Assembly: GCA_026982705.1 (NCBI GenBank)
Contig: JALSGP010000047.1
Location: forward strand, 1-36,661
Length of the DNA stretch: 36,661 nucleotides
Origin: Alphaproteobacteria bacterium
Lineage (GTDB): Bacteria > Pseudomonadota > Alphaproteobacteria > Geminicoccales > Geminicoccaceae
Direction of reading: 5' to 3'
A program made the translations under genes and the position numbers. Of the stretch, positions 1 to 36,661 are shown one piece after another; positions within the stretch are counted from its first letter, which is position 1, and every line of letters begins with the position of its first letter. The notes under the pieces were generated by a model. It was given only the letters and a program-made list of their open reading frames with translations, was not told the origin of the DNA and made no database searches.

Positions 1-124
1 CCTTCCCCTGCTCCGCCAACACCTTCGTGATCGCCGCCGTCAACGTCGTCTTGCCGTGATCCACGTGACCGATCGTCCCAATGTTCACATGCGGCTTCGT
101 CCGCTCAAACTTCGGCTTGGACAT
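1..124 (-). CDS. tuf: Elongation factor Tu, N-terminal fragment
   Basis: EF-Tu is the GTPase that brings aminoacyl-tRNA to the ribosome. Only about the first 41 codons lie in the window; the gene runs off the left edge. The ATG is at 122-124, and the translation begins [20 protein letters not shown] and continues into the P-loop HVDHGKTT, which is diagnostic. It follows tRNA-Tyr and tRNA-Gly on the same strand, the usual proteobacterial tRNA-tufB arrangement, so co-transcription from the promoter at 417-444 is likely. Which of the possible tuf copies this is cannot be told from here. Confidence 0.97.
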
Positions 125-190
125 GGCGGGTACCTCTGCGCTGGCTGTCTCGGGGACGTCCTCGGGAAGGGAGACGCGGGAGGGCTCTCA

Positions 191-264
191 TGGAGCGGGT
201 GAGGGGAATCGAACCCCCACGGCCAGCTTGGAAGGCTGGTGCTCTACCATTGAGCTACACCCGC
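191..264 (-). tRNA. tRNA-Gly (anticodon TCC)
   Basis: On the minus strand a 74-nt cloverleaf starts GCGGGTG, pairs with CACCCGC at the 3' end and ends in an encoded CCA. The anticodon loop reads CTTCCAA, giving TCC, and the T-loop GGTTCGATTCC is intact. It lies 66 bases upstream of tuf and 35 bases downstream of tRNA-Tyr, as in the common Tyr-Gly-tuf transcript. Confidence 0.97.
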
Positions 265-299
265 ACACGTGCTAGCCGCGACGCGCTCCCCGGCGGGGC

Positions 300-385
300 T
301 GGTGGAGGGGGCAGGATTCGAACCTGCGTAGGCTGACGCCGCCAGATTTACAGTCTGGTGCCTTTAACCGCTCGGCCACCCCTCC
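300..385 (-). tRNA. tRNA-Tyr (anticodon GTA)
   Basis: This is an 86-nt class II tRNA with a long variable arm. On the minus strand the acceptor GGAGGGG pairs with CCCCTCC, and CCA is encoded. The anticodon loop ACTGTAAAT gives GTA, and the T-loop GGTTCGAATCC is intact. It is the first gene behind the promoter at 417-444. Confidence 0.97.
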
Positions 386-416
386 ACGCGAACCGCCGGC
401 GGCGGATCGCGCGCGG

Positions 417-444
417 AATATGGCCTGTGCGCGAAGGGAGTCAA
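417..444 (-). promoter_or_regulatory. Sigma-70 promoter for tRNA-Tyr/tRNA-Gly/tuf
   Basis: On the minus strand a -35 box TTGACT (439-444) and a -10 box CATATT (417-422) are separated by 16 bases. The box ends about 32 bases upstream of the mature tRNA-Tyr. The sequence after the -10 box is almost pure G/C, the discriminator type expected of stringently controlled stable-RNA promoters. The site overlaps an ATG at 420 on the other strand, one reason for rejecting the longer rlmB start. Confidence 0.65.
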
Positions 445-473
445 GCCGTTCGGGGACGGGAGGAATCGGCCCG

Positions 474-1322
474 ATGACCGGCCGTCGCGAACGATCCGGC
501 AGGCCCCCGCGCCCGGCGGGCGGGCGCCGCGGCGAGACGCGTGCTCCGCGGGAGTCCGGCCGCTACTGGTTCTGGGGGCATCACGCGGTGCTGGCGGCGC
601 TGCGCAATCCGCGCCGCCCGGTCCACCGGCTGCTGGCCACCCGCCCGGCGCTGGAGCGCCTGGGCGGGGCGGTGGAGCGGCCGGGGCTCGAGATCCGCAT
701 CGTCCCGCCCCGCGAGGTGGCCCGGGTGCTGCCGGAGGGCGCCACCCACCAGGGCGTCGCCCTCGAGGTGGCGCCGCTGCCGCCGGTGCCGCTGGAGCGC
801 ATCCTCGCCATCCAGGGCGCGCGCAGCCTCTTCCTGGTGCTGGACCAGATCACCGACCCGCGCAACTTCGGGGCCATTCTCCGCACCGCCGTGGCCATGG
901 GCGTGGACGCGGTGGTGGTGCAGGAGCGGCGCAGCGCCGAGCCCAACGGCGCCTGCGCCCGCGCCGCCGCCGGCGCCCTCGATCTGATCCCGGTGGTGGA
1001 GGTGGTGAACCTGGCCCGCGCCCTCGCCCGCCTCGACGAGGCCGGCTATCGCGTCACAGGTCTCGATGCCGAGGCGGAGACGCCGGTGGAGGCCCTTCCC
1101 CACGCGCCGCGGCGGGCGCTGGTCTTCGGCAGCGAGGGTCGCGGCATCCGCCGGCTGGTGGGCGCGCACTGCCACGAGTTCGCCCGCATCGTCATGGATC
1201 CGCGCATGGAGAGCCTCAACGTCTCCGTCGCCTGCGGCATCGCCCTCTACGTGGTGCGGCGGGTGCTGGAAGGCCGCGCCGGCACGCCGGCGGCCTCAGG
1301 GCGTGGCATCCCGGCAGGGTGA
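474..1322 (+). CDS. rlmB: TrmH/RlmB-family 23S rRNA 2'-O-methyltransferase
   Basis: This is a SPOUT-class methyltransferase expected to 2'-O-methylate a guanosine in 23S rRNA with SAM. An N-terminal substrate-binding domain (about residues 28-110, beginning YWFWGHHAV) precedes the SpoU domain. The three SPOUT motifs are visible: NFGAILRTA, then LVFGSEGRGIRR, then ESLNVSVACGIALY. I take the ATG at 474 because GGGAGG lies about 9 bases upstream; the in-frame ATG at 420 has no such site and sits inside the divergent tRNA promoter. The predicted length is 282 aa, with a basic N-terminal extension of about 28 residues. The 3' end overlaps the convergent DUF192 gene by 27 bases. RlmB is the most likely orthologue, but the exact target nucleotide is inferred. 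Confidence 0.9.
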   Translation: MTGRRERSGRPPRPAGGRRGETRAPRESGRYWFWGHHAVLAALRNPRRPVHRLLATRPALERLGGAVERPGLEIRIVPPREVARVLPEGATHQGVALEVAPLPPVPLERILAIQGARSLFLVLDQITDPRNFGAILRTAVAMGVDAVVVQERRSAEPNGACARAAAGALDLIPVVEVVNLARALARLDEAGYRVTGLDAEAETPVEALPHAPRRALVFGSEGRGIRRLVGAHCHEFARIVMDPRMESLNVSVACGIALYVVRRVLEGRAGTPAASGRGIPAG

Positions 1323-1802
1323 GCGCCCCCCGGCCAGCCGCAGCCGGCCGCTTCCCGCCGCGATCCCGAGCCGGGCCACCGAGCCCGCCGGCAGCTCCAG
1401 CACGTAGCGCACCGGCATCGGCGCCTCGATGGTGCGCAGGGAGAAGGGTACGGTGTCGGTCGCGACGAAGCGCACCCGTCCCGCGGCGTCCAGGAACAGC
1501 ATGTCGAGGGGATGGGGCGTGTCCTTCATCCACATGGCCACCCGGCGGGTGGTGCCGAAGTCGAACAGCATGCCGGTGCCCTCCGGCACCTCCTCCCGCC
1601 CCATCAGCCCGTGGGCGCGGGCGTCCGGCGTGCAGGCCAGCTCCAGGCGGAGGAGATGGCGGCCCGTCGCCGTCTCCAGGGTCAGTTCCGCCTGCGGGAA
1701 GGGACGGCCGTCACCGGCGAGGGCGGCGGTGGCGAGCCCGGCACCGAGCAGCGCCACCGGCACCCGTCGCCGGCGACTTGCGCCCGGCCGGCGCCGTGGC
1801 AA
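1296..1802 (-). CDS. DUF192-family exported protein
   Basis: The body matches DUF192 (PF02643), small beta-rich proteins of unknown role. It carries the family signatures RAHGLMGREEVPEGTGMLF, then MWMKDTPHPLDMLF and a DTVPFSL segment. An arginine-rich n-region followed by VALLGAGLATAALAG looks like a signal peptide, so an envelope location is likely. The start is uncertain: TTG at 1802 gives 168 aa with a good signal peptide, ATG at 1844 would overlap apt, and GTG at 1763 would remove the basic n-region. None has a convincing ribosome-binding site. It is divergent from apt and convergent with rlmB. Function unknown. Confidence 0.8.
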   Translation of the reverse strand: MPRRRPGASRRRRVPVALLGAGLATAALAGDGRPFPQAELTLETATGRHLLRLELACTPDARAHGLMGREEVPEGTGMLFDFGTTRRVAMWMKDTPHPLDMLFLDAAGRVRFVATDTVPFSLRTIEAPMPVRYVLELPAGSVARLGIAAGSGRLRLAGGRSPCRDATP

Positions 1803-1836
1803 GTTCCGGCCGGCCCGGCACGCGAGGAGGTGGACG

Positions 1837-2355
1837 ATGGACATCGCGGCGCGCATCCGCAAGATCCCCGATTTCCCCAAGCCCGGCATCCTCTTCTACG
1901 ACATCTCCACCCTGCTCATCGATCCCGCCGTCTGGCGCGAGACCGTCCGCCGCCTCGCCGATCTCGCCCGCTCCTTCCGCCCCGACGTGCTGGCGGCCAT
2001 CGAGTCCCGCGGCTTCCTCATCGCCTCGCCGCTGGCGCTGGAGCTGGGCGTGGGCTTCACCATGGTGCGCAAGGTGGGCAAGCTCCCCGGCGTGGTGGTG
2101 AGTCATTCCTACGACCTGGAATACGGCAGCGACACCCTCCAGATGGCGGAGGGGCTGGTGCCGCGGGGAGCACGGGTGCTGGTGGTGGACGATCTGGTGG
2201 CCACCGGCGGCACCGCCGCCGCCACCGTGGAACTGCTGCGCAAGGTGGGCGCGGAGCCGGTGGGCGCCCTCTTCCTGATCGAGCTCGTCCATCTGGGCGG
2301 CATGGCCCGCCTCGGGGTCGAGGGCCGGGCGCTGCTCCGGTTCGACGGCACCTGA
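1837..2355 (+). CDS. apt: Adenine phosphoribosyltransferase
   Basis: Apt salvages adenine to AMP using PRPP in the cytoplasm. The 172-aa length is standard. The N-terminal IRKIPDFPKPGILFYDIS is highly characteristic of Apt, and the PRPP-binding loop VLVVDDLVATGGTAAAT falls at residues 114-130. The ATG at 1837 has a strong GAGGAGG site just upstream. It stands alone on this strand, 55 bases before the glcD-like gene. Confidence 0.96.
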   Translation: MDIAARIRKIPDFPKPGILFYDISTLLIDPAVWRETVRRLADLARSFRPDVLAAIESRGFLIASPLALELGVGFTMVRKVGKLPGVVVSHSYDLEYGSDTLQMAEGLVPRGARVLVVDDLVATGGTAAATVELLRKVGAEPVGALFLIELVHLGGMARLGVEGRALLRFDGT

Positions 2356-2410
2356 GCTGCCGCCGCGACCCCACCGCCCCATATGTCCGACGATCCCGGG
2401 GAGGAGCCGG

Positions 2411-3907
2411 ATGCTGGTCAAGCTGCCCGAACCCGATCCCGACATCCTCGCCCGACGGGCGGAGATCGTGGCCGCCCTGCGGGCCATCGTCCCCGATCCC
2501 GAGGGGGTGGTGGAGGATCCCGAGGAGCTCCGCGCCTTCGAGTGCGACGGCCTCACCGCCTATCGCACGGTCCCGCTGGTGGCGGTGCTGCCGGAGACCA
2601 CCGACCAGGTGGCGCGCATCCTCCGCTGGTGCCGCGATCACGGCGTCAAGGTGGTGCCGCGGGGCGCCGGCACCTCCCTCTCCGGCGGCGCGCTGCCGTT
2701 GGCCGACGGCGTGCTGCTGGTGATGAGCCGTTTCGACCGCATCCTCGAGATCGACTACGAGGACCGGGTGGTGGTGGCCCAGCCCGGGGTCACCAATCTC
2801 GCCATCACCCGCGCCGTCGAGGCCGAGGGCTTCCATTACGCCCCCGATCCCTCCTCGCAGATCGCGTGCACCATCGGCGGCAACGTGGCCGAGAACTCCG
2901 GCGGCGTCCACTGCCTCAAATACGGCCTCACCGCCCACAACGTGCTGGGGGTGGAGCTGGTGACGGTGGACGGCGAGGTGGTGCGCCTCGGCGGCCGCCA
3001 TGCCGGACCCGAGGCCTACGACCTGCTGGGGGTGGTGCTGGGCTCGGAGGGGATGCTGGGCGTGGTGACGGAGGTCACCGTCCGCATCCTGCCGAAGCCG
3101 GAATGCGCCCGCGCCGTGCTCATGGCCTTCGACTCGGTGGAGAAGGGCGGGGACTGCGTGGCCGCCATCATCGCCGAGGGCATCATTCCGGCGGGTCTCG
3201 AGATGATGGACCATCTCGCCATCAACGCCGCCGAGGACTTCTGCGCACCCGGCTATCCCCGCGAGGCGGAGGCGCTGCTCATCTGCGAGCTGGACGGCCC
3301 CGAGGCGGAGGTGGAGCATCTGATCGGCGTGGTCTCGGCCATCGCCCGCCAGCACGGCGCCTTCTTGGTCAAGGTCAGCGAGAGCGAGGAGGAACGGCTG
3401 CGCTTCTGGGCCGGGCGCAAGAACGCCTTTCCGGCGGTGGGCCGTATCTCGCCCGACTATTACTGCATGGACGGCACCATTCCCCGCCACCGCCTCGCCG
3501 AGGTGCTGGCCCGCATGCGCGAGATGAGCGAACGGTACGGGCTGCGGGTGGCCAACGTCTTCCACGCCGGCGACGGCAATCTCCATCCGCTGATCCTCTA
3601 CGATGCCAACGCGCCGGGCGAGCTGGAGAAGGCCGAGGCCTTCGGTGCCGACATCCTGAGACTGTGCGTGGAGGTGGGCGGCGTGCTCACCGGCGAGCAC
3701 GGCGTCGGCATCGAGAAGCGCGATCTCATGCCGGTGATGTTCTCGGAGGAGGACCTGAGGCAGCAGCAGCGGCTCAAGTGCGCCTTCGATCCGGACCATC
3801 TGCTCAATCCGGGCAAGGTCTTCCCCACCCTCCACCGCTGCGCCGAACTGGGACGGGTCCACGTCCGCGGCGGCCGCCTGCGCTTCCCCGATCTGCCGCG
3901 GTTCTGA
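2411..3907 (+). CDS. glcD: FAD-linked 2-hydroxyacid oxidase, GlcD type
   Basis: This 498-aa flavoprotein is of the GlcD / D-lactate dehydrogenase type, oxidising a 2-hydroxyacid such as glycolate or D-lactate. The N-terminal PCMH FAD-binding domain shows VVPRGAGTSLSGGALP near residues 80-95 and IGGNVAENSGG near 155-165. The C-terminal oxidase domain has VFHAGDGNLHPLI and GGVLTGEHGVGIEKRDLM. GGGGAGG precedes the ATG. In most glycolate oxidase operons glcE and glcF follow; here the next gene is convergent purA, so the partner subunits are missing locally. It may use subunits encoded elsewhere or act as a single-subunit dehydrogenase; the substrate cannot be read from sequence. Confidence 0.85.
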   Translation: MLVKLPEPDPDILARRAEIVAALRAIVPDPEGVVEDPEELRAFECDGLTAYRTVPLVAVLPETTDQVARILRWCRDHGVKVVPRGAGTSLSGGALPLADGVLLVMSRFDRILEIDYEDRVVVAQPGVTNLAITRAVEAEGFHYAPDPSSQIACTIGGNVAENSGGVHCLKYGLTAHNVLGVELVTVDGEVVRLGGRHAGPEAYDLLGVVLGSEGMLGVVTEVTVRILPKPECARAVLMAFDSVEKGGDCVAAIIAEGIIPAGLEMMDHLAINAAEDFCAPGYPREAEALLICELDGPEAEVEHLIGVVSAIARQHGAFLVKVSESEEERLRFWAGRKNAFPAVGRISPDYYCMDGTIPRHRLAEVLARMREMSERYGLRVANVFHAGDGNLHPLILYDANAPGELEKAEAFGADILRLCVEVGGVLTGEHGVGIEKRDLMPVMFSEEDLRQQQRLKCAFDPDHLLNPGKVFPTLHRCAELGRVHVRGGRLRFPDLPRF

Positions 3908-3983
3908 GGGGAAAGGGAAGGGATTTCCGTGTCCCGCCATCCGGTCGCCGGCCCCGGCGGCGCCCGGTCGTGGGCGCGCGGCC

Positions 3984-5288
<1,305 letters not shown>

Positions 5289-5369
5289 GCCCGCCGCACT
5301 CCCTCGCGGGGCTCCGCCCCCGGCGCGCGTCCATACACGCGCCCACCGGCGGGGGGAAGCGCTCCGCGC

Positions 5370-6329
5370 TCAGAAATGCCGGAAGCCCGTCGTCGCCGGC
5401 GTCACCGGCCGCCCCGCCTCGTCCCGCACCTCCACGCCGCTCCCGGTCACCACCGTGCCGATCCGGGTGAGGGGGAGACCAAGGCGGGCGGAGAGTTCGG
5501 CGATGCGTCCCCGCACCTCCGGCGGTGCCGCGAACAGAAGCTCGTAGTCGTCGCCGCCGGCGAGCGCCGCCTCCCGCCAGCCCGGGATGGCCCGCGCCGC
5601 CGCGCGCACCGGCAGCCGCGCCAGCTCGATGCGGGCGCCCACGCCCGAGGCGCGGCAGAGATGGTCCAGGTCCTGCAGCAGACCGTCGGAGACGTCGACG
5701 ACGGCACGGGCCAGATCCCGCAGCGCCACTCCCAACGCGAGCCGCGGCTCCGGCAGACGGTAGCGCTGCACGAAGGGCCCGGCGTCCTCGTCGGGCACCG
5801 CGAGGCCCCGCAGGATGCGCAGCCCCAGCGCCGCATCGCCGAGCGTGCCCGAGACCCAGAGATCGTCGCCGGGCCGCGCCCCCCGCCGCCGCAGCACCCG
5901 GCCCCGCGGCACCGTGCCGATGGCGGTGAGAGTGGCGGCGAAGGGCCCGGGGGTCGCCACCGTGTCGCCGCCCAGGAGCCCGAGGCCGAAGCGTTGCTGA
6001 TCCTCGGCCAGCCCCGCCGCGAAGGCCTCGAGCCAGGCGTCCTCCAGCTCCCGCGGGCGCAGCAGGGCGGTGAGATAGCCCAGAGGTTCGGCCCCCATGG
6101 CGGCGAGATCGGAGAGATTGACCCGCAGCAGCTTGCGGGCGACGAGGTCCGGCGGATCGTCCGGCAGGGCGTGCACGCCCAGCACCAGCGCGTCCTTGGT
6201 CACCACCAGCTCGCGGTCGGGCGGGCAGGCCACCAGCGCGGCGTCGTCGGCGAGTCCCAGCGCGCCGGGCATGCCGGCGGCGAGGGGGGCCAGCACCTCC
6301 GCGATGAAGGTGAACTCGTCGCGGCTCAA
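5370..6329 (-). CDS. thiL: Thiamine-monophosphate kinase
   Basis: ThiL phosphorylates thiamine monophosphate to thiamine diphosphate. The 319-aa protein belongs to the AIR-synthase-like superfamily. It shows LADDAALV (family consensus GDDAA), VNLSDLAAMGAEPLGYL, a glycine-rich LGLLGGDTV and VDVSDGLLQDL. The start is a TTG at 6327-6329 that overlaps the nusB stop in TTGA, so translational coupling is likely. It is the last gene of the nrdR-rib-nusB operon, which ties flavin and thiamine cofactor synthesis together. Confidence 0.95.
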   Translation of the reverse strand: MSRDEFTFIAEVLAPLAAGMPGALGLADDAALVACPPDRELVVTKDALVLGVHALPDDPPDLVARKLLRVNLSDLAAMGAEPLGYLTALLRPRELEDAWLEAFAAGLAEDQQRFGLGLLGGDTVATPGPFAATLTAIGTVPRGRVLRRRGARPGDDLWVSGTLGDAALGLRILRGLAVPDEDAGPFVQRYRLPEPRLALGVALRDLARAVVDVSDGLLQDLDHLCRASGVGARIELARLPVRAAARAIPGWREAALAGGDDYELLFAAPPEVRGRIAELSARLGLPLTRIGTVVTGSGVEVRDEAGRPVTPATTGFRHF

Positions 6330-6817
6330 GACGTGGGTTCCTCCGTGCGGAGCCGCCGGGCGAGGCGGTCGAGGGCGGCGTTGGCGAAGGCCGGCTCGCC
6401 GCCGCCGAGCAGCACGTGAGCCAGCTCCACGTATTCGCCCACCACCACCCGCCAGGGCACCTCAGGGCGGTGGATGAGCTCGAAGGCCGCGGCCCGGAGC
6501 AGCGCCCGCAGGGTGACGTCGAGGCGCTCCGGTGTCCAGCCGGTGCGCAGCACCGGCGCGATCTCCCGGTCCAGTTCGCGGCGCCGGGCCCACACCCCGC
6601 CGACCAGCATGGCGAACCAGTCCTCGTCCACCGCCGGCACCGGGCCGTCGCCCGCCACCGCCCGTCGCAGTTCCCCCAGCCGGTGTTCGCGGAACTCGCG
6701 GATCACCGCCTCCGGCGTGCCGCCGGCCACATCCAGCTGGTAGAGGGCCTGGACGGCGGCGAGGCGCGCGAGCCGCCGCCGCGGCGGCCGCAGGGGGCGG
6801 GCCTCGGCGGCGCTCAT
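6326..6817 (-). CDS. nusB: Transcription antitermination factor NusB
   Basis: NusB binds boxA RNA with NusE (S10) to promote antitermination in rRNA operons. The 163-aa protein has the family start ARLAAVQALYQLDV near residues 17-30. The C-terminal VVVGEYVELAHVLLGGGEPAFANAALDRLARRLR is intact as a run of family-like helices. The ATG at 6815-6817 overlaps the ribH stop (ATGA). The family is normally encoded directly after ribH, as here. Confidence 0.95.
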   Translation of the reverse strand: MSAAEARPLRPPRRRLARLAAVQALYQLDVAGGTPEAVIREFREHRLGELRRAVAGDGPVPAVDEDWFAMLVGGVWARRRELDREIAPVLRTGWTPERLDVTLRALLRAAAFELIHRPEVPWRVVVGEYVELAHVLLGGGEPAFANAALDRLARRLRTEEPTS

Positions 6818-7287
6818 CGCCCCGCCTCCAGCCGCCGGCGCCAGGCCAGCAGCGTCAGGGCGGCGCGAGCGGCGAAGCCCCCCTTGTCCTCGCCGTCCGG
6901 ATCGGCCCGCCGGCGCGCCTGGTCGAGCCGGTCGACGGTGAGAATGCCGTTGCCGATGCAGAGCCCCCCGCGCACGGCGAGTTCGGTGAGCCCGCGCGCG
7001 CTCTCCAGGGCGACGATCTCGAAGTGGAAGGTCTCCCCCCGCACCACGCAACCCAGGGCCACATAGGCGTCGAAACCGCCATGGCGATCGGCGAGGGCGA
7101 CGGCGGCGGGGATCTCGAGGGCCCCCGGCACCGTCACCGTCTCCACACGGGCGCCGGCCCGGGCCAGCACCCGCCGGGCTCCCGTCTCCAAAAGGGCGTG
7201 GATCTCGCGATGGTAGGGCGCGGCCACCAGCAGCACGCGCACGCCGGGCAGATGCGGGATCTCGCCGGTGTCGGGGGTTCCGGCCAT
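6814..7287 (-). CDS. ribH: 6,7-dimethyl-8-ribityllumazine synthase
   Basis: RibH condenses the ribityl-aminopyrimidine with dihydroxybutanone phosphate to lumazine, usually in a hollow oligomer. The 157-aa protein shows VPGALEIPAAV, then ALGCVVRGETFHFEIV and a GLCIGNGILTV segment, the three typical blocks; His of the FHFEIV region is the expected catalytic histidine. The ATG at 7287 shares one base with the ribB stop. The downstream nusB start overlaps the ribH stop. Confidence 0.95.
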   Translation of the reverse strand: MAGTPDTGEIPHLPGVRVLLVAAPYHREIHALLETGARRVLARAGARVETVTVPGALEIPAAVALADRHGGFDAYVALGCVVRGETFHFEIVALESARGLTELAVRGGLCIGNGILTVDRLDQARRRADPDGEDKGGFAARAALTLLAWRRRLEAGR

Positions 7288-8405
7288 CAGCCCTCTCCGT
7301 CGATGCGGCGCGTCTCCACCACTTGCAGGCCGTAGCCCTCGAGGCCAGGGATGGTGCGCTCCACGGTGTTCGAGAGCAGGATCATGCGGTGGACGCCGAG
7401 ATCGCGCAGGATCTGGGCACCGATGCCGTAGACGCGCAGGTCGCGCGGGCGCCGCGGCCGCTCGCCCAGCCGCTCGCGCACGCGCCGGGAGATGGCATCG
7501 GGCAGCGGTTCGCGCAAGACGACGACGACGCCGCGGCCGGCCCGGCCGACCATCTCCATGGCCCGCTGCAGCCGGTCGCCGCGGCCGGCGGGACCACCGC
7601 CCAGCAGATCCTCCAGCATGTCCACGGCGTGCACCCGCACCAGCACCGGCTCGTCCGTCTCCACGTCGCCCTTGACCAGCGCCACGTGCTCCACCCCGTC
7701 CAGCACGTTGACGTAGACCTGGAGGCGGAAGTCGCCGCCGAAGCGGCTGTGGAAGGGCATGGCCACCTCCCGTTCCACCAGCCGGTCGTGCTTGAGGCGG
7801 TAGGCGATGAGGTCGGCGATGGTGCCGATGCGCAGACCGTGGCGCTCGGCGAAGGCCAGCAGGTCGGGCAGCCGCGCCATGGTGCCGTCGTCGTTCATGA
7901 TCTCGCAGATGACCCCGGCGGGATAGAGGCCGGCGAGGCGGGCGATGTCCACCGCCGCCTCGGTGTGGCCGGCGCGGACCAGCACGCCGCCGTCGCGGGC
8001 CATGAGGGGGAAGACGTGGCCCGGGGTGACGAGATCGTCGCGGGTGGACGCGGGATCGATGGCGACGGCGATGGTGCGGGCGCGGTCGGCGGCGGAGATG
8101 CCGGTGGTCACTCCCTCCCGCGCCTCGATGCTGACGGTGAAGGCGGTGGCGAGACGCGATTCGTTGCCCTGGGCCATGAGCGGCAGGCCCAGCTCCTCGC
8201 AGCGCTGCCGGGTGAGGGCGAGACAGACGAGGCCGCGGCCGTACTTGGCCATGAAGTTGACCGCCTGGGCGTCGCAGAACTGGGCGGGGATGACGAGATC
8301 CCCCTCGTTCTCCCGGTCCTCGTCGTCCACCAGGACGAACATCTCGCCGCGACGGGCGGCCTCGATGATGTCCTCGATGGGACTGATGCGGGGATGGCGC
8401 GACAT
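7287..8405 (-). CDS. ribB: 3,4-dihydroxy-2-butanone-4-phosphate synthase with degenerate RibA-like domain (RibBX type)
   Basis: Residues 1-205 are an intact DHBP synthase, with the acidic DDEDRENEGD at 27-36, TPGHVFPL at 128-135 and RAGHTEAAVD at 144-153. This domain converts ribulose 5-phosphate to the C4 unit of riboflavin. Residues 213-372 keep the GTP cyclohydrolase II fold signatures (YGIGAQILRDLGV) but have lost the three zinc cysteines. The stretch that should hold them, residues 257-280, reads VRVHAVDMLEDLLGGG and on with no cysteine at all. This matches the proteobacterial RibBX variant, in which the C-terminal domain does not hydrolyse GTP, so a separate ribA is expected elsewhere. 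Start ATG at 8405. Fifteen bases separate it from the ribE stop. Confidence 0.92.
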   Translation of the reverse strand: MSRHPRISPIEDIIEAARRGEMFVLVDDEDRENEGDLVIPAQFCDAQAVNFMAKYGRGLVCLALTRQRCEELGLPLMAQGNESRLATAFTVSIEAREGVTTGISAADRARTIAVAIDPASTRDDLVTPGHVFPLMARDGGVLVRAGHTEAAVDIARLAGLYPAGVICEIMNDDGTMARLPDLLAFAERHGLRIGTIADLIAYRLKHDRLVEREVAMPFHSRFGGDFRLQVYVNVLDGVEHVALVKGDVETDEPVLVRVHAVDMLEDLLGGGPAGRGDRLQRAMEMVGRAGRGVVVVLREPLPDAISRRVRERLGERPRRPRDLRVYGIGAQILRDLGVHRMILLSNTVERTIPGLEGYGLQVVETRRIDGEG

Positions 8406-8420
8406 GGGCAGGCTCCGGCC

Positions 8421-9020
8421 TCAGGACCCGTGGCGGTGGGCGAGCTGACGGGCCACGTAGCGGGCCAGCATGTCCACCTCGACGTTGACGGCGTCCCCCG
8501 GCCGGCGATCGCCGAGGGTGGTGACGGCACGGGTGTGGGGGATCAGCGCCACGGCGAAGCGGTCGTCGCCGGCCTCGGTGACGGTGAGGGAGACCCCGTC
8601 GACGGCGATGGAGCCCTTGACGGCCACCAGCGGCGCCAGGGCCGGCGGGATCGTCACCTCCATCCGCCACATCCCGCCCACCGGCTCCAGGGCGGTGATG
8701 CGCCCCACCGCGTCCACGTGGCCGAAGACGAGATGGCCGCCGAGCTCGTCGCCCAGCCGCAGCGCCCGCTCCAGATTGACCCGCCGGCCCGGCGTCCAGG
8801 TGCCGAGGGTGGTGCGCGCCAGCGTCTCGGCCACGGCGTGGACGCGATAACACCGCCCCGCCACCGCCGTCACCGTGAGACACACGCCGTCGTGGGCGAT
8901 GCTGGCGCCGAGGGGCAGCACCGCCGGATCGAAGGCGGGTTCGACGAGCAGATCACGTCCGCCCGCCCGCGCCTCCACCGCCGCGATCCGCCCGATATGG
9001 GTCACGATCCCGGTGAACAC
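8421..9020 (-). CDS. ribE: Riboflavin synthase, alpha subunit
   Basis: RibE dismutates two lumazines to riboflavin and the aminopyrimidine. The protein is 199 aa and starts [12 protein letters not shown] from a GTG at 9018-9020, the classic N-terminus of the family. It has the two tandem lumazine-binding domains: the first with SIAHDGVCLTV, the second with SIAVDGVSLTV and LIPHTRAVTTL. The start lies 19 bases inside the end of ribD. Confidence 0.95.
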   Translation of the reverse strand: MFTGIVTHIGRIAAVEARAGGRDLLVEPAFDPAVLPLGASIAHDGVCLTVTAVAGRCYRVHAVAETLARTTLGTWTPGRRVNLERALRLGDELGGHLVFGHVDAVGRITALEPVGGMWRMEVTIPPALAPLVAVKGSIAVDGVSLTVTEAGDDRFAVALIPHTRAVTTLGDRRPGDAVNVEVDMLARYVARQLAHRHGS

Positions 9021-10132
9021 CCGACCCTTCCCGTCTCCGCCTCCGGCTCCAGCACCAACAGCCGATCCTCGCCGAGGCGGGTCTCGTCCACCACCCGAAA
9101 GCGCGGCGCCTCGCCCACCCGGTCGAGGCCGAGGGCCCCCACCGCCGCCACCCCCTCGGCGCCGAAGACCAGCGGTGCGTGCACCAGATGGAGTCGATCC
9201 ACCACCCCTTCCAGCAGCAGCGCCGCCGCCAGCGTGCCGCCGCCCTCCACCAGCAGGCGGGTGAGGCCGCGCCGGGCGAGGAGGCCGAGGGCCTCGCGCA
9301 GGAAGGGCCCATCCACCGCCATCACCTCCACCCCTCTCGCCTCGAGGGCCGCGCGGCGGCGGGGGTCCGCATCGCCGCGGGTGAGCACCCACACCGGCCC
9401 GCGCGCCACGGTGCGGGCGAGGGTGGACTCCGGCGGGAGCCGCAGCCGGCGGTCGAACACCACCCGCACCGGCTGGGAGTCCTCGAGACCCGGCAGGCGG
9501 CAGGTGAGTTCGGGATCGTCGGCGAGGGCGGTGCCGCTGCCCACCGCCACGGCATCGTGGCAGGCGCGCAGGCGGTGGGCCTCGGTGCGGGCGCGTTCGC
9601 CCGAGACCCAGCGGCTGTCGCCGCGGCGGGTGGCGATGCGCCCGTCGAGGGTGAGGGCGAGCTTGAGGGCCACCATCGGCCGGCCGTCGCGGATGCGGCG
9701 ATAGAGGCCGAGGTTCTGGGCGCGCGCCTCGGCCTCGAGACAGCCCACCTCCACCGTCACGCCGGCGGCACGCAGTTCGGCGATGCCACGGCCGTCGACC
9801 CGCGGATCGGGATCGATGCAGCCCACCACCACCCGCCGGATGCCGGCGGCGAGCAGGGCGTGGGTGCAGGGCGGCGTCTGTCCGGTGTGGTTGCAGGGTT
9901 CGAGGGTGACGTAGGCCTCCGCCCCCCGCGCCGCCTCGCCGGCCCGCGCCAGCGCCTCCGTCTCGGCGTGGGGGCGGCCGCCGCGACGGGTCCAGCCGCG
10001 GCCGACGATGCGTCCCTCCCGCACGATCACGCAACCCACCGAGGGATTGGGCCAGGTGCGGCCGAGCTCGCGCTCGGCCAGCGCCAGCGCCACCCGCATG
10101 AAGCGTTCGTCGCGGGCGGCGGTGGCGCTCAC
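9002..10132 (-). CDS. ribD: Bifunctional riboflavin deaminase-reductase
   Basis: The N-terminal half (residues 1-150) is a zinc deaminase with HAE at His55-Glu57 and [12 protein letters not shown] giving Cys80 and Cys89. The C-terminal half is the NADPH-dependent reductase ([16 protein letters not shown], and later [15 protein letters not shown]). Together they turn the GTP cyclohydrolase product into ribityl-aminopyrimidinedione phosphate. The start is a GTG at 10130-10132 overlapping the nrdR stop (GTGA). The predicted length is 376 aa. Confidence 0.95.
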
Positions 10133-10599
10133 CGTCCCCCCTCGCCCTCGCCGGAGGGCAGACGGCGGATGAACTCCTCGAAGTCGCGGGCGCGGGCGAA
10201 GTCGCGGTAGACGGAGGCGAAGCGGACGTAGGCCACCTCGTCGAGGCCGGCGAGGCTCTCCATGGCGAGCTCGCCGATGCGGCGCGATTCCACCTCGCTC
10301 TCGCCGCTGGTCTCGAGCCGGCGGACGATGCCGGCGACGATGCGGTCGATGCGCTCCTCGGAGATGCCGCGCTTGCGGGTGGCGATGCGGATGGAACGGG
10401 CGAGTTTCTCGCGGTCGAAGGGCTGGCGGCGGCCGTCCTTCTTGATCACCACCAGCTCCCGGAGCTGCACCCGTTCGAAGGTGGTGAAACGGGCGCCGCA
10501 GCCACCGCACTGGCGGCGGCGGCGGATGGCGGTGCCGTCGTCCACCGGCCGCGAGTCCTTGACCTGGCTCTCGGCGTAGCCGCAGAAGGGACAGCGCAT
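10129..10599 (-). CDS. nrdR: Transcriptional repressor NrdR
   Basis: NrdR senses ATP/dATP through an ATP-cone domain and represses ribonucleotide reductase genes. The 156-aa protein has the zinc ribbon Cys3, Cys6, Cys31, Cys34 (CPFC and CGGC), then the ATP-cone beginning [20 protein letters not shown]. Start ATG at 10597-10599. It heads the riboflavin operon, a very common arrangement in Proteobacteria. I see no FMN riboswitch in the short space upstream. Confidence 0.96.
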
Positions 10600-10623
10600 C
10601 GTCACGTCCGGCTCCCCGCCGGG

Positions 10624-10629
10624 GTTATA
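10624..10629 (-). promoter_or_regulatory. Candidate -10 box for the nrdR-rib operon
   Basis: On the minus strand TATAAC lies 24 bases before the nrdR ATG in an otherwise GC-only region. No good -35 box is visible at the right distance, so this is only a candidate. Confidence 0.3.
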
Positions 10630-10722
10630 GGCCGCGCCGGCCGCCGGGGACAGGGGACGCGGCCGGCTTGCCGGGGCGGGGCGGCGGCGCCATCCTCCCG
10701 GCGGCATCCGGGGAGCGCACGC

Positions 10723-11943
10723 ATGAGCGGCGACCGTCCGGCGGCAGACGGACCGCACGGGGACGCCGCCGTCGGGAACGGCGGGACCGGCACCGGCGAG
10801 CGCCTGGATCACCTGCTGGTGGTCTCCGTCGAACAGGCGGTGGCGGCGCCGCTGTGTACGCGGCTGCTGGCCGACGCCGGCGCGCGGGTGATCAAGGTGG
10901 AGCGTCCCGAGGGCGATTTCGCCCGCCGCTACGACCGCTATGTCGACGGCGAGAGCGCCAACTTCGTCTGGCTCAACCGCGGCAAGGAGAGCATCGCCCT
11001 CGATCTGCGCGATCCCGGCGATCGGGCGTTGCTGCGGCGCATGCTGCGGCGGGCCGACGTGTTCGTGCAGAACCTGGCGCCGGGCGCCATCCGGCGACTC
11101 GGCCTCGCGCCCGAGACCCTGCTCGCCGCCAATCCGCGCCTCGTGATCTGCCACATCTCCGGCTATGGCGAGGAGGGACCGCGTGCCCGTCGAAAGGCCT
11201 ACGATCTCCTGGTGCAGGCGGAATCCGGCATCGCCTGGGTGACCGGCCTCGACGATCGGCCCACCCGGGTGGGCGTGTCGGTGTGCGACATCGCCGCCGG
11301 CCTCAACGCCTATGCCGGCATCCTCCACGCCCTGCTGCTGCGCGAGCGCACCGGCCGCGGCCGGCTGGTGGAGACCTCCCTCTTCCACGCCGTCGGCGAA
11401 TGGATGAACGTCCCCTTCCTGATCCATCGCCATGCCGGTCTCTCGCCGCCCCGCCCCGGCCTTCATCACCCCAGCATCGCCCCCTATGGCGCCTATCGCT
11501 GCCGCTGCGGCCGCGAGATCCTGATCGCCGTCCAGAACGAACGCGAATGGGCGCGTTTCTGCCGCGAGATCCTCGGTCGGCCAGAGCTCGCGGACGATCC
11601 GCGCTTCCACGACAATCCCGCCCGAGTGGCGCACCGGCGCGAGCTGGACGGCCTGATCGCCGAGGTCTTCGCCCGCATCGACCGCAAGACGCTGGCGGCG
11701 CGCCTGGAGGAGGCCGCCATCGCCCACGGCTTTCTCTCCACCCTCGAGGATCTCGACCGCCATCCCCAGAACCGCTACGAGACGGTGACCGGCGAGGGCG
11801 GCGGCACCATCACCCTCCTGGGCCGCGGCTATCGCCTCGGCGGCGAGCCCCCCGCCCGCGGGCGGGTGCCGCGGCTCGACGAGCACGGCGCGGCGATCCG
11901 CGCCGAATTCGCGGAGGATCGGACGGGGGAGGCGGATCCGTGA
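10723..11943 (+). CDS. Class III (CaiB/BaiF) CoA-transferase
   Basis: This 406-aa protein belongs to the family III CoA-transferases, which move CoA between carboxylic acids through an aspartyl-CoA intermediate. The family N-terminus appears at residues 32-60 ([20 protein letters not shown]), after an unusual glycine/aspartate-rich leader of about 28 residues. The catalytic Asp is expected at Asp161 in [19 protein letters not shown] precedes the ATG. It is the first gene of a translationally overlapping operon with an SDR and a class I fumarase. That context and the [10 protein letters not shown]-type N-terminus suggest a C4/C5 dicarboxylate such as mesaconate, citramalate or malate as acceptor. 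The substrate is inference. Confidence 0.85.
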
Positions 11944-12695
11944 CCATGCGACGCTTCGTGGACCGGGTGGCCATCGTCACCGGCGGCGCCTCGGGCTTCG
12001 GCCGCGGCATCGCCCTGCGGCTGGCGGCGGAGGGTGCGCGGGTGGCGATCCTCGACATCGATGCCGAGGGGGCGGCGCGGGCGGCCCGCGAGATGGACGG
12101 GGAAGTTCGCGCCTTTCCCTGTGACGTGGCCGACGGCGCCTCGGTGGCGGCGGCGGTGGCGGCGGTGCGGGAGGCCTTCGGCGGCCTCGACGTGCTGGTG
12201 AACAACGCCGGCACCAGCCACCGCAACATGCCCATGCTGGAGGTGCCGGAGGCGGAATTCGACCGGGTCTTCGCGGTCAACGTCAAGTCCCTCTACCACA
12301 CCGCCCGCGCCTGCGTGCCGCTGCTGCGCGCCCGCGGTGGCGGCGTGATCGTCAACGTGGGCTCCACCGCCGGCATCCGCCCCAGACCCGGCCTCGCCTG
12401 GTACAACGCCACCAAGGCAGCGGTGAACAATCTCACGAAGACCATGGCCCTCGAGCTCGCGCCCGACGGCATCCGCGTGGTGGGGGTGGCGCCGGTGGCC
12501 GGCGAGACCCCGCTGCTCGCCACCTTCCTCGGCGAGGACACCCCGGAGCAAAGGCGCCGGTTCCTCGCCACCATCCCCCGCGGCCGCTTCTCCACCCCGA
12601 CCGACGTGGCGGCGGCCGTGGCCTTCCTCGCCTCGGACGAGGCCGACATGATCACGGGAGCCATCCTGGAGGTGGACGGTGGACGCTGCGTCTGA
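11940..12695 (+). CDS. Short-chain dehydrogenase/reductase
   Basis: This classical SDR of about 251 aa oxidises or reduces a hydroxyl/keto pair with NAD(P). It has the nucleotide-binding [10 protein letters not shown] near residue 16, NNAG, the catalytic Ser in NVGSTAG and the YNATK (YxxxK) motif. Asp after strand 2 (ILDIDAE) suggests NAD preference. I choose the GTG at 11940 because GGGAGG lies 7 bases upstream and it overlaps the previous stop (GTGA); ATG at 11946 is the alternative. It overlaps the fumarase gene by 17 bases. In this operon it probably handles a hydroxy-acid intermediate, but the substrate is unknown. Confidence 0.88.
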
Positions 12696-14319
12696 ATTCT
12701 ACGAACCCCTCTTCGCCACCGGACCGGACACCACCCCCTGGCGCCGGCTGGAGGTGGACGGCGTGCGTCCCGTCACCCTCGGCGGCCGCGCCTTCCTCGA
12801 GGTGGCGCCGGAGGTGCTGACTCACCTCGCGGAGGAGGCCTTCTTCGACGTCCATCACCTCTTCCGCCCCTCCCATCTGCGCCAGCTCCGCGCCATCCTC
12901 GACGATCCCGAGGCCTCCGCCGCCGACCGCTTCGTCGCCCTGGAGCTGCTCAAGAACGCGGTGATCGCCGCCGGCCGCCGGTTCCCGAGCTGCCAGGACA
13001 CCGGCACCGCCATCGTCATCGCGAAGAAGGGCGAGGGCGTGCTCACCGGCGGCGACGACCGGGCGGCGCTGTCGCTGGGCATCGCCCGCACCTACCGTGA
13101 GCGCAATCTGCGCTATTCCCAGCTCGCCCCCCTCTCCATGTTCGAGGAGCGCAACACCGGCACCAATCTGCCGGCCCAGTTCCACATCGAGGCGGTGCCC
13201 GGGAAGGAATACCGCTTCCTCTTCGTGGCCAAGGGCGGCGGCTCGGCCAACAAGACCTTCCTCTTCCAGGAGACGCCGCGCCTGCTGGATCCCGAGCGGC
13301 TCATGACCTTTCTCGAGGAGAAGATCGCCTACATCGGCACCACCGCCTGCCCGCCCTATCACCTCGCGGTGGTGATCGGCGGTCTCTCGGCCGAGCAGAC
13401 GCTGGAGACGGTGAAGCTCGCGAGTTGCCGCGAGCTGGACGACCTGCCCACCACCGGCAGCCCGCGGGGGCGCGCCTTCCGCGATCCCGAGTGGGAGGCG
13501 CGCATCCTGGAGACGACCCGCCGCCTCGGCATCGGCGCCCAGTTCGGCGGCAAGTACTACTGCCACGACGTGCGGGTGATCCGTCTGCCGCGTCACGGCG
13601 CCTCGCTGCCGGTGGGGATCGGCGTCTCCTGCTCCGCCGACCGCCAGATCCGGGCGAAGATCACCGAAGAGGGAGTCTTCCTGGAACGGCTGGAGGAGGA
13701 CCCGGCCCGCCACCTGCCGGAGGTGGAGGTGGAGATGGGCGAGGCGGTGCCCGTCGATCTCCGCCGTCCCATGGACGAGATCCGGGCGACGCTGTCGCGG
13801 CTGGAAGTGGGGACGCCGGTGCGGCTCACCGGCCCCATGATCGTGGCCCGCGACCTCGCCCACAAGCGGATCGCCGAGCGCCTCCGTGCCGGCGGCGACC
13901 TCCCCGCCTGGTTCCGGGACCATCCCATCTACTACGCCGGCCCGGCCAAGGCGCCGGAGGGCCATCCCTCCGGCTCCTTCGGCCCCACCACCGCCGCCCG
14001 CATGGACCCCTACGTGCCGGAGTTCCAGGCCCGCGGCGGCGCGCTGGTGACGCTGGCCAAGGGCAACCGCTCGCGGCAGGTGGTGGAGTCCTGCCGGCGC
14101 CACGGCGGCTTCTATCTCGCCACCATCGGCGGGGCCGCGGCGCGGGTGGGGCGCGACATGATCCGCAAGGTGGAGGTGGTGGACTTCCCCGAACTGGGCA
14201 TGGAGGCGGTCTGGCGCATCGAGGTGGAGGACATGCCCGCCTTCCTGGTGATCGACGACAAGGGCCACGACTTCTGGGAGACCCGGGTGCGCGTCCGGGT
14301 GCCCATGAGCGCCGACTGA
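12679..14319 (+). CDS. Class I iron-sulfur fumarate hydratase / mesaconase
   Basis: This 546-aa single-chain class I fumarase contains both the N-terminal catalytic domain and the C-terminal beta domain. The three [4Fe-4S] ligands fall at Cys105 (SCQDTGTAI), Cys224 (TTACPPYH) and Cys318 (GVSCSADRQ), the same numbers as in E. coli FumA. It starts at a GTG (12679-12681) with GGAGG upstream, inside the end of the SDR gene. Members of this family hydrate fumarate to malate, and several also act on mesaconate. Being coupled to a CoA-transferase and an SDR makes a C5-dicarboxylate role plausible alongside the TCA role. A strong hairpin terminator follows. Confidence 0.93.
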
Positions 14320-14343
14320 CGCACCATCGCCCGGGAGATCGCG

Positions 14344-14378
14344 GACCCCGCCCGCGGAGGGGCGGGGTCTCGCGTTTT
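14344..14378 (+). terminator. Intrinsic terminator after the fumarase operon
   Basis: A perfect 10-bp stem (GACCCCGCCC at 14344-14353 with GGGCGGGGTC at 14360-14369) has a 6-base loop and is followed by TCGCGTTTT. It lies 25 bases after the fumarase stop and separates that operon from the convergent methyltransferase remnant. Confidence 0.8.
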
Positions 14379-14396
14379 GCGCAGGGATGCGACGGG

Positions 14397-14984
14397 TCAG
14401 GAAGGCGTCGCCACCTCGGCGCCGTTTCCGGACACGGTCTCCGCGACCGGTTCTTCGTAGACGGCGACCTGATTGAGCCCGAACAAGAAATATTGGTGCC
14501 GGTAGCCCTCGGCCTCGATCTCGTGACGGCGCAGATAGTGCTTGTGGTCACGGATGTGCGCGACGTTGACCAGGCGTAGTGCCGCCAGCACCTCCAGCAC
14601 CGGCATGCCGTAGATGCTCGGGGTGGTGAGCACCACGTTGCGCGCCACCCGTCTGAATTCTCGCAGGGCTTGGCGCCAGTTGTGCAGATGCTCCACCACC
14701 GCGAGCGAGATCAGGAGATCTTAGGTCCGATCCGGGAAGGGCAGCGGTCGCTCAAGGTCGCACGGAATGACTTCCTCGTCCACCGGATCGAGATCGCAGC
14801 GATCGACCCGACAGCCGAGCGCAGCCAACTGGCGGGCCATGTGACCCTCACCGGATTCGGCATCGAGCACTCGGATTGCCCCGTGTTCCCCCTTCTCGCG
14901 GGCCAGTCGGTCGACGATGCGCAGGATGTGGCGCGTCGCCGTCTGCTCGCGTGTGCGTCGGGTGAACAGGTCGAACAGGGCCAC
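14397..14984 (-). pseudogene. Class I SAM methyltransferase interrupted by one in-frame stop
   Basis: Two open segments, 14724-14984 and 14397-14720, lie in the same frame and are separated only by a TAA (14721-14723). Read through, they give a ~194-residue Methyltransf_11-like protein. It has a motif I region [15 protein letters not shown] (family consensus closer to LDVGCGEG) and the post-motif PFPDRT-stop-DLLISLAVVEHL. The stop stands where a Phe or Tyr is expected; TAC to TAA would be a single change. The GTG start at 14982-14984 has GGGAG upstream, and the gene begins 27 bases after the rpoD stop on the same strand. GC content is lower than in neighbouring genes (about 58-60% over 14461-14580 by hand count). 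It may be a pseudogene, a sequencing error, or two fragments. Confidence 0.75.
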
Positions 14985-15011
14985 CGGGCGCTCTCCCGCG
15001 CGGACTCGCGC

Positions 15012-16961
15012 TCAGTTCTCCAGGAAGCTGCGCAGCTTGCGCGAGCGCGAGGGGTGCTTGAGCTTGCGCAGGGCCTTGGCCTCGATCTGGCGGATCCGCT
15101 CGCGGGTGACGTTGAACTGCTGGCCCACCTCCTCGAGGGTGTGGTCGGTGTTCATGCCGATGCCGAAGCGCATGCGCAGCACCCGCTCCTCGCGGGGGGT
15201 GAGGGTGGCCAGCACCTCCGTGGTGGTCTCGCGCAGATTGGCGAGGGTGGCGGCATCCAGTGGCTGGACGGCGTTCTTGTCCTCGATGAAGTCGCCGAGA
15301 TGGGAGTCCTCCTCGTCGCCGATGGGCGTCTCGAGGGAGATGGGCTCCTTGGCGATCTTGAGGACCTTGCGCACCTTGTCGAGGGGCATGTTGAGCTTGG
15401 CCGCCAGCTCCTCCGGCGTGGGCTCGCGGCCGTGGTCGTGGAGGAACTGGCGCGAGGCCCGCACCAGCTTGTTGATGGTCTCGATCATGTGGACGGGGAT
15501 GCGGATGGTGCGGGCCTGATCGGCGATGGAGCGGGTGATGGCCTGACGGATCCACCAGGTGGCGTAGGTGGAGAACTTGTATCCTCTCCGGTATTCGAAC
15601 TTGTCCACCGCCTTCATCAGGCCGATGTTGCCTTCCTGGATCAGATCCAGGAACTGAAGGCCCCGGTTGGTGTACTTCTTGGCGATGGAGATGACCAGCC
15701 GCAGATTGGCCTCGATCATCTCCTTCTTGGCCTGACTGGCCTCGCGGTCACCGCGCTGGACCGTCTGCACGATGCGGCGGAACTCGCCGATGCGGAGACC
15801 CGTCTCCTCGGCGATGCCGGCGATCTCGGCGCGGATCTCCTCGATCTCCTCCCGGTGCCGGCGCACGAACTCGGCCCAGCCGGGCTCCGGCAGGGTGGCG
15901 ACGCGGTCGGCCCAGTCCGGCTCCAGTTCGTGGCCGAGATAGTGTTCGAGGAAGCTCTCGCGACTCACCCCGCAGGACTGGGCCAGGCGCAGCAGCTTGC
16001 CCTCCTGGCTCTGGAGATAGCGGTTCATGTCGTAGAGCTGCTCCACCAGCGCCTCCACCCGCCCGGTGGCGAGGCGCACCTGTTTGATCAGCTCCACCAC
16101 CTCGTTCCGGGCCCGCTGGAAGGCCTCCTCCAGCGCGGCGGGCACCTCCTCGTTGTTCTGGATGAGGGCGAGGCGCTCGTCCTGCAGTTCCCGCAGCCGC
16201 TCGTAGGCCTCGGCGATGCGGTCGAAGGTCTCCAGCACGGGCCCGGCCAGCTTGGCCTCCAGCACCGCCAGCGGCGGCACGTCCTCGTCGAAGTCCCGAT
16301 CCGCCTCCGCGTCCCCTTCCCCACCGGCCTCGCCGTCGCCGCGGACCTCGCCGTCGGGTCCCAGCCCCTGCATGGCCTCCAGGTCCACCACGTCACGGAG
16401 CAGCAGCCGTCCCTCGCGGATGGCGTCGCGCCAGCCGATGATGGCGCGCATGGTGAGGGGACTCTCGCACAGGGCCTCCAGCATGGTGTTGCGACCCGCC
16501 TCGATGCGCTTGGCGATCTCGATCTCGCCCTCGCGGGTCAGGAGCTGGATGGAGCCCATCTCGCGCAGGTACATGCGCACCGGATCGTCGGTGCGGCCGA
16601 GATAGTCCTCGTCGAAGCCGCCGACGTCCTCCTCCTCGTCGTCGTTGGCCGGCACCCGGGCACCGGCGGCGGGCTCGCCGGCACCGTCCTCCGCCGGCAC
16701 CGCCTCCCGCACCACCTGGATGCCGCGGGCCTCGAGGCCGCCGATGATGTTCTCGATCTGCTCGGCCGAGACGCCGTCCGGCAAGACCGCGTTGAGCTCG
16801 TCGATGGTGATGGAGCCGCGCTTGCGGGCCTCGCCCAGGACCCGCCGCAGCTCCGGTGCGTGCGCGACCAGGGCCTCGAGTCCGTCCCGGCGACGCGACG
16901 ACCGGGGGCTGCGTTTGCGGCTGTCGGTGGACGTGCTCCTGGCCTCGGACGCCTTGGCCAT
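15012..16961 (-). CDS. rpoD: RNA polymerase primary sigma factor RpoD
   Basis: This is the housekeeping sigma-70. The order is region 1.1 (about residues 25-85), region 1.2 ([21 protein letters not shown] near 110), an acidic non-conserved region (about 190-225), region 2 with [27 protein letters not shown]-type core and [10 protein letters not shown], region 3 ([12 protein letters not shown]), and region 4 with the helix-turn-helix [20 protein letters not shown] choose the ATG at 16959-16961 because GGAGGTAA precedes it, giving 649 aa. It follows dnaG after 112 bases that contain a strong hairpin (16992-17020). A broken methyltransferase gene follows 27 bases downstream. Confidence 0.97.
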
Positions 16962-16991
16962 GCGGCTTACCTCCTGCTCGCTGCTCGGCCC

Positions 16992-17020
16992 GTGCGGGGG
17001 CGGCACGGCGCTCCCCGCAC
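16992..17020 (-). repeat. Hairpin in the dnaG-rpoD intergenic space
   Basis: A perfect 8-bp inverted repeat (GTGCGGGG at 16992-16999 with CCCCGCAC at 17013-17020) with a 13-base spacer sits 31 bases upstream of the rpoD start codon. No T-run follows on the minus strand, so it is not an obvious intrinsic terminator. It could be an RNA processing or stability element, or part of the rpoD leader. Confidence 0.45.
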
Positions 17021-17073
17021 CGCTCCGGTGGGGTTGGCGATGGATCGGCGATGACGGACGGGCGCGGATCCGC

Positions 17074-18843
17074 TCACGGTTCGTCGCGATCGTCGGCGGA
17101 CGGCACGCCTCCCGTCGCGGCCGGGTCGTTCCCGCCGCGGCGCAGCAGTTCGGTCACGTGCAGGAGTTCGCGCCGACGGGCGGCGCGCCGACCGAGCCGC
17201 TGCAGCATCTCCCGCCATTCCCCGAGCGCCTCCTCGCCGGCGGACGCGTCGGGAGTCGGGGAAGAGGCGTGCGGCATGCGCTCCAGCAACCTTCCGAAAC
17301 CGTGTCGGGTCAAGTGGTCGCGCAGCCGGGTGGGGTCAAGATCGCCCCCCTCGGCGTACCAGTGCAGGAGCTCCTGGCGCAGCCGCTCGCACTCGGGATC
17401 GTCCAGCTCGAGCTCGGCGACCGCCTCCTCGTGCGCCGCCAGCAGTCCGGGTTCCGCCACCAGCCGGGCGAGGAAGTGCAGCTCCACGTCGCGGGCGAGC
17501 CCCGCCACCTCGCGGGCGAGGCGGCGAGGGGAGGCGGGCCGGGCGAGGGGCCGGACCGGTGCGCCCGCGCGCCCGCGGCGACCGCGCCGCCGGAGGGGGA
17601 ACAGCCCCTCCAGCCGCCCGTGGAGTTCGGCGGCATAGGCGGCGCGCACGGCCGGATCGGCGATCTTGCGCACCAGCTCGCCCACGCGCCGGCGCAGCGC
17701 CGCCCGCCGCTCCGGCGTCGTGGGATCGGCCGCTTCCAGCTCGAAGCGCCAGAGCACCTCCACCAGCGGCAGACCCTCCGTCGCCAGTTCGGCGAAGGCC
17801 TTCGGTCCGCGGCCGCGGATCAGGGAGTCCGGATCCTCGCCCTCGGGCAGGAACAGAAAGCGCAGCGAGCGGCCCGGCCGCAGCAGCGGCAGCGCCCGCA
17901 GCGCCGCTCGCCACGCCGCCCGCCGGCCGGCGGCATCGCCGTCGAAGCACAGCACCGGCTCGTCCGCGAGCCGCCAGGCCTCGGCGAGCTGGGCGGGTCC
18001 GAGGGCGGTGCCGAGGGGCGCCACCGCCTCGGCGAAGCCGGCGCGATGCAGCGCCACCACGTCCATGTAGCCCTCCACCAGGAACAGCCGGCCCCGCTCG
18101 CGCGCCGGCCGGACGGCACGATGGAGGTTGAAGAGCAGCTCGCCCTTGCGGAAGAGGGGGGTTTCGGGAGTGTTCAGATATTTGGCGGGATGGTGGCCGA
18201 GGGCGCGGCCGCCGAAGCCCACCACCCGGCCGCGGCGGTCGTGGATGGGGAAGATGAGCCGGTCGCGGAAGCGGTCGCGCAGGCGGTCGCCGCGCCGCAC
18301 CACCAGTCCCGCCGTCTCCAGCAGCGCCGCCGGGAAGCCGCGGGCGCCGAGGGCGCGGGCGAGACCGTCGCCGTCCGGCGGGGCATAGCCCAGGGCGAAG
18401 GTCTCGGCGGTGGCGGCGTCGACCCCGCGCCCGTCGAGATAGCGTCGCGCCCCCTCGCCCTCCGGTCCCTGCAGACGGGCGCGGAACCAGGCGAGGGCGG
18501 CGGCGTTGGCCTCGTAGAGGCGCACGTCCGGACGCGGACGTTCCGCACGGCGTTCGCGCGGCGGCAGGGGGATGCCGGTGAGCTCGGCCGCCCGTTCGAG
18601 GGCGCGGGGAAAGTCCAGCCCCTCGACGCGCATGAGGAAGTCGATGGCGTTGCCGTGGGCGCCGCAGCCGAAGCAGTGGAAGAAACCCTTCTCCTCCACC
18701 ACGGTGAAGGAGGGGGTCTTCTCGCGGTGGAAGGGACACAGCCCCACCCATTCGCGGCCGCGACGGGTGAGCCGCACGTAGCGGCCGACGACTTCGGCGA
18801 GGGGAAGCCGCGCCTTGAACGCCTCGAGGGCGGGATCGCTCAC
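17074..18843 (-). CDS. dnaG: DNA primase
   Basis: DnaG makes RNA primers at the replication fork. The N-terminal zinc domain has Cys36, His39, Cys57 and Cys60 ([18 protein letters not shown]). The TOPRIM core carries Glu257 and Asp261 in [12 protein letters not shown], with Asp301 and Asp303 in [11 protein letters not shown]. The C-terminal third is the less conserved DnaB-interacting region. The GTG at 18841-18843 overlaps the yqeY stop (GTGA). The predicted length is 589 aa, normal for the family. yqeY-dnaG-rpoD is the conserved macromolecular-synthesis order in Alphaproteobacteria. Confidence 0.97.
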
Positions 18844-19349
18844 GGCCCGCCGTTCCCGCCGGCGAGACGCCGCGTGACCAGCTTCTTCGCCTCCAGCGCG
18901 TCGAGCTGGCCGTCGTAGCGGCTCTTGAGCCAGGCCATCACCCGGCCGGCGTCGCGGATGCTGCGGGCGCCGGTCTCGCGGATGGCCTCCTCCACCGTCT
19001 CGGCGAGGCGCCGCGGATCCATCCGCGGCGGCAGGAAGCGTTCCAGCACCGAGATCTCCTCGGCCTCGCGGGCGGCCTCGTCGAGCCGCACCTCCGCCTC
19101 GCAGCGGGCGATGTCGGCCCGGCGCTGACGGATCATGTCGCGCAGGAGCCGCTCGACGGCGCGATCGTCCAGTTCCACCTCCTCCCCGCCCTCGCGGGCG
19201 GCCTGCTCGCGCTCGTCGAGGGCGGTGAGCAGCAGCCGGAGGGTGGCGGCGGTCCGCTCGTCGCCCGTGGCCCGGGCCTCGCGGTAGGCCGCCTCGATGC
19301 GTTCGCGGAGCACGTTGCGCCTCTCTGCGCGGTCGGTCTCGCGGGTCAT
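18840..19349 (-). CDS. GatB/YqeY domain protein
   Basis: This 169-aa helical protein has the GatB/YqeY domain, related to the tail domain of the amidotransferase GatB that contacts tRNA. Family features are LRLLLTALDEREQ near residue 45, LRDMIRQRRADI and EISVLERFLPPRM, ending in a GRVMAWLKSRYDGQLD motif. It is the first gene before dnaG and rpoD on this strand. The exact function of stand-alone YqeY is not known; a role around aminoacyl-tRNA or amidotransfer is the usual suggestion. Confidence 0.92.
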   Translation of the reverse strand: MTRETDRAERRNVLRERIEAAYREARATGDERTAATLRLLLTALDEREQAAREGGEEVELDDRAVERLLRDMIRQRRADIARCEAEVRLDEAAREAEEISVLERFLPPRMDPRRLAETVEEAIRETGARSIRDAGRVMAWLKSRYDGQLDALEAKKLVTRRLAGGNGGP

Positions 19350-19415
19350 GGACGCACCCGACGGGTGCCGGACGGGGCCCGTGCGACCCGTACCAACATC
19401 GTCCGCACCATCTCC

Positions 19416-19451
19416 CGAAGCAAGGGGCGGACGGCCTCCGCCGTCCGCCCC
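19416..19451 (-). terminator. Terminator after the FAD monooxygenase-DUF2783 operon
   Basis: A perfect 11-bp stem (GGGGCGGACGG at 19424-19434 with CCGTCCGCCCC at 19441-19451) has a 6-base loop. On the minus strand it is followed by TTGCTT, a weak T-rich tail. It lies just beyond the DUF2783 stop and ahead of yqeY. Confidence 0.65.
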
Positions 19452-19468
19452 GCGTCGCCCGCACTTCC

Positions 19469-19690
19469 TCAGCCGGCGGCGGCCGGATCCGGCTCGTCCT
19501 CGCTCTCGCGGGCGAGGCGCACCGCCTCGCGGACGGTGCCGTCGTCGCCCACCTCGTTGGCGAGGATCAGCGCGAGCCGGGCGAAGAAACGCAGCGCCCG
19601 CCGCTCGTCGAGGTCGCGGCAGGCCTCGACGATGGCGGCATAGGTGCCGTCGAAGTCGACGAGACGCGGCTCGGTGCGGGGCGTGCTCAT
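19469..19690 (-). CDS. DUF2783 small protein
   Basis: This 73-aa protein resembles DUF2783 (PF10932), short helical proteins that I know as frequent neighbours of FAD-dependent aromatic monooxygenases. The core is LVDFDGTYAAIVEACRDLD followed by a helix ending LALILANEVGDD. The ATG at 19688-19690 overlaps the monooxygenase stop (ATGA), so the pair is translationally coupled and probably works together. No catalytic motif is visible; a small partner or stabilising subunit is a reasonable guess only. Confidence 0.8.
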   Translation of the reverse strand: MSTPRTEPRLVDFDGTYAAIVEACRDLDERRALRFFARLALILANEVGDDGTVREAVRLARESEDEPDPAAAG

Positions 19691-21327
19691 CGGCCGTCCT
19701 CCCTGCCGATGGCTCTGAGCACGGCGGCGCGCAGCGCGTCCGGATCGGGCCGGCGCCAGCGCGCGGCCACGTGCTGATCGGGCCGGAACAGATAGGTGGT
19801 GCCCGGGGCGAGATCGTAGCGGCGGGTGAGCAGACCCTCCACGTCCACCAGATCGCGGCCGCGGTCGACGCCGGCGGTGAAGATCCGCACCGGTACCGGC
19901 AGATCCGCCACCGCCCGCCGCAGGGCCTCCACCTCCCCCGCCCCGGGCACGTGCATTACCACGAAGTCGCCGTCGAGGGCATGGAGGAGCCAGCTCCGGC
20001 GCCCCCCGCGGGCGACGGGGGCGTCGACGGCGGGGCTGCCGGGCCGCATGAAGGCCGGGAAGGAGTCGCGATCGGGCGTCAGCAGGGGCGAGCCGTCGTA
20101 GACCGCCGGCAGCGAGAGACGGCCACTGTTGACGAAGCGGCGGGCGAAGTCGAACCGTTCGGAGAGCTCCAGCACGGCATCCCTGAGCGCCCGCGGCCCC
20201 GCGCCCTTGGGGGTGATGAAGTCGGTGGAGCGGGTGGAGTTGAGGATGTTCTCGTCGGTGGCGGGGATGCGCTCGGCATCGTAGCTGTCCAGCAGGCTCT
20301 CCGGCGCCGTCCCCTCCAGCACCAGCGCCAGCTTCCAGGCGAGATTGTCGGCGTCCTGGATGCCGCCGTTGCCGCCGCGGGCGCCGAAGGGAGAGACCTG
20401 GTGGGCGGAGTCGCCGGCGAAGATCACCCGCCCGTGGCGGAAGCGCTCGAGCCGGCGGCACTGGAAAGTGTAGACCGACACCCACTCGATCTCGAAGGGC
20501 CGTTCGCCGAGCATCGCCCGCAGCCGCGGGACGACCCGTTCCGGCTTCTTCTCCTCCTCCGGATCGGCCTGCCAGCCGAGCTGCAGGTCGATGCGCCAGA
20601 CATTGTCGGCCTGCTTGTGGAGCAGCGCCGACTGGCCGGAATGGAAGGGCGGCTCGAACCAGAACCAACGCTCGGCGGGATAGTCCGCCTGCATGTGGAC
20701 GTCGGTGATGAGGAAGCGGTCCTCGAAGATCTGGCCGCGGAACTCGAGGCCCAGCATCTTGCGGACCGGACTCTTCGCCCCGTCGCAGGCGATCAGATAG
20801 CGGGCGTGGACGGCATAGGGGCCCTCCGGACTCTCCAAGGCCACCCGCACGCCGTCGTCGGCGGGCTCCACCCCCACCACCCGCGTCCGCCAGCGGATCT
20901 CGAGGTTGGGCTCGCGCTCGGCGGCATCCACCTCGTATTCCTCGAAATAGTACTGCTGCAGGTTGACGAAGGCGGGCATCCGGTGTCCCGGTTCCGGCAG
21001 CAGGTCGAAACGGTAGATCTCGCGGTCGCGGAAGAACACTCGCCCCACGTTCCAGGTGACGCCCTTCTCCAGCAGCCGCTCGCCGAGACCCAGCCGGTCC
21101 ATGATCTCGAGGGTGCGCTTGGACCAGCAGATGGCGCGGGAGCCGATGCTCACCGTGTCGTCGTCGTCCACCAGCAGCACCCGGCGGCCGCGGCGGGCGA
21201 GATCGAGGGCGAAGGCGAGGCCCACGGGGCCGGCCCCCACCACCACCGTCTCGTGCTCGGCCGCCGTGGACCTGCGGGCGTCGGGCGTGGGGCGATAGGC
21301 GAATCGGGGATAGGTGTAGGTGCCCAT
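19687..21327 (-). CDS. FAD-dependent aromatic monooxygenase (MhpA/PheA-like)
   Basis: This 546-aa class A flavoprotein hydroxylase probably acts on a phenolic or hydroxyphenyl acid with NAD(P)H and oxygen. The FAD GxGxxG is at residues 28-36 (VVVGAGPVGLAF). A DG motif lies in YLIACDGAKSPVR, and the second FAD motif is VIFAGDSAHQVSPFGARGGN. The last ~120 residues resemble the thioredoxin-like tail of this family. I start at the ATG at 21325-21327 because GGAGGGAGGAG precedes it directly. DUF2783 follows with an ATGA overlap. The substrate cannot be deduced. Confidence 0.87.
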   Translation of the reverse strand: MGTYTYPRFAYRPTPDARRSTAAEHETVVVGAGPVGLAFALDLARRGRRVLLVDDDDTVSIGSRAICWSKRTLEIMDRLGLGERLLEKGVTWNVGRVFFRDREIYRFDLLPEPGHRMPAFVNLQQYYFEEYEVDAAEREPNLEIRWRTRVVGVEPADDGVRVALESPEGPYAVHARYLIACDGAKSPVRKMLGLEFRGQIFEDRFLITDVHMQADYPAERWFWFEPPFHSGQSALLHKQADNVWRIDLQLGWQADPEEEKKPERVVPRLRAMLGERPFEIEWVSVYTFQCRRLERFRHGRVIFAGDSAHQVSPFGARGGNGGIQDADNLAWKLALVLEGTAPESLLDSYDAERIPATDENILNSTRSTDFITPKGAGPRALRDAVLELSERFDFARRFVNSGRLSLPAVYDGSPLLTPDRDSFPAFMRPGSPAVDAPVARGGRRSWLLHALDGDFVVMHVPGAGEVEALRRAVADLPVPVRIFTAGVDRGRDLVDVEGLLTRRYDLAPGTTYLFRPDQHVAARWRRPDPDALRAAVLRAIGREDGR

Positions 21328-21402
21328 CTCCTCCCTCCTCGGCAGTGCGGGCCGCACGCCGGACTCATAGGCGGGCGCGGAGAAAGTTTCAAATGAAACC
21401 TA

Positions 21403-21669
21403 TTACCCCGATCCCGGTCCGGCCCGCTTCTCCACCAGCACCACGAAGGTGCCGCCCCGCGCCTCCACCGAGAGCAGGCGATGGCCCGAGGCCTCGGCAT
21501 AGGCCTCCACGTCCTCCGGCGTCTGGGGATCGGTGGCGAGCAGGCAGATGCGGGTTCCGGCCTCCACCAGCATCAGCGCCTGGCGCAGCCGGACGAGGGG
21601 CAGCGGACAGGCGAGTCCGCGCGCGTCCACCAGCACCGCTCCGCCGCCGTCGCGCCCGTCGTCGATCAC
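21403..21669 (-). CDS. TusA-like sulfurtransferase
   Basis: This 88-aa protein of the SirA/TusA family carries the active-site motif in VDARGLACPLPLVRLR, with the persulfide cysteine at Cys21 (CPxP). Such proteins relay sulfur for tRNA thiolation, molybdopterin synthesis or sulfur oxidation. The GTG at 21667-21669 begins an acidic leader. It lies between the CARF-RelE gene (71 bases upstream) and the monooxygenase (75 bases downstream), all on the minus strand. No tusBCDE or dsr genes are nearby, so its partner is unknown. Confidence 0.85.
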   Translation of the reverse strand: MIDDGRDGGGAVLVDARGLACPLPLVRLRQALMLVEAGTRICLLATDPQTPEDVEAYAEASGHRLLSVEARGGTFVVLVEKRAGPGSG

Positions 21670-21740
21670 GGTCCGCCTCCCGCACCCTCGCGGCGGATGT
21701 CGTCCACCCGCCGCGGCGGGACAAGGGAGGAGCGCGGAGA

Positions 21741-22835
21741 TCAGTCGTGCCAGTCCACGTCTTCGATCACGAAGGTGTCGTGCTCGAAATGCCCGAAACC
21801 GCGGAGGGCGCCGTGGGTGTGGGTCACATCGAATTCGTGCGTGGCCGGGGGGCGGGGATCACCCGCGAGTGGCTTGAAGTCCAGACCTTGCAGATTCACG
21901 CCCGTCGCCAGACACCGCGCGAGTTGATCCACCCGGCGATTGAACGCATGGAGCGCATTCACGTCGAGCTCCCCGATCCGGTCCGCGAGCCTCCTCGCGT
22001 ACGTGATCCGGCTCCCGAAAGGCGGCGGCTGCAACGCCTTCCGGTAGAGCGTCTCCCGCGCCCGCCGCCACAGCAGCTCGCCCCATTCCGTGAGCATGGC
22101 CCCGCCGTCCACCTCCACCCACAGCGCCTCGGGGAGCCGGCGCCGCCGCGGCTCCGCCGCCGGCACCGGCAATCCCAGGGCGAGGGCCCGGAAGACCTCC
22201 ACCTGTTCGGCAAAGAGCGCGTGGTCGACGGTGATGGGCATGCGCGGGATGGTCACGCAGCGGTGGGTGCGTTCGAAGATGTAGAAGACCTCGCCGCCGC
22301 GGAGCATGGCGTAGGCCTGGAGGAACCCGTTGATGGCCTTGAAGCCGCCGGAGAGGTTGAAGAGAATCTCCGTCCATCCTCCCTCGCCCAGCCACCCGTC
22401 CAGTTCCCGCACCAGCGCCGTCAGACCGTAGCGCAGATCCTCGGGCGAACGGAGCGACAGGCCCCCGGGCGCGATCACCTCCTGCACGCCACATCCCCGC
22501 CGCTCCAGCCATTCCCGCACCAGCCCGGCGGCCTTCCGGCCGAGCCAGGTGTCGGTGGTGACGAGGAGGTGCGTCCCACCCTGCCGCGGGTCCGGAAAGC
22601 GGGCGAGCAGGCCGTTGAGCTCGGCGGAAAGCCGCCGGACATCCTTGGGCCCGGCCGAGGCGAGACGGCTCGTCGCCCGTGCCACGGCCCGGTTCAGACG
22701 GAGCCGCTCCCCCTCGGGAAGGTTCCGGACCTCCTCTTCGGTCCGATTGGCGTGGGCGATCAGCGCCCTCCGATCCTCGTCGCCGCTCGTATTGGTGAGG
22801 ATGCTGGTCCCACAGGTGGTGACGACGATCCGCAC
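21741..22835 (-). CDS. CARF-domain protein (APE2256 family) with RelE/HigB-like C-terminal domain; Cami1-like
   Basis: The 364-aa product starts at a GTG (22833-22835) with GGAGGAGG 6 bases upstream. Residues 1-195 are a CARF fold of the Cas_APE2256 type: a first strand IVVTTCGTSILTN (3-15), a second strand HLLVTTDTW (89-97), and the ligand-loop motif ILFNLSGGFKAINGF (157-171). CARF domains bind cyclic oligoadenylates made by type III CRISPR Cas10. Residues ~232-262 (ALWVEVDGG, LTEWGELLW) look like a small winged-helix segment. Residues ~286-364 look like a RelE/HigB toxin: helices, then FKPLAGD (320-326), THEFDV, LRGFGHFE and a final VIEDVDWHD; HigB toxins have PLKGD and end in a DYH-like motif. 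A CARF-RelE fusion is known as Cami1, a ribosome-dependent mRNA interferase activated by CRISPR signalling. No cas genes, CRISPR array or antitoxin are in this window. CARF is secure; RelE is my reading of motifs. Confidence 0.83.
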   Translation of the reverse strand: MRIVVTTCGTSILTNTSGDEDRRALIAHANRTEEEVRNLPEGERLRLNRAVARATSRLASAGPKDVRRLSAELNGLLARFPDPRQGGTHLLVTTDTWLGRKAAGLVREWLERRGCGVQEVIAPGGLSLRSPEDLRYGLTALVRELDGWLGEGGWTEILFNLSGGFKAINGFLQAYAMLRGGEVFYIFERTHRCVTIPRMPITVDHALFAEQVEVFRALALGLPVPAAEPRRRRLPEALWVEVDGGAMLTEWGELLWRRARETLYRKALQPPPFGSRITYARRLADRIGELDVNALHAFNRRVDQLARCLATGVNLQGLDFKPLAGDPRPPATHEFDVTHTHGALRGFGHFEHDTFVIEDVDWHD

Positions 22836-22868
22836 GGCGCCCTCCTCCCCCGGCCCGGCCGTCCACGG

Positions 22869-22878
22869 GGTGATCACC
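22869..22878. repeat. Palindrome in the CARF-RelE/xthA divergent intergenic space
   Basis: GGTGATCACC is a perfect 10-bp palindrome, with CAC on one side and GTG on the other nearly extending it. It lies 34 bases upstream of the CARF-RelE start and about 97 bases before xthA. It could be an operator, but a chance palindrome in GC-rich DNA is possible. Confidence 0.25.
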
Positions 22879-22974
22879 GTGTCTTCCAGCAGAGGACGGG
22901 CGGGAGGTCCAGCCCGGCTTGCCGAGGCGACGGGGTGGGGGCAGTCTCCGGGCGGGAGCTGAGGCGGAGGCCCC

Positions 22975-23775
22975 GTGCGGCGGGTGGTGGCGAGCTGGAA
23001 CGTCAATTCCGTCAAGGCCCACCTCGAGGTGGTGCGCGACTGGCTCGCCCGGGTGCGGCCCGACGTGCTGCTGCTGCAGGAGCTCAAGTGCCCCGAGGAG
23101 GCCTTTCCCCACGAGGCCTTCGCCGAACTCGGCTATCACGCCGCCGTGCGCGGCCAGCGCGGCTTCAACGGCGTCGCCATCCTCGCCGTCGAGCCGGTGG
23201 AAGTGCTGTACCGGGACCTGCCGGGCGATGCGACGGACCGTCAGGCCCGCTACATCGAGGGCCGCACCTGCGGGCTCAGGGTGGCCTCCGTCTACGCACC
23301 CAACGGCAATCCGCCGGAGTCCGACCGCTTCGCCTACAAGCTCGCCTGGCTCGCGCGCATGCGCGCGCACGCGACGGCGCTGCTGGAGGGCGACGAGCCG
23401 CTGGTGCTGGGCGGCGACTGGAACGTGATCCCGGAGGAGGTGGACTGTCACGATCCGGAGGCGTGGGCGGAGGACGCCCTGTTCCGGCCGGAGAGCCGCG
23501 CCGCCTTCCGCGCGCTCCTCCATCTCGGGCTCTACGACGCCTTCCGCGTCCGCCACCCGGAGGACCGGGCCTACACCTTCTGGGACTATCAGGGGCGCGC
23601 CTTCCAGCTCGACCACGGCATCCGCATCGACCACCTGCTGCTGGGGCCGCTCGCCGTCGACCGGCTGGAGGAGGCGTGGATCGACCGCGAGCCGCGCGGG
23701 CGCCGCAACACCTCCGACCACACGCCCGTCCTCGCCCGTCTCGACGTGCCCGGGCGGTGGGAGTGGGAGCCTTGA
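22975..23775 (+). CDS. xthA: Exodeoxyribonuclease III / AP endonuclease
   Basis: This 266-aa endonuclease/exonuclease/phosphatase-fold enzyme repairs abasic sites and blocked 3' ends. It shows ASWNVNSV with Asn9, LLLQELKCP with Glu36, YAPNGNP, GGDWNVIPEEVD and the C-terminal IDHLLL plus NTSDHTPV. The start is GTG at 22975 with GGAGG upstream. It is divergent from the CARF-RelE gene and overlaps a DUF1330-like gene by TTGA. A 22-base perfectly alternating purine-pyrimidine tract lies inside it at 23352-23373. Confidence 0.95.
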   Translation: MRRVVASWNVNSVKAHLEVVRDWLARVRPDVLLLQELKCPEEAFPHEAFAELGYHAAVRGQRGFNGVAILAVEPVEVLYRDLPGDATDRQARYIEGRTCGLRVASVYAPNGNPPESDRFAYKLAWLARMRAHATALLEGDEPLVLGGDWNVIPEEVDCHDPEAWAEDALFRPESRAAFRALLHLGLYDAFRVRHPEDRAYTFWDYQGRAFQLDHGIRIDHLLLGPLAVDRLEEAWIDREPRGRRNTSDHTPVLARLDVPGRWEWEP

Positions 23776-24107
23776 GCGCGTATATCCTGCTGGAGATCGA
23801 GGTGCACGATCCGGAGGCCTATCGCGCCTATGCGGCACGGACGCCGGAGCTGGTGGCGCGCTTCGGCGGACGCTTTCTCGTGCGCGGCGATGCCGAGGCG
23901 CTGGAAGGCGCGCCGCCGCGGCGCATCGTGCTGGTGGAGTTCCCGGACGAGGCGGCGGCGCGGGCGCTGTGGGAGAGTCCCGAATATCGGGAACTGGCGC
24001 GGATCCGCCACGCCGCCGCCCGCAGCCGGGCGCTGCTGCTCAGGAGCCCGCCGGCGGCGACGGCATCACCCGGGCCGGACGGGTGCGGATGCGGATCTCG
24101 CCGGTGA
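23772..24107 (+). CDS. DUF1330-family protein
   Basis: This ~111-aa dimeric alpha-beta-barrel protein of the DUF1330 family has YILLEIEVHDPEAYRAYAAR at the N-terminus. A central RIVLVEFPDEAAARALWESP and PEYRELARIRHAAA follow. The TTG start at 23772-23774 overlaps the xthA stop in TTGA. An in-frame GTG a little upstream is possible. The C-terminal ~20 residues (ending CGCGSRR) are outside the normal domain and overlap the convergent OsmC gene by 68 bases. Function unknown. Confidence 0.8.
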   Translation: MSAYILLEIEVHDPEAYRAYAARTPELVARFGGRFLVRGDAEALEGAPPRRIVLVEFPDEAAARALWESPEYRELARIRHAAARSRALLLRSPPAATASPGPDGCGCGSRR

Positions 24108-24546
24108 GGGTCCTGTGGACCGGACAGCGGTCGGCGATCTCCAGCAGGCGGGCCCGCTGGTCCGGCGCCAGATCCCCCTCCATCTCCACCACCCGCTCCA
24201 GCACCGTCACCCAGCCCTCGCGGCGCTCGCAATCCGCGCAGTCGCGGGCGTGGACGCGGCGGTGGGTGACGGCGCAGGAGAGGCGCCGCACCGGCCAGCC
24301 CCTGCGATCGGCGTAGAGACGCAGGGTCATGACGGTGCAGCTCGCGAGCGCTGCCGCCAGCAGCTCGTAGGGGTTGGGGCCGCGGTCGTCGCCGCCGGCC
24401 TCCCTGGGCTCGTCGGCCAGGAGCCGGTGCGGCCCCGCCAACACCTCCAAGGTGAAGCGCCCGGGCCCGTGCTCGCAGGCGATCACCGTGCCGCGGACGG
24501 GATGGACCCGCACCGGCCCCGCGCCCGCATCGCCGCTTCCGCTCAC
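24040..24546 (-). CDS. OsmC-family peroxiredoxin-like protein
   Basis: This 168-aa protein has the OsmC/Ohr fold, thiol peroxidases that reduce organic hydroperoxides. The two expected reactive cysteines are in LAAALASCTVMTLRLYA and IADRCPVHRTL. An HARDCADCERREG insertion adds two more cysteines, as in the OsmC type found beside or fused to alpha/beta hydrolases. The GTG at 24544-24546 overlaps the NUDIX stop (GTGA). It converges on the DUF1330 gene with a 68-base overlap. Confidence 0.88.
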   Translation of the reverse strand: MSGSGDAGAGPVRVHPVRGTVIACEHGPGRFTLEVLAGPHRLLADEPREAGGDDRGPNPYELLAAALASCTVMTLRLYADRRGWPVRRLSCAVTHRRVHARDCADCERREGWVTVLERVVEMEGDLAPDQRARLLEIADRCPVHRTLTGEIRIRTRPARVMPSPPAGS

Positions 24547-25055
24547 CGTCCCTCTCCCCGCTCCGGCCGCGGCGCCGACGTCTCCGCCGTCCCCTCCTCG
24601 CCCAGGAGTCCCGCCAGGCGGTCGAGAAAGGGGCGCTGGCCCGGGACGATACGGCGCCGGGCCTCCTCCAGATCGAACCAGGCGGCGCGGTCCACCTCCG
24701 GAAAGGCGGTCCGGCGGCCGGAGCCGGGCGGCCATTCCAGGGTGAAGGTGTTGCTGCGCAGCTCCGCCGGGTCGTAGTCGGCGGCGAAGGCCCAGGCCTG
24801 CACGATCTTGCCGGCGTGCTGGCGCACGCTGCCCAGCGGCCGGAAGGGCCCCTCCGGCGCGAAGCCCGTCTCCTCGCGGAACTCGCGCACGGCGGCCGCG
24901 AGGGCGTCCTCGCCGGGATCGATCTCGCCCTTGGCCAGCGACCAGACGCCGAGGTCCCGGCGGGCGAAGAAGGGACCGCCCGGGTGCACCAGCAGCACCT
25001 CGATGCGGCCGTCGCGGCGCCGATAGGGCAGCAGTCCCGCGCTCACCCGCGCCAT
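24543..25055 (-). CDS. NUDIX hydrolase
   Basis: This 170-aa NUDIX protein carries the box at residues 43-65 (GEIDPGEDALAAAVREFREE then TGF), fitting the GX5EX7REUXEEXGU rule. Such enzymes hydrolyse nucleoside-diphosphate-linked compounds. The opening MARVSAGLLPYRRRDGRIEV and WSLAKGEID resemble the small DUF4916/MutT-like subgroup with unknown substrate. I choose the ATG at 25053-25055 (GAGG upstream); a GTG directly before it is also possible. It lies 7 bases after the PEBP-like gene and overlaps the OsmC start. Confidence 0.9.
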   Translation of the reverse strand: MARVSAGLLPYRRRDGRIEVLLVHPGGPFFARRDLGVWSLAKGEIDPGEDALAAAVREFREETGFAPEGPFRPLGSVRQHAGKIVQAWAFAADYDPAELRSNTFTLEWPPGSGRRTAFPEVDRAAWFDLEEARRRIVPGQRPFLDRLAGLLGEEGTAETSAPRPERGEGR

Positions 25056-25062
25056 CACCGCC

Positions 25063-25611
25063 TCAGCGGGAACGTTTCTTCGCGTAGGTGCCCATCAGCA
25101 CCGCCTCGCCCAGCACGTGCCCCTCCATGGCCCGCTCGAGGGCGGCCCGGTCCGGCGTCCCGAGATCACCCAGGGGCGCATCGAGGGCGTAGAGCCGGAA
25201 GAAGTAGCGGTGGCGCCCCACGGGCGGGCAGGGGCCGCCCCAGGCGGGATCCCCCCAGTCGTTGCGCCCGCGGCGGGTGCCCGGCGGCAGTCCCCGCCGG
25301 TCGGCGTCCTCGGCGAGCCCGCGCACCTCCGCCGGCAGATCGTAGAGCACCCAGTGCACCCACACCACACGCGGCGCCCGCGGATCCGGCGCGTCCGGAT
25401 CGTCCACCACGAGGGCGAAGGCCCGGGTGCCCGCCGGCGGATCGGACCAGCGCAGCGGCGGCGAGACGTCCTCGCCCTCGCAGGTGTAGCGGACGGGAAT
25501 CCCGGCGCCGTCGGCGAAGGCCGGCGATTCGAGGGTGAAGGCCATGGCCGTGCCGCCCGGAAGGAACAGGACGGCGAGGGCGAGGGCGAGGGCGAGGAAC
25601 GACCTCGGCAC
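25063..25611 (-). CDS. YbhB/YbcL-type PEBP-like protein, exported
   Basis: This 182-aa protein of the phosphatidylethanolamine-binding/Raf kinase inhibitor-like family has a signal peptide (SFLALALALAVLFLPGG then TAMA). The core ligand-site motifs are CEGEDVSPPLRW, VVDDPDAPDP, WVHWVLYDLP and GPCPPVGRHRYFFRLYAL. The start is a GTG at 25609-25611 with GGGAGA upstream. The hydrophobic stretch is encoded by four tandem GGCGAG units (25573-25596). Bacterial members have no agreed role. Confidence 0.92.
   Translation of the reverse strand: MPRSFLALALALAVLFLPGGTAMAFTLESPAFADGAGIPVRYTCEGEDVSPPLRWSDPPAGTRAFALVVDDPDAPDPRAPRVVWVHWVLYDLPAEVRGLAEDADRRGLPPGTRRGRNDWGDPAWGGPCPPVGRHRYFFRLYALDAPLGDLGTPDRAALERAMEGHVLGEAVLMGTYAKKRSR
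25573..25596. repeat. Four perfect tandem GGCGAG hexamers
   Basis: Four in-frame copies encode alternating Ala-Leu in the signal peptide of the PEBP-like protein. A change by one unit would lengthen or shorten the hydrophobic core by two residues without a frameshift. Confidence 0.8.
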
Positions 25612-25624
25612 CGTCGGTCTCCCT

Positions 25625-26380
25625 TCAGTCGAGTCCCTCGAGGCGGTCGGCCAGCAGCGCCCCGCGGGAGGCCATCATGTAGAGGCCCATGTGGTGGGCG
25701 AGCTCGCGCGGATGGGCCGCCGTCTCCGGCAGCCCCAGCTCCCGCACCGTCTCCAGCGGCAGATCGTAGGTGCTGCAGGCGGGCTCGTAGACCACGACGT
25801 CGGCGAGCTCGCCCAGGAGGCGGTGGTTGCGGGCCGAGAGCGCCGTCAGCACGAAGTCCATCACGCAGATGTCGGTGCAGATGCCCACCACCACCAGCGC
25901 CCTGAGGTCGTGGACCAGGACCCAGTCGACGAAGCGATTGACGAAGAGCCCGTGGGCGCCGCGCACGTTGGCCGGCTCCATGGCGCCGACGAAGGTGTTG
26001 ATGCAGTCCTTGCGCAGCAGCGTCGCCTCCGGGCAGGTCTCGAGCCAGGCCAGCCGTGGCACCAGATTCTCCTCGCCGGTGCCGCGGATGCAGTGGGGCG
26101 GATAGGGCGGCTCCGGCCGGTCCGGTTCGTGGGTGTCCAGCGTGACGAAGATGGGCCGGTGCCGCTCGGCGAAGGCCCGGGCCAGCCGGTCCGTCTCCTC
26201 CACCATCCGCTCGATGTGCGCATCCGGCGCCGGGGGCGCGAGATTGCCGGCACCGGGCGTGCAGAAGCCGTTGACCTCGTCGACGATCACGAGCCCGCTG
26301 CGCTCGGGCAGGCGACGGGTTCCGAGCGCGACGGGCATCTGTGCGCGCAGTCCCGCGAGGAGCGTCTGTCGGTCCGCCAT
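25625..26380 (-). CDS. Isochorismatase-family cysteine hydrolase
   Basis: This 251-aa protein has the cysteine-hydrolase fold of nicotinamidases and isochorismatases. The expected triad is Asp34 (VIVDEVNGF), Lys124 (LLRKDCINTF) and Cys172 (GICTDICVMDF). The metal-site-like DTHEPDRPEPPYPPHC resembles nicotinamidase (DxHxxx) more than isochorismatase. The ATG at 26378-26380 has GGAGG 5 bases upstream. Nicotinamidase is a fair guess, but the substrate is not certain. Confidence 0.88.
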   Translation of the reverse strand: MADRQTLLAGLRAQMPVALGTRRLPERSGLVIVDEVNGFCTPGAGNLAPPAPDAHIERMVEETDRLARAFAERHRPIFVTLDTHEPDRPEPPYPPHCIRGTGEENLVPRLAWLETCPEATLLRKDCINTFVGAMEPANVRGAHGLFVNRFVDWVLVHDLRALVVVGICTDICVMDFVLTALSARNHRLLGELADVVVYEPACSTYDLPLETVRELGLPETAAHPRELAHHMGLYMMASRGALLADRLEGLD

Positions 26381-26450
26381 CGCCACCTCCTCCCTCGGCC
26401 GCGTTCCCGCCTAAGATGGTCACGACGGCGGGCCGGCCCAAGGCGGCGTC

Positions 26451-27650
26451 TCAGCCGGACGATCCGACCACCACCCCCTCCGCCAGGAGACGGTCGATCT
26501 CCGCCGTCCCGTAGCCGAGTTCGGCGAGGATGGCCCGTGCGTCGGCGCCGAGCCGCGGCGGCGGTCTCCGTACCCTGCCGGGCGTGCGCCCGAACTTGAG
26601 GGGGATGCCGGTGCCGCGGTAGCCGTCCAGCTCCGCCACCATGCCGCGGTGGCGGGTGTGGGGATGCTCCAGCACCTCCGGCAGGCCCAGCACCGGCCCC
26701 ACCGGCACGCCGAGGCGCAGCAGCTCCTCCGCCAGCCGCCGGCCGTCCCGGATGCGGAGGAGGGGCTCCAGCGTGCGCCGCAGCTCGTCGCGGTGGGCGA
26801 GACGGGCGGCGTTGGTGACGAAGCGCGGATCCTCCGCCAGCTCCGGATGGCCCAGGTGTTCGACCAGCAGGCGGAACTGGCGGTCGGTGCCGCAGGCGAC
26901 GAAGATCTCGCAGGTGGCGGTGGGGAACTTGTCGTAGAGGCCGATGTTGGGATGGGCGTTGCCGAGGAGCGCCGGCGTCTCGCCGGAGAGGAACCAGTTG
27001 GCGGCATGGGGATGGAGGAGGGCGACGGCCACGTCCCAGAGCGTGGTCTCCACCTTCTGGCCGCGGCCGGAGCGGGCCCGTTCCACGAGCGCCATGAGAA
27101 CGGCGACGGTGGCGGCGAGGCCGGTGGCGAGATCGACGATGGGGATGCCGACGCGGAGCGGCCCGGTGCGGGGATCGCCGTTGACGCTCATGGGCCCGGC
27201 CATGGCCTGGGCGATGGCGTCGTAGCCGGGCAGTCCCCCGAGGGGCCCGTCGTCGCCGAAGCCGGAGATGCGGCAGTAGACGAGGCGGGGAAAGCGTCCG
27301 GCCAGCACCTCCTCGTAGCCGAGGCCCCAGCGCTCCATGGTCCCGGTCTTGAAGTTCTCGACGAGGACGTCGGCCGTCTCCAGGAGCCGCAGCAGCACCT
27401 CGCGGCCCTCGGGGCGGGCGAGGTCGAGGGCGATGTCGCGCTTGTTGCGGTTGACGCCGACGAAGTAGGAGGCGGCACCGTCGGCGGCGAAGGGTGGTCC
27501 CCAGCGGCGGGTCTCGTCGCCGCCGGGCGGCTCCACCTTGATCACCTCGGCCCCGTGGTCGGCCAGCCACTGGGTGCAGAAGGGCCCGCTCAGCACCCGG
27601 GTGAGATCCACCACCCTGAGACCGGCGAGACAGCCTCCGCCTTCGCGCAT
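26451..27650 (-). CDS. Class III (CaiB/BaiF) CoA-transferase
   Basis: This is a 399-aa family III CoA-transferase, distinct from the one at 10723. The opening LAGLRVVDLTRVLSGPFCTQ is characteristic. The catalytic Asp is expected at Asp144 in LPGYDAIAQAMAGPMS, and the glycine-rich GDDGPLGG precedes it. The ATG at 27650 was preferred over an upstream one because GAGGG lies just before it. It stands 70 bases upstream of the cysteine hydrolase and 132 bases downstream of hemA, on the same strand. The substrate is unknown. Confidence 0.87.
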   Translation of the reverse strand: MREGGGCLAGLRVVDLTRVLSGPFCTQWLADHGAEVIKVEPPGGDETRRWGPPFAADGAASYFVGVNRNKRDIALDLARPEGREVLLRLLETADVLVENFKTGTMERWGLGYEEVLAGRFPRLVYCRISGFGDDGPLGGLPGYDAIAQAMAGPMSVNGDPRTGPLRVGIPIVDLATGLAATVAVLMALVERARSGRGQKVETTLWDVAVALLHPHAANWFLSGETPALLGNAHPNIGLYDKFPTATCEIFVACGTDRQFRLLVEHLGHPELAEDPRFVTNAARLAHRDELRRTLEPLLRIRDGRRLAEELLRLGVPVGPVLGLPEVLEHPHTRHRGMVAELDGYRGTGIPLKFGRTPGRVRRPPPRLGADARAILAELGYGTAEIDRLLAEGVVVGSSG

Positions 27651-27782
27651 CGACGCCCTCCCCCGCGGACGACGGCGCACCGGTCCGCGCGCACGCGTGT
27701 GGTCCGCACCCCTCCTAGAAAGCCCGGTGACGTTTGGGAAGGGACGTCGGCGCCGCGCGCCGCGACGGCCCCGCCGGGGACC

Positions 27783-29000
27783 TCAGGCCGCCTTCGGGAT
27801 GGCGAGCCGCTCCCACACCCGCGCGAGCGCCGTCACCAGCCGATCCATCTCGGCGTCGTCGTGCCAGGGCGTGGGCGTGATGCGCAGCCGCTCGGTGCCC
27901 CGTGGCACGGTGGGGAAGTTGATGGGCTGGATGTAGATGCCGAAGTCGTCCAGCAGCATGTCGGAGGCCTGCTTGCAGCGCACCGGATCGCCCACCAGCA
28001 CCGGCACGATGTGGGTCTCGGAGGGCATCACCGGCAGGCCGACGGCGGCGAGGCGCCGCTTGAGGGTGGCGGCCCGCTCCTGATGGCGGGCGCGGAGCTC
28101 CCGGCCCGCCGGCCCGGCCAGCAGCCGCACCGACGCCAGGGCCGCGCCCACCGTGGCCGGCGTGAGGGAGGTGGTGAAGATGAAGCCGGAGGCGTAGGAG
28201 CGCACCGAGTCCACCACCGCCGCCCGGCCGGCGATGTAGCCGCCCTGGCAGCCGTAGGCCTTGGCCAGCGTGCCCTGGATCACGTCGACGCGGTCCATCA
28301 GCCCCAGCATCTCGGCGACGCCGGCGCCGTGTTCTCCGTACATGCCCACGGCGTGGACCTCGTCGAGATAGGTCATGGCGTTGTACTTCTCGGCGAGATC
28401 GCAGATGGCCTCGATGGGGCCGAGATCGCCGTCCATGGAATAGACGCTCTCGAACACGACGAGCTTCGCCCGCTCGCGGGGCTGTTCGGCCAGCAGCCGT
28501 TCGAGATGTTCGAGATCGTTGTGGCGGAAGATCTTCTTCTCGCAGCGGGAACTGCGCACGCCGGCGATCATGGAGGCGTGGTTGAGCTCGTCGGAGAAGA
28601 TGACGCAGTCGGGCAGCAGCCGGGCGATGGTGCTGATGGCCGCCTCGTTGGCCACGTAGCCGGAGGTGAAGAGCAGTGCCGCCTCCTTGCGGTGCAGGCG
28701 CGCCAGCTCCGCCTCCAGCAGCACGTGGAGATGGGTGGTGCCGGAGATGTTGCGGGTGCCGCCGGCGCCCGCGCCGTAGGACTCGAGCGCCTCGCGCCCG
28801 GCCGCCAGCACCTCCGGATGCTGGCCCATGCCGAGATAGTCGTTGGAGCACCAGATGGTGACCTCACGCACGCCGTCGGGCCGGTGGTGGAGGGCGCGGG
28901 GGAAGCGTCCCACCTGGCGCTGGAGATCGGCGAAGACGCGATAGCGTCCCTCCGCCCGGATGCGTGCGATGGCGTCCTCGAACACGCGCACGTAATCCAT
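27783..29000 (-). CDS. hemA: 5-aminolevulinate synthase
   Basis: ALAS condenses succinyl-CoA and glycine to 5-aminolevulinate, the first step of haem synthesis by the C4 route used by Alphaproteobacteria. The 405-aa protein has [13 protein letters not shown] near 50, [17 protein letters not shown] near 76-92, and the PLP lysine at Lys247 (GTLAKAYG). Its C-terminus [20 protein letters not shown] is typical. This gene is the best single taxonomic marker in the window. ATG with GGAGAGGGAGA upstream. Confidence 0.98.
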
Positions 29001-29102
29001 CCGCCGTCTCCCTCTCCGCTGGCCGGGGCGAGCGTGCCCACTGTGGCGCTGCCGCGTCGGCGGGACAAGAACGCACGGGGCGAGGCCGATGGTCGCACGC
29101 CC

Positions 29103-30392
29103 TCACCCGTCCGCCGACCCGCGCAGGAAGAGGGCGGCCAGCTCCACCTCCGCCGATCCCACGAACTGGTCCACCGGCCGCAGCCGCGCCAGCCGGAAGC
29201 CGGCATCCGCGAGGATGCGGGCATCGCGGGCGAAGGTCGCGGGGTTGCAGGACACGTACACCACGCGTCCGAGCCGGCTGCGGGCGATGGCCTCGCACTG
29301 GGCCCGCGCGCCGGCGCGCGGCGGATCGAGCACCACCAGATCGAACGCCGCGAGCTCCTGCGGCGTGAGCGGTGCGTGCTCCAGATCGCGGACCCGGTAG
29401 GAGAGCCGGGGGTCGCCCACCGCCTCCAGGGCCCGTACCACGGCGATCTGCGCGTTCCGGTCCCGGTCCACCAGCTCCAGCCGCCGCAGCCGCTGGTGAT
29501 GCGGCAGGGTCAGGACGCCGAGGCCGGCGTGGAGGTCGACCACCCGATCGCCGTCACGGATCGCCTCCCCCACGAAGTCCACGAGCGCCCGCTCGCCCTC
29601 CTCGGTGGCCTGGAGGAAGGCGGCGGGCGGCAGCGGCACCCGCAGATCGCCCACCGCCACCCACGGCTCCGTCCGGCGGACCAGGGTCTCGGCCCAGATG
29701 CCCGCCCCCAGCGCCACCCGCGCGACGCCGTGGGCCCCGGCGAAGGTCTCCCACCGGCCCCACAGGGCAGGAGGGGCCTCCCAGGTGGTGAGGAGGGCGA
29801 TGTCCACGCCGTTGGCGGCGACGGCCAGATAGACCGGACACGCCGCCACCCGGCTCTCCGCCAGCATCTCCGCGAGGGGCCCGAGCAGCCGGTCGATCTC
29901 GGGCCGTGCCACCGGACAGTGGTCCACCGGCTCGATGCGACGGGAGTGACGGCGGTGGAAGCCGAGACGCGGCAGCCGGCCGCGCCTACCCGGCGACCAG
30001 GCGAGGCGCAGCCGGCGGCGGCTCGCCGGCGGCGACGTCCACACCGGCTCCAGCACCTCCACGGTGACGCGGCGGCGGGCGAGCTCCTCGAGGATGCGCT
30101 CGCGCTTGAAGCGGGCCTGCGCCTCCGCCTCCAGGTGCTGGAGACGGCAGCCGCCGCAGCGGCCGAAACGGGGGCAGAAGGGCTCGGCGCGCGCGGCCGT
30201 GCCGGCGAGCCGGGCGAGGGGCCGGGTGCGGTGGCCGCCGTAGACGGGTTCCTCCACCCGCACCCGCCAGCGCTCGCCGGGAAGAGCGAAGGGGACGAAC
30301 AGGCGCGTGCCCTCGACCTCGGCGATGCCGTCGCCCTCGTGACCGAGACGCGCGACGGTGACCTCCACCACCTCACCGCGCCGCATCGGCAT
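29103..30392 (-). CDS. TrmA/RlmD-family 5-methyluridine RNA methyltransferase
   Basis: This 429-aa RNA m5U methyltransferase starts with a TRAM-like domain (residues 1-60, VTVARLGHEGDGIAEVEG). An iron-sulfur cluster motif follows: Cys73, Cys79 and Cys82 (FCPRFGRCGGC), with a likely fourth ligand at Cys159. The SAM domain has VVDLHAGLGVLTLP (an unusual motif I; DLFAGVG is commoner) and VLDPPRAG. The catalytic Cys382 is in SCNPATF. It overlaps the stop of the small membrane protein gene by 20 bases. The target (a 23S rRNA or tRNA uridine) is not determinable. Confidence 0.88.
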   Translation of the reverse strand: MPMRRGEVVEVTVARLGHEGDGIAEVEGTRLFVPFALPGERWRVRVEEPVYGGHRTRPLARLAGTAARAEPFCPRFGRCGGCRLQHLEAEAQARFKRERILEELARRRVTVEVLEPVWTSPPASRRRLRLAWSPGRRGRLPRLGFHRRHSRRIEPVDHCPVARPEIDRLLGPLAEMLAESRVAACPVYLAVAANGVDIALLTTWEAPPALWGRWETFAGAHGVARVALGAGIWAETLVRRTEPWVAVGDLRVPLPPAAFLQATEEGERALVDFVGEAIRDGDRVVDLHAGLGVLTLPHHQRLRRLELVDRDRNAQIAVVRALEAVGDPRLSYRVRDLEHAPLTPQELAAFDLVVLDPPRAGARAQCEAIARSRLGRVVYVSCNPATFARDARILADAGFRLARLRPVDQFVGSAEVELAALFLRGSADG

Positions 30393-30687
30393 CGACGCCC
30401 GCCGGCAGCACCAGGAAGCCCAGCGGCGTCCCGCGGGCCGCGTCCACCGTGAGCAGATGGAGCCGTCCCGCCCCGTCCCGCAGGACGAGGAGGATGCGGT
30501 CGCCGGCCGGGGCCACGTCCACCAGCGTCAGGCCCGGGGGCACGGCGACGGGGCGCGGCGCCTCCAGCGGGACCGGGGTGCGGCCGGTGCGGGCCACCAG
30601 CAGCGCCACCAGCGTGCCGGTGCCCACCACGATGAGGACGCCGGCCACCACCACGAACACCTTGACCCAGCGCAGCCAGCCTTCCAC
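30373..30687 (-). CDS. Small single-pass membrane protein (DUF6476-like)
   Basis: This 104-aa protein has one hydrophobic helix (residues 9-33, VFVVVAGVLIVVGTGTLVALLV) followed by a short beta-rich tail (ILLVLRDGAGRLHLL). It is divergent from rluD with an 11-base gap. I recall small DUF6476 proteins beside rluD in other Alphaproteobacteria, and that is the basis for the family suggestion. The start is a GTG at 30685-30687. Function unknown. Confidence 0.75.
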   Translation of the reverse strand: MEGWLRWVKVFVVVAGVLIVVGTGTLVALLVARTGRTPVPLEAPRPVAVPPGLTLVDVAPAGDRILLVLRDGAGRLHLLTVDAARGTPLGFLVLPAGVDADAAR

Positions 30688-30698
30688 GTGTCGCTCCG

Positions 30699-31682
30699 AT
30701 GACGAACGTCCCCACCGTCCACGAACTCGAGGTGGCGCCGGCCCACGGGGGCAGCCGCCTCGACGTGTTTCTCGCCCGCAGTCTGCCCGATCTCTCCCGC
30801 GCCCGCATCCAGGCCCTGGTGCGGGAGGGGCGCGTGCGCGTGGACACGCGTGCGGTAGCGGAGCCCTCGCGGCGGGTCAAACCGGGCGAGCGGGTGCGGA
30901 TCGAGGTGCCGCCGGTGTCTCCGGCGACGCCGCGGCCGGAGGCGATGCCGCTCGACATCCTCTACGAGGACGAACACCTTCTGGTGCTGGACAAGCCGGC
31001 CGGGCTGGTGGTGCATCCGGCGCCGGGCCATGCCGGCGGGACGCTGGTCAACGCCCTGCTCGCCCACTGCGGCGAAGGTCTCTCGGGCATCGGCGGCGTG
31101 GCGCGGCCGGGGATCGTCCATCGCCTCGACCGCCAGGTCTCGGGGGTGATGGTGGTGGCCAAGCACGACCGCGCCCATCTCGGCCTCGCCGCCCAGTTCA
31201 CCGTCCACGGCATCCGCCGGATCTACGAGGCGGTGGTGCACGGACTGCCGGAACCGCCCCGCGGCGAGATCGACCGTCCCATCGGCCGCCATCCCCGCGA
31301 CCGCCGGCGGATGGCGGTGGTGGCCGACGGCAAGCCGGCGCGCACCCGCTACCGGGTGCTGGAGGCGGCCGGGGTGCTGGCGGCACGGCTGGAGCTGGAG
31401 CTGTTCACCGGTCGCACCCACCAGATCCGGGTGCATCTCCAGAGCCTCGGCCATCCGGTCCTGGGCGATCCCCTCTACCGGCCGCGGTGCGACCGGCTGC
31501 CGGCGGCGGTGCGACGCTGGCTCCGTGGCCTCGACCGCATCCTGCTGCACGCGCGGCTGCTGGCCTTCGACCATCCCGTGACCGGTGCGCGGCTGACGTT
31601 CGAGCGACCGCCGCCGCCCTGCTTCGCCGAGGCGATGAGACGTCTGCGCGAGGGGTGGACGGCCCGCGCGCGGGCGGGTTAA
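30699..31682 (+). CDS. rluD: 23S rRNA pseudouridine synthase RluD
   Basis: RluD forms pseudouridines in helix 69 of 23S rRNA. The 327-aa protein has an N-terminal S4 RNA-binding domain (about 17-80) and the RluA-family catalytic domain. Asp144 lies in PGIVHRLDRQVSGVMV. Further motifs are LVLDKPAGLVVHPAPGH and TGRTHQIRVHLQSLGHPVLGD. It is followed after 76 bases by rpoH. RluD rather than RluC is suggested by the full RluD-like length and S4 domain. Confidence 0.93.
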   Translation: MTNVPTVHELEVAPAHGGSRLDVFLARSLPDLSRARIQALVREGRVRVDTRAVAEPSRRVKPGERVRIEVPPVSPATPRPEAMPLDILYEDEHLLVLDKPAGLVVHPAPGHAGGTLVNALLAHCGEGLSGIGGVARPGIVHRLDRQVSGVMVVAKHDRAHLGLAAQFTVHGIRRIYEAVVHGLPEPPRGEIDRPIGRHPRDRRRMAVVADGKPARTRYRVLEAAGVLAARLELELFTGRTHQIRVHLQSLGHPVLGDPLYRPRCDRLPAAVRRWLRGLDRILLHARLLAFDHPVTGARLTFERPPPPCFAEAMRRLREGWTARARAG

Positions 31683-31758
31683 GGGTGGGCGGCCGGCACC
31701 CGAATGCACCTTCCGGGCGAAGGTTCCGGGGTGAATCGGTCTTCTCGGGAGAGGCGCC

Positions 31759-32712
31759 ATGGCGAGTCTGCCCACGGTTCCGAGCGAGGGCTCGGGTCTC
31801 CAGCGATATCTCGAGGAGATCCGCAGGTTCCCGATGCTGGAGCCGGAAGAGGAGTACATGCTGGCCAAGCGCTGGAAGGAGCACGGCGACGTGGAGGCGG
31901 CCCACCGGCTCGTCACCAGCCATCTCCGCCTCGTGGCCAAGATCGCCATGGGCTATCGCGGCTACGGCCTGCCCCTCTCGGAGATCATTTCCGAGGGGAA
32001 CGTGGGGCTGATGCAGGCGGTCAAGCGCTTCGACCCCGACCGCGGCTACCGTCTCGCCACCTATGCCATGTGGTGGATCCGGGCGGCCATCCAGGAATAC
32101 ATCCTCCACAACTGGTCGCTGGTGAAGATCGGCACCACCGCCGCCCAGAAGAAACTCTTCTTCAATCTGCGCCGGCTCAAGAGCCAGCTGCGGGAGCTGG
32201 AGGACGGCGATCTCAGCCCCGAGGCGGTGAAGCGGATCGCCGAGACCCTGGACGTGACGGAGCAGGACGTGATCGAGATGAACCGCCGTCTCGGCGGACC
32301 CGATCACAGTCTCAACACCTTCCTGCGCGAGGACAGCGACACCGAGTGGCAGGACTGGCTGGTGGACGAGCGCGCCACCGCCGAGGAGACGGTGGCCGAG
32401 GCGGAGGAGTTCGACTATCGCCGTCATCTGCTCGAGCGGGCCATGCACGTGCTCAACGACCGCGAGCGCCACATCCTCACCGAGCGCCGTCTCCGTGAGC
32501 CGCCCACCACCCTGGAGGAGCTGAGCAGGCACTACGGCGTCTCCCGCGAGCGCATCCGCCAGATCGAGGTGCGGGCCTTCGAGAAGCTCCAGAAGGAGAT
32601 GAAGAAGCTGGAGCGGCAGGGGACGGCCGCCCTGCCGCCGCCCTCGGAGCGGCCGATGGCGGCGCTGCCGCCGGCCGCGACCCGCGAGCGCGCGTCCTCG
32701 CGCAAGGGCTGA
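31759..32712 (+). CDS. rpoH: RNA polymerase sigma-32 factor RpoH
   Basis: This is the heat-shock sigma factor, 317 aa. Region 2 is at about residues 50-115 (SEIISEGNVGLMQAVKRFDPD, YAMWWIRAAIQEYIL). The RpoH box QKKLFFNLRR is at 130-139, and the region 4 helix-turn-helix is [19 protein letters not shown]. The ATG is at 31759 with GGGAGAGG upstream. The alanine- and proline-rich tail after residue 290 is not conserved. Chaperone genes are not nearby; rpoH is usually isolated like this. Confidence 0.95.
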   Translation: MASLPTVPSEGSGLQRYLEEIRRFPMLEPEEEYMLAKRWKEHGDVEAAHRLVTSHLRLVAKIAMGYRGYGLPLSEIISEGNVGLMQAVKRFDPDRGYRLATYAMWWIRAAIQEYILHNWSLVKIGTTAAQKKLFFNLRRLKSQLRELEDGDLSPEAVKRIAETLDVTEQDVIEMNRRLGGPDHSLNTFLREDSDTEWQDWLVDERATAEETVAEAEEFDYRRHLLERAMHVLNDRERHILTERRLREPPTTLEELSRHYGVSRERIRQIEVRAFEKLQKEMKKLERQGTAALPPPSERPMAALPPAATRERASSRKG

Positions 32713-32870
32713 GGCTGCGTCCGCCGCCACCCGACGGGCGGAGAACCGCGGATCGAGGGTGAGGGCCCGCGTCCGCCCGTCCCTCCGCCCCGGCCGGGCC
32801 GCCCCCTTGTGGTACCGGGCGGGAGGGCCTAGCAAGCGGCCGGCTTTCCTCCGCCGAGGATCGTCCCGTC

Positions 32871-33407
32871 ATGTCCCGCACCTCCGTCGTCTCCCGTCGC
32901 GGCCTCGCCATCGCCCTGCCGATCGCCGTCCTCCTCGCGGCGGTCGCGGCCGACGCCGCCCGCGACCGCCTCGGCAGCAGCGGACTGCCACTCCCGCGTT
33001 GGGTCTCCCTCGCCTCCTCCCGCGCCAATCTGCGCACCGGCCCCGGTCGCCAGTTCCCGGTGCGCTGGGTCTACGTGCGCCGGGGGCTGCCACTCCGGGT
33101 GCTGGACGAGGCCGACGTCTGGCGGAAGGTGGAGGACCCGGGCGGCGAGCGGGGCTGGATGCACGCGGCGCTGCTCTCCAGCCGGCGTACGGTGATGGTG
33201 GTGGGAGAGGTGCGCGCGCTGCGCCGCACCCCGGCATCCGGCGCGCGGGTGGTGGCGCGGCTGGAGCCCGGGGTCCTCGGCCGGCTGCTGAGCTGCGAGC
33301 GGGACTGGTGTCTCGTGGAGGTGGAGCGGTACCGCGGCTGGCTCAGGCGGGACGAGATGTGGGGCGTGGATCCGGCACCCCCGACGGCGGCGGAACCCGA
33401 AGGCTGA
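32871..33407 (+). CDS. Exported SH3-domain protein
   Basis: This 178-aa protein has an N-terminal hydrophobic segment (12-30, IALPIAVLLAAVAADAA) acting as a signal peptide or anchor. Two bacterial SH3-like repeats (SH3_4 type) follow at about 45-105 and 106-168. The first repeat has ASSRANLRTGPGRQFPVRWVY and WRKVEDPGGERGWM; the second has VRALRRTPASGARVVARLE and CLVEVERYRGWLRRDEMWG. Such proteins act in the envelope, sometimes on peptidoglycan. It lies immediately upstream of the cobalamin riboswitch, which should be a separate transcription unit. Confidence 0.88.
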   Translation: MSRTSVVSRRGLAIALPIAVLLAAVAADAARDRLGSSGLPLPRWVSLASSRANLRTGPGRQFPVRWVYVRRGLPLRVLDEADVWRKVEDPGGERGWMHAALLSSRRTVMVVGEVRALRRTPASGARVVARLEPGVLGRLLSCERDWCLVEVERYRGWLRRDEMWGVDPAPPTAAEPEG

Positions 33408-33439
33408 GCCGCCGTTCTTGACTCCCGGACGACGGTGCC

Positions 33440-33609
33440 GGCAGGCTGGTCGGCGAGGGGATGGTTCCCGTTCCGGGACGAAGAGGGAAGCCGGTGGGAA
33501 TCCGGCGCTGCCCCCGCAACTGTGAGCGGCGAGCCGAGATCCGGGACGCCACTGGGATCCTCCCGGGAAGGCGGATCGAGGCCGTGACCCGCGAGCCAGG
33601 AGACCTGCC
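33440..33609 (+). promoter_or_regulatory. Cobalamin (B12) riboswitch
   Basis: The aptamer is framed by P1, GGCAGG (33440-33445) pairing with CCTGCC (33604-33609). The B12 box AGCCAGGAGACCTGCC is at 33594-33609. Conserved core elements GGGAAGCCGGTGGGAATCC and CCCGCAACTGTGAGCGG lie between. These riboswitches lower expression of downstream genes when adenosylcobalamin is abundant. The aptamer ends 48 bases before the YVTN gene start codon. No terminator T-run is seen, so control of translation initiation is the likelier mode. The upstream limit of the transcript is unknown. Confidence 0.93.
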
Positions 33610-33625
33610 ATCCCTGCGGAACCAC

Positions 33626-33640
33626 GGGGCGGGGTGCCCC
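33626..33640 (+). promoter_or_regulatory. Short hairpin between riboswitch and start codon
   Basis: GGGGC (33626-33630) can pair with GCCCC (33636-33640) around a GGGGT loop, six bases before the Shine-Dalgarno GAGGAGG (33646-33652). It may be part of the expression platform; it has no T-run and is unlikely to terminate. Confidence 0.45.
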
Positions 33641-33657
33641 CGAACGAGGAGGTCACG

Positions 33658-34800
33658 ATGATCGCACGTCTCGTCTTCGCCGCCGTCCTCGGCCTCTCCA
33701 CCGCGGCCGGGGCGGCTGGCTTCGCCGACGTGGAGCGCTACGTCTTCGTGCCCAACCGCGGCTCCGCCGACGTGGCGGTGATCGACACCACCACCGACAC
33801 GGTGGTGGGCCGCGTCCCCGTCGGCCGCGTGCCCCACCAGGTGGCCGTCTCCGACACCCTGGGGATGCTGGTGGCCTCCAACACGGAGGACGACACCGTC
33901 ACCCTCTTCGATCTCGCCGCCGGCACCACCCTCGCCACCCTCACCCTCGACCGCACGCCCGAGCACATGGAACTGTCGCCCACGGGCGATCTGGTGGCGG
34001 TGGGCAACATCGAGGGCGGCAGCGTGTCGCTGGTGGACCTGCGGGCGCGCCGCGAGATCGCGCGCGTCGAGGGTCTCTACGAGCCCCACAACATGACCTT
34101 CTCCCCCGACGGCCGCTACATCTACGTGGGCAATCTCGGCGCCGACCTGGTCTCGGTGATCGACGTGGCCGCCGCCCGGGTGGTGGAGGAGATCCCGGTG
34201 GGCGATCCCAAGCTGGTGGCGAGCCGCGGCGACAGCGCCTATCAGGGGATCGTCGACGTGACCGCCACCCCCGACCGGCGGCTGGGCTTCGCCGCCTTCG
34301 GCGAGGGGGACGTGATGGCGGTGCTGGACCTGCGCACCCGCCGCCGCATCGCCACCCTCCGGCTCGGCGATCTCCCCTGGCGTGCCTATTCCACCGCCGA
34401 CGGGCGCTTCATGATCGTCCCCAACAACGGGGACGGCACCGTCTCCGTCGTCGCCACCGCGAGCCTGCGCGAGGTGGCGCGGCTGCGCGGCGGCGAGGAC
34501 ATGACCGGCGTCAACACCGGCTGGTTCGAGACCACCGCCTTCGTGATCTCGCGCGGCGAGCGGCGGCTCCACGTGCTGGATCTGGTGGAGATGCGGAACG
34601 CCGGCGAGATCCCGCTGCCGGGCGTGCCCGAGACCGGCGTCACCACCCCCGACGGCCTGAAGCTGTACGTGGCCCTCTCCTCCACCGACCAGGTGGCGGT
34701 GATCGACACCCGTCGCCGGCGGCTGGTGAGGCTCGTCGACGGGGTGGGGGACGAGCCCTGGGGCACCTTCATGGTGGGATCCCTCAACTACTGTCACTGA
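33658..34800 (+). CDS. Secreted YVTN/YncE-type beta-propeller under cobalamin riboswitch control
   Basis: The 380-aa protein has a signal peptide (LVFAAVLGLSTAAGAAG, cleavage near residue 20) and repeated blades of the YVTN type. The first is YVFVPNRGSADVAVIDTT; later blades include IYVGNLGADLVSVIDVA and VPNNGDGTVSVVATA. The last blade, LYVALSSTDQVAVIDT, closes the ring, giving about seven blades. It has no lipobox cysteine. I choose the ATG at 33658 with GAGGAGG upstream. It is the first gene after the riboswitch and shares its transcript with the S41-like gene 23 bases on. YncE-type propellers are often found near TonB receptors, but none is here. The ligand is unknown. Confidence 0.9.
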   Translation: MIARLVFAAVLGLSTAAGAAGFADVERYVFVPNRGSADVAVIDTTTDTVVGRVPVGRVPHQVAVSDTLGMLVASNTEDDTVTLFDLAAGTTLATLTLDRTPEHMELSPTGDLVAVGNIEGGSVSLVDLRARREIARVEGLYEPHNMTFSPDGRYIYVGNLGADLVSVIDVAAARVVEEIPVGDPKLVASRGDSAYQGIVDVTATPDRRLGFAAFGEGDVMAVLDLRTRRRIATLRLGDLPWRAYSTADGRFMIVPNNGDGTVSVVATASLREVARLRGGEDMTGVNTGWFETTAFVISRGERRLHVLDLVEMRNAGEIPLPGVPETGVTTPDGLKLYVALSSTDQVAVIDTRRRRLVRLVDGVGDEPWGTFMVGSLNYCH

Positions 34801-34823
34801 CCGAGCCTCGGCGGACGCGCACC

Positions 34824-35627
34824 GTGCGGTCGTGGACGGCCGCTCTGGTGCTGGGCGCGGCCCTCGTCCTCCCCGGGACGGGGGCCGCGGCGCTCCTGGC
34901 GCGACTGCCGCTGGACGAAGCCGAGCGCACCTTCCTGCGCGCCCGCTGCGACGGCGAGGCCCTCTGCATCGCCCGCGTCCTGGTCCGCCGCCATCCCCGT
35001 CGCTTCCGCATCGAACCGGCGCCGCCCTACGACACCGACCGCATCCGCTGGGTGGTGCACGTCCCGTCGCTGGGGCCGGTGCGGCGGCTGGCCGACGGGC
35101 GGCTGCTGGTGCCGCTGCGCCGCTTCGGCCGCACCCTCTGGCGCGAACTGAAGGCGGCCGATCTCGCCGGCCGGCGGGTGGTGCTGGACCTGCGCGACAA
35201 CGGTGGCGGCGATCTGCGGCGGGCGCTGGAACTCGCCGCCCGCCTGCTGGGACCGGCGCGGGCGCGGGTGGTGCTGCACCGGTCCGACGCTGGCCGGACG
35301 GTGCTGAGCGCCGACCGGCCGGCCCCGATCCCCGCCTTCCGGGTGACGGCGGTGCTGATCTCCGGGCGCACCGCCAGCAGCGCCGAGGTGCTGGCCGCCC
35401 TGCTGCGGGTGGCGGGCGCACGGCTGTGCGGCCGTCCCAGCTTCGGCAAGGACCGGCTCGAGATGGTGCTGCCGCTGCCGGAGGGGCTGCGGCTGCGGGT
35501 GGCGCTGGGGCGGCTGGTGGTGCCGGGCCGTCCCCGCCCCGGTCCCCTCGTCCCCGACGGTCCCCTCGCCGCCTGCGGCCTCGTGCCCGGGCCCCCGGGC
35601 GAGGGCGGTGCCGGGGATCACCCGTGA
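34824..35627 (+). CDS. Minimal S41-family (C-terminal-processing-type) exported protease
   Basis: The 267-aa protein has a signal peptide ([17 protein letters not shown] then AAA) and the S41 core: [20 protein letters not shown] at 119-138, then [14 protein letters not shown] at 181-194. The family's catalytic serine is expected at Ser185 or Ser186, and GRPSFGKD puts the general-base Lys at 209. It lacks the PDZ domain and helical regions of Prc/CtpA proteins and is much shorter than usual. The start is a GTG at 34824. It follows the beta-propeller gene by 23 bases and is thus probably B12-repressed too. The serine spacing is slightly shorter than in CtpB (25 residues), so activity should not be assumed. 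Confidence 0.8.
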
Positions 35628-35802
35628 GCGGGCCCACCGGCGCGATCGCCCGCGAAACGCGCCGATCCGCACATCGTGCCGATGCCCGGCCGTGCCGGAT
35701 CCCCCGCCGCCCGCGAGACGGGACGCCGCGACCCTCGACAAGCGTCACCGATGCGCGATCTTGCGGCCTGTCCCCATGTTCCCCTCGTCGATGCGGGAGA
35801 CC

Positions 35803-36661
35803 ATGACCGAGCGTGTCCTCGTCCTCGACTTCGGCTCGCAGACCACCCAGCTCATCGCCCGCCGGCTGCGCGAGCTGCGGGTCTACTGCGAGATCCATCC
35901 CTGCACCGTGGACGATGCCTTCGTCGAACGGTTCGCGCCCTCCGCGGTGGTACTCTCGGGCGGACCGGCGAGCGTGGTCGAGGGCGAGAGTCCGCGCGCG
36001 CCGCAGGCGATCTTCGAGCTGGGCGTGCCGGTGCTGGGCATCTGCTACGGCATGCAGACCATGGTGGCCCAGCTCGGCGGCCGGGTGCAGCCGGCACCGG
36101 TGCGCGAGTTCGGCCGCGCCGAGATCGAGCTGGTGCGCGAATCGCCGCTGTTCGACGGCATCCTGCGGGTGGGCGAGCGGGCGCGGGTGTGGATGAGCCA
36201 CGGGGATCGGGTGGAGGCGTTGCCGGAAGGGTTCGTCGCGGTGGCGCGCAGCGAGGGCTCGCCCTTCGCCACGATCGCCGACGAACGGCGCCGCTTCTAC
36301 GGCGTCCAGTTCCACCCGGAGGTGGTGCACACGCCGATCGGCAAGGAGATCTTCGAGAACTTCTGCTTCCGCATCGCCCGCCTCGCCGGCGACTGGTCCA
36401 TGGCCGCCTTCCGCCAGCAGGCGGTGGCGCGCATCCGCGCGCAGGTGGGGGACGGCCGGGTGCTCTGCGGGCTCTCGGGCGGGGTGGACTCGGCGGTCAC
36501 CGCGCTGCTGGTGCACGAGGCCGTCGGCGATCGGCTCACCTGCGTGTTCGTCGACACCGGGCTCCTGCGCAAGGGCGAGGCGGAGGAGGTGGTCTCGCTG
36601 TTCCGCGGGCACTTCAACATCCCGCTGGTGCACGTGCGCGCCGGCGAGATCTTCTTCGAGC
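35803..36661 (+). CDS. guaA: GMP synthase (glutamine-hydrolysing), 5' part
   Basis: GuaA converts XMP to GMP with ATP and glutamine. The amidotransferase domain shows [14 protein letters not shown] at the start, nucleophile Cys81 (GICYGMQ) and FHPEVVHTP. The ATP-pyrophosphatase P-loop [10 protein letters not shown] follows. The gene runs off the right edge after about 286 codons. The ATG at 35803 has GGGAGA just upstream; an in-frame ATG at 35791 is possible. The 175 bases before it, after the S41 gene, hold no gene I recognise. Confidence 0.96.

Follow-up and report, generated by a model that had tools for sequence, protein, structure and literature searches.

A Cami1-type CARF-RelE gene located apart from the resident type III-A CRISPR locus in a genome of the Geminicoccaceae

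A gene encoding a CARF sensor fused to a RelE-family domain was identified at positions 21741-22835 (minus strand) of the window, the stretch of 36,661 nucleotides that was analyzed and that forms one whole contig (C47) of a 2.66-Mb genome in 48 contigs. A second contig of the same genome (C18) carries a complete type III-A locus with an apparently active Cas10. The encoded protein is most likely an effector of the Cami1/Sll7062 type which acts in trans for this resident system, as an unlinked, self-limiting translation blocker activated by cA4. Published work already describes the CARF-RelE family, including its domain architecture and its connection with type III systems; the unlinked placement as a single gene is less documented. 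The window offers a clear example of a type III effector encoded far from the cas genes, with the empty site visible in a genome of the same genus.

The CARF-RelE gene and its product

The ORF is intact and codes for 364 amino acids, with a GTG start at 22835 and the stop codon at 21743-21741. Its coordinates had been given correctly in the earlier note, which omitted the strand. The GTG is favored over two longer in-frame starts (22877 and 23087) by the N-terminus typical of the family, M-x-x-I-L-S-T-C-G-T-S. The plus-strand reading of 21741-22835 is open as well, yet it was rejected, as all profile matches lie on the minus strand.

Residues 1-200 (22236-22835, minus strand) form a CARF7 (Cas_APE2256) sensor domain. 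The Pfam model Cas_APE2256 matches residues 67-198 (1.7e-23), and the PADLOC profile PDLC01934 (CARF7--CARF_RelE) covers residues 2-363 (1.7e-85). The fold of this part matches Sis0811 and SSO1393 as well as Cami1, in agreement with the APE2256-type sensor that had been proposed from the sequence. It is followed by a linker domain (residues 201-272; 22020-22235, minus strand) of helices, a hairpin and a long helix in the secondary structure of the model, which aligns within the Cami1 chain in the full-length alignment with 8phj.

The C-terminal part (residues 273-364; 21744-22019, minus strand) was matched by none of the Pfam and NCBIfam RelE/HigB models at the sequence level and was therefore examined by structure. 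An AlphaFold model of the protein, built with 64 family members, reached a mean pLDDT of 94 and a pTM of 0.86. In this model residues 274-364, taken by themselves, can be aligned with YafQ, a RelE-family toxin of E. coli (4mmj; Z 10.4, rmsd 2.8, 84 residues). The predicted RelE fold rests on the PADLOC profile, which extends to residue 363, and on the structure model, and the RelE-like C-terminus suggested earlier is upheld on these grounds.

Among PDB structures, the model as a whole best matches Cami1 with bound cA4 on the 70S ribosome (8phj; Foldseek E 3.3e-16), which aligns with Z 20.9 and rmsd 5.2 over 323 residues. The Cami1 structures 8phb and 8phj reportedly come from Mogila et al. (2023). 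Like the window protein, Cami1 joins a CARF sensor to a RelE-family domain, and the two folds match along their length; a fusion of the Cami1 kind, as the earlier note had recognized, agrees with both profile and model. However, the identity in the structural alignment is about 20%, and similarity between the sequences was detected up to the linker only. Cami1 has 406 amino acids, of which the last ~60 fall outside the alignment. While the window protein stops at the end of the RelE fold, the Cami1 chain runs on beyond it (residues 345-406), and docking to the ribosome may therefore differ.

Eighteen columns are invariant among the 64 homologues, which come from many phyla. They include S11, E72, K166 and R345, and all four are present in the window protein. 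S11 (CGTS motif; codon 22803-22805, minus strand) is a putative ring-nuclease or ligand residue, E72 (SAELNG motif; 22620-22622, minus strand) a putative ring-nuclease residue and K166 (GGFK motif; 22338-22340, minus strand) a putative cOA-binding lysine. Matched by motif, they correspond to S12, E70 and K167 of Sll7062 (PMC9676260). R345 (21801-21803, minus strand) is the sole invariant residue of the RelE domain (64/64).

Besides R345 this domain keeps K321, H333 and E334. Three residues common in relatives are replaced, namely W338 by T, D340 by T and K/R344 by L, and in the family tree no branch is longer than that of the window protein (1.9); the RNase activity could therefore be weakened. 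K321, R345 and H363 presumably fall at the catalytic positions of RelE and YafQ, an assignment made by hand alignment and taken as a lead only.

The resident type III-A system and the proposed mode of action

The cas10 gene of the genome was found on contig C18 (117.8 bits). Its product contains an HD motif and an intact GGDD motif at residue 639. The III-A locus is complete, with Cas6, Cas10, Csm2, Csm3, Csm4, Csm5, a CARF5 protein, a Csx1 fused to Csx20, and Cas1, which by eye is preceded by a Cas2-like ORF. Beyond the cas genes lies a CRISPR array in which a 35-nt repeat occurs in 69 exact copies. By arithmetic on the contig coordinates, the CARF-RelE gene lies at least ~28 kb from Cas10 even if the two contigs adjoin. 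The earlier note had reported neither Cas10 nor an antitoxin nearby. This holds for the window but, as regards Cas10, not for the genome; the gene was missed because the window is a single 36.7-kb contig. Of the origins considered there, inheritance after loss of the type III system is refuted for this genome by the Cas10 on C18, and service to a type III system elsewhere is favored by the intact GGDD and the full locus.

The Csx1 of the locus (CARF2-HEPN; L011:15810-17444) carries the Csx20 ring-nuclease domain at residues 427-540. Ring nucleases of the Csx20 family are specific for cA4 (PMC12830947), and the presence of Csx20 in the local effector makes cA4 the probable messenger of the resident system.

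Some further features were noted in this genome. The fusion of Csx1 to Csx20 is in itself a self-limiting effector design. At L011:17593-19900 the Cas2-like ORF and Cas1 are followed in tandem by a partial Cas1-like ORF (261 aa; PF01867, 1.5e-7) and a second Cas2-like ORF. A protein of 309 amino acids (L011:6495-7424, minus strand) adjoins the CARF5 gene and contains a nuclease-like WIEAKSGHDF motif, with no Pfam or PADLOC match. A second match to the Cas10 model (C30, 24 bits) was not counted as Cas10, since it falls below the curated cut-off; its ORF (L013:9693-10802) sits among housekeeping-type genes.

In the proposed course of events, a Csm complex that meets target RNA would cause the Cas10 cyclase to produce cyclic oligoadenylate, probably cA4. 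Binding of cA4 by a CARF dimer would release the RelE domain, and the freed domain would cleave mRNA at the ribosome and halt translation. The same CARF site would slowly cleave the ring and so end the response, acting as a built-in ring-nuclease timer, and for this reason no antitoxin would be needed. Hallmarks of Cami1 proper are activation by cA4, cleavage of mRNA in the ribosomal A site and capture by the ribosomal stalk. Cami1 is described as a cA4-gated, ribosome-dependent mRNA interferase (PMC11229360), and an intrinsic ring-nuclease activity is reported for it (PMC12830947).

The best annotated plasmid match is a gene of Synechocystis pSYSA which ends a type III operon beside csx2 (32.6% identity over 99%), and by this operon position it was identified as sll7062. 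Sll7062 (SyCsm6, Synechocystis PCC 6803) shares the CARF7-RelE architecture and the S/E/K ring-nuclease motifs with the window protein. Its gene is the last one of a type III-D operon, whereas the window gene is unlinked, belongs to a III-A genome and encodes a more divergent RelE domain. As a purified protein, Sll7062 acts as a ring nuclease on cOA, cleaving cA4 and cA6, and its K167A variant has lost the cleavage of cA4 (PMC9676260).

In a ribosome-free assay Sll7062 cut cA4 and left RNA uncut (PMC9676260). This result, together with the retained S11, E72 and K166, the long branch and the missing W338, D340 and K/R344, would suit a protein that is mainly a ring nuclease, i.e. an off-switch or sponge for cA4 with a weak or dead, fast-evolving RelE domain. 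Such a role is the main alternative to the preferred reading. It is unlikely, though, since a RelE enzyme would escape an assay that contains no ribosomes, the RelE fold is confidently predicted with R345, H333, E334 and K321 in place, and the resident locus already has a ring nuclease in Csx20.

Chromosomal placement and association with type III systems

The CARF-RelE gene is located exactly between tusA downstream (21403-21669, minus strand; Pfam TusA, 4.1e-20) and a divergently transcribed exonuclease III/xthA-type gene upstream (22975-23775, plus strand; Pfam Exo_endo_phos, 2.4e-27). Both flanks are syntenic with L142, where the xthA product shows 79% identity, and neither a cas gene nor an antitoxin gene is found beside the CARF-RelE gene. 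In G002, a genome of the same genus, tusA directly adjoins xthA at a distance of 129 bp, with DNA similarity on both sides. A single gene has therefore been gained or lost at this site. A gain is the simplest reading, and a loss in G002 is the alternative that would also fit. G001 and G003 lack the CARF-RelE gene too; in G001 xthA has other neighbors, and no xthA was found in G003.

G002 shows matches to the Cas10 model above the cut-off on three contigs (C41, C90 and C102, with 100, 42 and 33 bits), of which the two weaker ones may be GGDEF proteins or partial. Despite these matches it has no CARF_RelE of the family of the window protein. Elsewhere in the window, two short ORFs of low GC content (14397-14984, minus strand; no Pfam match) appear by eye to be pieces of a broken methyltransferase.

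The window protein is 37-39% identical to homologues from other phyla and 38-40% to those of its own family, whereas xthA reaches 65-69% across the family. In the tree it sits on a very long branch and groups, with weak support, with L071 from the same family. Both GC and GC3 of its gene are lower than in almost every other intact gene of the window. A phage origin was rejected, as none of 50,697 phage records gave a match to the CARF-RelE protein.

The occurrence of the family was compared with that of Cas10. Among 31 genomes of the order, 9 contain a CARF_RelE (one of them as a fragment). Cas10 (>60 bits) was found in 8 of these 9 carriers and in 5 of the 22 non-carriers (Fisher p 0.001, kinship ignored). 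In the ninth carrier (G029) a fragment of a RAMP gene was found, and the lack of Cas10 there may thus be a gap of the assembly. Worldwide, 40 of 49 genomes with a homologue have Cas10 (E <1e-7), and RAMP genes occur in 6 of the 9 that lack it, against a Cas10 background of 33 in 397 genomes sampled from the phylum of the window, where GGDEF proteins may account for some matches of 34-38 bits. The comparison serves as an indication only, as the first set spans many phyla and the background one phylum, and kinship was ignored.

The usual placement of such genes is in or beside a type III locus, whereas the window gene lies on a different contig. Where at least 8 kb were available on either side, Cas10 occurs within the stretch for 6 of 14 homologues, counted by mapping Pfam matches onto the stretches, which misses matches just beyond a stretch. 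Near or just outside these limits, Cas10 is also present at L074 and L102 (by a home-made profile, which undercounts) and at L085 (by coordinates). Linkage to Cas10 therefore does not define the CARF7-RelE family. The homologues of the sister genus g6 of the Geminicoccaceae (e.g., KatS3mg117, L098) are likewise unlinked to cas genes. They occupy a conserved chromosomal place, and 5 of 6 of their genomes have Cas10. This place differs from that of the window gene, being beside transporter and metabolic genes, and the identity to the window protein is 38-40%.

The unlinked position, the single-gene difference to G002 between tusA and xthA, the low GC and GC3 and an identity of 38-40% to family-level relatives, compared with 65-79% for xthA, might also indicate a stray effector gene which arrived by horizontal transfer and is uncoupled from the resident system. 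This is quite improbable, because the ORF is intact with every invariant residue present, carriers nearly always have a type III system, and a diffusible messenger requires no linkage. For the preferred reading of an effector in trans, the position away from the cas operon carries a caveat, as co-regulation with the operon is putative.

Published surveys of type III effectors stay close to the loci, in one case within 6 kb (PMC12409355), and 133 cyclase-positive loci without an effector were reported (PMC11229360). In-trans signaling between loci has been suggested in published surveys as a reason for such effector-less loci. Unlinked effectors like the one described here give one testable answer to the question of where some of the missing effectors are. 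A bolder and rather doubtful proposal is that mobile single-gene CARF-RelE modules plug into resident type III systems from anywhere and are missed by cas10-proximal surveys, and that in the present case a module with a drifted RelE domain would mainly end the signal.

A divergent branch in genomes without detected type III genes

In the sample of the phylum, Cas10 was found in three of seven CARF-RelE carriers. The other four belong to a divergent branch (L166:9371-10486 and L167:10052-11167, both plus strand; L169:9410-10399, minus strand; and L168 of G122), and neither Cas10 nor RAMP genes were detected in their genomes, one of which is a single 4.7-Mb contig. In the three aligned members S11, K166 and the RelE arginine are lost together. 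The CGTS motif is changed to CGRE or CGRQ, SAELNG to C/S-PEL, and GGFK to GGSR or GGSH. The joint loss is the pattern expected if these three residues serve type III signaling. Judged from its motifs, the branch could have decayed, or it could have been adapted to a different signal.

Due to this branch a change of ligand is conceivable within the family, and the CARF domain of the window protein might accordingly sense a messenger other than the cyclic oligoadenylate of type III systems, as the earlier note had considered. For the window protein this is very improbable, because S11, E72 and K166 are kept in their canonical motifs, the protein falls outside the divergent branch in the tree, and the Cas10 of its genome looks active. 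Finally, a toxin-antitoxin pair of the classical RelE/HigB kind whose toxin merely has an unusual N-terminus can practically be dismissed: residues 274-364 do share the fold of YafQ and the RelE toxins, but these stand alone with an antitoxin, whereas the window protein is fused to a CARF domain and its gene is flanked by tusA and xthA.

Follow-up and report, generated by a model that had tools for sequence, protein, structure and literature searches.

What may a cobalamin riboswitch control when the genes behind it encode neither a B12 transporter, nor a B12 synthesis enzyme, nor a B12-independent isozyme? The question is raised by a contig of an alphaproteobacterium of the Geminicoccaceae (GCA_026982705.1), whose whole analysed stretch of 36,661 nucleotides is called the window below. 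There, an RF00174 aptamer is followed by a gene for a YVTN-type β-propeller and by a gene for a small S41 peptidase (Table 1). A profile scan gave no match to CbiM, NicO, FecCD or similar families in either protein. The original prediction saw in the pair a possible cobalamin or cobalt scavenging unit or, alternatively, a receptor-processing one.

Table 1. Positions of the features discussed; entries that begin with a locus handle refer to loci outside the window.
Feature	Positions	Strand	Basis
Cobalamin (AdoCbl-class) riboswitch aptamer, RF00174	33445..33626	+	covariance-model match
P13-like hairpin GGGGC-GGGGU-GCCCC, proposed expression platform	33626..33640	+	comparative pairing
Shine-Dalgarno sequence GAGGAGG	33646..33652	+	sequence
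Propeller, YVTN/YncE-type, eight-bladed in the model; H60, H103, H144, M282, C-terminal N377-Y-C-H380	33658..34800	+	
Small S41 peptidase without PDZ match; Ser185/Lys209 dyad	34824..35627	+	Pfam, alignment
OprB-like porins with paired-Cys motif	L008 6139-7707; L009 2898-4430; L010 6137-7714; L070 6237-7352		
Tandem cobalamin riboswitches	L083 4915-5617; L086 4204-4945; L087 7437-7994; L088 5585-6090; L008 4682-5636		

The aptamer that had been claimed is a full-length match to the covariance model (positions 1-189 of 189), with 133.5 bits against a gathering threshold of 31.5 (E 1.2e-33), and it is the sole copy found when the genome was scanned for RF00174 (2,655,386 bases, 99.66% complete). 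It starts 37 bases past an SH3-domain gene (32871-33407), and the ATG of the propeller gene lies 31 bases beyond its end. At the 3′ border of the aptamer, a short hairpin, which we take to be P13-like, is proposed as the expression platform. In six Pseudomonadota loci (five distinct rows) the GGGGU loop is invariant and the 5-bp stem shows two double-sided changes, with 100% of cells paired; in the shuffle control, 20 of 500 shuffles pair equally well. Single-strand folding of the platform region was no better than that of shuffles, with z-scores near zero, and the short covarying hairpin alone is therefore offered as the platform. Its modest covariation, together with a distance of 6 nt between its 3′ end and the Shine-Dalgarno sequence, would fit translational control. 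Riboswitches of this class usually act as B12-dependent repressors, and from the sequence it is almost certain that the riboswitch controls the propeller/S41 unit. In five Planctomycetota, two cobalamin riboswitches stand in tandem before a porin-propeller operon, an arrangement that could sharpen the response to B12.

The propeller gene encodes 380 amino acids. As had been proposed, the protein belongs with the YVTN propellers: it matches PF21783 (YNCE) with 58.2 bits against a cut-off of 27.1, TIGR02276 (YVTN repeats) with 130.8 against 27.85 and PF02239 with 54.1 against 25.5, and PF10282 is also above its cut-off. The YncE equivalog model NF052280 stays below its cut-off (27 versus 400 bits). 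The N-terminus, judged by eye, resembles a signal peptide, and the protein is putatively secreted or periplasmic. An AlphaFold2 model was built from ten sequences (mean pLDDT 88.3, pTM 0.86; average pLDDT 68 for the last ten residues). It begins with three strands, continues with seven complete blades and closes with a C-terminal strand region, so that the predicted fold is an eight-bladed propeller whose eighth blade is closed by both termini. The best full-length structural matches are likewise eight-bladed. With the structural aligner, cytochrome cd1 nitrite reductases fill the first 18 rows, the best being 1dy7_B (Z 38.8, rmsd 3.2, 346 aligned residues, 16% identity); the WD40-type 5mzh_A (Z 34.4), NirF 6tv2_A (Z 33.3) and NirN 6rte_A (Z 32.4) are further matches. 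Foldseek places 1l0q first by E-value, with a TM-score of 0.64, and gives NirS higher TM-scores, up to 0.79. Such likeness to cd1-type propellers does not establish function.

The family has a conserved residue signature. Residues were counted on an alignment of 25 rows (a 16-row alignment was also made), which excludes the propeller of G819 (L089), that of G1005 at a contig end, and the plasmid copies H2 and H3. A C-terminal -NYCH-stop is found in 25/25 propellers, as are M282, W241, R242, E325 and W368; -NYCH-stop also closes every row of the 16-row alignment. H60, H103 and H144 are kept in 24 of the 25, the exception being the protein of G335. The window protein has no cysteine other than C379, and of its five histidines (60, 103, 144, 305 and 380) four are within the conserved set. 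In the model, the three conserved histidines sit where the inner strand begins in three successive blades (strands 59-65, 101-106 and 143-148). In other metal-binding propellers, such as nitrous oxide reductase and the carotenoid oxygenases, positions of this kind face the central channel, as they would here. A profile match of residues 32-105 with 149-223 of 1hzu, which holds at the level of the range only, suggests that H60 (window 33835-33837) may fall near position 182, the d1-heme ligand of cytochrome cd1. The exceptional propeller of G335 (L017, 1411-2604) is divergent: it keeps -NYCH, and the three histidines, the S41 neighbour and the riboswitch are gone. It is possibly a repurposed paralogue.

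The second gene starts 23 bases past the propeller gene and encodes 267 amino acids. The minimal S41 protease that had been announced is found in it: PF03572 matches with 61.9 bits against a cut-off of 24 and is the sole Pfam model at E ≤ 1, with no PDZ domain detected. Ser185 lies within TASSAE and Lys209 within SFGKD. The serine aligns with the CtpA position occupied by Ser in 7rpq and by Ala in 7rqh, the S302A entry, and the dyad is intact. Both motifs occur in 20 of 22 S41 partners; the two misses are L012, with frame changes, and L086, at a contig end. The protein has the Ser-Lys core of the C-terminal processing proteases CtpA and D1 (best matches 7rpq and 7rqh, and also 1fc6), although its model (pLDDT 83.5) covers the CtpA-type core only in part, with a TM-score of about 0.5. 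Unlike CtpA and D1, it has no PDZ match, it is small, it adjoins a propeller, and it carries a Cys pair (C42 and C48 in the window protein) that is common to the aligned alphaproteobacterial partners.

Relatives were collected from a contig search (9 loci), from 385 genomes of the class (7 hits including the window's own), from 398 genomes of the phylum (2 hits including its own), from 294 genomes of the phylum of G391 (10 hits including G391) and from three Manganitrophus plasmid records. One locus was taken per genome or plasmid, plasmid H2 being left out, which gives 28 loci from Pseudomonadota, Planctomycetota and Nitrospirota. A pair mostly devoid of riboswitches in relatives would have gone against the original prediction; instead, RF00174 lies upstream of the propeller unit at 18 of the 28 loci, in all three phyla. 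These are 7 of 14 in Pseudomonadota (the window, G385-G388, G126 and G480), 9 of 12 in Planctomycetota (G391-G393, G1027, G991, G934, G890, G980 and G819) and both loci of Nitrospirota. The ten loci where no upstream riboswitch was found are those of G389, G390, G228, G289, G272, G176, G335, G958, G833 and G1005; the upstream view is limited in G176, whose propeller is near a contig end, and in G1005, whose propeller runs off one. In G272 and G176, the RF00174 scan found no cobalamin riboswitch genome-wide. An S41 gene stands beside the propeller at 22 of 28 loci (Pseudomonadota 13/14, Planctomycetota 9/12, Nitrospirota 0/2). The gene pair is thus conserved in two phyla, and the propeller with a riboswitch in three. 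In Planctomycetota and Nitrospirota, the order is riboswitch or riboswitches if present, OprB-like porin, propeller, and S41 gene if present, only some of the porins having been scanned against Pfam. On the tree, loci with a riboswitch occur in both deep clades and on the deepest alphaproteobacterial branch, L016. Because the riboswitch label needs five changes on this tree, loss and regain are both possible.

The carriers of the unit tend to have genes for making B12. CbiC/CobH is present in 16 of the 16 carriers searched, versus 138 of the 385 genomes of the class. Within the class sample, the enzyme is found in 7/7 carriers (hypergeometric p 6.9e-4), or in 6/6 when the window's genome is set aside (p 1.9e-3), values that are correlative and, because the carrier genomes are related, indicative. 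CobN was found in 16 of 17 carriers, G393 being the one where it is missing. The window's genome has CobH/CbiC and CobN and, from its gene content, would make B12. It has no TonB receptor (PF00593: 0 matches, 0 candidates), so that the earlier remark that none is present near the locus extends to the whole genome; the same search found none in 8 of 16 carriers, the window's genome among them. For FecCD, no match was found in 6 of 17 carriers (G000, which is the window's genome, G228, G385, G386, G390 and G393), and only 6 of the 17 have one above the cut-off. Since neither a TonB receptor nor a FecCD/BtuC permease was found in the window's genome, B12 import is unlikely there, and uptake of the vitamin was rejected as the function of the unit in this organism. 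Cobalt import by CbiM was also rejected, no CbiM having been found; for NicO, the genome has a sub-cut-off match only, on contig C39, beside genes that look by eye like hydrogenase-maturation genes. Within the family of the window's organism, G131 and G316 are without CobN and CbiC and show no propeller at the search threshold. G233 has both enzymes and no propeller at 1e-30, so that making B12 does not require the unit.

What else the riboswitches head in these genomes points in the direction of cobalt. The RF00174 scan of 16 carriers returned 30 matches, 29 of them above the cut-off. In two Alphaproteobacteria, all three riboswitches of the genome head, respectively, CobW-CobN, CbiM and the propeller unit (C4, C16 and C24 in G126; C32, C147 and C55 in G388, where CobW and CobN were assigned by visual comparison with the G126 frames). 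CbiM likewise stands behind a riboswitch in G335, which has a further one at C2, and in G393. G289, G228, G389 and G390 have one riboswitch each, before a gene that is CobU-like by eye, and a riboswitch of G392 stands before a TonB receptor gene. Two weak cobalamin riboswitch matches in G391 (C38, 142646-143050; L051 and L052) precede a gene that resembles, by eye, pilin or secretion genes. In Manganitrophus, the porin-propeller unit, with a riboswitch of its own, follows a run of B12-synthesis genes (cbiT-cobI-...-cobO-cobyrinate synthase), and there is no S41 gene nearby, so that the peptidase would not be essential to the unit. The B12-synthesis operon and the unit are seen on the Candidatus Manganitrophus plasmids CP114558 and CP114554 (L070 and L071); the propeller is a single frame in GAC2 and is split into two frames in GAC1.

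The loci often add genes or domains that handle metals. A NosL domain is detected in the S41 proteins of L008, L009 and L083 (34.6, 26.4 and 24.6 bits; cut-off 24). A PCuAC gene follows the S41 gene in L013 (112.3 bits) and L006 (103.9 bits), and the gene at that place in L007 resembles PCuAC by appearance. In L004, an HMA-domain gene precedes the riboswitch and a multicopper oxidase is nearby; in L010, a CzcA/CusB-type efflux pair stands just upstream of the riboswitch. Among the OprB-like porins, an N-terminal paired-Cys motif is reminiscent of metal-binding knuckles. In the window's genome itself, genes for SBP56, an SCO1-like protein and PCuAC lie on contig C13 (L055, 13506-16658), a few kb from cob genes.

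Several explanations of these data may be envisaged. In one of them, the riboswitch would have drifted before unrelated genes, and the unit would have no connection with cobalt or B12. The folds of the two proteins are indeed generic, and the flanking genes in the window (the SH3-domain gene, rpoH and a frame that is GuaA-like by eye) are unrelated. However, with 29 riboswitches above the cut-off spread over 16 genomes that total about 51 Mb, simple arithmetic gives about 0.02 loci expected by chance to have a riboswitch within 4 kb upstream, versus 9 of 16 observed, and with 18 of the 28 loci so equipped this explanation is highly improbable. In another explanation, the ligand of the propeller would be cobalamin, cobinamide or a corrin intermediate, on the model of the Bacteroides surface protein BtuG or of the tetrapyrrole-binding d1 propellers NirS, NirF and NirN. 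BtuG loci also place a YVTN-type propeller under B12-riboswitch control (PMC6143338, as far as its text was covered), as does the window. Profile matches of the propeller include the BtuG-type structures 8okv (6.8e-8) and 3dsm (2.4e-5); the d1-type propellers are its best structural matches, and the riboswitch before a TonB receptor in G392 agrees with a corrinoid ligand. BtuG, nonetheless, is seven-bladed and lipid-anchored and works with BtuB (from the parts covered of PMC6143338 and PMC10404256), whereas the window propeller is eight-bladed in the model and is without an N-terminal Cys. Neither a TonB receptor nor a FecCD permease was found in its genome, half of the carriers searched lack the receptor, and two phyla have an OprB-like porin instead. 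The unit adds to what is seen in BtuG an invariant set of histidines, the -NYCH end and the S41 partner. As to cd1, NirF and NirN, with which it shares eight blades and a periplasmic type, the propeller has 16-19% identity, no cytochrome c domain and links with cobalt/B12 genes, and there are no nir genes in the neighbourhoods read. A porin should, moreover, be too narrow for B12. A corrinoid ligand thus appears unlikely.

Copper deserves a separate consideration, because NosL and PCuAC are known for this metal. A copper-handling unit under B12 control might shield cobalt delivery from copper, or support a copper enzyme required at low B12. The NosL and PCuAC partners, the L004 neighbours (a multicopper oxidase and an HMA protein), the efflux genes upstream in L010 and the Cys/Met/His ligand set of the propeller would all suit it. 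Against this, the firmly assigned co-regulated genes are those of cobalt (CobN, CobW and CbiM) and of B12 synthesis, and no copper enzyme is common to all the loci read; we regard this explanation as quite improbable. As regards the receptor-processing role also put forward at the outset, it is disfavoured by the carriers devoid of any TonB receptor, and processing of a receptor by the S41 peptidase was ruled out where the genome has none. Of the proposed scavenging unit, the cobalt half has stood and the cobalamin half has not, at least in this genome. Cobalt scavenging is favoured because CbiC/CobH accompanies the unit in every carrier searched, because CobW-CobN and CbiM are co-regulated with it and because of its metal-handling partners. 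That the unit has some role in cobalt or B12 supply is likely. That it is a B12-repressed periplasmic cobalt-acquisition module for B12-synthesising bacteria is the reading we adopt, with somewhat better than even confidence. It has to be weighed against the ten loci that show no upstream riboswitch, the copper associations of NosL and PCuAC, the Manganitrophus units that do without an S41 neighbour, the B12 maker G233 with no propeller, and the window's genome itself, where the search brought up no known cobalt importer. Chances are about equal that Co(II) is the ligand of the propeller; the identity of the metal is deduced from context, and a copper or tetrapyrrole ligand is possible.

If the unit acquires cobalt, the following scheme may be imagined. 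At low adenosylcobalamin, the riboswitch would permit the unit to be made. Cobalt would enter the periplasm via a porin, whose gene belongs to the operon in Planctomycetota and Nitrospirota, and would be bound by the propeller through H60, H103 and H144 at the channel mouth, M282 and the C-terminal Cys379-His380. The propeller would then pass the metal on towards inner-membrane import and CobN, with PCuAC or NosL domains, in the loci that have them, acting as relay chaperones. Maturing or recycling the propeller or a partner might fall to the S41 peptidase, which is the weakest step; a role in maturing the C-terminus, or in turnover, is doubtful. One may go further and propose, tentatively, an undescribed periplasmic cobalt-binding family, in which Co(II) would be held between the three inner-strand histidines, the methionine and the C-terminal Cys-His, and loading or release would be the task of a dedicated S41 peptidase. 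This would be the missing periplasmic cobalt step in B12 makers without TonB receptors.

Among the known systems close to such a unit are cobalt transporters controlled by cobalamin riboswitches, CbiMNQO, CbtJKL, NiCoT, HupE, CbtA-G and CbtX (PMC7689651 and PMC2667541, in the parts covered). The regulatory logic is the same and the organisms are partly the same; these systems, however, are membrane transporters or involve a classic ABC binding protein, whereas the unit consists of a soluble propeller and a peptidase. For the porin, a parallel is offered by Geobacter sulfurreducens, where, in the part covered of PMC545781, a porin of the OprB family, lying before feoAB and controlled by FUR, was proposed for metal entry. 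In both cases a porin of the PF04966 family is under a regulator of metal nutrition, with iron and FUR in Geobacter and a cobalamin riboswitch here, the porin being confined to the planctomycete and Nitrospirota loci.

A literature search found no description of the riboswitch-propeller-S41 unit, although an earlier listing is possible in a 2003 J Biol Chem survey, which lay outside its scope. In the main text of a 2013 survey of cobalamin regulons, the word 'propeller' does not occur (PMC3766115). A 2021 review, in the portion covered, names for cobalt inner-membrane importers, efflux pumps and periplasmic sensors, and states that an outer-membrane receptor specific to this metal has yet to be confirmed (PMC7689651). 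Periplasmic capture of cobalt is thus largely unknown, and a B12-repressed propeller with a fixed set of candidate ligands would fill this gap. The candidate capture propeller is common to Alphaproteobacteria, to anammox and other Planctomycetota and to Manganitrophus, and it is a directly testable protein. If the proposal is true, it would be the second YVTN propeller, after BtuG, to have been recruited to B12 nutrition, in this case for making the vitamin rather than for importing it.
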